From Micromonospora yangpuensis (lineage in GTDB: Bacteria; Actinomycetota; Actinomycetes; Mycobacteriales; Micromonosporaceae), in assembly GCF_900091615.1 (NCBI RefSeq), contig NZ_FMIA01000002.1, forward strand, positions 4,402,001 through 4,466,000: DNA of 64,000 nt. Direction: 5' to 3'. This document shows, one piece after another, positions 1 to 64,000 of this stretch (within the stretch, counting starts at the first letter, position 1; each line of letters opens with the position of its first letter). Made by a program: the position numbers and the translations under genes. The notes under the pieces were generated by a model. The model was not told the origin of the DNA. It saw nothing but the letters and a program-made list of their open reading frames with translations, and did no database searches.

Positions 1-526
1 CGGTCCGCTCCGGTCAAGGCACCCACTCTCGGATACCGACATCCGGGAGGGTCTCGAAAAGGCCCATGAGAAAAGGCAGACGAAGCCCAATTTCAGGTTG
101 GCCGAGGACATCCTGCTCCAGAACGGCAGGAGATTCAATCCTGAGGCCTGGCTGAGTAGCGCACAACAGGCCGGAAGAGCCATCCCCGAAGAATTGCGGC
201 CGGCGGTCGCCAGATTCCGAAACCTGGAATGGTCCGGGCCGCTCATGGTGATCGCCAACTCCCGGCGAGGCCAGGACAGCACCGCACCTACCGACGCCCC
301 GAGCGGTCAGCTGACCGCCGCCGCAGCCGGAGCCCGGATCACTGCCCCGGTCCAGCCGCCACCGGAACCATCGGACCTCCTCAGCCCGGCCAACGCCGCC
401 ATGGCCCGGATAGCTCCCGCTGCCCCGCCTCCGCCGGCACCGGCGGATCGCTCGGCCACCAGGCCCGCGGCGGGTGGCCGGGCGGCGTCACCCGACCCGG
501 ACGTGCCCGTCAAACGCCGCCGTTGA
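1..526 (+). CDS. Hypothetical protein, 3' end only (5' end outside window)
   Basis: The reading frame is open from the first bases of the window and ends with TGA at 526, so this is the C-terminal part of a longer gene. A TTG at 98 could serve as a start, but nothing stops the frame upstream of it. The first ~80 residues look globular ([13 protein letters not shown], then a stretch with [10 protein letters not shown]). The last ~90 residues are Pro/Ala-rich low complexity ending in KRRR. Base composition of the first 250 bp is less GC-rich than the neighbours, which could mean recent acquisition. It converges on the ABC-F gene and overlaps its end by 17 bp. I do not recognise the family. Confidence 0.5.
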
Positions 527-2234
527 CCGGCTCCGCCTGCACCTGCCCGGTGGGTGCGGCACCCAGGTGCAGGCGGGGCCAGTCCGCCAGGTCCCGGAGG
601 AGTTGCCGGTCGTGGGTGGCGAGGACGACCGCAGCTCCGGTGCCGCGTAGGGCGGCGGTGAGTTCGTCGACCAGGGTGGCCGAGAGATGGTTTGTCGGTT
701 CGTCGAAAATGATCAGCTCGGGGCGACCGGCGAGTTGGACGGCCAGGTCGAGGCGGCGCTGCTGACCCTGTGACATCCGGGACACCGGCACCCGCAGCGC
801 GTCCCGGTCGAGCAGACCGAGGCCGCTCAGCGGGAGCACCGCCCCGGCGCTGACCGTCCCGGCGGCGGCCAGCCGCCCCACCTGCCGGTCGTAGACGTCC
901 CGCGCGGTCCGCTCCGACTCCCACCGGGGCACCTCCTGGGTCAGCACCGCGACGCGTACCCGGTTGGCCCGGGTCACCGTACCGGTGGTGGGTTCCAGGT
1001 GCCCGCCGAGCACCGACAGCAGGGTGGACTTGCCGGCGCCGTTGCCCCCGGTGACCAGCAACCGGTCGCCGGCGGTGACGGTGAGCGAGATCGGTCCCGC
1101 CAGCCGGCCGGTCACCTCGACGTCGACGGCGCGCAGCAGCGACGCGCCCGCCCGCGCCCCGAGGTGGGGCCAGCGCAGCGTCAGCGGCGGAGGCGGGACG
1201 GTGATCCGGTGCGCGTCGAGCGCCTCCTGCTGCCGGTGGAAGGCCTGCACGACGCCGGGGGCCCGGGACTGCCGCTGGTGCTTGCCGGTGCCCTTGTCCG
1301 GCCGCCATCCGGTGTGCAGCCGGTCGCGGGCCTGGGCGACGGCCTCCGTGAGTCGGCGGCGCTCACCCTGCTGCCGCTCGTACTCCTGCTCCCAGCGCTG
1401 CCGGTCACGGCGGCGTTCGTCCTGCCAGGCGTCGTACCCGCCGGCGTACAGCTGGGCCTGGCCGTCCTGGCTGGGGTCGAGGTCGAGGAACTGGTGGGCC
1501 ACGTCGCGCAGCAGCGCCCGGTCGTGACTGACCAGCGCGAAGCCGCCGGGATGCTCGCGCAGGCGACGGGTGAGGAACGCCAGCCCGTCCGCGTCGAGGT
1601 GGTTGGTGGGTTCGTCGAGCAGCAGGATGTCGTGGCTGGCCCCGAGCAGGCAGGCCAGCCGTACCCGGTAGCGCTGCCCCACCGACAGGGTGGCCAACTC
1701 CCGGTCGCGGTCGGTGCAGGCACCGAGCGCCGCCAGCGCGATCTCCACCCGGCGCTCGGCGTCCCAGGCGTCCAGGCGGGTCGCCGCGTCCAGGGCGACG
1801 GCGTACCGGTCGTCGGCGCCGGCGGCCCCCTCGGTCAGCGCCAGGGTGGCCGACTCCAACGCGGCCAACGCGGCCAGCGGGGCCCGCAGCGCGGCCGAGG
1901 TCAGGGTCCCGACGGTCGCGCTGGCGGCGACCGTCAACTCCTGCTCGACCATACCGACCGTGCCGGTCCGCGCGACGCTACCGCGATCGGGTACGAGCAG
2001 ACCAGCGAGGACGTGCAGCAGCGTGGTCTTGCCACGGCCGTTCTCGCCGACCACGGCCAGCCGGGACCGGGCGGAGACGGTGACCGAGACGTCGTGCAGG
2101 ACCCGGCGGCCACCTCGGGTGACGCAGATGTCGTCGGCCCGCAGGTGGGCGCTCGGACCGGCCGGAAGGTCGTCGACCGCTACCGGGCCGGACGGGGTCG
2201 ACGGGGACAGGGAGAGGTCAGGGGTGTGGGACAC
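510..2234 (-). CDS. ABC-F family ATPase, antibiotic-resistance type
   Basis: A 574-residue soluble protein with two ABC domains and no membrane segments, as expected of ABC-F proteins, which act on the ribosome. Domain 1 has Walker A GENGRGKT at residues 63-70, signature LSVGQ at 183-187 and Walker [12 protein letters not shown] at 204-214. A charged linker rich in Arg, Glu and Gln spans about 255-345. Domain 2 has Walker A GGNGAGKS at 396-403, signature MSQGQ at 486-490 and Walker [11 protein letters not shown] at 507-516. The GTG start has GGAG six bases upstream. The gene lies behind a 14-codon leader ORF and paired hairpins, a layout known for drug-inducible ABC-F and Erm genes of actinobacteria. 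That supports a ribosome-protection role against macrolide, lincosamide or related drugs; the actual substrate is unknown. Confidence 0.85.
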
Positions 2235-2259
2235 GAGGCGCTCCGCAGCTCGGGATCGA

Positions 2260-2304
2260 GCCGGGCAGCCGGAAACAGCCGCCCGGCGGGGAAGCCGGGA
2301 CGGC
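2260..2304 (-). promoter_or_regulatory. Mutually exclusive hairpins between leader peptide and ABC-F start
   Basis: The segment GCCCGGC at 2281-2287 can pair either with GCCGGGC at 2260-2266 (7 bp perfect, 14-nt loop) or, through CCCGGC, with GCCGGG at 2294-2299 (6-nt loop, extended by GCCG 2278-2281 with CGGC 2301-2304 around a bulged A). The two pairings share one arm and cannot form together, the layout of an attenuator. There is no U-run, so Rho-dependent or translational control is as likely as intrinsic termination. Confidence 0.5.
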
Positions 2305-2335
2305 GAGCGCGGATCAGGTCAGAGGTGCGCCGCCG

Positions 2336-2380
2336 TCAGCGGGCGGAACGCACCTTCTGCGACCACAGGCCTCTACTCAT
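2336..2380 (-). CDS. Leader peptide MSRGLWSQKVRSAR upstream of the ABC-F gene
   Basis: A 14-codon ORF with ATG at 2380 and TGA ending at 2336, about 100 nt ahead of the ABC-F start. A TATCGT hexamer at 2393-2388 leaves seven bases before the ATG, so the transcript probably begins at the A of the ATG (leaderless). Its position and the competing hairpins downstream fit ribosome-mediated attenuation: drug-stalled ribosomes on the leader would shift RNA folding and permit ABC-F expression. The ORF and hairpins are seen directly; the mechanism is inferred from known actinobacterial ABC-F, erm and whiB7 leaders. Confidence 0.6.
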   Translation of the reverse strand: MSRGLWSQKVRSAR

Positions 2381-2387
2381 GCCGGGA

Positions 2388-2393
2388 ACGATA
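2388..2393 (-). promoter_or_regulatory. -10 hexamer TATCGT of the ABC-F leader transcript
   Basis: TATCGT lies seven bases before the leader-peptide ATG. It would place the transcription start on or next to the ATG. A plausible -35 (TGACGT) lies 18 bp further upstream. Confidence 0.4.
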
Positions 2394-2421
2394 ACAGGAA
2401 GCAACCTCCGTACGTCAGCCG

Positions 2422-3318
2422 TCAGTACCGACGCCACCCCATGATCCGCTCACGACCGAGCACACCGACATAGTCCCAGGGTTCATCGAGGCAGGACGCC
2501 GTGTCGGCCGCACGGATGATCCCGGTCAGCCGTTCCATCAGCTCGTCCGGGTCGGGCTGCGCCTGCTCACAGAGCTGGACGTGCACCGCGCGGATCGCGC
2601 CGCCGATCTCAGCCGGCTCTTCCTCGTACGTCTCCCAGGCGTCCATGAGGTGCCCGGCGATCCCGTCCCAGGCGCGGGCCGCCCGTTCGACCACCAGCAG
2701 CGTGGCCTCGGTCACCGGGCGGGCGGCCAACGTCTGCACCTCCTCCACGATCGCCTGGCCGGCCTTCGCCACGTCGTGCAGGTCCCAGCGGTATCCGCTG
2801 GTCGACTCGTCGGCCAGCCTCTCGACAGTCCGGGCGATGTCCGCCAACTCGGCATCGGTCGGCGGTGCCAGCCGGCCGGTGTGTGCCCGCAGCCGAGCCT
2901 CCAACACCCGGTCGGTGGCCGCGTACTCCGCGATCAGGAAGGCCAGCCGGCGGGCAGGCAGCGTGCCCGCCAGGTCGGCCAGCTCGGCCACCTTCGGATC
3001 GACGGTCACCGCGGACGGCGGGGTGGCAGCCGACGAGAAGGCGAAGTTGTCGGCCAGGGCGACCGTGGTGACGGCCACCGCGTGTGCGCAGAGTTCCTGC
3101 TCGTCCGGGCAGTCACACTCGACGGTGAAGCCCTCCGAGGTGACCCCGACCCAGACCTCGTACGGCGGCTCGTCGGCCGCCCGGAGCACGGCGGACACTC
3201 CCCCGCCGGCCGAAACGACCGTTGCCGGCTCACCGGCGGCCCGAAGACGGTCGGCCACCTCGCAGGCCGACGGACCGGCGATGTCGCGCAGGGATTCGAT
3301 GTCGATGCGTACGGCCAT
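2422..3318 (-). CDS. SWIM zinc-finger protein
   Basis: About 298 residues counted from the ATG at 3318; a GTG at 3339 is an alternative start adding seven residues. The SWIM signature CxCx6CxH is intact: C68, C70, C77 and H79. SWIM domains bind zinc and mediate DNA or protein contacts; the partner here is unknown. The C-terminal two thirds are predicted helical with no recognised catalytic motif. The gene stands alone between the ABC-F locus and a gene-poor stretch, so context gives no further hint. Family assignment rests on the motif alone. Confidence 0.7.
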   Translation of the reverse strand: MAVRIDIESLRDIAGPSACEVADRLRAAGEPATVVSAGGGVSAVLRAADEPPYEVWVGVTSEGFTVECDCPDEQELCAHAVAVTTVALADNFAFSSAATPPSAVTVDPKVAELADLAGTLPARRLAFLIAEYAATDRVLEARLRAHTGRLAPPTDAELADIARTVERLADESTSGYRWDLHDVAKAGQAIVEEVQTLAARPVTEATLLVVERAARAWDGIAGHLMDAWETYEEEPAEIGGAIRAVHVQLCEQAQPDPDELMERLTGIIRAADTASCLDEPWDYVGVLGRERIMGWRRY

Positions 3319-3339
3319 CCCGACATCCAACCCGGTCAC

Positions 3340-3638
3340 CCGATGCCACCGGCATCCGGGGCGACGTCACGGGTGGAGAATCGCCCAGGGCCAGCAGGTC
3401 GACATCCTCCAGCGGCCGGGCCGACCACCAACCTGAGCCCCGACCTCGCCGCTCCTGGCTACGGAATCCTGGTCACGGCCGACCTGCACCAGTTGCAGCG
3501 CGAAGAGGAACGCCGAGAAAGTCCGGCTTCCACCACGTGCGCTTTCCACAGGTCGGCAACGGGCTGCCGGCGGTGGCCAGCGTGATCGCCACCATCGTGA
3601 CAGGTCTACCGGCTGTCCTTCCAGAGCTTCAAGCGGAC
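3340..3638. other. Gene-poor stretch
   Basis: I find no convincing gene here. Open frames exist on both strands but none shows a recognisable motif, ribosome binding site or consistent codon bias. The stretch separates the SWIM gene from the palindromes and gene remnant at 3639-3835, and may be decayed sequence. Confidence 0.35.
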
Positions 3639-3695
3639 ACAACTTCCTTGTTGTAGTGGTCTCCGGAGGGTGCGTGGGGACAACATCCTGGTTGT
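3639..3695. promoter_or_regulatory. Two operator-like palindromes ACAAC-N6-GTTGT, 41 bp apart
   Basis: ACAAC-TTCCTT-GTTGT lies at 3639-3654 and ACAAC-ATCCTG-GTTGT at 3680-3695. The start-to-start distance of 41 bp is about four helical turns, so two repressor dimers would sit on the same face of DNA. The second site ends 12 bp before the GTG of the degraded gene at 3708. The repressor is not identified. Confidence 0.5.
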
Positions 3696-3707
3696 TGTGG
3701 AACATCT

Positions 3708-3835
3708 GTGACGGACATCGGCCTGGGGCGACGGTGGACGTTGCATCTCAGTTTTCCGGGCCGGGACCTGACGGAGGCTCGCGAGCCGGCGGTGATCGAC
3801 ACGGAGGGGTTGACCGTGCTGCGGTCGGTGACCGC
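3708..3835 (+). pseudogene. Remnant of a paralogue of the hypothetical gene at 8431
   Basis: From the GTG at 3708 the translation contains RRWTLHLSFPGRDL followed by TEAREPAVIDTEGLTVLR. The intact protein encoded at 8431-8961 has RRWTLHLSYLADDL followed by QAAREQAVVYTEGLMILR. About 21 of 33 aligned residues are identical. After residue ~38 the similarity ends, and the same frame simply runs antisense through the UvrA-like gene. The N-terminal half and the Cys/His-containing C-terminus of the intact version are absent, so this is a truncated copy. Confidence 0.6.
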
Positions 3836-3857
3836 GCCCCCGGGTGCGGGAAGTCGG

Positions 3858-6248
<2,391 letters not shown>

Positions 6249-6312
6249 GGTGTCTCCAGGGTCAGCCACCGGTGCCCGACGAGGCACCGTTGATGCAGGT
6301 CAGGGCGGTGGG

Positions 6313-6723
6313 TCAGCCTAGCTGCTGGATCCGGATCAGGTTGCCCGCCGGATCGCGTACGGCGCAGTCGCGCACCCCGTACGGCTGGTCGGTCGGCTCC
6401 TGGACGACATCGGCGTCACCGGCCTGCAACCGCTCGAAGGCACCGGCCAGGTCTTTGCTGGCCAGCAGAATACCGGCGTACGTCCCCTTTGCCATCATCT
6501 CGGCGATGGTCCGGCGCTCGTCGTCGGTGACACCGGGGTCGGCCGCCGGCGGGTGCAGCACGATGGAGACGTCGGGCTGTCCGGCGGGGCCGACGGTGAG
6601 CCAGCGCATCCCGTCGTAGCCGACGTCGTTGCGGACCTCGAAGCCGAGGGTGTCGCGGTAGAAGGCCAGGGAGGCCTCCGGGTCGGTGTGCGGCAGGAAG
6701 CTCGCGTTGATGGTGATGTCCAT
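6313..6723 (-). CDS. VOC family protein (glyoxalase/bleomycin-resistance fold)
   Basis: A 136-residue protein starting at the ATG at 6723. It has the beta-alpha-beta-beta-beta pattern of one VOC module duplicated: the N-terminal half carries FYRDTLGFEV and the C-terminal half ends DPAGNLIRIQQLG, both typical. VOC proteins bind divalent metals and act as dioxygenases, isomerases or drug-binding proteins; the substrate cannot be read from sequence. The start lies five bases after the stop of the AraC-type regulator gene, so the two form an operon and the regulator probably controls it. Confidence 0.8.
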   Translation of the reverse strand: MDITINASFLPHTDPEASLAFYRDTLGFEVRNDVGYDGMRWLTVGPAGQPDVSIVLHPPAADPGVTDDERRTIAEMMAKGTYAGILLASKDLAGAFERLQAGDADVVQEPTDQPYGVRDCAVRDPAGNLIRIQQLG

Positions 6724-6728
6724 GCCGG

Positions 6729-7175
6729 TCACGCTAACTGCGGTTCGGCGGCCCGCGCTTCTCGATTCCTGATCGGTCTGGTGACCTGTCTGGCCAGGCA
6801 GGGCGGCAGCTCCGCGGTCGCCCGGTGCCGGTTGCGGTAGACGCCGGGCGGCACCCCGACCAGCTCGGTGAAACGGGTGCTGAAGGTGCCCAGCGAGGCA
6901 CAACCGACGGCGAGACAGACCTCGGTGACGCTCAGGTCGCCCCGGCGCAGCAGCGCCATCGCCCGCTCGATGCGCCGGGTCATCAGGTACGCGTACGGCG
7001 ACTCACCGTAGGCGGCCCGGAACTGGCGACTGAGATGCCCGGCCGACAGGTGCACGCCCCGGGCCAGCGACTCGACGTCCAGCGGCTGCGCGTACTCCCG
7101 GTCGATCCGGTCGCGCACGCGCCGCAGCCGGGCCAGGTCGCGCAGGTGCTGCGCCTCGGCGGAATTCCTGCTCAC
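6729..7175 (-). CDS. AraC-family transcriptional regulator (short form)
   Basis: A 148-residue protein with the two helix-turn-helix motifs of the AraC/XylS DNA-binding domain over about residues 20-110: DVESLARGVHLSAGHLSRQF, then SVTEVCLAVGCASLGTFSTR. No separate ligand domain is present, so it is a minimal AraC regulator. I chose the GTG at 7175 because upstream residues in the frame are Gly/Ala/Arg-rich and unlike the family. It is transcribed directly into the VOC gene. AraC-VOC pairs of this form are common in actinomycetes. Confidence 0.75.
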   Translation of the reverse strand: MSRNSAEAQHLRDLARLRRVRDRIDREYAQPLDVESLARGVHLSAGHLSRQFRAAYGESPYAYLMTRRIERAMALLRRGDLSVTEVCLAVGCASLGTFSTRFTELVGVPPGVYRNRHRATAELPPCLARQVTRPIRNREARAAEPQLA

Positions 7176-7224
7176 CTGCCCGATCGTGCCACGTCCCGCA
7201 CCGCCTGACTCCTGGGCATGCCGC

Positions 7225-7410
7225 TCAGAGTCCGCCGACGAAGGACCGCCAGGCATCCCGGCCGAAGCGGAGCACGGGCCCGTCCGGATCCTTGGAATCC
7301 CGAACCGCCAACCCGCCGGACAGGTCAGCCACCTCGACACAGTTCGACCCGCTTGCGCTGCTCCGGCTGCTCTTGCGCCACTGCATCGCGTGGACATCGA
7401 GAGCAGTCAT
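7225..7410 (-). CDS. DUF397 small protein
   Basis: A 61-residue protein starting at the ATG at 7410. It has the DUF397 signature: WRKSSRSSASGSNCVEVA near the N-terminus and VRDSKDPDGPVLRF in the middle. DUF397 genes in actinomycetes normally follow an XRE/DUF5753 regulator gene, and this one lies 22 bp after such a gene. Work on Streptomyces pairs of this type suggests a regulator with a small antagonist or partner. That role is inferred here. Confidence 0.85.
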   Translation of the reverse strand: MTALDVHAMQWRKSSRSSASGSNCVEVADLSGGLAVRDSKDPDGPVLRFGRDAWRSFVGGL

Positions 7411-7432
7411 CGCCTCGCCCCTAATCTGCAGG

Positions 7433-8287
7433 TCAATCCGGATAGCCCTCGGCCACCCGGGCAAGGAAGGCTGTCGACTCGTCCGGGTCGAGCGCCTTCG
7501 CGCGCAGGTGGTCGAACACGAGTCTATATCGCACCACCTGCTTCTCCTCCTCCAGAAGCAGCGTGCTGGAGTCGTTGTCGAGGTAGACCACGGTCGGGTC
7601 CAACAATGGGTCGGCATAGTCCAGCAGGGTGAAAGGACCGCCCATGGCCGCATGCGCCCCGGCGGCGAACGGCAGGATCTGCAGCTCGACGGTTGCCAGC
7701 TCGGAAACGTCAATCAGGCGTCGGAGTTGCGCCTTCATGACTCTCGGCCCACCGACGACACGACGCACCACCGCCTCGTCGAGCACGACCCACAGCCGGG
7801 GCGGTGCGTCTCGGGACAGGAGCACCTTGCGGCTGAGGCGAGCTGCCACCCGTCGGTCGACCTCGTCGTGGTCGGCGGTGGTGCGGCCGGCCTTGACGAT
7901 GGCGCGGACGTACTCCTCGGTCTGCAGCAGACCGGGAACGTAGAGGCTCTCGAAGGCACTGATCGACGTCGCCTCGGCCTCGAAGCCAACGTAGTCGTCC
8001 GGCAGCACGTCGCCGTACGCACTCCACCAGCCCTTCTGCCGCGCCTGTCGGAGCAACCCGGTCAGCGACTCACGCTCCCCCTCGGAGGCGTCGTAGAGGT
8101 CGAGCAAGGACTGCATGTCCTTGGGCATCACCCGGGAGTGCCCGAGTTCGAAGCGGATCACCTTGGTCCGGTGCCAGCCCAGGATCTTGGCCACTTCCTC
8201 CGCCGTACGCCCGGTCCGGTCGCGTAGCCGACGAAGCTCGCGACGGAGCCGACGTGCTCGGATCGTCGGACTGGGCACCTGAGCCAT
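7433..8287 (-). CDS. XRE-family HTH regulator with DUF5753 domain
   Basis: A 284-residue protein counted from the ATG at 8287, with GGAGG eight bases upstream. The N-terminal HTH (residues about 8-62) contains TAEEVAKILGWHRTKVIRFE. The remaining ~220 residues form the DUF5753 ligand or partner domain, with YVPGLLQTEEYVRA and the C-terminal DLLDYADP-like core. It is followed 22 bp later by a DUF397 gene, its usual partner. It diverges from the hypothetical gene at 8431 across a 143-bp promoter region that is AT-rich for this genome, so it may control both directions. Confidence 0.85.
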   Translation of the reverse strand: MAQVPSPTIRARRLRRELRRLRDRTGRTAEEVAKILGWHRTKVIRFELGHSRVMPKDMQSLLDLYDASEGERESLTGLLRQARQKGWWSAYGDVLPDDYVGFEAEATSISAFESLYVPGLLQTEEYVRAIVKAGRTTADHDEVDRRVAARLSRKVLLSRDAPPRLWVVLDEAVVRRVVGGPRVMKAQLRRLIDVSELATVELQILPFAAGAHAAMGGPFTLLDYADPLLDPTVVYLDNDSSTLLLEEEKQVVRYRLVFDHLRAKALDPDESTAFLARVAEGYPD

Positions 8288-8315
8288 CGCAGCCACCTCC
8301 ACCAGGAGTCATCGA

Positions 8316-8345
8316 TTCTTACCACACGGCTAAAAAAGAGTTCAA
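8316..8345 (-). promoter_or_regulatory. Promoter of the XRE-DUF397 operon
   Basis: TTGAAC at 8345-8340 as -35 and TAAGAA at 8321-8316 as -10 are separated by 18 bp containing a run of six T on this strand. A palindrome CAACGTTG lies at 8365-8372 within the same divergent region and could be an operator. Confidence 0.45.
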
Positions 8346-8430
8346 GCATCTCCGTCAGTAAACACAACGTTGCATTTTCTCTCCTCACGACGCAGACTGT
8401 CGGTAAGCGGTAGCACACAGAGCGGAAGGG

Positions 8431-8961
8431 GTGGGAGTGGACAGCAACGGATCTTCGTGCCGGAGGGTGCCCGGTGGCGGGTTCCAGGAGGAACTGGCTG
8501 CCGTGCTCGACCGGGCGGACGTCTCCGAGCAGGTGCGGGCCGCCGTCGCACACGCGCTGACCCGACGGGACCCGCTCTCGTCGTACGTCGAATCGTTGGT
8601 GGGCCGGTATGCGACCGAGCGGGAGCGGCGCTCGGGTCCGCCGCTGGTTCCCGCCTCGGTCGCGGACGCGCACCGACGGTGGACCCTGCACCTGAGTTAC
8701 CTCGCCGACGACCTGCAGGCGGCCCGGGAGCAGGCGGTGGTCTACACGGAAGGGCTGATGATCCTGCGCCCGGAGCTACCCGGCGACGCCGCGCTGCTCT
8801 CTCGTGCCGACGCCTGGAACCAGGTCGAGCCGCTCTTCTGCGGCCTGCCCGGCCCGGACGGCGAGGTCTGCGCCGACGTCACCGGTCATCCCGGCTTCCA
8901 CAGCGCAGCCGGCCTCGGCGGACTCTGCTGGGGCCACGGCGACACCCCGACCACGTCCTGA
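8431..8961 (+). CDS. Hypothetical protein next to an XRE-DUF397 locus
   Basis: About 176 residues. The GTG at 8431 is used here, but the GTG at 8437 fits the GGAAGG element at 8424-8429 as well. There is no signal peptide or membrane segment. The middle carries RRWTLHLSYLADDL and AREQAVVYTEGL. The C-terminal third has Cys and His residues (FCGLPGPDG, GEVCADVTGHPG, GLCWGHGD) spaced as if to bind a metal, perhaps zinc. A truncated relative lies at 3708. It diverges from the XRE/DUF5753 gene and is followed three bases later by a Uma2 gene. I do not know its function. Confidence 0.6.
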   Translation: MGVDSNGSSCRRVPGGGFQEELAAVLDRADVSEQVRAAVAHALTRRDPLSSYVESLVGRYATERERRSGPPLVPASVADAHRRWTLHLSYLADDLQAAREQAVVYTEGLMILRPELPGDAALLSRADAWNQVEPLFCGLPGPDGEVCADVTGHPGFHSAAGLGGLCWGHGDTPTTS

Positions 8962-8964
8962 CCG

Positions 8965-9459
8965 ATGAGGATGCCAGCGGACGAACATCACCGATACGAG
9001 ATCAGTCCTGACGGATTTCTCTCGATCAGGCTGCCGTCAGGGTTCACCGATGCGGTGATCGCGACCCGGTTGACGGTCTGGTTGGCCGCCGCCGGCCTGT
9101 CGGCGGACCGGATCGCCCAGGCCGTCGGGTTGGCGATCCCCGGCCGGGACGGTGGTGTCGGCGGACGGATTCCCGACCTGGTCGTGTGGAGCAAGGGCCA
9201 GGCCGACGGGGTGTGGCTGCCGGTCACCGACGTACGGCTCGTCGTCGAGATCGTCTCCCCCGGTTCCGAGGGCGTCGACACGGTGACCAAGCGCAACGAG
9301 TACGCCTTCGCCGGCATCCCGCAGTACTGGCTGGTGGAGCAGGACTCGACGCAGACCGTCACCATGCACCGGCTGGTCGGCGACCGGTACGTGACGCACG
9401 CCAGCATGCCGCTCGCCTGGCTGCTCAACACCGCCCCGGCCGAACACGACCTCGACTGA
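8965..9459 (+). CDS. Uma2 family (DUF820) PD-(D/E)XK nuclease-fold protein
   Basis: A 164-residue protein with the Uma2 core: PDLVVWSKG, then VRLVVEIVSPGSEGVDTVTK and YAFAGIPQYWLVE. These provide the Asp and Glu-x-Val residues of a PD-(D/E)XK active site, with a downstream Lys. Uma2 proteins are abundant in actinobacteria and cyanobacteria; nuclease activity is predicted from fold and rarely shown. The start is three bases after the preceding stop with no clear ribosome binding site, so translational coupling is likely. Another member of the family is encoded at 48335. Confidence 0.8.
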   Translation: MRMPADEHHRYEISPDGFLSIRLPSGFTDAVIATRLTVWLAAAGLSADRIAQAVGLAIPGRDGGVGGRIPDLVVWSKGQADGVWLPVTDVRLVVEIVSPGSEGVDTVTKRNEYAFAGIPQYWLVEQDSTQTVTMHRLVGDRYVTHASMPLAWLLNTAPAEHDLD

Positions 9460-9484
9460 GCGCGGAGGTGTCGGTGCCCGCTCG

Positions 9485-9490
9485 TAGAAT
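9485..9490 (+). promoter_or_regulatory. -10 hexamer TAGAAT, leaderless geometry, recQ
   Basis: TAGAAT is followed by six bases and then the recQ ATG, so transcription probably starts at the initiation codon. No Shine-Dalgarno sequence is present, which agrees with a leaderless message. Confidence 0.5.
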
Positions 9491-9496
9491 TCGCGG

Positions 9497-11437
9497 ATGG
9501 TCTCCCCCACCGACGTGAGCGACCCCGCCGTGAACGACCCCGCCGTGAACGATCCCGCCGTGAGCGACCCCGGCACGACCGGCGCCGACGCCAGCGACCC
9601 CGGCACCGGCGGCCCGACAGCGGCGCTGGACACCCTGCGGCGGGTCTTCGGCTACGACGAGTTCCGGGGCTTCCAGGCCGAGGTCATCGACCACGTGGTG
9701 GCCGGCGGGGATGCCCTGGTGCTGATGCCCACCGGCGGCGGCAAGTCGCTGTGCTACCAGATCCCGGCGCTGGTCCGCGACGGCGTCGCGGTGGTGGTCT
9801 CGCCGCTGATCGCGCTGATGCAGGACCAGGTCGACGCCCTGCGCGCGGTCGGGGTGAAGGCCGGGTTCCTCAACTCGACGCTGGACCTGGACACCCGGCG
9901 GCTGGTCGAGGCGGAGTTCGTCGCCGGTGAGATCGACCTGCTCTACCTCGCCCCGGAGGCGCTGGGCAGCCAGGCCACCCTCCGGCTGCTGGAGCGGGGC
10001 CGGATCGCGCTGTTCGCCATCGACGAGGCGCACTGTGTGTCGCAGTGGGGGCACGACTTCCGCCCCGACTACCTGACCCTGTCGATGCTGCACGAGCGCT
10101 GGCCGGACGTCCCCCGGATCGCCCTGACCGCCACCGCGACCAGCGCCACCCGGGCCGAGATCGCCACCCGGCTCCAGCTCACCGAGGCCCGGCACTTCGT
10201 GGCCAGCTTCGACCGGCCCAACATCCAGTACCGGATCGTGCCGAAGCGGGAGCCACGCAAGCAGCTGTTGGCGCTGCTGCGCGACGAGCACCCCGGCGAC
10301 GCGGGGATCGTCTACTGCCTGTCCCGGGCCTCGGTGGACAAGACCGCCGAGTTCCTGGTCGCCAACGGGGTGGCCGCGCTGCCGTACCACGCGGGGTTGG
10401 ACGCGGCGACCCGGGCCCGCAACCAGCAGCGGTTCCTGCGGGAGGACGGCCTGGTCATGGTGGCCACGATCGCCTTCGGGATGGGCATCGACAAGCCGGA
10501 CGTCCGCTTCGTGGCCCACCTGGACCTGCCCAAGTCGGTCGAGGGCTACTACCAGGAGACCGGGCGGGCCGGCCGGGACGGGTTGCCGTCGACCGCCTGG
10601 CTGGCCTACGGGCTGCAGGACGTGGTCCAGCAGCGCAAGATGATCGACACCTCCGAGGGCGACCTGGCCCACCGGCGTAACCTCGCCGCGCACCTGGACG
10701 CCATGCTGGCGCTCTGCGAGACGGTCCGCTGCCGCCGGGGCCAACTGCTGGAGTACTTCGGCCAGCCGGCGACGGTGGCCTGCGGCAACTGTGACACCTG
10801 CCTGGAGCCGCCGGAGTCCTGGGACGGCACGGTGGCCGCGCAGAAGCTGCTCTCCACGGTGTTCCGGCTGGACCGCGAGCGCAACCAGCGCTTCGGCGCG
10901 GGGCACTGCGTGGACATCCTGCTCGGCAAGCAGAACGACAAGGTCACCCAGTTCCGGCACGACCAGCTGAGCGTCTTCGGCATCGGCACCGAGCTGCGGG
11001 ACACCGAGTGGCGCGGGGTGGTCCGGCAGCTGCTCGCCGAGGGGCTGCTGGCCGTGGAGGGTGACTACGGCACCCTGGCGTTGACCGAGGCCAGCGCCGA
11101 GGTGCTGGGTCGCCGCCGGACGGTGATGATGCGCCGGGAGCCGGAGAAGCCGGTCCGCACCGCCAAGCCGCGCGGGTCGGCCACCGTCGTCGCCGAGCTG
11201 CCGGCCGGGGCCGCGCCGGTCTTCGAGCGGCTGCGGGCGTGGCGGGCGGCGACCGCCAAGGAACAGGGCGTACCGGCGTACGTGATCTTCCACGACGCCA
11301 CCCTGCGGCAGATCGCCGCCGACGCCCCGACCTCCCTCGCGCAGCTGGCCACGATCAGCGGCGTCGGCGAGAACAAGCTGGCCAAGTACGGTGAGCCGAT
11401 TCTCGCCGTGCTCGCCGAGGGTGATCACGCCGGCTGA
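9497..11437 (+). CDS. recQ: ATP-dependent DNA helicase RecQ
   Basis: A 646-residue superfamily 2 helicase that unwinds DNA 3' to 5' in recombination and fork repair. Residues 7-26 are four copies of the pentapeptide V(S/N)DP(A/G). The helicase core follows: motif I PTGGGKS near 77, DEAH-box IDEAHC near 175, motif III LTATAT, and motif [12 protein letters not shown]. The RecQ zinc site is intact ([11 protein letters not shown], then CGNCDTC). A winged-helix segment comes next. The C-terminal ~75 residues (VFERLRAWR to KYGEPIL) are an HRDC domain. Length and domain order are canonical. A short lipoprotein gene follows 34 bp later. Confidence 0.95.
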
Positions 11438-11458
11438 CCGTGGCTTGATCAGCTTTAC

Positions 11459-11464
11459 TATCCT
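11459..11464 (+). promoter_or_regulatory. -10 hexamer TATCCT, leaderless geometry, lipoprotein gene
   Basis: TATCCT lies seven bases before the ATG at 11472 in the short gap after recQ. No Shine-Dalgarno sequence is present. The overlapping TACTAT at 11456-11461 is a slightly more distant alternative. Confidence 0.35.
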
Positions 11465-11471
11465 GCCCGCC

Positions 11472-12572
11472 ATGCGACGCCGACAGCTCATCACCGCCAC
11501 CCTGCTCACCCTCGGCCTGGCCGCCGCCGGCTGTGGAAGCAGCGACGGGGGTGCCGCGCCCGACGGGGGTGGTGACGGCGGCGCAGCGGAGACCGGCTCG
11601 TTCGTCGACCGGCTCGCCCTGCTGCCCGGCGCGGTGGCCCAGGGCGACGGCGGCATCCTGGTCACCATGGCCGACATCGAGGCGGCGGCGCGGGCGGCCG
11701 GGGTGAGTCCGCCCAGCGGCCCCGAGGACCAGGCGGCGGTGAGCGCCTACGTCAACGCGCTGACGAGCACGGGCACCCCCGGTGGGCCCACGCCGGCGGT
11801 GGCCGCCCTGTTGCCGCAGGGGGTCGGTCGGGGCGCGCTCGCCCGGGCCGGGGAGTTCCAGGCCGAGTTGGGCTGGTCGGTGCTGGACCTACGCTGGTTC
11901 GTGGAGTACCCGACCGCCCCGAGACCGCTCACCGTGGCCGGTGGCACCTTCACCACGGAACGACTCAGCGCCGCCATGGGCGAGGCCGACGGCGGGCGGT
12001 GGCGGGTCGGCGACGGCGAGGACCTGTCGATCGACCCGGGCGCACGCACCGTCGCCCGCCCGCTGGGCCAGCCGCTGACGCTCGCCCTGGACTCGGGCCG
12101 GCTCTACGTCTCCCCCGTCTCCGGGCACGTCCAGGCGGCGGTCGGGTCCACCGGCGACACCCTGGCCGACCTGCCCGAACTGCGGGCGCTGGCCGGGGCG
12201 ATGGACACCCAGGGCGCGTACGCGACGATGCTCAGCGCCCGGGACAACTACCGGGGCGGCGGCGACAACCCGCTGCGCCCGTTCACCGGGGTCGCCACCG
12301 GGCTGGCCCACGACGGCGGGCCGGTCCTGCTGCTGGCCTACGCGCACGCCGACGCCGGCAACGCCGAGGCCAACGCGACCGCGCTGCGGACCCTGCTCAC
12401 CGAGGGCAGCTCGGCGAGGACCCGTCAGCCCTGGTCGGAGTTGCTCTCCGTCACCGACATCACGGTCGACGGCAGCACGGTGGTGGCCCGGTTGACCCTG
12501 GGTCAGAGCCACCCCCAGCTCGCCTGGCAGCTGCTGACCAGCCGCGACTCCCTGGTCCAGCACGGCGGCTGA
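11472..12572 (+). CDS. Secreted lipoprotein of unknown function
   Basis: A 366-residue protein. MRRRQLITATLLTLGLAAAGC is a type II signal sequence with lipobox AAGC, so the mature protein should be anchored outside the membrane at Cys21. A Gly/Asp-rich linker follows. The body has no recognised catalytic motif; LRWFVEYP and the later TDITVDGSTVVARLTL are typical of beta-rich extracellular domains. I start at the ATG at 11472 because earlier codons would run into the recQ end and hide the signal peptide. Its end converges with uvrC, only 12 bp away. Confidence 0.7.
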   Translation: MRRRQLITATLLTLGLAAAGCGSSDGGAAPDGGGDGGAAETGSFVDRLALLPGAVAQGDGGILVTMADIEAAARAAGVSPPSGPEDQAAVSAYVNALTSTGTPGGPTPAVAALLPQGVGRGALARAGEFQAELGWSVLDLRWFVEYPTAPRPLTVAGGTFTTERLSAAMGEADGGRWRVGDGEDLSIDPGARTVARPLGQPLTLALDSGRLYVSPVSGHVQAAVGSTGDTLADLPELRALAGAMDTQGAYATMLSARDNYRGGGDNPLRPFTGVATGLAHDGGPVLLLAYAHADAGNAEANATALRTLLTEGSSARTRQPWSELLSVTDITVDGSTVVARLTLGQSHPQLAWQLLTSRDSLVQHGG

Positions 12573-12584
12573 CGGCTCGGGCAC

Positions 12585-14516
12585 TCAGGCTTCGGTCTCC
12601 GTGCCGGTGAGGGCCTGGATGATCGCCTCGGCGGTGCGGCGGCCCACCCCGGGAACCTCGGTGATCTCCTCCACGGTGGCCGCCGAGAGCCGTTTAAGCG
12701 AGCCGAAGTGCCGCAGCAGCGCCTGCCGGCGCACCTCGCCGAGGCCGGCCACGCCGTCCAGCGCCGAGGCGGTCATCCGCTTGGAGCGGCGCTGCCGGTG
12801 GAAGGTGATGGCGAACCGGTGCGCCTCGTCCCGGATGCGTTGCAGCAGGTAGAGCGCCTCGGAGGTGCGGGGCAGGATGACCGGGAACTCGTCGTCGGGC
12901 AGCCACACCTCCTCCAGCCGTTTGGCCAGCCCGCAGAGCGCCACGTCGTCGACGCCCAACTCGGCCAGGGCCTGGGCGGCGGCGGCGACCTGCGGCGGGC
13001 CGCCGTCGACCACGACCAACTGCGGCGGGTACGCGAACCGGCGCGGCCGGCCGGTGGTGGGGTCGATGCCGGGGCGGTCCGGGTCGGCGGCGGTCTCCTC
13101 GCCCAGCTCCCCGGTCTCGGCGCGGGCGTCGAGGTAGCGGGCGAAGCGGCGGCGCAGCACCTCCGACATCGCCGACAGGTCGTCGGTGGCGCCCCGGACG
13201 ATGAACCGGCGGTACTCGCTCTTGCGGGGCAGCCCGTCCTCGAAGACGACCATGCTGGCCACCACGTCGGTGCCCTGGATCTGGGAGACGTCGTAGCACT
13301 CGACGCGCAGCGGGGAGGTGCGCATGCCCAGCGCCTCGCCGATCTCGTCCAGGGCCTGGCTGCGGGTGGTCAGGTCACCGGCCCGCTTGAGTTTGTGCCG
13401 GGCCAACGCGTCACGGGCGTTGCGGGCGACGGTCTCCAGCAGGTCCTTCTTGTCGCCGCGCTGGGGCACCCGCAGGGTGACCCGGCTGCCCCGGCGGGTG
13501 GTCAGCCAGTCGGCCAGCGCCTCGGCGTCCGTCGGCAGCGCGGGCACCAGCAGCTCACGCGGCACGTCGGTCTCGCCCCGCTCCCCGCCGTAGACCTGGG
13601 TGCAGAAGTGGTGCACCAGGTCACCGGTGGTCAGCTCCTCGGTCTTCTCCACCACCCAGCCCCGCTGGCCCCGGATCCGCCCGTCCCGGACGTGGAAGAC
13701 CTGCACTCCGGCCTCCAGCGGGTCGTCGGCGAAGGCGACCACGTCGGCGTCGGTGCCGTCGCCGAGCACCACGGCCTGCTTCTCCATGGCCCGGCGCAGC
13801 GCGGCGACGTCGTCGCGCAGCCGGGCCGCCCGCTCGAACTCCAGCGCCTCGCTGGCCTGTGCCATCTCGCGTTCCAGCCGACGGACCATCGGGTCGGCCC
13901 GGCCACCCATGAAGTCGCAGAACCCGTCCACGATGCGCCGGTGCTCAGCCGCGGAGACGCTGCCCACGCAGGGTGCCGCGCACTTGCCGATGTAGCCCAG
14001 CAGGCACGGGCGGCCGACCTGCCCGGCGCGCTTGAAGACCCCGGCCGAGCAGGTCCGCGCGGGGAAGACCCGCAGCAGCAGGTCGAGGGTCTCGCGGATC
14101 GCCCAGGCATGCGAGTACGGCCCGAAGTAGCGCACCCCCTTGCGCTTGGCCCCCCGCATCACCTGCAGGCGCGGGTACTCCTCGTCGACGGTGACCGCGA
14201 GGTACGGGTACGACTTGTCGTCGCGGTAGCGGACGTTGAACCTGGGGTCGTACTGCTTGATCCAGGTGAACTCCTGCTGGAGCGCCTCGACCTCGGTGCC
14301 GACGGTGATCCAGTCGACCGACTCGGCGGTGGTGACCATCTGCCGGGTCCGCTCGTGCAGGCCGAGCGGGTCGCCGAAGTAGGAGCTGAGCCGGGCCCGC
14401 AGGTTCTTCGCCTTGCCGACGTAGATGACCCGACCGGTGCCGTCGCGGAACCGGTAGACCCCCGGGGACTCCGGGATGGTGCCGGGCGCGGGGCGGTAGG
14501 TCGACGGATCTGCCAC
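12585..14516 (-). CDS. uvrC: Excinuclease ABC subunit C
   Basis: A 643-residue protein that makes both incisions in nucleotide excision repair. The GIY-YIG nuclease domain is at about residues 14-93 ([20 protein letters not shown]). A Cys-rich stretch ([21 protein letters not shown]) and a UVR motif follow. The RNase H-like endonuclease domain carries [20 protein letters not shown], and a helix-hairpin-helix pair ends the protein ([20 protein letters not shown]). The GTG at 14516 fits the family N-terminus and has TAGTGT seven bases upstream. Thirty in-frame codons above it are not conserved in style. Confidence 0.95.
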
Positions 14517-14523
14517 CCTGCCG

Positions 14524-14529
14524 ACACTA
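14524..14529 (-). promoter_or_regulatory. -10 hexamer TAGTGT, leaderless geometry, uvrC
   Basis: TAGTGT ends seven bases before the GTG start of uvrC and no Shine-Dalgarno sequence is visible. Both point to a leaderless transcript and support the chosen start. Confidence 0.45.
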
Positions 14530-14560
14530 GCCCCCACCACCGACAACCTCTCGCACGGTT

Positions 14561-14628
14561 CCCGGGGTATCGACTTCTTCCGATATCGACAGGCGTCGCT
14601 TACCATCCGGTAAGTGAAGGTTCTTCAC
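14561..14628. promoter_or_regulatory. Cluster of palindromes in the uvrC/acylase divergent region
   Basis: The region holds CGATATCG (14581-14588), CTTACC-ATCC-GGTAAG (14599-14614) and GTGAA-N5-TTCAC (14614-14628), plus two copies of TATCGAC. The three palindromes lie side by side just upstream of the acylase gene. They look like binding sites, but no cognate regulator is adjacent. Confidence 0.4.
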
Positions 14629-14682
14629 GTCACCGCCGGTCACCCGTCCCGCGTCATGATCCCCAGCCGCCGGAGGATCACC

Positions 14683-17532
14683 ATGCCCCGTCCCACCACC
14701 ACCCGACTCCTGGCCGCCGCGACCACCGCCGTCGGCGTGGCCGCCCTGCTCGTGGCCACCCCCACCCCGTCCACCGCGACACCCGCCGATGCGACGCCCG
14801 CCGCAGCGCCCGCCACCGCCGCCGCGCCCGGGGACTACTGCCTCGGGCAGTGCGCGGAGATCCTGCCGCCGGGCCAGAACGGCAACGCGACCCTGGTCGA
14901 GATCCTCGCCCACCAGACCCTCGGCACCCTCCCCCGGCACTCCGCCGACCAGCTCGGCCGCTACGCCGACCTGGTCTACGGCTACGCCGGGCTGCGCGAG
15001 GACCAGATCGACCGGTTCTTCCACGACGCCTCCTTCGGGGTCCCGGCCGGACAGGTCGAACGCTCCTACTCACCCCGCGCCGACGTGCGCATCGTGCGGG
15101 ACCGGGCCACCGGCGTACCGCACGTCACCGGCACCACCCGGGGCGGCACCATGTACGGGGCCGGGTACGCCGGCGCCGAGGACCGGCTGTTCACCATGGA
15201 CCTGCTCCGGCACGTCGGCCGGGGCACGTTGACCCCGTTCGCCGGGGGCGCACCGGGCAACCGGGCCCTGGAACAGAGCGTCTGGCGCACCTCGCCGTAC
15301 ACCGAGGCCGACCTGACCGCCCAGGTCGAGGCGCTGCGCGCCAAGGGCCCGCGCGGCCAGCAGCTCTACACCGACGTGCAGGAGTACATCGCCGGCATCA
15401 ACGCCTACATCGGCGTCTGCATGTCCCGCCGCAACTGCCCAGGCGAGTACGTGCTGACCGGGCACCTCGACGCGATCACCAACGCCGGCGGCCCGGAGCC
15501 GTTCCAGCTGACCGACCTGATCGCCATCGCCGGGGTGGTGGGTGGCCTCTTCGGCGGCGGAGGTGGCACCGAGATGCAGTCCGCGCTGGTCCGCATCGCC
15601 GCCCGGGCCCGCTACGGGCCGGCCGAGGGCGACCGGGTGTGGGCCGGCTTCCGCAACGAGAACGACCCCGAGACGGTGCTGACCCTGCACGACGGGCAGA
15701 GCTTCCGCTACGGCGACGCCGACCCGGACGCGCCGAGCGTGGTGCTGCCCGACGCCGGCACCGCCACCGTCGAACCGATCTTCACCGACCCGACCGGCTC
15801 CGCCCGTACCACCGCCGGCACCGGACGCGGCTCCGAGCTGGCCGCCGCGCTGTCCGGGCTGACCATCGACCCGGCGCACCGGGGAATGTCCAACGCGGCC
15901 GTGGTCTCCGCCGCACACTCCGCCACCGGCCACCCGATCGCGGTCTTCGGCCCGCAGACCGGCTACTTCTCGCCGCAGTTGCTCATGGTGCAGGAACTGC
16001 AGGGCCCCGGCATCAGCGCCCGGGGGGCCGCGTTCGCCGGGCTCAACCTGTACGTGCTGCTCGGTCGGGGACAGGACTACGCCTGGAGCGCCACCTCGTC
16101 GGTGCACGACATCACCGACACCTACGCGGTGCCGCTCTGCACCGCCGACGGCAGTACCCCCACCCTGGCCAGCAACCGGTACCGGTACCGGGGGCAGTGC
16201 CTGGCCATGGAGGAGCTGTCCCGGGTCAACCGGTGGACCCCGACGGTCGCCGACGGCACGCCGCCCGGGTCGTACAAGCTGGTCTCCTGGCGGACCCGGC
16301 TCGGCCTGGTCGGCTGGCGGGCCATGGTGGACGGCCAACCGCACGCCTTCACCCAGCTGCGCTCCACCTACCGGCACGAGGCCGACTCAGCGATCGGCTT
16401 CCAGATGTTCAACGACCCCGCCCAGATGGGCTCCGCGGCGGCCTTCCGCACCTCGGCCCAGAACGTCGAGTACGCGTTCAACTGGTTCTACGTCAACTCC
16501 ACCGAGTCGGGGTACTACAACTCGGGCCTCAACCCGTTGCGCGCCGACGGTACGAACCCGAACCTGCCGATGCGGGCCGACCCGGCGTACGAGTGGCAGG
16601 GTTTCGACCCGACGACGAACACCGCCCGCTACGCGCCCGCCGCCGCCCACCCGCAGTCGACCGACCAGGACTACTACGTCAGCTGGAACAACAAGCAGGC
16701 GAAGGACTTCGGTGCGGCCGACGGCAACTTCAGCTTCGGCGCGGTGCACCGCGCCGACCTGCTCGACCGGCCGTTGAAGGCGGCGATCGCGGCGGGGCGC
16801 ACCTTCGACCGGGCCTCGCTGACCGAGCTGGTGCAGCGGGCCGGCCTGACCGACCTGCGCGGGGCCGAGGTGCTCGACGAGCTGATCCGGGTGCTGGAGA
16901 GCCAACCCGTCGGTGACCCCGCGCTGGCCGCCGAGATCGGTCGACTCAGGGCGTGGCGGGCCGACGGCGCGCTGCGGGTGGAGACCGCCAAGGGCAGCCG
17001 GGTGTACCGGCACGCCGAGGCGATCCGGACCTTCGACGCCTGGTGGCCGCTGCTGGTCCGGGCGATGTTCCGGGCCCCGCTCGGCGCGGAGCTCTACCAG
17101 GCGCTCGTCGACACCCTCCAGGTCAACGAGTCACCCTCCGGCCACCAGCGGGGCGACACCTCCACCCTGCCCACCTCGGCCAGCACCGCCCAGACCCACA
17201 AGGGCTCGGCTTTCCAGTACGGCTGGTGGGGCTATGTCGACAAGGACCTGCGTGCGGTGCTCGGCGAGCCGGTGGCCGGCGGTCCGGGGCGTACCCACTG
17301 CGGTGGGGGCAGCCTGACCGGCTGCCGGCAGCTGCTGCTCGACACCCTGGCCACGGCGGCGGCGACCCCGGCGACCGTCACCTACCCCGGCGACGACAGC
17401 TGCCCCGCAGGCGACCAGTGGTGCGCCGACGCGATCGTCCAGGCGCCGCTGGGCGGCATCACCCACGCCACCATCGCCTGGCAGAACCGCCCCACCTACC
17501 AGCAGGTCGTCTCCTTCCCCACCCAACGGTAA
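14683..17532 (+). CDS. Secreted penicillin acylase family protein (Ntn hydrolase)
   Basis: A 949-residue precursor. The ATG at 14683 has GGAGG six bases upstream, and a Sec signal peptide of ~34 residues follows (hydrophobic core near 13-25, then a Thr/Pro/Ala stretch). The family cleaves itself to expose an N-terminal nucleophile on the beta chain. The candidate is Ser403 in RGMSNAAVV, preceded by ~370 residues of alpha chain and spacer as in acylases of the aculeacin/PvdQ type. The beta chain carries GYFSPQLLMVQ and FAGLNLYVLLGRG. Several Cys pairs suit an extracellular enzyme. Likely substrates are acyl-amides such as lipopeptides, acyl-homoserine lactones or beta-lactam side chains; which one cannot be told. 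Confidence 0.85.
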   Translation: MPRPTTTRLLAAATTAVGVAALLVATPTPSTATPADATPAAAPATAAAPGDYCLGQCAEILPPGQNGNATLVEILAHQTLGTLPRHSADQLGRYADLVYGYAGLREDQIDRFFHDASFGVPAGQVERSYSPRADVRIVRDRATGVPHVTGTTRGGTMYGAGYAGAEDRLFTMDLLRHVGRGTLTPFAGGAPGNRALEQSVWRTSPYTEADLTAQVEALRAKGPRGQQLYTDVQEYIAGINAYIGVCMSRRNCPGEYVLTGHLDAITNAGGPEPFQLTDLIAIAGVVGGLFGGGGGTEMQSALVRIAARARYGPAEGDRVWAGFRNENDPETVLTLHDGQSFRYGDADPDAPSVVLPDAGTATVEPIFTDPTGSARTTAGTGRGSELAAALSGLTIDPAHRGMSNAAVVSAAHSATGHPIAVFGPQTGYFSPQLLMVQELQGPGISARGAAFAGLNLYVLLGRGQDYAWSATSSVHDITDTYAVPLCTADGSTPTLASNRYRYRGQCLAMEELSRVNRWTPTVADGTPPGSYKLVSWRTRLGLVGWRAMVDGQPHAFTQLRSTYRHEADSAIGFQMFNDPAQMGSAAAFRTSAQNVEYAFNWFYVNSTESGYYNSGLNPLRADGTNPNLPMRADPAYEWQGFDPTTNTARYAPAAAHPQSTDQDYYVSWNNKQAKDFGAADGNFSFGAVHRADLLDRPLKAAIAAGRTFDRASLTELVQRAGLTDLRGAEVLDELIRVLESQPVGDPALAAEIGRLRAWRADGALRVETAKGSRVYRHAEAIRTFDAWWPLLVRAMFRAPLGAELYQALVDTLQVNESPSGHQRGDTSTLPTSASTAQTHKGSAFQYGWWGYVDKDLRAVLGEPVAGGPGRTHCGGGSLTGCRQLLLDTLATAAATPATVTYPGDDSCPAGDQWCADAIVQAPLGGITHATIAWQNRPTYQQVVSFPTQR

Positions 17533-17582
17533 GGAAGGGCCCCTGCTTAACGCTTTCGGTATAGCAGGGGCCCCTTCTTAAC
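17531..17582. repeat. REP-like hairpin, also a bidirectional terminator
   Basis: Arms GGAAGGGCCCCTGCT and AGCAGGGGCCCCTTC pair around a TTAACGCTTTCGG loop, between two convergent genes. A near copy in the opposite orientation lies at 62678-62724. The conserved loop and arms indicate a dispersed repeat family. Confidence 0.65.
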
Positions 17583-17608
17583 CTGAGGGGAGCGCGGGAC
17601 CGGCTCGG

Positions 17609-18082
17609 CTAGGCCAGGGTGATGTCCTCGCCGGAGACGGTGACCTCCTTGGCGGCCAGCGGCCTGGTGGCCGGGCCGCCCTGGACCGAGCCGTCGGTGA
17701 TGGAGAACTTGCTGCCGTGGCAGGTGCAGTTGATGGTGCCGCCGTCGACGTTGGACACCGGGCAGTTCTGGTGGGTACAGATCGGGTCGAAGGCCTTGAA
17801 CTCCCCCGCGGTGGGTTGGGTGACGACCACGCCCTGCGGGGCGAAGACCTTCCCGCCGCCGACCGGGATGTCGGCGGTCTTGGCCAGCACCGCCGCGCCG
17901 TCGCCGGGGGAACCGTCGCCCCCGGTGGAGCCGTCGCCGTCGGGCTCGTTGTCGGTGGTCGCGGTGGGCCGGTCGCTGCCGCAGGCGGTCAGCACGACGG
18001 CCGCCCCGAGGGCACCGGCCCCCGCCAGCAGGGTCCGCCGCGTCTGCGTGACCGGGGCGTCGAACACCTGGTCGTCACTCAT
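17609..18082 (-). CDS. Rieske (2Fe-2S) TAT lipoprotein
   Basis: A 157-residue exported iron-sulphur protein. The N-terminus has a twin-arginine motif (TRRTLLAGAG, Arg15-Arg16) followed by AVVLTAC, so folded export and lipid anchoring are both indicated. A Gly/Asp/Ser linker precedes the Rieske domain. Both ligand boxes are intact: CTHQNCP and CTCHGSKF, giving two Cys and two His for the cluster and an extra Cys pair for the structural disulphide. It is a stand-alone electron-transfer protein; no partner oxidoreductase is next to it. Confidence 0.9.
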   Translation of the reverse strand: MSDDQVFDAPVTQTRRTLLAGAGALGAAVVLTACGSDRPTATTDNEPDGDGSTGGDGSPGDGAAVLAKTADIPVGGGKVFAPQGVVVTQPTAGEFKAFDPICTHQNCPVSNVDGGTINCTCHGSKFSITDGSVQGGPATRPLAAKEVTVSGEDITLA

Positions 18083-18207
18083 GTCTGGCTCCCTCTCTCG
18101 GCTGCCGCACCGTGGTGATCGCGGCCTCTCCTGCGTACACGGATGGTGATGGGACCCAGTTCACCCCGAAAGCCTGGGAAATGCCTGAGTGGCCCGTGGT
18201 TGTCCGG

Positions 18208-21384
<3,177 letters not shown>

Positions 21385-21420
21385 GGTACGTGTGCTCCCG
21401 GGTGCAGAAGATGAGGCGGG

Positions 21421-21494
21421 TCTGTGCCGCTCTGGCGGGATCTGTACGGCTCTGATGGATCCGTACGGCTTTGTGGACTCCGTACGGGGGATCC
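21421..21494. repeat. Iterated 19-20 bp repeats upstream of uvrA
   Basis: Four partial copies of a unit close to TCYGTACGGCTYTGRTGGA lie head to tail at 21421-21440, 21441-21459, 21460-21478 and 21479-21494. They begin 37 bp upstream of the uvrA start. The ~19 bp period is near two helical turns, as expected of an array of protein-binding sites. No LexA box of the GAAC-N4-GTTC type is seen here. Confidence 0.5.
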
Positions 21495-21600
21495 GCGAGC
21501 GGTTGTCGGGGCGCAGGAAGACGCCTCGGCAACTCTAGCCCCGAGGTACGACACTTTCCCGCACGCCGCCATTCCCCCAGCTCAACCCGGTCGGGCGGGG

Positions 21601-22671
21601 TCAGAAGCCGCCCGGGGTGGCCGGGCGGGGCGCCCGGCGTCGCCCGTTGCGCCAGCCGCCGCGCCGCTCGGCGGCCAACCGGGCCTGGCGGCGACCCGAC
21701 TCGAAGGCCACCTCCCCCCGCAGCCGACGCCAGCTCTCCCAACGCCGGACGCTCAACTCACCGCTGTCCACCGCCGCCCGCACCGCGCAGGCCGGCTCGG
21801 CCTCGTGGGCGCAGTCGCCGTACCGGCAGCCGGTGGCCAGCTCGGCGATGTCGGTGAAGGCGCGGTCCAGCCCGGCCGAGCCGTCCAGCAGACCCACCGC
21901 CCGTACCCCGGGGGTGTCCACGACCGCGCCACCGCGCGGGACGGGCACCAACGCCCGCCACCCGGTGGTGTGCCGACCCTTGCCGTCGACCCGGCGGATC
22001 GCCTGGGTCGGCATCACCGTCGCCCCGGCCAACGCGTTGACCAGGCTCGACTTGCCCGCACCGGAGGGCCCCAGCAGCCCCAGGGTGCGGCCGGCGGCGA
22101 CCAGCGGGCGCAGCGGGCCCAGCCCGGTGCCCCGCTCGGCGCTGACCGGCAGCACCGGCACCCCGGGGGCGACCTCGGCGAGCTGCCGGGCGATGGTGGC
22201 GGCGTCGGCGGCCAGGTCGGCCTTGGTGAGCACCACCACCGGCCGTGCCCCCGACTCGTGGACCAGGGCGAGCAGCCGTTCGATCCGGCCGTTGTCCGGC
22301 TCGGGGTGCACCGGCTCGACCACGGCGGCGGTGTCCAGGTTGGCGGCGAGCACCTGACCGCTGGCGTCCTTGCCGGCGGTCCGACGGATCAACGCGGTAC
22401 GGCGCGGCAGCACCGTCTCGATGGTGGCCCGGCCGTCCGGCCAGGCACCCAGCAGCACCCAGTCGCCGACGCAGGGCAACCGGGTCAGGTCCCGGGCGGC
22501 GTCGGCCAGCACCGCGCCACCGAGGGTGGCGCGCACCGGACCGTCCGCGCCGAGCACGGTGCAGACCCCCCGGTCGACCCGGGTGACCCGGCCGGGCCGC
22601 CGACCGGTACGCCGGTACGGAAGGCTCGCCCATCCGGCGTCCCAGCCGAGGGCGGTCAAGTCGACGGTCAT
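21601..22671 (-). CDS. rsgA: Small-ribosomal-subunit maturation GTPase RsgA
   Basis: A 356-residue circularly permuted GTPase. The G motifs occur in the permuted order typical of RsgA: G4 TKAD, then G1 GPSGAGKSS, then G3 DTPG. An N-terminal OB-fold precedes them. A C-terminal zinc knuckle is intact (CRYGDCAHEAEPACAV). RsgA binds the 30S subunit late in assembly. The start ATG at 22671 has GAGG upstream. The protein ends in an Arg-rich tail. It lies 216 bp upstream of uvrA on the same strand. Confidence 0.92.
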   Translation of the reverse strand: MTVDLTALGWDAGWASLPYRRTGRRPGRVTRVDRGVCTVLGADGPVRATLGGAVLADAARDLTRLPCVGDWVLLGAWPDGRATIETVLPRRTALIRRTAGKDASGQVLAANLDTAAVVEPVHPEPDNGRIERLLALVHESGARPVVVLTKADLAADAATIARQLAEVAPGVPVLPVSAERGTGLGPLRPLVAAGRTLGLLGPSGAGKSSLVNALAGATVMPTQAIRRVDGKGRHTTGWRALVPVPRGGAVVDTPGVRAVGLLDGSAGLDRAFTDIAELATGCRYGDCAHEAEPACAVRAAVDSGELSVRRWESWRRLRGEVAFESGRRQARLAAERRGGWRNGRRRAPRPATPGGF

Positions 22672-22838
22672 CGCATCCTCATCACGGTCGAGAGCTGGTC
22701 GTGGCGGTGTCCGCGTGCTGCCACCGGCATGCCACCACCCCCCTGTGCCGTCGCGGTGCCGCGTACCACGCCGACGGTAGGGGCCGGACCGCCGCGCCGA
22801 AAGCGATTTCCCCGACGACACGGGCCGGCCCGGACCGA

Positions 22839-22844
22839 TAGGGT
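22839..22844 (+). promoter_or_regulatory. -10 hexamer TAGGGT, leaderless geometry
   Basis: TAGGGT is followed by exactly six bases and the GTG start at 22851. No Shine-Dalgarno sequence is present. Confidence 0.45.
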
Positions 22845-22850
22845 CGACGG

Positions 22851-23567
22851 GTGACCACCGATCCGCTCCTGCTGACCGGAGCGGTGGCCGAGGCCACGGC
22901 CCGCCTGCTGGACACCGCAGCCACCTTCGACACCGCCGGCGTCACGGCCGGATCGGCGCTGCCCGGCTGGACCCGTGGCCACGTGCTGACCCACCTGGCC
23001 CGCAACGCCGACGGCTTCGTCAACCTGCTCACCGCCGCCCGCACCGGCCAACGCATCCCGATGTACGCCAGCGCGGCGAGCCGTACCGCCGACATCCAGG
23101 TCGGTGCCGCCCGACCGCCCGCCGCCCACCTCGACGACCTGCGCCGTAGCGCGGACCGGTTCACCGAGGCGGTCGCCGCGATGCCGGTACGGGCATGGGC
23201 GGCCACCGTCGAGACCCGGCGCGGCCCGTGGCCCGCCGCCCAGCTGGTCTGGGGGCGGCTGCGCGAGCTGGAGGTGCACCACGTCGACCTGGCGGCCGGC
23301 TACCGGCCGACCGACTGGACACCTGCCTTCGCCCACCGGCTCCTGCACGACGTGACCACCACCATGGCCGACCGGACGGACGTGCCGGCCATGGTCCTGC
23401 GCGTCGACGGCAGCCGGCACGAGCTGGCGCTCGGCGACCGCGCCGGGGCACCCACCGTGCGGGGCCCCGTCCACGACCTCGCCGCCTGGCTGATCGGCCG
23501 GTCCGGTGGCGACCTGCTCACCGTCGATCCCGACGGCCCGTTGCCCATCCCACCGGAATGGATCTGA
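22851..23567 (+). CDS. Mycothiol-dependent maleylpyruvate isomerase family protein
   Basis: A 238-residue protein of the DinB-like mycothiol-dependent superfamily. The N-terminal helical bundle has LPGWTRGHVLTHLARNADGF, containing the metal-binding His of the family. A second His lies in ELEVHHVDLAAGY. The C-terminal ~90 residues are the small sterol-carrier-like or MDMPI C domain. Family members use mycothiol as cofactor or act on its conjugates; the substrate is unknown. The downstream MBL-fold gene starts at or overlaps its end, so the two are co-transcribed and may work on related thiol adducts. Confidence 0.85.
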   Translation: MTTDPLLLTGAVAEATARLLDTAATFDTAGVTAGSALPGWTRGHVLTHLARNADGFVNLLTAARTGQRIPMYASAASRTADIQVGAARPPAAHLDDLRRSADRFTEAVAAMPVRAWAATVETRRGPWPAAQLVWGRLRELEVHHVDLAAGYRPTDWTPAFAHRLLHDVTTTMADRTDVPAMVLRVDGSRHELALGDRAGAPTVRGPVHDLAAWLIGRSGGDLLTVDPDGPLPIPPEWI

Positions 23568-23575
23568 AGAACACG

Positions 23576-24229
23576 ATGACCTACCGCGGAGACGTCACCG
23601 TCGGCGGCGCGCCGGCCGTACGCGAACTCGACCAGCTCACCATCACCAAGGTGGCGGTCGGGCCGATGGAGAACAACGCCTACCTGCTGCGCTGCCGGTC
23701 CACCGGTGAGCAGGCGCTGATCGACGCGGCGAACGAAGCGCCCCGACTGCTCGACCTGGTCGGCGACGCCGGGCTCGCCACCGTGGTCACCACCCACCAG
23801 CACATGGACCACTGGGTGGCCCTGGAGGAGGTGGTCGCCAAGACCGGCGCCCGGGCGCTGGCCCACGTCGACGACGCGGCCGGCCTGCCGATCCCCACCC
23901 AACCGCTCACCGACGGCGACACCGTCACCGTCGGTGACTGCACCCTGGAGGTCATCCACCTCGTCGGCCACACCCCCGGCTCGATCGCGCTGCTCTACCG
24001 CGACCCGGCCGGCAGCCCGCACCTGTTCACCGGGGACTCACTTTTTCCCGGTGGCGTGGGCAACACCGACCGGGACCCGGAGCGTTTCGGCAGCCTCATC
24101 GACGACGTCGAGCAGAAGCTCTTCGCCCGGCTGCCGGACGAGACCTGGTTCTATCCCGGGCACGGCCGGGACAGCACGATCGGCGCGGAGCGGCCCTCGC
24201 TGCCGCAGTGGCGTACCCGGGGCTGGTGA
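23576..24229 (+). CDS. MBL-fold metallo-hydrolase (glyoxalase II-like)
   Basis: A 217-residue hydrolase. Zinc ligands are intact: TTHQHMDH (HxHxDH), GHTPGS, GDSLFPG and the C-terminal YPGHGRDS. I chose the ATG at 23576 because GAAG lies seven bases upstream; an ATG at 23558 would overlap the previous gene. It follows the mycothiol-dependent enzyme gene as an operon, so a role in hydrolysing a mycothiol thioester or similar adduct is plausible but inferred. Confidence 0.85.
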   Translation: MTYRGDVTVGGAPAVRELDQLTITKVAVGPMENNAYLLRCRSTGEQALIDAANEAPRLLDLVGDAGLATVVTTHQHMDHWVALEEVVAKTGARALAHVDDAAGLPIPTQPLTDGDTVTVGDCTLEVIHLVGHTPGSIALLYRDPAGSPHLFTGDSLFPGGVGNTDRDPERFGSLIDDVEQKLFARLPDETWFYPGHGRDSTIGAERPSLPQWRTRGW

Positions 24230-24269
24230 CCCGGGTCGGTGCGCCGGGTGCCGCCCGGCGCACCACCGG

Positions 24270-24959
24270 TCAGCCGCCCCGCAGCACCTGCACCCGGCGC
24301 ACCGGCGAGTCGACGAACGGTTCGGTGGTCGGTACCGAGTAGCTGGCGACCACCGACAACCGGTGCGGTGGCAGCTCGCCACGGCCGGGATCGCCGACCA
24401 GCACCTCGACCCCGGCGGCGGAGATCCGGTCCAGGAAGGCCAGCATCCGGGCGGTCATCGCCGGGGTGTAGAAGACGTCCCCGGCCACCAGCAGGTCCGC
24501 CGCCGGTCGGGGTGCGTCCAGCAGGTCACCGCTGCTGGTCACGACGGTGACCCCGTTGGCCCGGGCGTTGACGGTCGCGGCAGCCAGCGCGTACGGGTCG
24601 ATGTCGTTGGCCTCGACCCGCTCGGCCCCGGCCAGGGCGGCGGCGATGGCGACCAGCCCGGAGCCCGTGGCCAGGTCCAGCACCCGACGCCCGGCGACCA
24701 GCTCGGGGTGGTCGAGCAGGTGGCGGGCCAGGGCCTGACCGCCGGCCCAGGCCGAGGCCCAGTACGGCGCCGGCAGCGCGTTGCCGGCACTGGCCTCCAT
24801 CCGGGCCCACCAGACGATCGCGTCCTCGGCCAGGTGTAGTCGCACCTCCGGCACGAACGGGGTGGGCATCAGCCGGAGCCGGTCCATGCCCGCACCGGGC
24901 ACACCGATCTCGTTTTCCAGCTCCGTCAGTGCGGCACCTGTTCTCACCGGGGCAAGCAT
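24270..24959 (-). CDS. Class I SAM-dependent methyltransferase
   Basis: A 229-residue methyltransferase. The SAM-binding motif I is [20 protein letters not shown], followed by acidic motif [12 protein letters not shown] and the post-motif [10 protein letters not shown]. The arrangement resembles the PrmA, ETFB or nicotinamide N-methyltransferase-like group that methylates proteins or small amines, with VAGDVFY in place of NPPY. The substrate is not evident. It converges with the MBL gene and lies alone. Confidence 0.75.
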
Positions 24960-25118
24960 GCCCCACCGGAGGGCCGGCCGGAGGCAGATCCCCCTTCGTC
25001 GGCGCGGCCTGCGGCACTTCGGCCAGCGAATCGGGCCTCGGCCGGCTACTGTTCGGGGTGGAACAGGCGATCATCGACCAATGGCCGGTGGTCAGCCGCA
25101 GGAAACAGGGAGAGATGC

Positions 25119-25322
25119 ATGGCAACCGGCACGGTCAAGTGGTTCAACTCGGAAAAGGGCTTCGGCTTCATCGAGCAGGACGGCGGAGGCCCCGACGTCT
25201 TCGTGCACTACTCGGCGATCGCTTCGAGCGGCTACCGGGAACTGCATGAGGCGCAGAAGGTCGAGTTCGAGGTGACCCAGGGGCAGAAGGGTCCGCAGGC
25301 GGACAACGTCCGTCCGCTGTAA
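25119..25322 (+). CDS. Cold-shock protein, CspA family
   Basis: A 67-residue single cold-shock domain. RNP1 KGFGFIEQD and RNP2 DVFVHYSAI are intact, so it should bind single-stranded nucleic acid as an RNA chaperone. The ATG at 25119 is preceded by GGGAG. Length is exactly that of actinobacterial CspA proteins. Confidence 0.95.
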
Positions 25323-25537
25323 GTCTGTGTGCCGGTGGCGGCGGCCGGGTTCCGACCGTCGCCACGGCTCGGACTCGCCGCCGGCACCCGGCTCAGGTCA
25401 CGTCACCGCCCGGGTGACGATCGCGACAAACCCGTAGTCGCCGCTGACGCACAGCCGCAGCGGCCATCGCGCAACGGGTGTTGCGCAATGCTCGCTGCCG
25501 ACTGCGCCCGACCGTGGTCACCCGGTCGGCCGTGGTG

Positions 25538-26398
25538 TCACGCCATCCGGCGGTCGATCTCGTCGGCGACCTGGGTGACCAGGCTCGACGGGAGCAGCGC
25601 GGCGAGCTTCTCGGGGGTCAGCCCGGCGAGGACGCCGGCGATCACCGCCTGCTCGTTGACTGCCTGCCTGGGCAGTTGGCTGACCTGCGCCACGAGCGCG
25701 TCCAGCCGCAACATCGTGTAGTCCAGCTTGGCGACCATGCTGTTGGCTGCCTCAGCGCCACCCGGCCCGTCCGGGTCGACCTTGCGCCCCATGCTCGTAC
25801 CGCCGTAGAACATCCCGAGGTAGACGTTGTGGATCTCGTTCTCGGCCTGCTCGCTCATGTCTTCCTCCAGTAGTCCGATGCTGGTCAGGTAGCGGCGGAA
25901 CAGCGGGGTCTGGTCCCGCCCCGCCTTCGTGGCGTCCCGGAAGAAACTGACGTGGGTGTGCCAGAGATGGGAGTTGTCGCCGGTGGTACGCCGGCCCAGC
26001 CGGTCCCACCGCCGCACGACCCGCCCGTCCGGGGAGTAGATGATTTCGCGGATGTCGCGGGTGTCGGCCGCGCCGGCAACGCACTGGGAGACGCACCAGA
26101 CCGAGAAACTTCGCAGGTCATGGGTACGTCCGCGGGACGTGACGCGGAACATGCCGACGTCCAGCGCCGAGGCGTCGAGGGTCAGGCCGTTGCGGTCGCG
26201 CGTCGACTCGACCACCGAGTAGTCGTTGGTCACCACCCGGTCCGAGCCACAGTGGTAGCCACCCCGGTGGTTGGCGTCGCCGACGATACCGACCTCGTTG
26301 GGCTCCAGGTCGTCGTCCCGAACCCGGTCCGGATCGGTGTTGAGATGTCGTAGCAGCAGGCTGCGCACAGCCAGCAGATTCGCCGGTGCCCGAGTCAT
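25538..26398 (-). CDS. Hypothetical protein resembling an LAS/M15-type peptidase
   Basis: A 286-residue protein without signal peptide. The N-terminal ~170 residues have GYHCGSD, LDASALDVGMF and HLWHTHVSFF. The Asp in ALDV and the final HxH recall the zinc site of LAS/M15 carboxypeptidases and phage lysins, though the residues are spaced unusually. The last ~100 residues form an acidic helical region with possible coiled coil. Similar proteins occur in actinomycete genomes and phages, so a prophage-derived or tail-associated origin is possible. Catalytic activity is a guess. Confidence 0.5.
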   Translation of the reverse strand: MTRAPANLLAVRSLLLRHLNTDPDRVRDDDLEPNEVGIVGDANHRGGYHCGSDRVVTNDYSVVESTRDRNGLTLDASALDVGMFRVTSRGRTHDLRSFSVWCVSQCVAGAADTRDIREIIYSPDGRVVRRWDRLGRRTTGDNSHLWHTHVSFFRDATKAGRDQTPLFRRYLTSIGLLEEDMSEQAENEIHNVYLGMFYGGTSMGRKVDPDGPGGAEAANSMVAKLDYTMLRLDALVAQVSQLPRQAVNEQAVIAGVLAGLTPEKLAALLPSSLVTQVADEIDRRMA

Positions 26399-26533
26399 CG
26401 ATTACCTCCTCTGGTGCGGCCGGAGCGGCACGGGGAACCACCCCTGGCCACCGTGGAGCTCCGGTACGGATGCCCGATCAGGATCATCAGGCGATGACCC
26501 AAAGTTACTTACGGGCATCGAAAGGTAACAACG

Positions 26534-27169
26534 TCAAATGTCCGTTTTTCTCACCGAAGCACCCCGCGAGTCCCGCTCACGAACCACCGCACCCTGATCC
26601 GCACCGGAAGCGGGCTGAGCTGGGATTATCTCGGACACTCGCGAGGGTGCCCGGCCGCTGCGGCCACGCCGGGCGGCATCCCGCTGCGCCCGTAGACCAT
26701 CCGCCACGGCGGCCAGGAAACGACTCACCACTACCAACTCATCGTCACTCAAGGTAGCCATAGCCGCGTCTGCGGCGGTGTCCAGCGGCCGGCGGAACTC
26801 CTCGGCGAGGCTGGTCCCCTGCACCGCGTCACGCAGCAGCAGCCGTCGCCGGTCGGCGCCGTCGCGGTCGCGGCGCAGGTGTCCGGCCCGTTCCAGCCGG
26901 TCGAGCAGGGCCGTCACCGACCCCGGGGAGAGGTCCAGATGGTCGGCGAGACGGCCGGGGGTGAGCGGATCGGCGGCCGATTCGGCGTCCCGGACCGCGA
27001 TCAACGCCCGCAGATCGGTGTCGACGAGGCCGTGCAGCTGGGCGAAGGCAGCCCCGGCCTGCTGCCCGTGGGTCAGCAGCCGGCGCAGACCGGCCACGGC
27101 CTCGCCGGTGAGCCGCGCCCGGGCCGCGCCCTGCGACGGACGGCTGCCGGACGCTGCCACCCTGGCCAC
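26534..27169 (-). CDS. MarR-family regulator (copy 1)
   Basis: A 211-residue winged-helix repressor. The DNA-binding segment is TPGRLADHLDLSPGSVTALL followed by DRLERAGHLRRDRDGADRRR, typical of MarR. A long C-terminal extension after residue ~165 is Arg-rich and unlike the second copy. The GTG at 27169 is the longest start; a GTG three codons in is possible. It lies 153 bp downstream of a second MarR gene with about 50% identical DNA-binding helices, suggesting local duplication. Confidence 0.8.
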   Translation of the reverse strand: MARVAASGSRPSQGAARARLTGEAVAGLRRLLTHGQQAGAAFAQLHGLVDTDLRALIAVRDAESAADPLTPGRLADHLDLSPGSVTALLDRLERAGHLRRDRDGADRRRLLLRDAVQGTSLAEEFRRPLDTAADAAMATLSDDELVVVSRFLAAVADGLRAQRDAARRGRSGRAPSRVSEIIPAQPASGADQGAVVRERDSRGASVRKTDI

Positions 27170-27322
27170 CTCCGGGTGACGTCGGACCCCTCACGGGCAT
27201 GGCATCCAGCATAAAACCGGCAACGCGGATTCCGGTCTCTTCCCGGCCGCGCCACGGCGCGCAATTGCCCGGCCGCCTGCTGCCGAGCGAGTCGACCGGG
27301 CGCCCGGCCAGCGGTGGGCCGG

Positions 27323-27838
27323 TCAACCGGTGCGGTGGCGGGGCTGCTCCGGTCGGGCGGTGCGCACCGAGTCGCGGTGCTCGGCCATCGAGGTCACCAT
27401 CGCGGCCAGGAACCGGTGCACCACCTCCAGCTCGGCGTCACTGAAGGCGTCCATCACCTGGTCGGTGCGGCGGCCCAGCGGACGGAAGAAGTCCATGGCC
27501 AGGGCGGCACCCCGGTCGGCGTACCGGAGGAAGACCTTGCGGCGGTCGGCGGTGTCCCGGTCCCGGCGGACGTGACCGCCCCGCTCCAACCGGTCGACCA
27601 GGGCGGTCACCGAGCCCGAGGAGAGGTTGAGGTGCTCACCCAGGCGACCCGGGGTGATCGGGTCGTCGGCCAGCTCGGCGTCCATCACGGCGAGCAGGGC
27701 CTGCAGGTCGGTGGCGTTGAGGCCGTGCAGGTTGGCGAAGGCGTGCCCGACGTGCTGGGCGTCACCGCTGTAGCGCCGCAGGTCGGCCGCGATCTCCGCG
27801 ACGAGGTGCGCCCGCCGGGTGTCCCTGCGCCGGTACAT
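27323..27838 (-). CDS. MarR-family regulator (copy 2), divergent to MMPL pump
   Basis: A 171-residue winged-helix protein counted from the ATG at 27838; an in-frame GTG at 27853 has a better-spaced GAGGGGG and could be the true start. The helix-turn-helix is TPGRLGEHLNLSSGSVTALV with wing DRDTADRRK. It diverges from the MMPL transporter gene across 135 bp that contain a MarR-type palindrome, so it is probably a ligand-responsive repressor of the pump and itself. Confidence 0.85.
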   Translation of the reverse strand: MYRRRDTRRAHLVAEIAADLRRYSGDAQHVGHAFANLHGLNATDLQALLAVMDAELADDPITPGRLGEHLNLSSGSVTALVDRLERGGHVRRDRDTADRRKVFLRYADRGAALAMDFFRPLGRRTDQVMDAFSDAELEVVHRFLAAMVTSMAEHRDSVRTARPEQPRHRTG

Positions 27839-27909
27839 GCCGTGCCCTGCCACGTCCGTCACCCCCTCGCCGCGGGTTGCAGCATAACTCAACTGCCGAT
27901 AATCTCGCC

Positions 27910-27919
27910 TATCAAGATA
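27910..27919. promoter_or_regulatory. MarR-type operator TATCAAGATA
   Basis: A palindrome TATC-AA-GATA in the AT-rich centre of the MarR/MMPL divergent region. The core ATCAAGAT is common among MarR-family sites. Confidence 0.45.
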
Positions 27920-27973
27920 TTCGACTGTCGGGAGATGCCAGGTGGCCTCCTGCGAGAGACCTTGAGGCATTGG

Positions 27974-30145
27974 ATGTCCGTGTTCACCCGCGTCGTGCGC
28001 GGCCGGTTGGCCGCCTGGCTCACCGTGGCCGCCGCGATCGCTCTCGGCGCGGCCGTCTTCGCGCTGCCCACGCCCGACAACCCGGCCCCGGTCTCCTCGA
28101 CCGGGCTCTCCACCCAGTGGCAGTCCACCCAGGTCCAGCGCCTCCAGGACGAGTTGCCCTCGCGCGACGTCCAACCGGCGATCGTCGTGGTCAGCCGCGC
28201 CGACCGCGCCGCGCTCACCGAGGAAGACCGCGCGGCGGTAGCCGGCACCACCGACCCGCTGAACTCCTTCGCCGTCGGCGGCCGGACCAGCTCACCCCAG
28301 TTCTCCCCGGACGGCACGGTCGCCCTGGTCGCCGTGCCGTTGTCCACCAGCGGCGGCCAGGAGCAGGTCGCCGACACCGTCAAGGAGCTACGGGCCGGCC
28401 TGACCGGACTGCCCGACGTCCTCACCGTCGAGGTGACCGGTCCCCCGGCGTTCACCACCGACCTCACCAACGTCTTCGAGGGTGCGGACACCACCCTGCT
28501 GGCCTTCACCGCCGCCGTGGTCGCCCTGCTCCTGCTGGTCACCTACCGCAGCCCGTTCCTGTGGATCGTGCCGCTGCTGGTGGTGGCGGCGACCGAGCAG
28601 CTCACCCTGCGGGCCATCGAGACCATCGTGCCGGCCGTCGGGATCCACTTCGCCGGTGGCGCCGTCACCGGCATCGCCAGCGTCCTGGTCTTCGGCGCCG
28701 CCACCAACTACGCCCTGCTGCTGATCGCCCGCTACCGGGAGGAGCTGCGCCGCGAGGAGGACCGCTTCGTCGCCATGCGCGCGGCGCTGCGCCGCACCGC
28801 CGAGCCGATCCTCGCCAGCGGCTCCACCGTCGTGCTCGGCGTGCTCACCCTGCTGCTGTCCGAGCAGGAAACCAACCGGGCCCTGGCGGTGGCCTGCGCC
28901 ACCGGTGTCGTCTTCGCCATGGCGTCGGCGTTGTTCGTCCTCCCCGCCGCACTGGTGATCTTCGGCCGGGGGCTGTTCTGGCCCTTCGTGCCCCGCGTCG
29001 GCGGACCAGCCCGCGAGGGTCGGCTCTGGGGCCGGCTCGGCGCGCTCGTGGAGCGCCGCCCGGTCCCGGTGGCGCTGCTGGCCACCCTGCTCCTGGCCGG
29101 CCTCGCCCTGGGCGGCCTCGGCATCCGCACCGGCCTGTCCGAGACCGAGCAGTTCCGGGTCAAACCGGAGGCGGTCGCCGGCGCGGAAACCCTCGCGCGG
29201 GCCTTCCCGGCCGGGACGACCCAACCCGTCACCGTCCTGACCACCCCCGCGGCGGCGCAGGCCGTCACCGCCACCGCCGCCGAGGTGGACGGGGTGGCCT
29301 CCGCCCGCCCCGGCGACGCGGGCGACACCGTCGCCCAGATCGACGTGGTGATCGAGGCCGAGCCGGGCACCGCCGCCTCCGACCGGACCATCGAGGCGCT
29401 GCGCGACGCCGTCGCCGCCGTACCCGGCTCCGCGCCACCGGCGGTCGAGGGCGCCGGGAGCTTCGACGGCGCCCTGGTCGGCGGCACCGTCGCCGCCACC
29501 TACGACTCCGCCCAGGCCGACCGCAAGGACCTGCAGCTCATCCTGCCGCTGATCCTGCTCCTGGTCGGCAGCGTCCTGGTGCTGCTCCTGCGCGGCATCG
29601 TCGCCCCCATCCTGCTGGTGCTCACCGTCATCGCGTCCTTCTTCGCCAGCATCGGCGCGGGCTGGCTGCTCTTCGACCACGTGCTCGGCTTCCCCGCCCT
29701 CGACAGCGGGGTGCTCCTGCTGGGCTTCGTGTTCCTGGTCGCCCTCGGCGTGGACTACAACATCTTCCTGGTCACCCGGGCCCGGGAGGATGCCCGGCGC
29801 ACCGGCACCCGCGCCGGCATGCTCTCCGCGCTCCGGGTCACCGGCGGGGTCATCACCAGCGCCGGCGTGCTGCTCGCCGCGGTCTTCGCCGTCCTCGGCG
29901 TACTGCCGCTGCTCACGCTCACCCAGATCGGGATCATCGTCTGCATCGGCGTCCTGCTCGACACGCTGCTGGTCCGCACCGTGCTCGTACCGGCGCTGGT
30001 GTTCCTGCTCGGTGACCGCTTCTGGTGGCCGGGCCGGATCAACCGCACCGCCTCGGCAGCGCACCCGGCTGACGAGCCGGGCCCACCAGCCAACCGGCCC
30101 GACCAGACAGCCGGTGCGCCGGCGCCGGTGACCAGCCGGGATTGA
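27974..30145 (+). CDS. MMPL-family RND-type transporter
   Basis: A 723-residue inner-membrane exporter with two repeats, each of one helix, a large extracytoplasmic loop and five helices. The first helix is at about residues 14-32 and the first helix cluster near 170-340. The second repeat begins near 360 and its helix cluster near 515-690 contains FLVALGVDYNIFLVTRAREDA, with the conserved GxDYxxFL motif; the first copy has FGAATNYALLLIARYREE. GAGG lies upstream of the ATG at 27974. Members export lipids, siderophores or drugs. Control by the divergent MarR gene suggests drug or metabolite efflux. Confidence 0.9.
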   Translation: MSVFTRVVRGRLAAWLTVAAAIALGAAVFALPTPDNPAPVSSTGLSTQWQSTQVQRLQDELPSRDVQPAIVVVSRADRAALTEEDRAAVAGTTDPLNSFAVGGRTSSPQFSPDGTVALVAVPLSTSGGQEQVADTVKELRAGLTGLPDVLTVEVTGPPAFTTDLTNVFEGADTTLLAFTAAVVALLLLVTYRSPFLWIVPLLVVAATEQLTLRAIETIVPAVGIHFAGGAVTGIASVLVFGAATNYALLLIARYREELRREEDRFVAMRAALRRTAEPILASGSTVVLGVLTLLLSEQETNRALAVACATGVVFAMASALFVLPAALVIFGRGLFWPFVPRVGGPAREGRLWGRLGALVERRPVPVALLATLLLAGLALGGLGIRTGLSETEQFRVKPEAVAGAETLARAFPAGTTQPVTVLTTPAAAQAVTATAAEVDGVASARPGDAGDTVAQIDVVIEAEPGTAASDRTIEALRDAVAAVPGSAPPAVEGAGSFDGALVGGTVAATYDSAQADRKDLQLILPLILLLVGSVLVLLLRGIVAPILLVLTVIASFFASIGAGWLLFDHVLGFPALDSGVLLLGFVFLVALGVDYNIFLVTRAREDARRTGTRAGMLSALRVTGGVITSAGVLLAAVFAVLGVLPLLTLTQIGIIVCIGVLLDTLLVRTVLVPALVFLLGDRFWWPGRINRTASAAHPADEPGPPANRPDQTAGAPAPVTSRD

Positions 30146-30176
30146 CCGGACGACCACCGTGGGGCGGGGACGGACC

Positions 30177-31592
30177 TCATCCGGCCCCGCCCCGCTCCCT
30201 CTCCCCCTGCCGGGCGGCGTCCTCGGCACCGACAGCCAGCTGCCGCGGCGGCGTCGGGCCCGGGGTGAGCCGCGCGCGGGTCGCCCAGGCGACCATGAAC
30301 ACCGCCGGCCACGCCGCCCCGAGCAGGACCGCCGTCGCCGTGCCGCTGGCCGTACTGACCCCCAGGTACAGGCGGGCCAGCCCGATGCCGACCACGCCGG
30401 CCACCGCCGCGGTCCAGACCGCCACCGCCACCGGCCACCGGGTGCCCCGGGCCAGCAACCAGGCCAACGTGCACAGGCTCGCGGTCGTCACCGCGCCCTG
30501 GGTCGGAAACCACAGCTCCGCCCCGTCCGCACCGATGGTGTCGGTGGCCACCGCCAGGACCAGCAGCGGCACGAACGCCCCGACGGTGCCCAGGAGCCCG
30601 AGCAGATCCGCCCGCCACGTCCGGTGCCGCCAGGCCAGCACCGCGGCCACCAACGCCACCACCACGATCAGGTACGACCCCCGCAGCACCGACACCACCA
30701 GCATCGTCACGTCGACCGCCCCCGGGGTCCGCCGCTGGGCGAACCAGGCGGCGATCGCACCGTCGACCAGCGCCAGCCCGCTGTTGCGGACCACCACCCC
30801 GAGCAGCCAGGTCACGGCGAACCCGGCGGCCACGACCAGCGCCAGCCCGGCGGTCAGGTTCAACAGGAACGTCCAGACCGGCCCGACCCGCATGGCGACC
30901 AGGAAGAACAACACCCCGTACCGGTCCCGCAGCCAACGCACCGGGGGCAGCGCCACGGCCCGGGACAACAGGGCCCGCGCCGGATCGGGATTGCGCCCCA
31001 GCCACCGGCCGGTCAACACCACCGCCACCAGGCAGACCACCAACAGCAGCAACGCACCGGTGGCCTGCCCCAGCAGCCGGGACACCGTCTCGTAGGACTC
31101 CCCGGCCAGATACCCCACCAGCACCGACCCGCCCACCCAGGTCAGCACGCCACCGACGTTCCAGGGCAGGAACCGCCGGTACGGCATGCCGGAGGCGCCC
31201 GCCAGGCGGGGCACCAGGGTACGGGCGAAGGCCAGCCACCGGGCCCCGAAGATGCCGCGCCCACCCAGCCGGCCCAGCATCGCGTCCGCCCGGTCCCACC
31301 GGGCCGCCCCGACCCGGGTGCCCAGCCCGCTGGCCCGCAGCCTCGGTCCGTACCGGCGACCGGAGCGGAAGGCCAGCGTGTCACCGGTCACCGCTGCGAC
31401 AATCATCACCAACAGCGCCGGCCCCAGCCGCAGCGTGCCGGCGTAGGTGAGGAAACCGACAAGCAGCAGCGTCGCCTCGGCCGGCACCAACAAACCGAAG
31501 ATCACCGCGGTCTCCCCGGCCACCAACACCGCGGCGATCACGTAGATCGCCAGGGACGGCAGTCCCTGCAGGGAATTCAGCAGATCGTGCAC
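30177..31592 (-). CDS. DedA-PAP2 fusion membrane protein
   Basis: A 471-residue polytopic membrane protein. Residues 1-190 are a DedA/SNARE-associated domain (VPAEATLLLVGFL, GDTLAFRSGRRYG, RTLVPRLAGASGMPYRRFL), a family of phospholipid scramblase-like proteins. The remainder has the six-helix layout of PAP2 phosphatases, but the active-site motifs are altered: the usual PSGH is PTQGA near residue 359, and the usual SRxYLGVHxxxD is ARLYLGVSTASG near 405. Both catalytic His are missing, so phosphatase activity is doubtful. DedA-PAP2 fusions are known; loss of these residues is notable. Confidence 0.8.
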   Translation of the reverse strand: MHDLLNSLQGLPSLAIYVIAAVLVAGETAVIFGLLVPAEATLLLVGFLTYAGTLRLGPALLVMIVAAVTGDTLAFRSGRRYGPRLRASGLGTRVGAARWDRADAMLGRLGGRGIFGARWLAFARTLVPRLAGASGMPYRRFLPWNVGGVLTWVGGSVLVGYLAGESYETVSRLLGQATGALLLLVVCLVAVVLTGRWLGRNPDPARALLSRAVALPPVRWLRDRYGVLFFLVAMRVGPVWTFLLNLTAGLALVVAAGFAVTWLLGVVVRNSGLALVDGAIAAWFAQRRTPGAVDVTMLVVSVLRGSYLIVVVALVAAVLAWRHRTWRADLLGLLGTVGAFVPLLVLAVATDTIGADGAELWFPTQGAVTTASLCTLAWLLARGTRWPVAVAVWTAAVAGVVGIGLARLYLGVSTASGTATAVLLGAAWPAVFMVAWATRARLTPGPTPPRQLAVGAEDAARQGERERGGAG

Positions 31593-31724
31593 GACGGCTT
31601 CCGCATCACGCGGCCAGCATGCCAGCCGCCGTACCGATGACGGCAGGAGTTACGACAGAGATCCGGGGGAACCGGGGGTGACCCCGATTCGGCCCCGGAA
31701 CCGAGCAGGCGGGAGGATGGACCC

Positions 31725-33593
31725 ATGCAGCTTCGCACCGACCTCCGCAACGTCGCCATCATCGCTCACGTCGACCACGGCAAGACCACCCTGGTCGACG
31801 CCATGTTGCGGCAGGCCGGCGCCTACGGCGCCCGCGGCGAGACGACCGAGCGGGTGATGGACTCGATGGACCTGGAACGGGAGAAGGGCATCACCATCCT
31901 GGCCAAGAACACCGGCGTGCGGTACCTGCCGGCGGACGGCTCGGAGCCGGTCACCATCAACATCATCGACACTCCCGGGCACGCCGACTTCGGTGGCGAG
32001 GTGGAGCGGGGCCTGACCATGGTCGACGGGGTGGTGCTGCTGGTCGACGCCAGCGAGGGACCGCTGCCGCAGACCCGGTTCGTGCTGCGCAAGGCACTGC
32101 GGGCCCGGCTGCCGATCATCCTGGTGATCAACAAGGTGGACCGTCCCGACGCCCGGATCAAGGAGGTCGTGGACGACACCTACGAGCTCTTCCTCGACCT
32201 GGACGCCGACGAGACCCAGATCGACTTCCCGATCGTCTACGCCTGCGCCCGCGACGGCATCGCCTCGCTGACCCAGCCGGCCGACGGGGCCGTACCGGAC
32301 GACAGCAACTCCCTGGAGCCGTTCTTCCGGACCCTGCTCGACACCATCCCGCCCCCCGCCTACGACCAGGACGCCCCGCTGCAGGCGCACGTCACCAACC
32401 TCGACGCCTCCCCCTTCCTGGGTCGGCTCGCGCTGTGCCGGGTCCGGCAGGGCACCATCGCCAAGGGCCAGTCCGTCGCCTGGTGCCGCACCGACGGCAG
32501 CACCCAGCGGGTCCGCATCTCCGAACTGCTGATGACCGAGGGGCTGGAGCGCAAGCCCGCCGAGTCCGCCGGCCCCGGTGACATCATCGCCGTCGCCGGC
32601 ATCCCGGAGATCATGATCGGCGAGACCCTCGCCGACGCCGAGGACCCCCGGCCGCTGCCCCTGATCACCGTCGACGAGCCGGCCATCTCGATGACCATCG
32701 GCACCAACACCTCGCCCCTGGTGGGCCGGGTCAAGGGCGCCAAGGTCACCGCCCGGATGGTCAAGGACCGGCTCGACAAGGAGCTGATCGGCAACGTCTC
32801 GCTGCGGGTTCTGCCCACCGAGCGCCCCGACGCGTGGGAGGTGCAGGGCCGGGGCGAGCTGGCCCTGGCGATCCTGGTCGAGCAGATGCGCCGGGAGTCC
32901 TACGAGCTGACCGTCGGCAAGCCGCAGGTGGTCACCCGGGAGATCGACGGCAAGGTCTGCGAGCCGGTCGAGCGGCTCACCATCGACTCCCCCGAGGAGT
33001 ACCTCGGCGCGATCACCCAGCTGCTGGCCACCCGCAAGGGCCGGATGGAGCAGCTGGTCAACCATGGCACCGGCTGGATCCGGATGGAGTGGCTGGTCCC
33101 GGCGCGTGGCCTGATCGGTTTCCGCACCGAGTTCCTCACCGACACCCGGGGCACCGGCATCCTGCACCACGTCTTCGAGTCCTACGAGCCCTGGTTCGGT
33201 GAGCTGCGCACCCGGCAGAACGGCTCCCTGGTGGCCGACCGGGCCGGCGCGGTGACCTCGTTCGCGATGATCAACCTGCAGGAGCGCGGCCAGCTCTTCG
33301 TCGAGCCCACCACCGAGGTCTACGAGGGCATGATCGTCGGAGAGAACTCCCGTTCCGACGACATGGACGTCAACATCACCAAGGAGAAGAAGCTCACCAA
33401 CATGCGGGCCTCGACCTCCGACGAGACCGAGAAGCTGATCCCGCCACGCAAACTCTCCCTGGAGCAGGCCCTGGAGTTCTGCCGGGAGGACGAGTGCGTC
33501 GAGGTGACCCCGGCCGCGGTGCGGATCCGCAAGGTCGTGCTCGACCAGACCACGCGGGGGCGGGCCGCCGCCCGCCGCAAGCACGCCGGCTGA
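31725..33593 (+). CDS. typA: Translational GTPase TypA/BipA
   Basis: A 622-residue ribosome-binding GTPase of the EF-G family. G1 [11 protein letters not shown] begins near residue 13, G3 is [10 protein letters not shown], and G4 is NKVD. Domain II, EF-G-like domains III and V, and the TypA-specific C-terminal domain with [12 protein letters not shown] and GQLFVEP follow. It acts in ribosome assembly and stress adaptation. GGAGG lies eight bases before the ATG at 31725. A strong hairpin follows the stop. Confidence 0.95.
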
Positions 33594-33607
33594 GGTACCC
33601 GTCGAAC

Positions 33608-33638
33608 GGGCCCCGCCACCACACCGGGGGTGGGGCCC
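33608..33638. terminator. Hairpin after typA
   Basis: GGGCCCC at 33608 pairs with GGGGCCC ending near 33638, with further internal pairing of CACC and GGTG-like bases. It lies 15 bp after the typA stop and just before the next gene. Confidence 0.6.
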
Positions 33639-33660
33639 GGCCAGGTCAGGAGTGGGCGTG

Positions 33661-34506
33661 GTGAACTTCGCCGAGGTCGACCGGGAACTCGACGGACTCG
33701 GCGGGAGCGTGTCGGCGTACCTGGGTCGACTCGACGCCCCACCCACCTGGACGCGGCGGGCCGACGCCACCCACTACGCGGCGAGCACGATGAAGGTCGC
33801 CGTGCTCGCCGCGCTGCACCGGGCCGCCGAGTCCGGCCGGCTCGACCTGGACGCCCCCGTCGAGGTGGTCAACGACTTCGCCTCCGCCCGTCCGGACGCG
33901 CCCCGGTTCTCCTGCGCCCCGCACTTCGACAACGACCAGGCCGTCTGGGCCCGCCTCGGCACCGGGGCGACGCTGCGCTGGCTCGCCGAACGCATGATCG
34001 TCCGCTCCAGCAACCTGGCCACCAACATCCTGCTCGACCACGTCGGGCTGCCGGCGGTCGCCCGGGTCTGGGCGGCAGCCGGTGCCCGGCACAGCGTCAC
34101 CGGCCGGGGCATCGAGGACTTCGCCGCCCGGGACGCCGGCATCGCCAACCTGGTCACCGTCGCCGATCTCGCCGCCCTGCTCGCGGCGATCGCCACCGGT
34201 GCCACCCGCCGGGGACCGCTGGCCTCCCCCGCCCACTGTGCGGCCATGCGCGACGTGCTCCTGGCCCAGCAGCACCGCGACGACCTCGCCGCCGGGCTAC
34301 CCGAAGGTACCCCGATCGCACACAAGAGCGGCTGGGTACGCGGCGTCCGGCACGGCGCCGGGGTGGTCTACCCCGACGACGCCCCGCCGTACGTGCTGGT
34401 CGTCTGCACCACCACCGAGGGCCGCGACGTGGACGCCTGCCGGCTGCTCGCGGACCTCTCGGCCCGGTCGTGGCAGGCCCGGCAGCAACTGACCCCCGCC
34501 CACTGA
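33661..34506 (+). CDS. Class A beta-lactamase-fold serine hydrolase
   Basis: About 281 residues from the GTG at 33661, chosen because AGGAG ends eight bases upstream; GTG codons at 33652 and 33658 are also in frame. The serine beta-lactamase triad of motifs is present: STMK (SxxK), SSN (SxN) and HKSG in place of KTG. No signal peptide is seen, so it is unlikely to be a secreted beta-lactamase. Similar cytoplasmic proteins in actinomycetes are annotated as serine hydrolases. It could be an esterase or peptidase; drug resistance is not implied. Confidence 0.8.
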   Translation: MNFAEVDRELDGLGGSVSAYLGRLDAPPTWTRRADATHYAASTMKVAVLAALHRAAESGRLDLDAPVEVVNDFASARPDAPRFSCAPHFDNDQAVWARLGTGATLRWLAERMIVRSSNLATNILLDHVGLPAVARVWAAAGARHSVTGRGIEDFAARDAGIANLVTVADLAALLAAIATGATRRGPLASPAHCAAMRDVLLAQQHRDDLAAGLPEGTPIAHKSGWVRGVRHGAGVVYPDDAPPYVLVVCTTTEGRDVDACRLLADLSARSWQARQQLTPAH

Positions 34507-34523
34507 CCCCAGACGGCGACCGG

Positions 34524-35522
34524 TCAGTACGGGCTCTTGGCCAGCGCGCGGCGACGGTCCACGGAGGACTTGACCAGGCTGGCCACGGTGGCCACGGCGA
34601 GGGTGCTCAGGATCACCACCAGGGACAGCCAGATCGGCATGTGTGGGGCCCAGCCGACGTGCTCGCCACCGTTGATGAACGGCACCCGGTTGTCGGCCAG
34701 CGCCTCCAGCACCAGTTTGACGCCGATGAACCCGAGCACCACGGCCAGCCCGTAGGTCAGGTAGACCAGCCGGTCGAGCAGACCGCCGAGGAGAAAATAG
34801 AGCTGCCGCAGCCCCATCAACGCGAAGACGTTGGCGGTGAAGACCAGATACGGCTCCTGGGTGATACCGAAGATCGCCGGGATCGAGTCGAGAGCGAAGA
34901 TCAGGTCGGTGGTGCCGATGGCGATCATCACGATCAGCATCGGGGTGAACAACCGGCGGCCGTGCTCCCGCTTGGTAAGCCTGGCGTCGTGGTAGTCGCC
35001 GGAGATGGGCAGCACCCGACGGCTCCAACGGATCAGGACGTTCTCCTTGAACTCGTCCTCCTCCTGCTCGCCCTGCCGGGCCAGGTTGACCGCGGTGTAG
35101 ATCAGGAACGCTCCGAACAGGTAGAAGACCCAGGAGAACTGGGTGATCAGGGCCGCACCGGCGGCGATGAAGCCACCGCGCATCACCAGCGCCAGCACGA
35201 TGCCGATCAGCAGCACCTTCTGCTGGTACTGCCGGGGCACCGCGAACCGGGCCATGATGATCACGAAGACGAAGAGGTTGTCGACCGAGAGGCTGTACTC
35301 GGTGAGCCAGCCGGTGAAGAACTCGCCGGCCGGGCGCGCTCCGGCGACGAACCAGAGCCCCGCGCCGAAGATCAGGGCCAGTCCGACGTAGAGGCTGACC
35401 CAGATGCTCGACTCGCGAATGCTCGGCTCGTGCGGGCGACGACCGATGATCAGCAGGTCGACCGCCAGGACGACGGCCAGCACGAGCAGCGTCGCCGCCC
35501 ACACCCATACGGAAACGGTCAC
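34524..35522 (-). CDS. TerC family membrane protein (Mn2+-linked)
   Basis: About 332 residues with eight or more membrane helices. TerC motifs with acidic residues in helices are present: LSVDNLFVFVIIM and TDLIFALDSIPAIFGIT. TerC proteins belong to the LysE/CDF-like superfamily, and several export manganese or metallate membrane-exported proteins with it. GGAGG lies directly against an ATG at 35528 but six bases before the GTG at 35522, so the GTG is the likelier start. A yybP-ykoY riboswitch precedes it, indicating Mn2+-induced expression. Confidence 0.88.
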   Translation of the reverse strand: MTVSVWVWAATLLVLAVVLAVDLLIIGRRPHEPSIRESSIWVSLYVGLALIFGAGLWFVAGARPAGEFFTGWLTEYSLSVDNLFVFVIIMARFAVPRQYQQKVLLIGIVLALVMRGGFIAAGAALITQFSWVFYLFGAFLIYTAVNLARQGEQEEDEFKENVLIRWSRRVLPISGDYHDARLTKREHGRRLFTPMLIVMIAIGTTDLIFALDSIPAIFGITQEPYLVFTANVFALMGLRQLYFLLGGLLDRLVYLTYGLAVVLGFIGVKLVLEALADNRVPFINGGEHVGWAPHMPIWLSLVVILSTLAVATVASLVKSSVDRRRALAKSPY

Positions 35523-35605
35523 GTTCATCCTCCGGCAGACCCGCAACGTCGGGCACACCGTACTGCCCCGGCGGGGCTGGCATACCGGCGACGCTGACTC
35601 TGGTG

Positions 35606-35728
35606 GGTGGCGGAGGTCTCTTCCGTCACCGACGCGGGTGCGAGCCGGTGACCGACGACGCCGGGTCGGCCACCGGGACCGGCGACCGGCCGTGCTGACG
35701 ACCTCGTCGTAGGGGAATACTCCCCTCC
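35606..35728 (-). ncRNA. yybP-ykoY manganese riboswitch
   Basis: Read on the minus strand, the leader of the TerC gene contains GGGGAGTATTCCCC, then GAGGTCGTCAGCACGG, then GACCCGGCGTCGTCGG, and closes with GGAAGAGACCTCCGCC. These are the conserved blocks of the yybP-ykoY class in the right order. The class senses Mn2+ and usually controls terC, mntP or P-type ATPase genes. The distance to the TerC start is about 85 nt, leaving room for the expression platform. Confidence 0.85.
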
Positions 35729-35797
35729 TCGCGGGCCATTGTTCACCATCGTTGGCTTCCGTCGCATCCCGGTGGCGTCGAATGCCGAACAGATCAC

Positions 35798-35840
35798 GTG
35801 GTGCCGGTGCCGTACGGCACCACGCCTAGAGCATCCTAGG
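35798..35840. terminator. Hairpins downstream of nadR
   Basis: GTGGTGCC (35798-35805) pairs with GGCACCAC (35816-35823) around a ten-base loop, and CCTAG (35825-35829) with CTAGG (35836-35840). They lie about 100 bp beyond the nadR stop and upstream of the riboswitch, so they may end nadR transcription. The rest of 35729-35940 shows no gene. Confidence 0.4.
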
Positions 35841-35940
35841 AGACTGGGCCGAGGCGACTGCCGGGGTGGCCCGGCGGCTGTCGTCGTCAGGGTGGACCGG
35901 GCCGCTGCGGATCGTCAGGCCGGGGCGGTGACTGCGGTCG

Positions 35941-37107
35941 TCAGGCCGGTGGGAGCAACGGATCGGCCAGCGACCAACCGGCGGCCAGCACCGCGTCGCA
36001 GGCCGCCACGGCCCGCGCCAACCGTTGCCGGTGGCTGCCGGTCAGCTCCACCACCGGTACGCCACTGGTCGCCAGCTCGGCCCGGAACCGCCCGGTCATC
36101 CAGACGCGCAGGTGTTCCCCGTCGCGCAGCCCGTCGTCGGTGAAGGGCACCTGCCGGTGATCGGTCAGCAGGTACAGCGCCGGACGCCGGGCCGCCGCCC
36201 GCACCTCTGCCGATGTCGAGCCGAGGTACCGCTCCTCCCACAGGGCGGTCGCCCGGGTGTCGGTGTCGCAGATCAACAGCGGGCCGGACGAGCGGGCGGC
36301 GGCGTCCTCGGCAGCCTGCTGTTCCCGGACCACCTCGGCGAAGTCGTCCCGGTCCCACGTCACGTCGGCGACCGTCGCCTCCGGTCGGTCCCGGCGCAGC
36401 CGGTCGAGCTTGCGGGCGGTCAACTCCCGGCCGTACTCGGGCACCCAGCCGGTGCCGTAGTGCTCGGCGAGGGCCCTGGCCATGGTGGTGGTGCCGGTCG
36501 ACTCCGCGCCGAGAACCACCACCCGCCGCACGAACCACGCCCGCACCGGCGGACTCAGCCAACGCCAGTGCCCGACCGGGTCGGCCCGCACCGACGTACC
36601 GGAGACCGGCACGGCCCGGCGGTCCACGTCCACGCAGACCGGCACCGCGTCGAACCGGCGCGCCAGCTCCTCGCCGTACGGCTCGGAGGAGAAGACCGCG
36701 TCGACCGGGTCCGGCCCGACCGCCTCGCGGAACACCGCGCAGTGCGCGTCCCAGGCGACCGGATCGGTGTAGTCGACCGGATGGTCGTCGTACCGGCCGA
36801 CCACCCGGACCCGCCCGGTGCTGGCGTGCACCTCGCGCAGCCACGCCACCCGCAGGTCCAGCGGGATCGACTCGCGCCGGGACGGGGCCACCACCACGGT
36901 CACCCGGGCACACCGGGCCGCCGCCGCCTCGATCAACGCGTGGTGCCCGGCGTGCGGCGGATAGAACTTGCCCACCACCATCGCGTGCCGGAACTCCAGG
37001 TCGGCCACCGCAGGCTGCCGGGCGATCGGCCCGCCGTCGGTACGCACGCCGTCGGTGCTCACGCCGTCGGTGCTCACGCCGTCGGTACGCACGCCGTCGG
37101 TGCTCAC
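35941..37107 (-). CDS. nadR: NadR-type NMN adenylyltransferase / ribosylnicotinamide kinase
   Basis: A 388-residue bifunctional enzyme of NAD salvage. After an N-terminal repeat of five V(S/R)TDG units, the nucleotidyltransferase domain begins with VVGKFYPPHAGHHALIEAA (the HxGH motif), and SGTSVRADP is the ISSTxxR-like site. The C-terminal kinase domain has P-loop GAESTGTTTMARAL and DTDTRATALW. No N-terminal repressor HTH is present, unlike enterobacterial NadR. Its GTG start shares GTGA with the pnuC stop, so translation is coupled to the transporter. Confidence 0.88.
   Translation of the reverse strand: MSTDGVRTDGVSTDGVSTDGVRTDGGPIARQPAVADLEFRHAMVVGKFYPPHAGHHALIEAAAARCARVTVVVAPSRRESIPLDLRVAWLREVHASTGRVRVVGRYDDHPVDYTDPVAWDAHCAVFREAVGPDPVDAVFSSEPYGEELARRFDAVPVCVDVDRRAVPVSGTSVRADPVGHWRWLSPPVRAWFVRRVVVLGAESTGTTTMARALAEHYGTGWVPEYGRELTARKLDRLRRDRPEATVADVTWDRDDFAEVVREQQAAEDAAARSSGPLLICDTDTRATALWEERYLGSTSAEVRAAARRPALYLLTDHRQVPFTDDGLRDGEHLRVWMTGRFRAELATSGVPVVELTGSHRQRLARAVAACDAVLAAGWSLADPLLPPA
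37033..37107 (-). repeat. Five 15-bp tandem repeats at the 5' end of nadR
   Basis: Five units of GTG(AGC/CGT)ACCGACGGC encode V(S/R)TDG. Every unit starts with an in-frame GTG, so any of the five could serve as a start codon, and copy number changes would not break the frame. Confidence 0.85.
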
Positions 37108-37757
37108 GCCGCCGCCGGAGCGGGGCCGGGCTGCACCGGGGTGGCCGGTGCCGCGGCCCGCAGGTCGGCCCGCCAGGCCCGCAGGCCCAGCACACAGAGG
37201 GCCAGGAAGATCAGGTAGAGCCCGGCGGTGAGCCAGAGCCCCTTGTACGCGTACAACGGGATGTAGATCAGGTCCGCAGCGATCCACACCCACCAACTCT
37301 CCACCAGCTTGCGGGTCTGTCCGTAGGTGGCCAGCAGGGACAGGGCGGTGGTCAGCGCGTCGGCCAGCGGCACGGTCGAGTCGGTGGCCCGTTCCAGCAG
37401 GGTCCAGAGCCCGCCGGTGAGCAGCGCGCCGGCCACCGCCAGCAGCAGCCACTCCCGCCGGCCGGTACGGCTGACCGTGAGCCGGCTGCGCTGCTCGCCG
37501 CCGAACAGCCAGTGCCACCAGCCGTACAGCCCCAGCCCGACGTAGACGATCTGCAGGCCGGCGTCGGCGTACAGACCGGCGGTCCAGAAGAGCACCATCA
37601 GCAGCAGCACGTTGGCGATGCCGACCGGCCAGTTCGCGATCCGTTGCCGGGCCACCAGCCAGACGTTGAGCACGCCGGTGACGAACCCGAGCACCTCGGC
37701 CCGGGTGGTGCCGACCCCGGCCACCTCGAACACCGGGACCGTCAGCCAGTCGATCAT
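37104..37757 (-). CDS. pnuC: Nicotinamide riboside transporter PnuC
   Basis: A 217-residue membrane protein with about seven helices. PnuC features include NVWLVARQRIANWPVGIANV, LYADAGLQIVYVGLGLYGWW with the WxxW-type motif, and WWVWIAADLIYIPLYAYKGL. It imports nicotinamide riboside, which NadR traps by phosphorylation; the two genes overlap by four bases. The ATG at 37757 has GGGGAG six bases upstream. No NAD-linked operator was recognised in the 156 bp before it. Confidence 0.9.
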   Translation of the reverse strand: MIDWLTVPVFEVAGVGTTRAEVLGFVTGVLNVWLVARQRIANWPVGIANVLLLMVLFWTAGLYADAGLQIVYVGLGLYGWWHWLFGGEQRSRLTVSRTGRREWLLLAVAGALLTGGLWTLLERATDSTVPLADALTTALSLLATYGQTRKLVESWWVWIAADLIYIPLYAYKGLWLTAGLYLIFLALCVLGLRAWRADLRAAAPATPVQPGPAPAAA

Positions 37758-37913
37758 CAAACTCTCCCCATTCGCGCGAGCCCACCCTAGACGAGCTGCC
37801 CCTGGGGCGGCGATAGCCGTTTCGGCCCGTCGAGCACCGCCGCCTCGGCCCCTCCTGCGGGTGGGCGGACCCCGGCGGGCACGGTGGTCGGGTCCACGTG
37901 GGAGGCTTTCGAC

Positions 37914-38207
37914 ATGGTGCTTGAGGTCGCGCTCATCGACGTACTGCCCGGACACGAGGACGACTTCGCCGCCGCGTACGCCGAAGGTCATCCGGTTCTC
38001 GCCGGGGCCCCGGGCTGCCGGTCGGTGCGGATGACCCGGGGGATCGAGTCCCCCACCCGGTTCGTGCTGCTGGTGGAGTGGGACTCGGTCGAGGCGCACG
38101 AGGAGAACTTCCGCGCCACCGAGCGGTTCCAGCGGTGGCGCTCGCTGATCGGCCCGCACTTCGCCGGCCCGCCGGTGGTCGAGCACTTCGTCGACGTACC
38201 CGCCTGA
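37914..38207 (+). CDS. Antibiotic biosynthesis monooxygenase (ABM) domain protein
   Basis: A 97-residue dimeric ferredoxin-like fold protein. It has the pattern of ABM proteins: VALIDVLPGHEDDF, GCRSVRMTRGIE, and FVLLVEWDSVEAHEE with the conserved W and H. GGGAGG lies eight bases upstream of the ATG at 37914. Family members are heme-degrading, quinol monooxygenases or lack activity; the substrate is unknown. It diverges from pnuC. Confidence 0.8.
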   Translation: MVLEVALIDVLPGHEDDFAAAYAEGHPVLAGAPGCRSVRMTRGIESPTRFVLLVEWDSVEAHEENFRATERFQRWRSLIGPHFAGPPVVEHFVDVPA

Positions 38208-38343
38208 AACTTCGACGGACCGGCCGGAACTGTCGTACCCCGGGGTACCGTCCGCCGGCGGTCGCCAGTCCCGGCGGGCTACGGGGGCGTCGGGCCCGGC
38301 GACCGCGCCCGGATGACATCGGCCGGCGTCGTGCCGACGCAGG

Positions 38344-38378
38344 CAATCGACTGGACTCGCCACGGCGAGAGGCGATTG
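38344..38378. promoter_or_regulatory. Nested inverted repeat upstream of the SDR gene
   Basis: CAATCG (38344-38349) and CGATTG (38373-38378) flank an inner CTCGCC-AC-GGCGAG hairpin. It lies ten bases before the SDR start, so it may be an operator or an mRNA structure limiting initiation. Confidence 0.4.
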
Positions 38379-38388
38379 ACTGTCGACC

Positions 38389-39150
38389 ATGACGGAGCGG
38401 GTCGTGCTGGTGACCGGGGTGAGCAGACGGATCGGCATCGGCGCGGCCGTCGCCCGGATGTTCGCCGCCGACGGGTGGCGGTTGCTGCTGACCGGATTGC
38501 CGGCGTACGACGACGCCCAGCCCTACGGCGGGGATCCCGATGGGGTGCCCGCGCTCCTGAGTGAGCTGGGTGACCGGGCCGGGTTCGTCCCCGCCGACCT
38601 GCTCGACGCGGCCGCCCCCGGCGAGTTGGTCACCGAGGCGGTCCGCCGGCACGGCCGCCTCGACGCGGTGGTGGCCGTGCACGCCTACTCCACCCGCACC
38701 GAGCTCGGGTCGCTGGACGCCACGGAGATCGACCGGCACCTGCTGGTCAACGTACGGGCCACGCTACTGCTCGCCGAGGCGTTCGGCGCGGCGTTCAGCG
38801 GCGACTCCGGTGGCCGGTTGGTGCTCTTCTCCAGCGGGCAGCGGCTCGGTCCGATGCCCGCCGAGCTGGCCTACGCCGCCAGCAAGGCCGCGGTGGAGAA
38901 TCTGACCACCCAACTCTCCGTGCTGCTGACGCCCCGCGGGATCACCGTCAACTGCGTGAATCCGGGGCCGACCGACACCGGTTACGCCACGCCGGACGCG
39001 CACGCCGCCGTGGCGGAGCTCTTCCCCGGCAGGCGCTGGGGCACCCCGCAGGACGCGGCCCGACTGGTCCGTTTCCTCTGCTCGCCGGAGGCGAGCTGGA
39101 TCACCGGCCAGGTGATCGACTCGGAGGGCGGTTTCCACCGGTACCGGTGA
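38389..39150 (+). CDS. SDR family oxidoreductase
   Basis: A 253-residue Rossmann-fold dehydrogenase. The nucleotide site TGVSRRIGIG departs slightly from TGxxxGIG. Catalytic residues are SSG (Ser) and YAASK (Tyr and Lys), and NPGPTDTGYA follows. The C-terminus SPEASWITGQVIDSEGGF is typical of classical SDRs of the FabG group. Substrate and pathway are unknown; no neighbour suggests one. It converges with an XRE regulator gene. Confidence 0.88.
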   Translation: MTERVVLVTGVSRRIGIGAAVARMFAADGWRLLLTGLPAYDDAQPYGGDPDGVPALLSELGDRAGFVPADLLDAAAPGELVTEAVRRHGRLDAVVAVHAYSTRTELGSLDATEIDRHLLVNVRATLLLAEAFGAAFSGDSGGRLVLFSSGQRLGPMPAELAYAASKAAVENLTTQLSVLLTPRGITVNCVNPGPTDTGYATPDAHAAVAELFPGRRWGTPQDAARLVRFLCSPEASWITGQVIDSEGGFHRYR

Positions 39151-39162
39151 CGGCCGTCGGGC

Positions 39163-40056
39163 TCACTCCGGGTCGGCCGGACGGTGGCCGTTGGACGGGT
39201 CGACCAGCTGCTCGCGCAGCCACGCCAGCGTCTCCCCCGCGTCCAGCGCGAGCGCGGCCAGCCACTCGGCCGTCCGCTGGTACCGCTCGACGTCGGCCTC
39301 CGTGCCCAGCCGCACGTCGGTGGTCAACGTCTCCAGCATCACGGTGCGCGGGTCGGCGGGGTCGGGAAACGAGTAGCAGGAGAACGGGGCGAGTGGATGC
39401 AGCCCGGCCCGTAGTGCGGCTCCCCGGGGCAGCACCCGTACCGTCACGTTCGGCCGGCCGGCGAGGCCGAGGAGGTGTCGCAGCTGCTCCTGCCACACCT
39501 CCTCGGGCACACCGAGCGGGTCGCAGGCGGCCTCGTCGAGCAGCGCTGTGTAGTCCGGCGGGTGGGGTCGGCCCAGCACCTCCTGGCGAGCGAGCCGGGC
39601 CCGCACGTCGGCCTCCACGTCGATGTCCGGGCTGACCAGCCGGCCCGCCTCGACCCGGAGGCGGGCGTACGCGGCGCTCTGCAGCAGACCGGGCAGCACC
39701 GCCGGCTGGTACTCCACGATGGCCGCCGCGCCGGCCTCCAGCTCGGCGTAGGTGCGCTGGCGCTCACTCATCTCGCTCAGCGACTTCCACCAGCCGCGGC
39801 CGGTCGCCGCGTCCCGGGCGATGACGATGAGCGCCTCCCGTTGGGCCGTCGGCACCTGGTAGACGTCGAGCAGGTCCAGCACGTCGGCGAGGTCCGGCCG
39901 GCTCTGCCCCAACTCGATGCGGGACAGCTTCGACGTCGACGCCCACCCCAGTCGGTCGCAGACCTGTTCCAGGGTGAGCGTCGCGTGTCGGCGCAGTTGA
40001 CGCAGCTCGGCGCCCAGGCGCGCACGGCGGATGACAGGACTCGTTGGCAACGGCAT
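39163..40056 (-). CDS. XRE-family HTH regulator with DUF5753 domain
   Basis: A 297-residue protein. The HTH at about residues 15-70 reads TLEQVCDRLGWASTSKLSRIE. The rest is a DUF5753 domain with VLPGLLQSAAYARLRVEAG and a C-terminal helical tail. GGGGAGG lies just before the ATG at 40056. It resembles the regulator at 7433 in architecture but has no DUF397 gene after it, so its usual partner is missing or elsewhere. Confidence 0.85.
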   Translation of the reverse strand: MPLPTSPVIRRARLGAELRQLRRHATLTLEQVCDRLGWASTSKLSRIELGQSRPDLADVLDLLDVYQVPTAQREALIVIARDAATGRGWWKSLSEMSERQRTYAELEAGAAAIVEYQPAVLPGLLQSAAYARLRVEAGRLVSPDIDVEADVRARLARQEVLGRPHPPDYTALLDEAACDPLGVPEEVWQEQLRHLLGLAGRPNVTVRVLPRGAALRAGLHPLAPFSCYSFPDPADPRTVMLETLTTDVRLGTEADVERYQRTAEWLAALALDAGETLAWLREQLVDPSNGHRPADPE

Positions 40057-40227
40057 GCGGCCTCCCCAGGTGGCAGACTACGCAGGTCCGTCACTCAGGG
40101 CAATACTTCCCTTGCTGTTAGCTACCGCCCTTAATGGGACGGTTACGTCGTTTCACCGGGAGCCCTCGGCCGCTCCCACGATCCGCCCCGACCCACCGGC
40201 GCTGCCGTCCGGGGGAACGCCCCGGCA

Positions 40228-42333
40228 TCACGTCACCCCGGCGGCGTCCATGCCGCGCAGCTCCTTCTTGAGGTCGGCGACCTCGTCACGGATCCGGGCG
40301 GCCAACTCGAACTGCAGCTCCCGGGCGGCGGCGAGCATCTGGTCGTTGAGCTCCTGGATGAGCTGGGCGAGGTCGGCCCGGGCCATTCCCTCTCTCGACG
40401 GGGTGGTGTCCGTCCGGCTGCGGCTGCGGGTCTGGCCCACCGGCGCCTTGCCCCGGGACAACTGCCGGGCCGCGCCACCGACCCGGGTGTTCTCGGTGTC
40501 CTCGGCCTCGCGGTAGATGTCGTCCAGGATGTCGTGGATCTTCTTCCGCAACGGCTCCGGGCTGATCCCGTGCGCCTCGTTGTGCGCGATCTGCTTGGCC
40601 CGCCGCCGGTTGGTCTCCTCGATCGCGCCCGCCATCGACGGGGTCACCTTGTCGGCGTACATGTGGACCTGACCGGAGACGTTACGGGCGGCCCGACCGA
40701 TGGTCTGGATCAGCGACCGGCCGCTGCGCAGGAAACCCTCCTTGTCGGCGTCGAGGATCGCCACCAGCGAGACCTCTGGCAGGTCGAGCCCCTCCCGCAG
40801 CAGGTTGATGCCGACCAGCACGTCGTAGTCGCCCTTGCGCAACTCGCGCAGCAGCTCCACCCGGCGCAGCGTGTCGACCTCGGAGTGCAGGTAGCGCACC
40901 CGGATGCCGTTCTCCAGCAGGTAGTCCGACAGGTCCTCGGCCATCTTCTTGGTCAGGGTGGTGACCAGCACCCGCTCGTCGCGCTCGGTGCGCAGCTTGA
41001 TCTCGTGCATCAGGTCGTCGATCTGCCCCTTGGTCGGCTTGACGACGACCTCCGGGTCGACCAGGCCGGTCGGGCGGATCACCTGCTCGACGTACTCCCC
41101 CTGGGCCTGCTCCAGCTCCCAGGAGCCGGGGGTCGCCGACAGGAAGACCATCTGCCCGACCCGCTCCAGGAACTCGTCGAAGCGCAGCGGCCGGTTGTCG
41201 GCGGCGCTGGGCAGCCGGAAGCCGTGGTCGATCAGCATCCGCTTACGCGACGCGTCGCCCTCGAACATGCCGCCGATCTGGGGAATCGTCACGTGCGACT
41301 CGTCGACCACGGTCAGGAAGTCGTCCGGGAAGTAGTCGAGCAGACAGTGCGGCGGGCTGCCGGGCAACCGACCGTCCATGTGCATGGAGTAGTTCTCGAT
41401 GCCGGAGCAGAAGCCGACCTGGCGCATCATCTCGATGTCGTAGGTGGTGCGCATCCGCAGCCGCTGGGCCTCCAGCAGCTTGCCCTGCCGGTCCAGCTCG
41501 GCCAACCGCTCGGCCAGCTCGGCCTCGATGTCGCCGATGGCCCGCTCCATCCGCTCCGGCCCGGCCGCGTAGTGGGTGGCCGGGAAGATCATCAGCCCGT
41601 CGACCTCACGGACCACGTCCCCGGTGAGCGGATTGAGGTAGTAGAGCTTCTCCACCTCGTCGCCGAAGAGCTCGATCCGGACCGCCATCTCCTCGTACGC
41701 CGGAATGATCTCCAGCGTGTCGCCCCGGACCCGGAAGGTGCCCCGGTTGAAGGCCACGTCGTTGCGGGTGTAACGGTTGTCGACCAGCCGACGGAGCAAC
41801 TCGTCGCGGTCCAACTCCTGCCCGACGGCGATCCGGACGGCCTGGTCGAGATACTCCTCCGGGGTGCCCAGGCCGTAGATCGCCGAGACGGTGGCGACCA
41901 CGATCACGTCCCGACGGGTGAGCAGCGACATGGTGGCCGAGTGCCGCAGCCGCTCCACCTCCTCGTTGATCGAGGAGTCCTTCTCGATGTAGGTGTCGGT
42001 CTGCGGAATGTAGGCCTCGGGCTGGTAGTAGTCGTAGTAGGAGACGAAGTACTCCACCGCGTTGTGCGGGAGCAACTCGCTGAACTCCTTGGCCAGCTGC
42101 GCGCAGAGCGTCTTGTTGGGGGCGAGCACCAGCGTCGGGCGCTGCAACCGCTCGACCAGCCACGCGGTGGTGGCGCTCTTGCCGGTGCCGGTCGCGCCGA
42201 GCAGCACCGTGTTGCGGTCACCGCGGCGGACCCGCCGCTCCAGATCGTCGATCGCCGCCGGTTGGTCACCGGCCGGCTGGAACTCGCTGACGACCTGGAA
42301 ACGGCCGTCGAGCCGAGGAATGTCGAGCGCCAT
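40228..42333 (-). CDS. uvrB: Excinuclease ABC subunit B
   Basis: A 701-residue DNA helicase-like subunit. Walker [12 protein letters not shown] is near residue 46, and the beta-hairpin that clamps DNA is marked by [20 protein letters not shown] near 100-120. Motif DESHVTIPQ, motif [19 protein letters not shown] and motif [11 protein letters not shown] follow. The C-terminal UVR domain ([20 protein letters not shown]) contacts UvrC. Start ATG at 42333. Length and order are standard. Confidence 0.96.
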
Positions 42334-42633
42334 GACCCCACCGTACGCCGGGGGTCCGACACCCTCGGCCGGCTACCGAGAGTTGGTGATCGGCTTCTAT
42401 ATTCGCATTGTGTGGCGCATTTCACCGCGCTAGGGTATGAGCCGTAGGCCGCTCGCGGCGGCCGACCGGGCCGGCGGCCAGGCTTCATCGGCCGGCTGCC
42501 CCCGGCACAGAGGGTCGCAGCACCCGGTTCATCCCGGCGTGCGCACCGGACGTGGTCGCGCCTGGCGCGCAGACCGGCCGCCGCGGGCGCCCCTGCTCGT
42601 CACCCACCGGTCACCCCGACAGTTCAACCCTGC
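42334..42633. other. Intergenic region between uvrB and the two-lobed membrane protein
   Basis: A patch at 42391-42420 (TTCTATATTCGC followed by ATTGTG) is the only AT-rich segment and probably holds promoters for uvrB on the minus strand. The remainder is GC-rich with no gene or strong repeat that I can support. No Bacillus-type LexA box was found. Confidence 0.4.
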
Positions 42634-44253
42634 GTGACCAACTCAGCCCGATCCGGGCGCGTCAGCCCCCCGGCGTCCGCCGGCAACGGCACGGCGGTCA
42701 GCAGCCCCGCCGGCAACGGCACGGCGGTCCGTGGCCCGGCCGGCAACGGCACAACGGTCAGCAGCCCCGCCGCCGGCGGCGACCACGACCACGATGGCCC
42801 GGACGACGACGCCGGCACCCCGGCGGAGCTCGTCCGCCTGCGGCGGCGGATGCTGGTGGCCCTGACCACCACGGCTGCCGCCTCCGCCGTCGCGCTGGTC
42901 GCCGTCCTGCTGACCTGGGTGCCCGAACCGCCCGCCGCCGACCGGGCGGCCACCGCCGCCGAAGCCGAACGGCTCGCCGCGATGCGGGTCACCAACCACC
43001 GGGACGTCCGTGCCGGCCTGCGGGTCGTCATCGGCGCCGGTGGCAACCGCACCGACCTGCTCGGCTGGATCGACTGGGCCCGCCCACTTGTCTACCTCGA
43101 TGTCGGCGGTCCCGGCGCCGGTGACGAACGAGGGCTGCTCCAGGCCACCCCCACCGTGGCGCTGACCCGGCCGGACCCCACCGCGGTGCCCACCCCCGCG
43201 CTGCCCCCGCTGCTGCCCCCGGCCGACCGCTGGCGGCTGCGCGAGCCGTCTGCCGAGCGTGCCCTGGACGTCGTGCTCCGCCTGGTGTTCGCCCTGGCCG
43301 CACCGCAACCCGACCCGGTCGCCACCGGCGACGAGGCCCGGTGGCTGGGCCGTGCCGACGCCGCCGGTGGACCACTGGACATCCTCCGGGCCGCGCTGCC
43401 CGGCGCCCCGGCGCTCGACGACCAGCCGCGCCTCTGGCTCGACCGGGACGCCCGCCTGCACCGCCTGACGACCCGCCTGCCCGGAGGCGTACCGCTGACC
43501 GTGGAGCTGCTGCGCGCGGACCGTCCGGTGCTGCGGCCGGTGCCCGCCCTGGGCGGCCGGCCCGGACTGCCCCGGGCGCTCACCGAGGTCGAACGACGGC
43601 GGTTCACCCGGCTGGCGACCCGGCTGCGCGCCACCGGCGGCGCCCGGCTGACCCTGACCGCGCCGGTCACCGCGTCGACCAATCTGCGCGGCGCCGGCTG
43701 GGTGAGCTGGACCGAGCGGTCGGCGTACCTGTCGGTCGCCGACCTGGCCACACCGGGTCAGCGGACGCTGCTGCGACACGACCGGACCGGGGCGGCCAGG
43801 TTGGTGACCCGGGCCGCAGCCGCCGACGGCACCGCCGAGGCGCCGGGGCGGCCGCCGCTGCCGCCACCGACGACCGGCTGGCGGTCCATCCGCACCGACC
43901 GGACCGACCCCGACCGGCTGCTCGCGGCGGCGCTGCGGGCCGGCCGGACGGACGTGTCCGAGGCGTCGGCCGTGCGGCTGCGCGAGGACCGGCTCGCGGA
44001 ACGGACCGTGGACGTCATCGAGGTGCCCGACGGTGCGGCCCCGCTGCGCTACTGGATCGACCGCGACGGCCTGCTCCGCCGGTTGGAGCTGCGCACCGCC
44101 GCCAGCACCTGGAGTCAGCTCGACCTGGTGCCCGGGCCGGTGCCACGCCTGTCGGCGCTCACGGCCGCCACCCCGTCCGCTCGGCCCACCGCTCGGCCCG
44201 TCGGTGCTCCTCCTCGCACCCCGGATCCCGCGCCGTCGGGCAGCCGCCGGTAG
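42634..44253 (+). CDS. Membrane-anchored protein with two similar extracytoplasmic lobes
   Basis: A 539-residue protein starting at GTG. Residues 15-45 are three ~10-residue repeats of SPAGNGTAV type, followed by an acidic HDHDGPDDDAG stretch. One membrane helix is at about 73-95 (VALTTTAAASAVALVAVLL). The extracytoplasmic part looks duplicated: LLGWIDWARPLVYLDVGG in the first half matches GAGWVSWTERSAYLSVADL in the second, and LWLDRDARLHRLTTRL matches YWIDRDGLLRRLELRT. This pattern recalls LppX/LprG- or LolA-like lobes that carry lipids. The function is not known. Its Pro/Thr-rich end overlaps coaE by 95 bp on the opposite strand. Confidence 0.65.
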   Translation: MTNSARSGRVSPPASAGNGTAVSSPAGNGTAVRGPAGNGTTVSSPAAGGDHDHDGPDDDAGTPAELVRLRRRMLVALTTTAAASAVALVAVLLTWVPEPPAADRAATAAEAERLAAMRVTNHRDVRAGLRVVIGAGGNRTDLLGWIDWARPLVYLDVGGPGAGDERGLLQATPTVALTRPDPTAVPTPALPPLLPPADRWRLREPSAERALDVVLRLVFALAAPQPDPVATGDEARWLGRADAAGGPLDILRAALPGAPALDDQPRLWLDRDARLHRLTTRLPGGVPLTVELLRADRPVLRPVPALGGRPGLPRALTEVERRRFTRLATRLRATGGARLTLTAPVTASTNLRGAGWVSWTERSAYLSVADLATPGQRTLLRHDRTGAARLVTRAAAADGTAEAPGRPPLPPPTTGWRSIRTDRTDPDRLLAAALRAGRTDVSEASAVRLREDRLAERTVDVIEVPDGAAPLRYWIDRDGLLRRLELRTAASTWSQLDLVPGPVPRLSALTAATPSARPTARPVGAPPRTPDPAPSGSRR

Positions 44254-45337
44254 CCGGCGCGGCGGTCGGCTCCCGGCCCGGCGCCGGATACCCGACCCGC
44301 TGGTCGGGGGCGGCACGCAGGTGGTCGCGGAGCAGCAGAGCGCAACGCCAGGTCGGCGCGTCGACCTGGCGCAGGTGCAGGCGTACCGGACGACCCGGGT
44401 CGGCGCTGCCGTGCAGCCGCTTCGCCACCCGCTCGCCGCCGGCCGACCCGGCCCGGTCCCACCACTGTCCGGGCCGGCGGGGAAAACCGGCGTCGACGAG
44501 CCGGTCGGCGAGCGGCCCGTCCGCGTCGGCAAGGGTTTCCACGGTGAGCTGGATGTCGATGACGTCCGGGGCGGCCAGACCCGGCACGGCGGTCGGACCG
44601 ATGTGGTCGACGCGGGGCTCGGCCGGGGCGAGCGCGTGCCGGATCCGGGCCGCCAGCCGCGCGTACTGCTGCGGCCAGGTCGGGTCCGGCCCGGTCAATC
44701 CGGTCCGCGGTGGGCTGACCGCCCGGCGGCGGCGCAGGTTCTCCGCGTAGGGCAGCAGCCGCTCCCGCCAGAGCGCGTCCACCTGTTCGTGCAGCTCGGC
44801 CAGGCTCCCGTCGTTGGTCACCAGGACGTCCGCGACCGCGCGGCGTCGCTCGTCGTCGGCCTGCGCGGCGATCCGCCGCTCGGCCTCCGCCCGGCTCATC
44901 CCCCGGTCACGGGCCAGCCGCGCCAACCGGACGGGCACGGCCGTCTGCACCACCACCACCAGGTGGTACGTCGGCGCGAGCCCCACCTCGACCAGCAGCG
45001 GTACGTCGTTGACCACGATCGCGTCCGGCGCTGCGGCAGCGACCAGTTCGGCGGTACGGACCCGGACCCGGGGATGGGTGATCGCCTCCAACCGCCGTCG
45101 GGCCGTCTCGTCGCCGAACACCACCGCGCCCAGGGCGGCCCGGTCCAGTGCCCCGTCGGGGCCGAGCACCCGTTCGGAGAAGGTGGCCACCACCTCGGCC
45201 AGGCCGTCGGTGCCGGGGGCCACCACCTCGCGGGCCACCCGGTCGGCGTCGACGAGCACCGCGCCCAGCTCCCGCAGGCGGCTCGCCACGGCACTCTTAC
45301 CCGATCCGATCCCGCCGGTCAGTCCCACGCGCAGCAT
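44159..45337 (-). CDS. coaE: Dephospho-CoA kinase fused to a GrpB-like domain
   Basis: A 392-residue protein; the ATG at 45337 gives MLRVGLTGGIGSGKS with the P-loop at 8-15. Residues 1-200 are CoaE, which adds the 3'-phosphate in the last step of CoA synthesis. Residues ~215-392 are a GrpB/UPF0157 nucleotidyltransferase-fold domain (WPQQYARLAARIR, VDHIGPTAVPGLAAPDVIDI). The fusion is typical of actinobacteria. The end, WAERTGWRP, matches the usual terminus of such fusions, although ~25 residues before it look unlike the family and may be diverged. It overlaps the convergent neighbour. Confidence 0.92.
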   Translation of the reverse strand: MLRVGLTGGIGSGKSAVASRLRELGAVLVDADRVAREVVAPGTDGLAEVVATFSERVLGPDGALDRAALGAVVFGDETARRRLEAITHPRVRVRTAELVAAAAPDAIVVNDVPLLVEVGLAPTYHLVVVVQTAVPVRLARLARDRGMSRAEAERRIAAQADDERRRAVADVLVTNDGSLAELHEQVDALWRERLLPYAENLRRRRAVSPPRTGLTGPDPTWPQQYARLAARIRHALAPAEPRVDHIGPTAVPGLAAPDVIDIQLTVETLADADGPLADRLVDAGFPRRPGQWWDRAGSAGGERVAKRLHGSADPGRPVRLHLRQVDAPTWRCALLLRDHLRAAPDQRVGYPAPGREPTAAPATGGCPTARDPGCEEEHRRAERWAERTGWRP

Positions 45338-45423
45338 CAGCCCAGTCAACCCGATCGGCACCGGTGCGCCAACGCCTTCGCCCGGTTCACCCCGCGGCGA
45401 CCACCGGGACGCGGAAACGGGCA

Positions 45424-45472
45424 GGGCCCCGCCCCGACGGTCCGGGGGTACCGGATCGTCGCGGCGGGGCCC
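45424..45472. terminator. Hairpin downstream of rpsA
   Basis: GGGCCCCGCC (45424-45433) pairs perfectly with GGCGGGGCCC (45463-45472), and the inner bases continue the stem (ACGGTCCGG with CCGGATCGT, two mismatches). It lies 28 bp past the rpsA stop. Confidence 0.7.
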
Positions 45473-45499
45473 GTTGTCCTCAGCGAGCGCCCTCAGCGG

Positions 45500-46999
45500 T
45501 CACTTGCCGCCGGCGAGCTTCTCCCGCAGGGCGGCGAGCGCCTCGTCGGTGGCCAGCGTGCCGGCCGGCTCCTCGTTCTGCCGGCTCGGCGCCGACGACG
45601 AGGTCGAGGTGGTGGTGCCGGCACCGGCCGACACGACCGGAGCCGGGTTCGCAGCGGCCTCGGCGTCGGCGGCCCGGGAGGTCTGCACCTGCTTGGTGTG
45701 TGCCTCCCAGCGCTGACGGGCCTCGGCGTACTGCGTCTCCCACTCCTCGCGCTGCTTGTCGTAGCCCTCGAGCCACTCCCCGGTCTCCGGGTCGAAGCCT
45801 TCGGGGTACTTGTAGTTGCCCTGGTCGTCGTACTCGGCGGCCATGCCGTAGAGGGTCGGGTCGAAGTGCTCCTCGCCCTCGACGAAGCCCTCGTTGGCCT
45901 GCTTGAGCGAGAGCGAGATCCGGCGACGCTCCAGGTCGATGTCGATGACCTTGACCATGACCTCGGAGCCGACCTGGACGACCTGCTCCGGGATCTCCAC
46001 GTGGCGCTCGGCCAGCTCGGAGATGTGGACCAGGCCCTCGATGCCGTCGTCGACCCGGACGAAGGCACCGAACGGCACCAGCTTGGTGACCTTACCCGGC
46101 ACGATCTGCTGGATCGCGTGGGTCCGGGCGAACTGCCGCCACGGGTCCTCCTGGGTCGCCTTCAGCGACAGCGAGACGCGCTCGCGGTCCAGGTCGACGT
46201 CGAGCACCTCGACCTCGACCTCCTGGCCGACCTCGACCACCTCGGACGGGTGGTCGATGTGCTTCCAGGACAGCTCGGAGACGTGCACCAGGCCGTCCAC
46301 GCCGCCGAGGTCGACGAACGCGCCGAAGTTGACGATCGAGGAGACGACGCCCTTGCGGACCTGCCCCTTCTGGAGCTTGTTGAGGAACTCGGTGCGCACC
46401 TCGGACTGCGTCTGCTCCAGCCAGGCCCGGCGGGACAGGACCACGTTGTTGCGGTTCTTGTCCAGCTCGATGATCTTGGCTTCGAGCTCGCGGCCGACGT
46501 AGGGCTGCAGGTCACGCACGCGCCGCATCTCGACCAGAGAGGCGGGCAGGAAGCCGCGCAGCCCGATGTCGAGGATGAGGCCACCCTTGACCACCTCGAT
46601 GACCGAACCGCGGACGACCCCGTCCTCGTCCTTGATCTTCTCGATCGTGCCCCACGCCCGCTCGTACTGCGCGCGCTTCTTCGAGAGGATCAGACGCCCC
46701 TCCTTGTCCTCCTTCTGGAGGACAAGGGCCTCGATGTGGTCGCCCACCGACACGACCTCGGCCGGGTCCACGTCGTGCTTGATCGACAACTCCCGAGAGG
46801 GGATGACACCCTCGGTCTTGTAGCCGATGTCGAGCAGGACCTCGTCCCGATCGACCTTGACGACGGTGCCTTCGACAATGTCGCCGTCGTTGAAGTACTT
46901 GATGGTCTCGTCGATCGCGGCGAGGAAAGCTTCCTCGGAACCGATGTCGTCGACGGTGACCTTGTTGGCGCTCGAGGGGGCCTCGATGCTGCTCGTCAT
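45500..46999 (-). CDS. rpsA: 30S ribosomal protein S1
   Basis: A 499-residue protein with four S1 RNA-binding repeats at about residues 38-107, 125-190, 206-276 and 291-363. Repeats 3 and 4 contain GAFVDLGGVDGLVHVSELSW and GAFVRVDDGIEGLVHISELA. An acidic, disordered C-terminal tail rich in Ala and Glu follows, as in other high-GC actinobacteria. It helps mRNAs with weak Shine-Dalgarno sequences bind the ribosome. The ATG at 46999 gives the canonical MTSSIE-type N-terminus. Confidence 0.95.
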   Translation of the reverse strand: MTSSIEAPSSANKVTVDDIGSEEAFLAAIDETIKYFNDGDIVEGTVVKVDRDEVLLDIGYKTEGVIPSRELSIKHDVDPAEVVSVGDHIEALVLQKEDKEGRLILSKKRAQYERAWGTIEKIKDEDGVVRGSVIEVVKGGLILDIGLRGFLPASLVEMRRVRDLQPYVGRELEAKIIELDKNRNNVVLSRRAWLEQTQSEVRTEFLNKLQKGQVRKGVVSSIVNFGAFVDLGGVDGLVHVSELSWKHIDHPSEVVEVGQEVEVEVLDVDLDRERVSLSLKATQEDPWRQFARTHAIQQIVPGKVTKLVPFGAFVRVDDGIEGLVHISELAERHVEIPEQVVQVGSEVMVKVIDIDLERRRISLSLKQANEGFVEGEEHFDPTLYGMAAEYDDQGNYKYPEGFDPETGEWLEGYDKQREEWETQYAEARQRWEAHTKQVQTSRAADAEAAANPAPVVSAGAGTTTSTSSSAPSRQNEEPAGTLATDEALAALREKLAGGK

Positions 47000-47390
47000 G
47001 TGGGCGGTTGCTCCGGTCGGATGGTGTGTCACAGCAGGCTGGTGTGTTGCGGTGACCTGTTCGCGCCAACGGATCCGCCTGCCGGGGCACACCGAACGAT
47101 CGCCGTCAGAAGATCATTAGTGGCTCCGGTGGCCGCGCACCTGCTCCCTGCCGAGGCACACGATCCGCGAGCGCATCCACCACCCTACCGTGTGCATTAC
47201 CACAGCGTGCAAGCCCCGGGGTACGTGATCCGGCCCGCTTTGTGGCCCGAGCGGTCCGCTCTGCGCCGAAAAAGGGGCACACAGGCGAAAGGTCCCGCTG
47301 ATCGCAGCCCGGGAATCCGGCCACCAGACCCGCGACACCCCCGGTCCACGCGTGCCGGGGACCGGCCCGGACGGCCCCTAGACTGCCGGG
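47000..47390. other. rpsA leader and promoter region
   Basis: A candidate minus-strand promoter for rpsA is TTGCAC at 47212-47207 and TAGGGT at 47187-47182, with a long 19-bp spacer; this would give a leader of about 175 nt. On the plus strand, TAGACT lies just before the methyltransferase gene. No additional gene is supported. Confidence 0.35.
47379..47384 (+). promoter_or_regulatory. -10 hexamer TAGACT, leaderless geometry
   Basis: TAGACT is followed by six bases and the GTG start at 47391, with no Shine-Dalgarno sequence. Confidence 0.45.
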
Positions 47391-48242
47391 GTGACCGACG
47401 ACCAGCCCGGCAACACCGGACCGGACGAGCCGGCCGGATCCGAGGATCCGGGTGTGCTGCGCCGCCCGGTGACCGACACGGATGCCCGCCGGGCCAGCCG
47501 GGTCTGGTGGGACGTCGACGCCGACAACTACCAGGCCGAGCACGGCGCCTTCCTCGGTGACCTGGACTTCGTGTGGTGTCCGGAGGGGGTACGCGAGGCC
47601 GATGCCCGGTTGCTCGGCAAACTGGCCGGCCGGCGGATCCTCGAGGTCGGCTGCGGTGCTGCCGCCGCCGCCCGCTGGCTGGCCACCCAGGGCGCCCAGG
47701 CGGTGGCCGTGGACCTCTCCGCCGGCATGTTGCGCCACGCCCGCCAGGCCGCCGACCGCACCGGGGTACGGGTGCCGCTGGTGCAGGCCGACGCCCTGGC
47801 GTTGCCCTTCGGCGACGCCGCCTTCGACACCGCCTGCACCGCGTTCGGGGCGATCCCCTTCGTGGCCGACTCGGCCGCGGTGATGCGCGAGGTGCACCGG
47901 GTGCTGCGCCCGGGCGGCCGGTGGGTCTTCTCGGTCACCCACCCGATGCGGTGGATCTTCCTCGACGACCCGGGCGAGGGCGGCCTGCGGGCCGTGCACT
48001 CGTACTTCGACCGCAGCCCGTACGTCGAACAGGACGCCACCGGCACGCCCACCTACGTCGAGCAGCACCGCACCCTCGGTGACCGGATCCGGGAGCTGGT
48101 CGACGCCGGGTTCCGCCTGACCGACCTGGTGGAGCCGGAGTGGCCGGCGGGTCACGAGGGCGTCTGGGGACAGTGGAGCCCGCTGCGCGGCCGGCTCTTC
48201 CCCGGTACCGCCATCTTCGTCGCCGAGAAGCCCGCGCCGTGA
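47391..48242 (+). CDS. Class I SAM-dependent methyltransferase
   Basis: A 283-residue methyltransferase of the Methyltransf_11 type. Motif I is ILEVGCGAAAAARWLATQGA, the acidic motif II AVAVDLSAGMLRHAR, and the motif around VPLVQADALALPFGDAAFDT is characteristic. VMREVHRVLRPGGRWVFSVT closes the fold. The N-terminus has an acidic disordered stretch and RRASRVWWDVDADNYQAEHG, found in a common actinobacterial subgroup. The substrate is unknown. Confidence 0.85.
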   Translation: MTDDQPGNTGPDEPAGSEDPGVLRRPVTDTDARRASRVWWDVDADNYQAEHGAFLGDLDFVWCPEGVREADARLLGKLAGRRILEVGCGAAAAARWLATQGAQAVAVDLSAGMLRHARQAADRTGVRVPLVQADALALPFGDAAFDTACTAFGAIPFVADSAAVMREVHRVLRPGGRWVFSVTHPMRWIFLDDPGEGGLRAVHSYFDRSPYVEQDATGTPTYVEQHRTLGDRIRELVDAGFRLTDLVEPEWPAGHEGVWGQWSPLRGRLFPGTAIFVAEKPAP

Positions 48243-48322
48243 CCCGGCCGGGTGCCGGTGCCGGTGCCGGTCCAACGGAACCGTCGCACCGGCGGTGCGA
48301 CGTCGGCGGGCCGGAGCGGGGC

Positions 48323-48328
48323 TACGCT
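48323..48328 (+). promoter_or_regulatory. -10 hexamer TACGCT, leaderless geometry
   Basis: TACGCT is followed by six bases and the GTG start at 48335. Confidence 0.4.
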
Positions 48329-48334
48329 GAGCCG

Positions 48335-48937
48335 GTGAGTGCCGAACCGATCCCGACATCACCTGGCCCCTGGTGTCCGGACCCGATCCGGCAGCAGCGT
48401 GCCGACTACACGCTTGCCGACCTGCGCAACCTGCCGGACGACGCCCCCCGCGTCGAACTCGTCGACGGAGTCATTCGGGTGACACCCTCCCCCACCCTGG
48501 GCCACCAGGACATCGCCAGTCTGCTGTGGCGCTGGCTGGCCGAACACGCGCCGCGCCACCTGCGCGCCTCGCAGGCAGTCGGCGTGGCCCTCTCGGCCAA
48601 CACCAGCCGCCAACCCGACGTCCTGCTGCGCCACGCCGAGGTGGACCGGGACCGGTCCCTGCTGCATCCGGCGGACGTCGTGCTCGCCGTCGAGATCGTC
48701 TCCCCCGGCACCCGGTGGACCGACCGGTTCGCCAAACCCGGCGAGTACGCCGCCGTCGGGATCGCCCACTACTGGCGGATCGAGCAGAACCCGGTGCACG
48801 TCTACGCGTACCGGCTCGGCGAGCAGCCCGGTCCGGCCGGTGTGCCCCAGTACGAGCTGGTCACCGACAGCGCCGACGTGATCGAGCTGACCGAGCCGTT
48901 CGTCCTCAAGCTCCCGGTCGCCGACATCACCCCCTGA
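48335..48937 (+). CDS. Uma2 family (DUF820) PD-(D/E)XK nuclease-fold protein
   Basis: A 200-residue Uma2 protein. VELVDGVIRVTPSPTLGHQ starts the core, and RQPDVLLR, VVLAVEIVSPGTRWTDRFAK and YAAVGIAHYWRIEQ give the Asp, Glu and Lys of the predicted active site. The GTG start is supported by the leaderless -10 element. It is a second Uma2 member in the window; N-terminal sequence differs from the one at 8965, so they are separate lineages rather than a recent duplication. Confidence 0.82.
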   Translation: MSAEPIPTSPGPWCPDPIRQQRADYTLADLRNLPDDAPRVELVDGVIRVTPSPTLGHQDIASLLWRWLAEHAPRHLRASQAVGVALSANTSRQPDVLLRHAEVDRDRSLLHPADVVLAVEIVSPGTRWTDRFAKPGEYAAVGIAHYWRIEQNPVHVYAYRLGEQPGPAGVPQYELVTDSADVIELTEPFVLKLPVADITP

Positions 48938-49053
48938 CCCCGACCAGCACCTCCCCGGCCCGGGCACGCGTCGCCGGCAACGCCACGGCACCCTGGGGTG
49001 GCCGGGCCGAAGCGCGGTCGTTATTCCGCCGCCACGGCGGGTACCCGCCGGTC

Positions 49054-49269
49054 ATGGCCGAGCAGAGGTTCCGCAAGGGTGACCACGTCTCCTGGGCCAG
49101 CCACAGCGGCCGGGGACGCGGGGTGGTCACCGAGGAGTTGACCGAACGGACCCGGGTGAGTGGACGCGCCGTCGACGCCAGTCCGCAGCAGCCCCAGTAC
49201 CGCATTCGCAACGACCACTCGGGCCGGGACGTCGCACACCGACCGGAGGCGCTACGCCATGAGTCGTGA
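49054..49269 (+). CDS. DUF2945 (hypervirulence-associated TUDOR) small protein
   Basis: A 71-residue protein. FRKGDHVSWASHSGRGRGVV followed by VSGRAVDASPQQPQYRIRND matches the DUF2945 pattern, including the ASxxxPQY motif. The fold is a small Tudor-like barrel, with no known enzyme activity. The stop overlaps the start of the next gene (DUF3140). The pair is commonly found together in actinobacteria, and the overlap suggests joint function, perhaps nucleic-acid or chromatin binding. Confidence 0.8.
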   Translation: MAEQRFRKGDHVSWASHSGRGRGVVTEELTERTRVSGRAVDASPQQPQYRIRNDHSGRDVAHRPEALRHES

Positions 49270-49600
49270 CCAGGGACGCGACACCTACCGCGAGTTCGGC
49301 GAGGCGGTCAACATGACCCCCGGTGAACTGTCGGCGTGGTTGGCCAGCGACGAGTCCGCACACGTCGGCTGGCGGAAGAAGGGCACCAAGGGCGGCGAGT
49401 CGGTCGGACACGCCTCCGGCCGGCGGATCGTCGACCTGCTGCGGCGCAAACGCGCCGACCTGACCGCCCAGGACTACGCACACATGCGCAAGGTCATCGG
49501 GTACGTGCACCGGCACCTCGCCCAACGCCCGTCCGGCGACGTCCGGGACACCCGGTGGCGCTGGTCGCTGATGAACTGGGGCCACGATCCACTACGGTGA
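49259..49600 (+). CDS. DUF3140 small protein
   Basis: A 113-residue protein. The features FGEAVNMTPGELSAWLASDE, GESVGHASGRRIVDLLRRKR and DTRWRWSLMNWGHDP are those of DUF3140. The C-terminal WSLMNWGHD motif is strongly typical. It starts 11 bases inside the DUF2945 gene, so translation is coupled. Function is unknown; fungal and bacterial homologues are described only by sequence. It converges with polA, six bases away. Confidence 0.8.
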   Translation: MSRDQGRDTYREFGEAVNMTPGELSAWLASDESAHVGWRKKGTKGGESVGHASGRRIVDLLRRKRADLTAQDYAHMRKVIGYVHRHLAQRPSGDVRDTRWRWSLMNWGHDPLR

Positions 49601-49606
49601 CCCGGC

Positions 49607-52306
49607 TCAGTGGTCGGCGCTGTTCCAGTCGGTGCCCTCACCGACGGAGACCTCCAGCGGCACCGAGAGCGGGTACGCCGCGCCCATCTCCTTGCGGACC
49701 AACGCCTCCAGCGCCTCCCGCTCGCCCGGCGCGACCTCGAAGACCAACTCGTCGTGCACCTGCAGCAGCATCCGTGACCGCAGGCCGGCGGAGCGCAGCG
49801 CGGTGTCCACGTGCAGCATGGCCAGCTTGATGAGGTCGGCGGCCGAGCCCTGGATCGGGGCGTTGAGCGCCATCCGTTCGGCCATCTCCCGGCGCTGCCG
49901 GTTGTCGCTCACCAGATCGGGAAGGTACCGCCGGCGGCCGAGGACGGTGGAGGTGTAGCCGTCCTGTCGGGCCTTGGCGACCACCTCGTGCAGGTAGTCG
50001 CGGACCCCACCGAAGCCGGCGAAGTAGTTCTCCATCAGCGCCCGGGCCTCCTCGGCGGTGATGCCGAGCTGCTGGGAGAGACCGAACGCGCTCAGCCCGT
50101 ACGCCAGGCCGTAGTTCATCGCCTTGATCTTGCGACGCTGGTCGGCGGTGACCGTCTCGACGGCGACCTCGAAGACCGAGGAGGCGGTGGCGGCGTGGAA
50201 GTCGTGACCGGAGTTGAACGCCTCGATCAGCGCCTCGTCCGACGACAGGTGCGCCATGATCCGCATCTCGATCTGGCTGTAGTCGGCGGTCAGCAGACAG
50301 TCGTAGCCCTGCCCCACGACGAAGGCCCGACGGATCCGCCGGCCCTCCTCGGTGCGGATCGGGATGTTCTGCAGGTTGGGTTCGGTGGAGGAGAGCCGAC
50401 CGGTGGCCGCCACCGTCTGGTTGAAGGTGGTGTGGATCCGCCCGTCGTCGGAGATCGACTTGAGCAGACCGTCCACGGTGGACTTGAGCCTGGCCACGTC
50501 CCGGTGCCGCAGCAGGTGGTGCAACAACGGGTGCTCGGTCTGCGCGTAGAGCCAGCCCAGCGCGTCGGCGTCGGTGGTGTACCCGGTCTTGATCTTCTTG
50601 GTCTTGGGCAGACCCAGCTCACCGAAGAGGATCTCCTGCAGCTGCTTCGGCGAGCCCAGGTTGAACTCCCGGTCCACCACCCGGTACGCGGCCTGCGCGG
50701 CGGCCTTCACCTCAGCGGCGAAGTGCGCCTCCAGCTCCGTCAGGTAGTCGGTGTCGGCGGCGATGCCGATCCGTTCCATGTCGGCCAGGACCCGCATCAG
50801 CGGCAACTCCACCTCGGCCATCAACCGGGCCGACTGCTCGCCGTCGCGGGACAGCTCCGCGTCGATGGCGTCGGCCAGGTCGAGGGTGGCGCGGGCCTGG
50901 AGCATCAGGTTCTCCTCGGCCTGCCCGTCGTCGCCCAGCCCGTCCAGGGTCAGTTGCCCGGTCTCCGGCGCGTCCACCCGCAGCTCCCGGTGCAGGTAGC
51001 GCAGGGCCAGGTCGGTCAGGTCGTAGGACCGCTGGTCGGGGCGGGCCAGGTAGGCGGCGATCTGGGTGTCCCGGGCGATGCCGGCCAACGACCAGCCGGC
51101 GGCGGCGAACGCGAGCACCGCAGGCTTGCTGTCGTGCAGGACCTTCGGCCGGGCCGGATCGGCCAGCCAGCCGGCCAGGGCGTTCTCGTCGGTCGCCTCG
51201 AGGGTGGCCGGGTCGACCCAGGCCGCGGCGGCGTCGGCGGTGGCCAGGGCCAGGCCGAGCACCCCGGCGGTGTGCCGCCGGTTGGGGCCGGTGTCCAGCT
51301 TGACCGCCACCCCGACCGGGGTGCCGGCGGGGGCGTGGGTCTCCAGCCAGTCGGCCAGGGCGCCCGGCGCGGTGAGCACCTGCCCGGTCAGGTCGAACCC
51401 GGACTCGGCCTCCGGCTCGACGGCGTCGAGGTACTGGTAGAGGCGGTCCCGCAGGATCCGGAACTCCAGGGTGTCGAAGACCTGGTGCACGGCCTCCCGG
51501 TCCCAGCCGGTCCAGCGGGCGTCCTCCGGGCGCAGCGGCAGCTCCAGGTCACTGACCAACCGGTTGAGCTCGTAGTTGCGGATCACGTCGGCGAGCCGCT
51601 CCCGCAGACTCTCGCCGGCCTTGCCCTTGATCTCGTCGGCGCGGGCGACGACCCCCTCCACCCCACCGTAGGTGTTGATCCACTTGGCGGCGGTCTTCGG
51701 CCCGACCCCGGGAATCCCGGGCAGGTTGTCGCTGGTCTCGCCGACCAGAGCGGCCAGGTCACGGTAACGCTGCGGGCCGACACCGTACTTCGCCTCGACC
51801 GCGGCGGCGTCCATCCGGGCCAGGTCGGAGACGCCCTTGCGCGGGTAGAGCACGGTGATCCGGTCGTCGACGAGCTGGAAGGCGTCCCGGTCGCCGCTGC
51901 TGACCAGCACCGACATGCCCTGGTCCCGGCCCTGGCAGGCGAGGGTGGCCAGCACGTCGTCGGCCTCGTAGCCCTCCTTCTCCACCACCGGGATGCGCAG
52001 CGCGGCCAGCACCTCCTTGACCAGACTGACCTGGCCCTTGAAGTCGTCCGGGGTCTCGCTGCGGCCGGCCTTGTACTCGGCGTACCGCTCGGTGCGGAAG
52101 GAGCGGCGGGAGACGTCGAAGGCGACCACGATGTGGGTGGGCCGTTCGTCGCGCAACACGTTGATCAACATCGAGGTGAAGCCGTACACCGCGTTGGTCG
52201 GCTGCCCGGTCGTGGTGGAGAAGTTCTCCACCGGCAGGGCGAAGAAGGCCCGGTATGCCAGGGAGTGTCCGTCGACGAGGAGCAGGCGCGGCGTAGTAGC
52301 TGTCAC
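49607..52306 (-). CDS. polA: DNA polymerase I
   Basis: An 899-residue polymerase for repair and Okazaki fragment maturation. The 5' nuclease occupies about 1-300 (LLLVDGHSLAYRAFFA, ADDVLATLA, SGDRDAFQL, GIPGVGPKTAAKW). The 3'-5' exonuclease domain (~320-490) lacks its usual acidic catalytic residues (VAVKLDTG, KVLHDSKPAVL), as is common in actinobacteria, so proofreading is unlikely. The polymerase domain has TADYSQIEMRI, KAMNYGLAYG and QVHDELVFEV intact. GTG start, with TAGAGT seven bases before it. Confidence 0.96.
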   Translation of the reverse strand: MTATTPRLLLVDGHSLAYRAFFALPVENFSTTTGQPTNAVYGFTSMLINVLRDERPTHIVVAFDVSRRSFRTERYAEYKAGRSETPDDFKGQVSLVKEVLAALRIPVVEKEGYEADDVLATLACQGRDQGMSVLVSSGDRDAFQLVDDRITVLYPRKGVSDLARMDAAAVEAKYGVGPQRYRDLAALVGETSDNLPGIPGVGPKTAAKWINTYGGVEGVVARADEIKGKAGESLRERLADVIRNYELNRLVSDLELPLRPEDARWTGWDREAVHQVFDTLEFRILRDRLYQYLDAVEPEAESGFDLTGQVLTAPGALADWLETHAPAGTPVGVAVKLDTGPNRRHTAGVLGLALATADAAAAWVDPATLEATDENALAGWLADPARPKVLHDSKPAVLAFAAAGWSLAGIARDTQIAAYLARPDQRSYDLTDLALRYLHRELRVDAPETGQLTLDGLGDDGQAEENLMLQARATLDLADAIDAELSRDGEQSARLMAEVELPLMRVLADMERIGIAADTDYLTELEAHFAAEVKAAAQAAYRVVDREFNLGSPKQLQEILFGELGLPKTKKIKTGYTTDADALGWLYAQTEHPLLHHLLRHRDVARLKSTVDGLLKSISDDGRIHTTFNQTVAATGRLSSTEPNLQNIPIRTEEGRRIRRAFVVGQGYDCLLTADYSQIEMRIMAHLSSDEALIEAFNSGHDFHAATASSVFEVAVETVTADQRRKIKAMNYGLAYGLSAFGLSQQLGITAEEARALMENYFAGFGGVRDYLHEVVAKARQDGYTSTVLGRRRYLPDLVSDNRQRREMAERMALNAPIQGSAADLIKLAMLHVDTALRSAGLRSRMLLQVHDELVFEVAPGEREALEALVRKEMGAAYPLSVPLEVSVGEGTDWNSADH

Positions 52307-52313
52307 GCAGGCG

Positions 52314-52319
52314 ACTCTA
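52314..52319 (-). promoter_or_regulatory. -10 hexamer TAGAGT, leaderless geometry, polA
   Basis: TAGAGT ends seven bases before the polA GTG and no Shine-Dalgarno sequence is present. Confidence 0.45.
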
Positions 52320-52392
52320 GTCCGCCGGTGTGACAACCCCCTCGGCCGCTCCGCCCGTGTCGGGACCGACCCGCCGACAGGCACACACGACG

Positions 52393-52428
52393 AAGCCGGT
52401 GGAGGCGCGAGCGCGCCCCCACCGGCTT
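52393..52428. terminator. Hairpin ending the liv operon
   Basis: AAGCCGGTGG pairs with CCACCGGCTT, and GGCGCG with CGCGCC inside it, giving a 16-bp stem with one A-C mismatch and a two-base loop. It lies 15 bp beyond the livF stop. Confidence 0.75.
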
Positions 52429-52442
52429 GCCGGTGCCACGGG

Positions 52443-53153
52443 TCAGGCCACGCCGAGGTACGCCTCCTTGACCGCCGGGTCGTGCAGGAGCTCCTGACCG
52501 GTGCCCTCCTTGACGATCCGACCGGTCTCCAGCACGTAGCCCCGGTGCGCCCGGGACAGCGCCTGCTGGGCGTTCTGCTCGACCAGCAGGATCGTGGTCC
52601 CCTGCTGGTTGATCTGCGTGATGATCTCGAAGATCTGCTGGATCAGCATGGGGGCCAGCCCCATCGAGGGCTCGTCGAGCAGCAGCAGCTTGGGCCGGGC
52701 CATCAGCGCCCGCCCCACGGCCAGCATCTGCTGCTCACCACCGGAGAGGGTGCCACCGGCCTGCTTGCGCCGCTCCTTGAGCCGGGGGAAGAGACCCATG
52801 ACCATGTCCAGGTCCTTGTGGATCTCCGCCCGGTCCTTGCGGGTGTAGGCACCCATCTCCAGGTTCTCCATCACCGTCATGCCGGGGAACACCCCCCGGC
52901 CCTCGGGTGCCTGCCCGATGCCCCGGATGACCCGCAGGTCGGCGCGCATCTTGGTGACGTCGGTGCCGTCGAAGACGATCGAGCCGGCCGCCACCGGGCG
53001 CAGCCCGGAGATGGCCCGCATGGTGGTGGTCTTACCGGCGCCGTTGGCGCCGATCAGTGCCACCACCTCGCCCTCGTTGACCGCCAGGCTGATCCCGTGC
53101 AGCGCCTGGATCCGCCCGTACAGCAGGGTCAGGTCCTTGATCTCAAGCAGCAT
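52443..53153 (-). CDS. livF: Branched-chain amino acid ABC transporter ATPase LivF
   Basis: A 236-residue ATPase. Walker A GANGAGKTT, Q-loop region IGQAPEGRGVFPGMTV, signature LSGGEQQM and Walker B LLLLDEPSMGLAP are intact. The EGRGxFP and SMGLAP residues are LivF hallmarks that separate it from LivG. It overlaps livG by 11 bp. With LivG it drives uptake of branched-chain amino acids or related ligands. Confidence 0.93.
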   Translation of the reverse strand: MLLEIKDLTLLYGRIQALHGISLAVNEGEVVALIGANGAGKTTTMRAISGLRPVAAGSIVFDGTDVTKMRADLRVIRGIGQAPEGRGVFPGMTVMENLEMGAYTRKDRAEIHKDLDMVMGLFPRLKERRKQAGGTLSGGEQQMLAVGRALMARPKLLLLDEPSMGLAPMLIQQIFEIITQINQQGTTILLVEQNAQQALSRAHRGYVLETGRIVKEGTGQELLHDPAVKEAYLGVA

Positions 53154-54103
53154 CGGTCGGCACCCCCAGGTACGCGGCGATCACCTTCGGGTCGTCCCGC
53201 ACGTCGGCGGGCAGACCATCGGCGATCTTCTTGCCGAACTCCAGCACGACGATCCGGTCGGTGACCCCCATGACCAGGCGCATGTCGTGCTCGATCAGCA
53301 GCACGGTGGTGCCACTGTCACGGATCTTGCGGATGAGGACGAGCAACTCCTCCTTCTCCGCCGGGGTGAAGCCGGCGGCCGGCTCGTCCAGGCAGAGCAG
53401 GGTCGGGTCGGTGGCCAACGCCCGGGCGATCTCCAACCGGCGCTGCTCGCCGTAGGAGAGGTTGCGGGCCAGGTCCCCGGCACGACGCGGGATCCCCACG
53501 AACTTCAGCAGGTCGTGGGCCTTGTCCCGGCCGTGCCGCTCCTCCTTCCAGTGCCGCGGCAGGCGCAGCATGGCGGAGATGACGCTGGTCTTGTGGTGGG
53601 CGTCCGCACCCACCATCACGTTCTCCAGCGCGGTCATCTCCGGGAAGAGCCGGATGTTCTGGAACGTCCGGGCGATGCCCGCCTTGGTGATCCACGACCG
53701 CTGCCGACCGCTCACCCGCTCCCCCTTGAACCGGATCTCACCCTCGGTCGGGCGGTAGACGCCGGTCATGGCGTTGAAGCAGGTCGTCTTGCCGGCGCCG
53801 TTCGGCCCGATCAGACCGAGGATCTCCCCCTTGTACAGGGTGAAGTTGACGTCGTTGAGGGCGACCACGCCGCCGAAACGGAGCGTGACGTGGTCGACCT
53901 CCAGCAGTGGCTCCCGCCCGGCCGCGCCCGGCGTCGCCGGAGCCGGCTCCGCCGCGGTGGCCGGGGTCGGCTCCGCCGGGGTGGCCGGCACAACCGGCTT
54001 GGCCTCGTCCGACGGTGGCTCCGGCGGTACCCCGACCGTGGCCCGCCCGTCGGCGGTGATGTCGCGGTCGCTGGACTCGTCCCGCTCGCTGTTCATCTTC
54101 GGC

Positions 54104-54111
<8 letters not shown>
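53143..54111 (-). CDS. livG: Branched-chain amino acid ABC transporter ATPase LivG
   Basis: A 322-residue ATPase. Residues 1-75 are a Pro/Ala/Glu/Thr-rich extension absent from typical LivG. The ABC domain follows: Walker A GPNGAGKTTCFNAMTGVYRP, the LivG-specific RTFQNIRLFPEMTALENVMV, signature LSYGEQRRLEIARAL and Walker B LLCLDEPAAGFTP. It overlaps livM by 8 bp and livF by 11 bp, so the operon is tightly coupled. Confidence 0.93.
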
Positions 54112-55254
<1,143 letters not shown>

Positions 55255-55258
<4 letters not shown>

Positions 55259-56205
55259 GCGCGGGCCCTCCCCAGCGACTCGCCGAGCAGACCGGTCGGC
55301 CGGAACATCAGCAACACGACCAGCAGCACGAACCCGGTGAAGTCCTTCCACTCACCGCCGAACAGGCCGGCGGCGTAGTTCTCCGCGATCCCGAGCAGGA
55401 GGCCACCGAGCAGCGCCCCGCGCAGGTTTCCGATGCCGCCGAGGACAGCGGCGGAGAACGCCTTCAGCCCGATGAGGAAGCCGACGTTGAACTTGGTGTA
55501 GCCGTACCGCAGGCTCCACAGCAGCGCGGCCACGCCGGCCATCAGACCACCGAGGATGAACACCAGCATGATGACCCGGTTCTTGTTGACACCCATCAGG
55601 GCCGCCGTGTCGGCGTCCTGGGCCACCGCCCGGATACCACGGCCGAGCCGGCTGCGGTTCACGAACTGGTCGAGCGCCACCATCATCGCCAGGGTGACGC
55701 CGAGGACCAGCAACTGGATGTTGGTGACCGCGGCACCGAAGACGGTGAACAGGGTCTCCGAGGGGATCATCACCGGCATGCCGAACGGCGCCCGGTTGGT
55801 ACCGACACCGAAGGCCTCGGCGATCACGAACGACGCGCCGATCGCGGTGATCAGGAAGGCCAGCGGCGGAGCGTTGCGCTTGCGCAGCGGGCGGTACGCC
55901 ACCACCTCGACGGTCACCGCGGTGAGGGCGGAGGCCGCCGCCGCCGCGAGCAGACCGATGATCACCGCCACCAGCATGGCGCCGAACGCCGGAGCGGCGG
56001 AGTTCTGGCTGTAGCCAAGCGCCTGCCAGGTCCACAGGGCGGTGAAGGTACCGACCATGAAGACCTCGGAGTGGGCAAAGTTGATCAGGCGGAGAACGCC
56101 GTAGACCAGGGTGTAGCCGAGGGCCACGAGCGCATAGATCGCGCCCTGCTCCAACCCGGTTATGGTGAGTGCGGGAAAGTTCCCGAAGAACTCAGCGAAG
56201 TTCAC
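55255..56205 (-). CDS. livH: Branched-chain amino acid ABC transporter permease LivH
   Basis: A 316-residue permease with about eight helices. It has GLEQGAIYALVALGYTLVYG followed by RLINFAHSEVFMVG, the universal LivH start, and GRGIRAVAQDADTAALMGVN as the ATPase-contact loop. The GTG at 56205 has GGAG eight bases upstream. It begins 99 bp after livK, from which a hairpin separates it. Confidence 0.93.
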
Positions 56206-56235
56206 GTGAGGGCTCCAACTGTGCGGCCACACGGC

Positions 56236-56262
56236 GCGGCCGGGAGCAGAACTCCCGGCCGC
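56236..56262 (-). terminator. Internal hairpin between livK and livH
   Basis: GCGGCCGGGAG and CTCCCGGCCGC form an 11-bp perfect stem with a five-base loop. Such partial terminators or 3' stabilisers let the binding-protein gene be expressed more than the membrane genes. Confidence 0.6.
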
Positions 56263-56304
56263 ATCGTGATGGCGTCCCGGTGAGGCGGGACCGGATTACT
56301 CCGG

Positions 56305-57468
56305 TCAGGCCTTCGGGATCTCGATGTCCGGAACGACCTGGCCTGCGTTGACCTTGAACGCCCAGACCACGACCTGAGCCGGGTCCAGCTCGCCGTTGGA
56401 CTCGAACTTGTAGGTCACCCCGGTGGCGGAGCCAGCCTTGTTGTAGGCCTTGATGAAGGCCAGGATGTCCTCGCGGCTCGACTTCCCGTCCTTGATGGCC
56501 TCAAGGAAGATCTTGGTGATGTCGTACGACACGTCGCCGTAGGTGCCCGGGTCGGCGTTGAACGCGGCCTTGTAGTCGGTCACGAACGAACCCTCGGCCG
56601 CGGTGGCCGGGGCGCACGGGCAGGTCAGGATGGTGCCCTCGGCGACCTGCTCACCGGCGACCTTGATGAAGTTGGCGTCGTTGACGCCGTCACCGGCGAC
56701 CATCGTGCCCTTCCAACCGGCCTCCTTCAGCTGCTTGATCAGCAGGCCGGCCTCGGTGTAGTAGCCACCGAAGAAGAGAGCGGTCGCGCCACTGCCGACG
56801 ATCTTGCTGACGACGGCGGAGAAGTTGGTCTGCTTGACCTGGATCTTGTCCTCACCGGCCACCGTGCCGAGGACCTTCTTGACCTCGTCCACCAGACCCG
56901 CGCCGTACGCCGACTGGTCGTCGACGACGTAGACCTTCTCGGCCTTCAGCACGTCCTTGATGTACCGGCCGGCCGCCGGGCCCTGCGAGGTGTCGTTACC
57001 GACGCCCCGGTGGAAGATCTTCCAGTTCTTCTCGCTCAGGCTCGGACGGGTCGCCGACGGGGTGATGATCGGCAGACCGGCCTGGTCGAAGATCGGGTCG
57101 GCCACCTCGGACTCACCCGAGAACGCCGGGCCGATGATGCCGACGACCTTGGTGTCGCCGACCGCCTGCTGGGCCAGCGCCGGGGCCTTGGCCGGGTCGC
57201 CCTGCGAGTCGTACTCGGTCAGGTTGACCTTGCAGTCCGCGTTCTCGGCGTTGTACTGGTCGATGGCCAGCTTGGTGCCGTTACGCATGTGAATACCGAG
57301 ACCCGCGGCGTCGCCGGTCAGCGGCCCGAAGAAACCAAGCTTGAGGTCGCAGGCAGCGGAACTGCCGGTACCCTCGCTACCACTGTCGGCCTTACACGCG
57401 GCCGCGCCACTGATGACGAGCGCGCTGATGGCGACACCACCGAGCACCCGTGCGAGCTTCTGCCTCAC
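56305..57468 (-). CDS. livK: Branched-chain amino acid ABC transporter binding lipoprotein
   Basis: A 387-residue extracytoplasmic receptor. GTG at 57468 has AAGGAGGG eight bases upstream and gives a signal sequence ending ISGAAAC (lipobox, Cys lipid anchor). The mature protein is a periplasmic-binding-protein type I fold: LKLGFFGPLTGDAAGLGIHM, VVGIIGPAFSGESEVADPIF and the hinge segment GATALFFGGYYTEAGLLIKQ. Ligand is probably Leu, Ile, Val or a related compound. It is the first gene of livKHMGF. Confidence 0.92.
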   Translation of the reverse strand: MRQKLARVLGGVAISALVISGAAACKADSGSEGTGSSAACDLKLGFFGPLTGDAAGLGIHMRNGTKLAIDQYNAENADCKVNLTEYDSQGDPAKAPALAQQAVGDTKVVGIIGPAFSGESEVADPIFDQAGLPIITPSATRPSLSEKNWKIFHRGVGNDTSQGPAAGRYIKDVLKAEKVYVVDDQSAYGAGLVDEVKKVLGTVAGEDKIQVKQTNFSAVVSKIVGSGATALFFGGYYTEAGLLIKQLKEAGWKGTMVAGDGVNDANFIKVAGEQVAEGTILTCPCAPATAAEGSFVTDYKAAFNADPGTYGDVSYDITKIFLEAIKDGKSSREDILAFIKAYNKAGSATGVTYKFESNGELDPAQVVVWAFKVNAGQVVPDIEIPKA

Positions 57469-57721
57469 GGCTCGTACCCTCCTTGTTCGATGGCCCGACC
57501 CGCCGCAGAAACAGAACCCTGCGAGGTGGACCAGGCCGACCGCGATCCCGGTCTGGGGGCGGACGTTATCCCACGGCCGAGTGATGGCGTAAGTCCCGAC
57601 AGTGGGGATTGACCGAACCGTTACACGCGATGCCGAAACAGCGACCATCGCTGTAAGAAGGTTGCGCTCCGAGTATTTTTCGAGTTTGTTTCGGCGCCGG
57701 AAATCACGCCCCGAAAACCCC

Positions 57722-59065
57722 TCACCGGACAAGATCCGCCGTCCGAACGGACCAGACACCGGACGATCGGCCGTCATCGACGAAGACCACCAGCCGACCA
57801 CCGCCAACGGTCACGGTCACCGGGTGGTCACCACCGCCGGGCACCTCCACCGGCAAGGCCACCTCGCCCCACGAGCCACCCCCGTCACCGGACCACCACA
57901 GCGACCGCTCGGCGCCCACCCCCACCGCCACGGCCAGCCCCGCGCCGTCGGCCGCCAGCCCGTCGACCGACCGCACCCCCGCGCCACCCGCCGCACCGGC
58001 GAACCCGCCGGCCACCCGCCACCGCCCGGCCACCCGCCGCCACAGCACGAACCCCTGCCCCACCGCGCCCACCACCACCGGCTCCCCCGCCACCGACACC
58101 ACCCGCTCGGCCGACCCACCCGGGGTCGACCCGCCAGGAGCCGACCCGCCCGGGGTCGACCCGCCAGGAGCCGACCCGCCAGGAGCCGACCCGCCGGTCG
58201 ACGCCGAGCCACCCCTGGTTGACCCGCCGGCCGACGCCGGGTCGCCCACCGCCGACGTCGACCCGTCCCGCTCGACGCCGGACAGCCGATCCGGCAACGT
58301 CGAACGTCGCCAGGACCGCCCGTCGGACGACGTCCAGACCACCGGTACGAAAGCCGTACCGCCGGGCGGCAGCAACCAACCCACCACCACCCAGCCGTCC
58401 GACGCGGCCACCGCGTCCAGGCCGGCGGTCCGCCCCCGGGCGTCCCCGGCCAACTGCGCAACCCCCGAACGCAGCGTGAACTCCCCGGCGTCCGGCGACG
58501 TCCAGACCGCCGCCCCGGAGACCCGTCCACCGGCGATCAGCCACCCCCCGGGGCCGCCGGCGACCCGGGCCACCGCCACCGCCTCCGGGCCGCCGAAGGT
58601 CTCGAACTCCGCCGGCACCTCGACCAACGCGCCGTCGGCGGCCTGCCGCCAGGCACTCACCCGCGGATTGCCGTGCGCCCCACCGGACTTCGCCCCCAAC
58701 GCCGCCACCCGGGGATCCCGGCAGCCCACCGCGTACAGCACGTTCCGCGCGCCGTAGAACGACTCCGCGCGTACCGCCCGCGCCCGCCAGGACCGCCCGT
58801 CGTCGGAGGCCCAGAAGGCCGGCCTGGTCCCCCCGTCGGCCGCGGCCACCGCGCCCACCGCGTACCACCGCCCGCCGCAGGCCACCGCGTCGCGGACCAG
58901 CAACCGGCCGGGCGCACCACCGGGCGGCTCCACCACGCCCGCGGCCCAGTCCGGCCGCACCACCGGTGCGTCGGCGGCGGGACCGTCGGCGACCGGCTCG
59001 GCCCGACAACCGACAACCACCAGCAGCGGTACGACCAGGGACGCGAGAGCACGCCGCGCGAACAT
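57722..59065 (-). CDS. Secreted Asp-box/BNR-repeat lipoprotein
   Basis: A 447-residue protein. The signal sequence FARRALASLVVPLLVVVGC has a lipobox at VVGC. The mature part contains Asp-box-like motifs, WASDDGRSWRA, WTSPDAGEFT, WTSSDGRSWRR and WWSGDGGGSWGE, spread over the length, as in six-bladed beta-propellers of sialidases and photosystem-assembly factors. A linker of 15-bp-encoded GGS(A/T)P repeats near residues 290-330 divides the propeller. No sialidase catalytic residues are evident. The ATG at 59065 has TAGCAT seven bases upstream. Confidence 0.7.
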   Translation of the reverse strand: MFARRALASLVVPLLVVVGCRAEPVADGPAADAPVVRPDWAAGVVEPPGGAPGRLLVRDAVACGGRWYAVGAVAAADGGTRPAFWASDDGRSWRARAVRAESFYGARNVLYAVGCRDPRVAALGAKSGGAHGNPRVSAWRQAADGALVEVPAEFETFGGPEAVAVARVAGGPGGWLIAGGRVSGAAVWTSPDAGEFTLRSGVAQLAGDARGRTAGLDAVAASDGWVVVGWLLPPGGTAFVPVVWTSSDGRSWRRSTLPDRLSGVERDGSTSAVGDPASAGGSTRGGSASTGGSAPGGSAPGGSTPGGSAPGGSTPGGSAERVVSVAGEPVVVGAVGQGFVLWRRVAGRWRVAGGFAGAAGGAGVRSVDGLAADGAGLAVAVGVGAERSLWWSGDGGGSWGEVALPVEVPGGGDHPVTVTVGGGRLVVFVDDGRSSGVWSVRTADLVR

Positions 59066-59072
59066 GGACCGG

Positions 59073-59078
59073 ATGCTA
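59073..59078 (-). promoter_or_regulatory. -10 hexamer TAGCAT, leaderless geometry
   Basis: TAGCAT ends seven bases before the ATG of the Asp-box lipoprotein gene, with no Shine-Dalgarno sequence. Confidence 0.45.
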
Positions 59079-59126
59079 TCGATGCCCGGCCACACCCGAC
59101 GCCCCGTCACACCGGGGCGGCGACAC

Positions 59127-59747
59127 TCAGGAGGCGGGCTCGGCCACCTCGCCGCCGGCGGTCTCGGCCAGGATCCGCTCGGCGACCTCCTTCATGGTCA
59201 TCCGGTGGTCCATCGCGGTGCGCTGGATCCACTTGAACGCCTGCGGCTCGGTCATCCCGTACGTGGTCATCAGCGCGCCCTTGGCACGCTCCACGGTCTT
59301 GCGGATCTCCAGGCGGTCGGTCAGCCCGGCCACCTCCGCCTCCAGCGCCGAGACCTCCGCGTACCGGGAGAGGGCGATCTCCACCGCCGGCACCAGGTCG
59401 CTCTTCTGGAACGGCTTCACCAGGTACGCCATCGCCCCGGCGGCACGGGCCCGCTCGACCAGGTCCCGCTGGCTGAACGCGGTCAGGATGATCACCGGCG
59501 CGATCCGGCCCCCGGCGATCCGCTCGGCGGCGGCCAGACCATCCATGATCGGCATCTTGATGTCCAGGATGACCAGGTCGGGCTTGAGCTCCTCGGCCAA
59601 CCGGACGGCGGTCTCACCGTCACCGGCCTCGCCGACCACCTCGTAGCCCTCCTCGACCAGCATCTCGGCCAGGTCCAGCCGGATGAGCGCCTCGTCCTCG
59701 GCGATCAGTACGCGCCTACGCTCGGCATCCGTCTGCGTCTCCGCCAC
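59127..59747 (-). CDS. pdtaR: ANTAR-domain response regulator (PdtaR-type)
   Basis: A 206-residue RNA-binding response regulator. The receiver domain (about 12-125) has VLIAEDEALIRLDLAEML, the phosphorylated Asp in LVILDIKMPIMDG, Thr in ILTAFSQ and Lys in YLVKPF. The ANTAR domain (about 140-195) contains KTVERAKGALMTTYGMTEPQ and MTMKEVAERIL. ANTAR proteins bind paired hairpins in mRNAs to block termination; the mycobacterial PdtaR acts with the histidine kinase PdtaS. No kinase gene is adjacent here. The GTG at 59747 has GGGAG upstream. Confidence 0.9.
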   Translation of the reverse strand: MAETQTDAERRRVLIAEDEALIRLDLAEMLVEEGYEVVGEAGDGETAVRLAEELKPDLVILDIKMPIMDGLAAAERIAGGRIAPVIILTAFSQRDLVERARAAGAMAYLVKPFQKSDLVPAVEIALSRYAEVSALEAEVAGLTDRLEIRKTVERAKGALMTTYGMTEPQAFKWIQRTAMDHRMTMKEVAERILAETAGGEVAEPAS

Positions 59748-59842
59748 GAGCCACTCCCACCAGTCTGTGCTCCGACACCCGCCGTGCCCGGGTGTCACCG
59801 TCTCCAGCCTAGTGGGTAGTCTGTCAGTGCCGAATCACGGAA

Positions 59843-59919
59843 GCCCCTGTACTCCAACCGGAAGAGAGACGGAGCTCAAACCTCCGACAGTGTGGGTTCG
59901 AGTCCCACCGGGGGCACCA
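59843..59919 (+). tRNA. tRNA-like gene, anticodon CAA (Leu) with class I variable loop
   Basis: The 77-nt sequence folds as a full cloverleaf with an encoded CCA. The acceptor is GCCCCTG with CGGGGGC. The D stem is CTC/GAG. The anticodon stem is CGGAG/CTCCG with loop CTCAAAC, so the anticodon is CAA at 59877-59879. The T arm is GTGGG-TTCGAGT-CCCAC. The variable loop is only five bases (ACAGT), whereas bacterial tRNA-Leu is class II with a long variable arm. The D stem has only three pairs. It may be annotated as tRNA-Leu(CAA), but its charging identity is uncertain. Confidence 0.8.
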
Positions 59920-59950
59920 AAGTGTCATACGCCTGTTCGAATATGACCGC

Positions 59951-60700
59951 GTGCATCCGCTTGAGATCCATACTCTGGCCCGCCGCATCTACTTCTCCGG
60001 ATGCACGGTTGCCGAGACGGCGCGTCAGGTAGGACTCCCCTACCAGACCGTCTGGCACTGGTGCCGGGACCGCACAGAACGGAAGCAGCACGGCACAGCC
60101 CTGCGTTGCTTCCGCTGCAACCCGGCTCTGGCCGGCCCGGTGGACATTGTCAGCTACGCCTACCTGCTGGGCCTCTACCTGGGCGACGGCCACCTTGTCA
60201 CGTCGACGAAGGCACCCGTGCTGCGGGTCAGTTGCACGGAGATCTACCCCGGCCTCATCGACGCTTGCGAGCAGGCGATGCTGGCCGTCCTCGCGGCCCG
60301 GGTGCAACGGACCCCGAAGCAGGGATGTGTCCTGGTGCAGAGCAGTGGCGCGCACTGGCCGTGTCTGTTGCCGCAGCACGGGCCGGGCAAGAAGCACGAG
60401 CGGCCGATCGTGCTCGCCGACTGGCAGCGCCGCATCGTCGCCGACCACCCCGGCGACTTCCTCCGCGGCCTGTTCCACTCCGACGGCTGTCGAGCCACCA
60501 ACCGGGTGACCACCCGCGGGAAGGTCTACGTCTATCCGCGGTACATGTTCTCCAACCGGTCGACCGACATCATGGGCCTCTGCCAGTGGGCCCTCGACCT
60601 GCTCGGCGTCGAGTGGCGGATGAACATGCCGTACTCGTTGTCGGTGGCGCGGCGCTCGGCGGTGGCCGTACTCGATCGGCATGTCGGGCCGAAGCACTGA
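59951..60700 (+). CDS. HTH plus LAGLIDADG homing-endonuclease-like protein
   Basis: A 249-residue protein starting at GTG, 31 bp beyond the tRNA. Residues 15-45 are a helix-turn-helix (CTVAETARQVGLPYQTVWHW). CFRC at 53-56 could be half of a zinc site. Two LAGLIDADG helices are YLLGLYLGDG at 71-80 and FLRGLFHSDG at 170-179, each with the acidic residue needed for cleavage, so it is a monomeric two-repeat form. The C-terminus is SLSVARRSAVAVLDRHVGPKH. Related proteins in actinomycetes are often labelled transcriptional regulators. The adjacency to a tRNA is suggestive of a site-specific mobile gene or an RNA-processing role. Confidence 0.75.
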   Translation: MHPLEIHTLARRIYFSGCTVAETARQVGLPYQTVWHWCRDRTERKQHGTALRCFRCNPALAGPVDIVSYAYLLGLYLGDGHLVTSTKAPVLRVSCTEIYPGLIDACEQAMLAVLAARVQRTPKQGCVLVQSSGAHWPCLLPQHGPGKKHERPIVLADWQRRIVADHPGDFLRGLFHSDGCRATNRVTTRGKVYVYPRYMFSNRSTDIMGLCQWALDLLGVEWRMNMPYSLSVARRSAVAVLDRHVGPKH

Positions 60701-60803
60701 GCACCGCGCGCCCGACCGCCGGGCCGAGCGCGGCGGCCGCCGGGGCCGGCCGAAGGCGGCGCGGCCTGGGGTACCGGTCGCGCGCGGCGGCCGTCGGGGC
60801 CCT

Positions 60804-60903
60804 GGTGCGCCGACCGCCCGGGGCCGGTGGGGTCCGGGACACCGGCGCCGAGGAGTCGTTCCGGAAGAGGCCCGGGTGCGCCGACGGCCCGGGGCCGGTG
60901 GGG
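60804..60903. repeat. 29-bp direct repeat pair
   Basis: Copies at 60804-60832 and 60875-60903 (core GGTGCGCCGACSGCCCGGGG) differ at one base and are 71 bp apart. They lie in the gap between the LAGLIDADG gene and the PLP enzyme gene. No other gene is seen in this gap. Confidence 0.55.
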
Positions 60904-60913
60904 CCTGCGGGCG

Positions 60914-62074
60914 TCAGCCGAGGGTGGCCAGGGCGCGGGCCAGGTCGTCGCGGAGGTCCTCGGGGTCCTCCAGGCCTACCGAGAGGCGCAGGAGTCCGGC
61001 TGCGGGTCGGGCGTCGCCGGCGACCGGGCGGTGGGTGAGCGAGGCGGGATGTTGGATGAGGGTGTCCACGCCGCCGAGGGAGACGGCGTGGGTGATGAGC
61101 CGGCAGGCGTCAGCGACGGCGGTGGCGGCGGGCGCGCCGCCGGCTACCTCGAAGGCGAGCAGGCTGCCGCCGCCGGCGAGTTGGCGGCCGACCAGCCCGG
61201 CGGGGTCGTGCAGGCTGGGGTGGTGGACCCGGGTGACGGCCCGGTGACCGGCGAGCCAGCCGGCGAGTTTCTCGGCGCCGGCCTGCTGGGCGCGCACCCG
61301 TAGCGGCAGGGTCTGCAGGCCGCGGTGCAGGAGGTATCCGCCGAGGGGGTGCAGGATCGCGCCGGTGAGGGCGCGGACCTGGCGTAGTCGGGTGGCCCAG
61401 CCGGCGTCGCAGGCGACGACGCCGGCGAGGACGTCGCCGTGTCCGCCGATGCTCTTGGTGGCGCTGTGCAGGACCAGGGCCGCGCCGTGCCGGGCGGGTT
61501 GCTGGAGTACGCAGGTGGCGACGGTGTTGTCGACGAGCAGGGGTACGTCGCCGGCGGCGTCGGCCAGGGCGGCGATGTCGACGAGGTCGAGGGTGGGGTT
61601 GGCGGGGGTCTCGGCGATGACCAGTGCGGTGTCGGGGCGGATCGCGGTGGCGACCTGCTCGGGGTGGGCCCAGCTGACGGTGGTGCCGAGCAGCCCGGTG
61701 GCCAGGACGTGGTCGGTGCCGCCGTAGAGGGGGCGGACGGCGACGACGTGTCGTCGTCCGTCGGTGGCGGCGGCGAGCAGGGTGGCGGTGAGGGCGGCCA
61801 TGCCGCTGGCGAAGGCGACGGCGTCGGTGGTGCCTTCGAGGTCGGCGAGGGCGGTTTCGAACCGGGCGACGGTGGGGTTCCAGAGGCGCTGGTAGACGGG
61901 GCTGTCGCCGGTGGGGAGGGTGCCGCCGGTGGCGAGGGTCTCGTAGGTGTGGCCGCCGGCGTCGACCGAGGGCAGCGGGTTGGTGGTGGACAGGTCGATG
62001 GGTGGGGCGTGGACGCCGAGGGCGGCCAGGTCGGCGCGGCCGGCGTGCACGGCTCGGGTGTCCACGGTCGTCAT
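60914..62074 (-). CDS. Cys/Met metabolism PLP-dependent enzyme (trans-sulfuration family)
   Basis: A 386-residue fold type I PLP enzyme of the cystathionine gamma-synthase/lyase group. It has YQRLWNPTVARFETALADLE, FASGMAALTATLL (phosphate-contact region), ETPANPTLDLVDI, the Asp of VDNTVAT, and the PLP lysine K207 in LHSATKSIGGHGD. The C-terminus has HPASLTHRP, a gamma-family hallmark. Cystathionine or methionine gamma-lyase activity is likely; which one is not clear. It diverges from an Lrp/AsnC gene that probably regulates it. Confidence 0.85.
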   Translation of the reverse strand: MTTVDTRAVHAGRADLAALGVHAPPIDLSTTNPLPSVDAGGHTYETLATGGTLPTGDSPVYQRLWNPTVARFETALADLEGTTDAVAFASGMAALTATLLAAATDGRRHVVAVRPLYGGTDHVLATGLLGTTVSWAHPEQVATAIRPDTALVIAETPANPTLDLVDIAALADAAGDVPLLVDNTVATCVLQQPARHGAALVLHSATKSIGGHGDVLAGVVACDAGWATRLRQVRALTGAILHPLGGYLLHRGLQTLPLRVRAQQAGAEKLAGWLAGHRAVTRVHHPSLHDPAGLVGRQLAGGGSLLAFEVAGGAPAATAVADACRLITHAVSLGGVDTLIQHPASLTHRPVAGDARPAAGLLRLSVGLEDPEDLRDDLARALATLG

Positions 62075-62085
62075 GGCGGGAAGCG

Positions 62086-62162
62086 TCGAACATCTGGCCG
62101 CATCGAGGCAAGTGATCTGTGGAAGATTCTTCACGGACCCCTTTCCGCGCGCTGATGTTCGA
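62086..62162. promoter_or_regulatory. Symmetric Lrp/AsnC-type operator region
   Basis: TCGAACATC (62086-62094) and GATGTTCGA (62154-62162) form a perfect 9-bp inverted repeat 59 bp apart, and GAAGA-T-TCTTC (62122-62132) lies close to the midpoint. Three sites around one dyad suit the multimeric binding of Lrp proteins. Confidence 0.5.
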
Positions 62163-62176
62163 AGCAGGATGGGCGG

Positions 62177-62656
62177 ATGCCTGCTGTACCGAATGATGTG
62201 CGGCCGTTCGCGGCCCTGGACGACGTCGACCGCGCGATCCTGACCGAGCTGGCCGCCGACGGCCGGTTGCCGAACAACGCCCTCGCCGAGCGGGTGGGCG
62301 TGGCGGCGTCGACGTGTCTGACCCGGACCCGGGCGCTGCGCGAGTGCGGGGCGATCCGGGGTTTCCACGCCGACGTCGATCCGGCGGCGGTCGGGTTGCC
62401 GTTGCAGGCGTTGGTGTCGGTCCGGTTGACGGCGCACGAGCGGGCGGCGGTGGACGCGTTCCGGGCCCGATCGGTGCGGTTGCCGGGGGTGGTGTCGGTG
62501 TTCCACGTGGCGGGTGCCGACGACTACGTGTTGCACGTGCGGGCGGCGTCGGGGGACGCGTTGCGGGACTTCGTGCTGGACCATCTGGCGGTGGATCCGG
62601 CGGTCGCGCACACCGAGACGTCGTTGATCTTCGAGCAGGTACGCGGAGCGGGCTGA
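62177..62656 (+). CDS. Lrp/AsnC family regulator
   Basis: A 159-residue regulator. The HTH is at about 17-65 ([20 protein letters not shown], then [20 protein letters not shown]). The C-terminal RAM ligand-binding domain contains [12 protein letters not shown] and the glycine-rich [11 protein letters not shown]. It diverges from the trans-sulfuration enzyme gene and probably responds to an amino acid such as methionine or cysteine (inference). GGATGGGC lies upstream of the ATG. Confidence 0.88.
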
Positions 62657-62677
62657 CCAGGCGGTCCCGGGGTGTTT

Positions 62678-62724
62678 GGAAGGGCCCCTGTACATCAGAA
62701 AGCGTTAACAGGGGGCCCTTCCTT
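62678..62724. repeat. REP-like hairpin, second copy
   Basis: GGAAGGGCCCCTGT and ACAGGGGGCCCTTCC enclose a loop with AGAAAGCGTTA. Reverse-complemented, it matches the element at 17531-17582 in both arms and in the TTAACGCTTT loop. It may terminate the Lrp gene. Confidence 0.65.
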
Positions 62725-62772
62725 GCACGGGGGTGGGAACAGAACGGGCGGGGGGGCGGGTTGGGGCATGGT

Positions 62773-63783
62773 GTGATCGACGTACCGATGTCTGTTCTTG
62801 ACCTTGCTCCGGTCGCGGCCGGGACCACCGCCGGCGCGGCCCTGCGGCACACCACCGAGCTGGCCCGACGTACCGAGGAGTTGGGCTACCGCCGGTTCTG
62901 GGTGGCCGAGCACCACAACATGCCGGCGATCGCGAGTTCCGCGCCGGCGGTGTTGCTGGCGCACCTGGCGGCGAACACCTCGTCCATCCGGTTGGGTTCG
63001 GGTGGGGTGATGTTGCCCAACCACGCGCCGTTGGTGGTGGCCGAACAGTTCGGCACCCTGGAGGCGTTGCATCCGGGGCGGATCGATCTGGGGATCGGGC
63101 GGGCGCCCGGCACCGACCAGGTGACCGCGTTGGCGTTGCGGCGCACGATGGAGGGGCTGTCGGCGGAGGGTTTCCCGCAGGAGTTGGCGGATCTGGTGAA
63201 CTACTTCACCGGTGAGCGGCCGGGGCCGATCACGGCCACGCCGGGCCGGGGGGACATGCCGGCGGTGTGGCTGTTGGGTTCCAGTGGGTTCAGCGCGCAG
63301 TTGGCCGGGCTGCTGGGGTTGCCGTTCTCGTTCGCGCACCACTTCAGTGCGCAGCACACGTTGCCGGCGTTGGCGTTGTACCGCAAGCACTTCCGGCCGT
63401 CGCGGTGGCTGGCCGAGCCGTACGCGATGGTGGCGGTGAACGCGGTCTGTGCCGACACCGACGAGCGGGCGGAGTGGCTGGCCGCGCCGAGCGCGTTGTC
63501 GTTCCTGCGGTTGCGTTCGGGGCGGCCGGAGCCGTTGGCCACCCCGCAGGAGGCGGCGGAGTACCCGTACACCGAGGTGGAGCGGGAGTTCGTGCTGGCC
63601 CGGCGGGAGGGGCAGGCGTTGGGGTCGCCGGAGACGGTCCGGCGGCAGTTGACGGAGTTGTTGGCGCGTACCGGTGCGGACGAGTTGATGTTGACCACGC
63701 TGGTGTACGACGTGGCCGACCGGGTGCGGTCGTTCGAGTTGATCGCCGAGAAGGTGGCCGGTGGCCTGCGCCGGAGTGCCTGA
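62773..63783 (+). CDS. LLM class flavin-dependent oxidoreductase
   Basis: A 336-residue luciferase-like TIM-barrel enzyme. [14 protein letters not shown] begins the fold, [17 protein letters not shown] and [20 protein letters not shown] are flavin- and substrate-site segments, and [15 protein letters not shown] is the hallmark of the MsnO8 subgroup. I chose the GTG at 62773 because homologous proteins begin with a short (I/V)DVP segment; an ATG at 62788 is internal. It uses FMN, or possibly F420, as actinomycetes make both. The substrate is unknown. Confidence 0.88.
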
Positions 63784-63937
63784 AACACGCTCTTCATAGC
63801 CACGTCACCGGCCCGTCGCCGAGGCCGCCTAGTTTTGTCCTCGGTGGTGGTACGGCATTCCCGGTCGGGACGGGTCGGGGGTGCTGCGGTGTGGGGCACC
63901 GGGGCGGGTTGTGCGGGTTCACGCTTCCCCGGTGCCT

Positions 63938-63971
63938 GTCCCGGGTCCGCTGGTTGCGGCGGACCCGGGAC
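63938..63971. terminator. 13-bp perfect hairpin near the window end
   Basis: GTCCCGGGTCCGC (63938-63950) and GCGGACCCGGGAC (63959-63971) form a perfect 13-bp stem with an 8-base loop, followed by a CTCTTTT tract. It lies about 150 bp past the LLM gene and may also terminate a convergent gene beyond the window. Confidence 0.7.
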
Positions 63972-64000
63972 TGCACCACCCTCTTTTCCAAGTCGGGTGC

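Follow-up and report, generated by a model that had tools for sequence, protein, structure and literature searches.

Results

The tRNA-Leu(CAA) locus of Micromonospora yangpuensis

The window, as the whole stretch of 64,000 nucleotides analysed here is called, harbours the gene of a class I tRNA-Leu(CAA), and the gene of an HTH-LAGLIDADG protein starts 31 bp past it; a LexA-like palindrome lies in the space between both, and two conserved genes flank the pair. The coordinates of these features are given in Table 1, together with those of the related arrangements found elsewhere.

Table 1. Features of the tRNA-Leu(CAA) locus, in positions of the window, and related arrangements at other loci
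Feature	Position	Strand	Remarks
ANTAR-domain response regulator, conserved left flank	59127..59798	-	outside the cassette; transcribed away from the tRNA
Class I tRNA-Leu(CAA)	59843..59919	+	anticodon 59877-59879, discriminator A 59916, encoded CCA 59917-59919
LexA/SOS-box-like palindrome between tRNA and endonuclease	59925..59940	+	TCATACGCCTGTTCGA; putative regulatory site
Free-standing HTH-LAGLIDADG protein, putative homing endonuclease	59951..60700	+	249 aa, GTG start, stop included
N-terminal helix-turn-helix	59960..60064	+	residues 4-38
CxxC	60107..60118	+	C53, C56
D79 codon	60185..60187	+	acid of LAGLIDADG motif 1 (helix 66-79)
D178 codon	60482..60484	+	acid of LAGLIDADG motif 2 (helix 167-178)
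Cys/Met-metabolism PLP enzyme, right flank in most Micromonospora loci	60914..62005	-	outside the cassette
tRNA-Leu genes interrupted past the D arm by endonuclease genes	L325:372-999, 3934-4756, 8031 onward		virus contig
HTH-HNH gene, intact or broken, upstream of tRNA-Leu(UAG)	L268-L271, L276, L278, L280, L281		

The original prediction, made from the letters of this DNA, described a real tRNA with an encoded CCA and a variable loop of 5 bases instead of a long arm, and both parts of the description were confirmed. In a set of 31 class I tRNA-Leu(CAA) sequences (that of the window and 30 others, drawn from 81 distinct ones), standard pairs were found in 98.7% of the pair cells, both sides had changed at 13 of the 20 pairs (shuffled mean 9.6), with covariation at two of the three D-stem pairs, and cells with changes on both sides numbered 119 versus 31.5 after shuffling. 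The window tRNA thus lacks the canonical long variable arm of class II, although many actinomycetes have such a class I Leu(CAA) pattern. No other Leu(CAA) tRNA was found in the M. yangpuensis genome. As the tRNA-Leu(UAG) of this genome (G000:C2:1563898-1563972) is likewise class I, two of its five leucine tRNAs have no long arm.

TTG fell at Leu columns of the two flank genes in 26/26 (class I genomes) and 17/17 (class II genomes), and inside the endonuclease genes in 41/51 and 37/40, respectively. With most TTG codons at Leu columns, UUG is in all likelihood translated as Leu in genomes of class I, and a reassignment of this codon was rejected as improbable. UUG is also readable by tRNA-Leu(UAA), which may do the reading.

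Regarding the protein, the helix-turn-helix, the CxxC and the two LAGLIDADG halves with both acids kept were also found as predicted, and the loss of these acids in most homologues, against which the prediction had been set, was not seen: D79 and D178 were invariant in 30/30 divergent members and in 77/77 Micromonospora-type copies. Pfam searches with the window protein and members of its family detected LAGLIDADG_3 and HTH families and no GIY-YIG domain, which ruled out membership of the SegB family. The WhiA Pfam family was detected neither with the window protein (up to E 1) nor with 30 members (up to E 0.01). The predicted fold is that of a LAGLIDADG monomer in a VIA-align comparison, in which the HTH part was barely tested; this modelled fold is as close to WhiA, so the fold alone does not separate both proteins. 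Despite this, a WhiA paralogue was ruled out by the domain order, the kept acids and the absent WhiA Pfam hit. There was no match to PADLOC models either, and a role in anti-phage defence was dropped on these grounds. The median dN/dS over 49 pairs was 0.17. In three loci (L105, L199 and L211) two tandem endonuclease copies adjoin one tRNA-Leu(CAA).

The upstream ANTAR response regulator is conserved even at Streptomyces and Streptosporangium loci, so the locus is old. The palindrome between tRNA and endonuclease is conserved in Micromonospora and not evident in most Streptomyces loci among those listed. As its pattern occurs at seven sites in the genome, one of which is the start of lexA, damage-induced expression of the endonuclease is plausible in Micromonospora, as far as sequence can suggest it. 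Loci with this palindrome include L313, L315, L317 and L319, L315 lying beside a gene that by eye looks radical-SAM-like, and the sites other than lexA and the present locus may outline part of the Micromonospora SOS regulon.

The endonuclease gene is found beside tRNA-Leu across genomes

Of 110 fetched loci, 109 had a tRNA-Leu(CAA) immediately upstream of the gene and in the same orientation; the set was made of the window, 29 loci from genomes of the genus and 80 named contigs in which many species appear twice. The single exception, L093, lies on a contig with only ~80 bp ahead of the match. When the class was sampled evenly, the gene was detected in 88 of 394 genomes and 26 of 137 genera, and 85 of 87 loci had a tRNA-Leu within ~1 kb, both misses (L205 and L266) being contig ends. 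Therefore, the association between tRNA and protein on which the original prediction had been staked held at both scales. Among these 85 loci, the neighbour was Leu(CAA) on the same strand in 73, Leu(CAA) on the opposite strand in five (L207, L229, L233, L242 and L260) and Leu(UAG) on the opposite strand in seven (L228, L247, L249, L250, L254, L256 and L263).

In a sample of the phylum, the alignment profile matched in 24 of 168 genomes. All 17 hits with E < 1e-50, which include the own genome and four re-finds, were beside a tRNA (11 Leu(CAA), 2 Leu(UAG), 2 Leu(CAG), 1 Leu(UAA), 1 Trp), which was thus a tRNA-Leu in 16 of them; the gene could be found on both sides of the tRNA and in both orientations. 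The family member beside tRNA-Trp(CCA), in L298, has a tRNA-Leu(UAG) ~1.2 kb away. The 11 weaker hits, which cover at most the first 116 profile positions, were left uncounted; six of them had no tRNA in the fetched stretch (L302, L303, L304, L308, L311 and L312), L301 represents a remnant next to tRNA-Leu(CAA), and in L306 the hit is an HNH gene flanked by tRNA-Phe and tRNA-Asp, the position of which suggests that tRNA-linked endonucleases may extend beyond Leu. By eye, the HNH-like protein of L306 has a C-terminal HTH, and the same tRNA pair encloses a gene in L307 and L310.

Within the genus, 134 of 160 Micromonospora genomes matched the endonuclease and 26 did not, and 20 of the 134 matches were in pieces, truncated or with internal stops, among which there may be sequencing errors. 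A comparison with genomes lacking the gene, as the original prediction had proposed, revealed that tRNA-Leu(CAA) stays beside the response regulator in 20/20 loci (19 fetched from genomes with no match plus the remnant of G103), ten of them with a class I and ten with a class II tRNA. As the tRNA outlives the gene, which can be missing or broken, and the gene varies in its side and strand relative to the tRNA, the proposal that the protein processes the tRNA itself was unsupported, and a tRNA-processing operon was rejected.

The tRNA at the locus alternates between class I and class II

To describe the tRNA class at the locus, a start set of 131 loci (L001-L110 and L160-L180) was reduced to 102 distinct Micromonospora-type loci by dropping those with no tRNA pattern, those with a response regulator less than 88% identical to that of the window, and duplicates; one of the 102, L096, belongs to Amorphoplanes. 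The tRNA was class I in 62 of these loci (33 distinct tRNAs) and class II in 40 (seven distinct tRNAs), and an endonuclease match over 200 residues was missing in 25. The short-arm tRNA is therefore not a fixed partner of the gene, class II partners being common. The class I Leu(CAA) pattern is in turn widespread without the gene, and both facts ruled out the class I tRNA and the gene as a fixed pair.

As tRNA-Leu(UAG), the first-choice control, alternates class too, tRNA-Leu(UAA) was taken as control. It was matched in 153/160 genomes, and the true matches among those listed, a list in which a few rows are other or chance hits, were all class II and differed in a few bases of the variable arm and T loop.

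Tables of other genera were then read by eye, with the class taken from the pattern length. Genera bearing the gene were mixed, with class I/class II loci at 21/11 in g27, 7/4 in g42, 5/3 in g47 and 3/2 in g72 by hand tally, and g1 and g25 also mixed. The nine genera without the gene (g26, g34, g35, g43, g45, g55, g71, g74 and g78; 95 genomes, at least five typed genomes each) were uniform in class, except for an extra class I-like hit in G485 (g74). Extra hits of the other length in G417 and G367 were taken as chance, and g2, g13, g68 and g73 were left out of the tally because the pattern typed too few of their genomes. The figure obtained for this comparison, 1/2002, treats genera as independent, which they are not. 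The gene-free members of g47 and g27 were class I in 11/11 and 7/7 genomes, respectively, G177 of g27 carrying a remnant.

The tRNA and the endonuclease gene are replaced together in Micromonospora

The species history was represented by a tree of the two flank genes, response regulator and PLP enzyme, for Micromonospora only. It was built with 60 Micromonospora-type loci that have both flank genes (34 class I, 26 class II), the other 42 of the 102 loci being excluded for want of a long enough endonuclease or PLP-enzyme match. On the endonuclease tree the tRNA class changed four times (shuffled mean 19.6, minimum 14), versus 16 times on the flank tree, a count that shuffled labels also cover (mean 19.7, minimum 13). 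When the endonuclease gene was divided into segments, the changes were 5 (0-150), 5 (150-300), 8 (300-450), 13 (450-600) and 16 (560-744), and they were 16-17 on the response regulator and 16-19 on the PLP enzyme. Linkage to the tRNA class thus decays from the 5' to the 3' end of the endonuclease gene. The part that stays linked, the half next to the tRNA, is the one with the HTH and the first motif; this fits an enzyme specificity that differs with the tRNA class, and simple proximity explains it too.

Pairs of loci with 96-98% identical flanks differ sharply over tRNA and endonuclease. In the pair L068 (M. noduli, class II) and L080 (class I), identity is 96-100% over ~570 bases, ending 149 bases before the discriminator, falls to 41-78% across the tRNA and the larger part of the endonuclease, and rises again to 88-100% from ~+540. 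The first 480 bases of the L080 gene are closest to the class I L083 (80%) and its last 164 bases to the class II L068, L060 and L056 (97%). As this junction is inside the endonuclease gene, the recipient already had the gene, at least partly. In L089/L020 and L050/L046 the switch back occurs near or after the gene end, and in two of the seven profiled pairs (L059/L045 and L050/L046) the cassette differs and the class is the same.

The four versus 16 class changes and the near-identical flanks around a differing cassette show that in Micromonospora the tRNA and the adjoining half to whole of the endonuclease gene are replaced as one cassette between conserved flanks. The gene stands free, outside introns and inteins, beside a conserved gene whose alleles get exchanged, as in intronless homing. 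Linkage alone does not prove cutting, because genes separated by 31 bp would move together in any recombination tract. Among the roles proposed originally, that of recognising, cutting or maintaining the tRNA locus is the one supported by this joint replacement, and we infer that cutting drives the replacement of alleles.

An HNH gene accompanies the class-alternating tRNA-Leu(UAG) at some loci

The tRNA-Leu(UAG) of Micromonospora, whose pattern was matched in 104/160 genomes, alternates between class I and class II. In eight of 18 loci fetched from these 104, an HNH gene lies directly upstream on the same strand, three of these genes being visibly broken (Table 1), and two other loci (L282 and L284) carry a different insert. 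The UAG locus of the window genome itself has no insert. One HNH protein was tested and matched PF01844 with 24.8 bits. This is a second, unrelated case of an endonuclease with a class-alternating tRNA-Leu. By eye, loci of the two classes appear to differ in the part of the HNH protein that adjoins the tRNA.

Cut tRNA-Leu genes on virus contigs

Relatives of the endonuclease were found on six IMG/VR contigs, all beside tRNA-Leu; no match was found in phage GenBank records. The virus contigs are metagenome assemblies, and the cut-tRNA architecture comes from two of them. In L320-L322, of which L320 and L321 are nearly alike around the gene, an intact class II tRNA-Leu(UAA) adjoins it. In L325 the two ends of a single tRNA-Leu gene enclose the endonuclease frame: its 5' acceptor strand is found with the D arm at 3934, its T arm with the complementary acceptor strand right after the stop, and a complete class I tRNA-Leu(CAA) (4127-4200) is contained in frame within the coding sequence. 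Two further tRNA-Leu halves are present on this contig. The one at 372, a 5' half, comes before an HNH gene that at its end overlaps a class I tRNA-Leu(UAA), and the one at 8031 comes before an HNH gene that runs off the fetched stretch; an apparent half at L325:6021 is probably an intact tRNA missed by ARAGORN. In L324, which shares its contig with L334, a 5' half at 3870 precedes a LAGLIDADG gene, and the end of this gene overlaps with a class I tRNA-Leu(CAA). The endonuclease frames of L323, L337, L338 and L351 end within a few bases of a class I tRNA-Leu or overlap it. A cut class II tRNA-Leu together with a class I tRNA-Leu on two virus contigs suggests, on the basis of their architecture, that the short tRNA could be an uncuttable replacement, in a natural form of home-and-rescue.

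Class I Leu(CAA) genes with the same T-arm signature are common in IMG/VR contigs and, among the matches listed, mostly have no HTH-LAGLIDADG neighbour. Of 80 such virus loci (L326-L405), drawn from a listing of at least 120 stretches, the endonuclease profile matched two (L334 and L351) and the HNH query seven, so most of these tRNAs have no such neighbour nearby.

Discussion

The above results are best accounted for by a free-standing LAGLIDADG homing endonuclease that parasitises tRNA-Leu, a reading to which we assign a probability of about 0.7. The enzyme would cut a tRNA-Leu allele differing from its travelling partner, and repair of the break from the donor would give the recipient both the donor tRNA and the endonuclease. 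The carried allele, be it of the other class or another stem variant, would have no cut site, which would protect the donor and keep a working tRNA, in the manner of home-and-rescue. The LexA-like box suggests that the enzyme may be induced while DNA repair is active. If the virus halves are a guide, the cut would fall at the D arm of tRNA-Leu, and class I tRNAs, with a different D arm, would be resistant; the enzymes linked to class II would then need another specificity. With a class II tRNA at 26 of the 60 tree loci, immunity cannot be confined to class I, and specificity would have to switch too. Purifying selection and continuing loss of the gene are what a homing cycle predicts, and they do not prove it. 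Regarding the benefit of the carried tRNA, the Leu(CAA) pattern had no match in two of the 160 genus genomes (G032 and G036), and since UUG can be read by tRNA-Leu(UAA), tRNA-Leu(CAA) is probably dispensable, so "rescue" may bring little.

A broader proposal, to which we give somewhat less than even odds, is that two unrelated types, HTH-LAGLIDADG and HTH-HNH, are home-and-rescue elements that would destroy the resident long-arm tRNA-Leu and supply a short-arm one without the cut site, the short-arm genes common in actinobacteria and phages being domesticated rescue copies.

A different target is a rather unlikely alternative. If the recognised site spanned the tRNA 3' end or its flank, insertion alone would destroy it, and the tRNA allele would be co-converted without any protective role. 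The short distance of 31 bp in the window would fit such a target, as would the co-conversion of flanks known for free-standing phage endonucleases (PMC2988022). However, recipients that already had the gene or a part of it, as the junctions inside it indicate, should have been immune, other lineages have the gene on the 5' side of the tRNA or on the opposite strand, and the tRNA-Leu genes of the virus contigs are cut after the D arm and not at the 3' end.

Somewhat less probable than a 3'-end target is a diversification of tRNA-Leu alleles to escape tRNA-cleaving toxins or defence nucleases, with the endonuclease as a passenger or a helper in allele exchange. The 33 distinct class I and seven class II tRNAs at the 102 loci are the kind of diversity that it would produce, but such pressure does not explain why genera with the gene are mixed and the nine without it uniform but for one extra hit, nor why tRNA-Leu(UAA) in the same genomes barely varies among the matches listed, and the PADLOC models found no match.

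Ordinary homologous recombination between species, with no bias driven by an endonuclease and the linkage due to proximity, is improbable. The linkage block is short and the two genes almost touch, which fits this explanation, but the class is distributed nearly at random over the flank genes, the left one within 200 bp, the tracts are confined to the cassette, and no class exchange was seen at tRNA-Leu(UAA) among the matches listed. A cellular protein acting on the tRNA or its expression (by processing, modification or regulation), which the name "transcriptional regulator" given to it by some sources would fit, is the least probable of all, as the tRNA persists at loci with a missing or broken gene, the gene varies in its side, its strand and the anticodon of its tRNA, the catalytic acids are invariant and the alleles are exchanged together.

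If the homing endonuclease reading is true, the locus would be the equivalent in nature of a gene drive that brings its own replacement, with a chromosomal tRNA gene of bacteria as its object, and would explain why the long arm of tRNA-Leu, supposedly fixed, flips between closely related species. It would also point to a way, open to testing, in which selfish nucleases remodel the translation apparatus, and to a compact endonuclease family whose specificity may switch with the carried tRNA allele. No earlier description of a tRNA-Leu-paired endonuclease cassette was found in the open-access literature, most subscription papers lying outside this scope.

Among LAGLIDADG proteins, WhiA (DUF199) has its HTH C-terminal to a LAGLIDADG-like domain that has lost the catalytic acids, and to our knowledge it has no tRNA linkage; in the present family the HTH is at residues 4-38, LAGLIDADG follows from residue 66 on and both acids are invariant. 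The archaeal LAGLIDADG endonucleases I-DmoI and I-Tsp061I are intron-encoded and are not known to have an N-terminal HTH.

The seg and mob genes of phage T4 are free-standing homing endonucleases with intronless homing, and the present family resembles them (PMC2988022) in lying outside introns and inteins, in lying between conserved genes and in the co-conversion of neighbouring DNA. Those of T4 are of the GIY-YIG or HNH types and reside in phages (PMC2988022), whereas the present family combines LAGLIDADG with an N-terminal HTH, is found mostly in bacterial chromosomes, is tied to one tRNA type and swaps structurally different tRNA alleles. The closest T4 case is SegB of T4/T6, whose target is listed as a tRNA intergenic region (PMC2988022) and whose gene lies in or near tRNA genes and is linked to the inheritance or amplification of the tRNA region (PMC13096335). 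SegB is a GIY-YIG enzyme for which the available text of PMC13096335 gives no tRNA isotype preference, whereas in the present family the isotype is almost always Leu. HNH endonucleases are also found among tRNA genes of actinobacteria, in mycobacterial clusters of 11-14 tRNAs thought to be phage-derived, where the tRNA-Leu(TAG) has a short variable loop (PMC6582537); replacement of a single chromosomal tRNA allele, a feature of the present family, is absent from that description in its accessible part. Finally, the engineered Cleave-and-Rescue and home-and-rescue drives, as outlined in the accounts available, share the same logic, in which the normal gene is cut and an uncuttable replacement is carried; these drives are synthetic and used in insects, whereas the present case would be a natural one.
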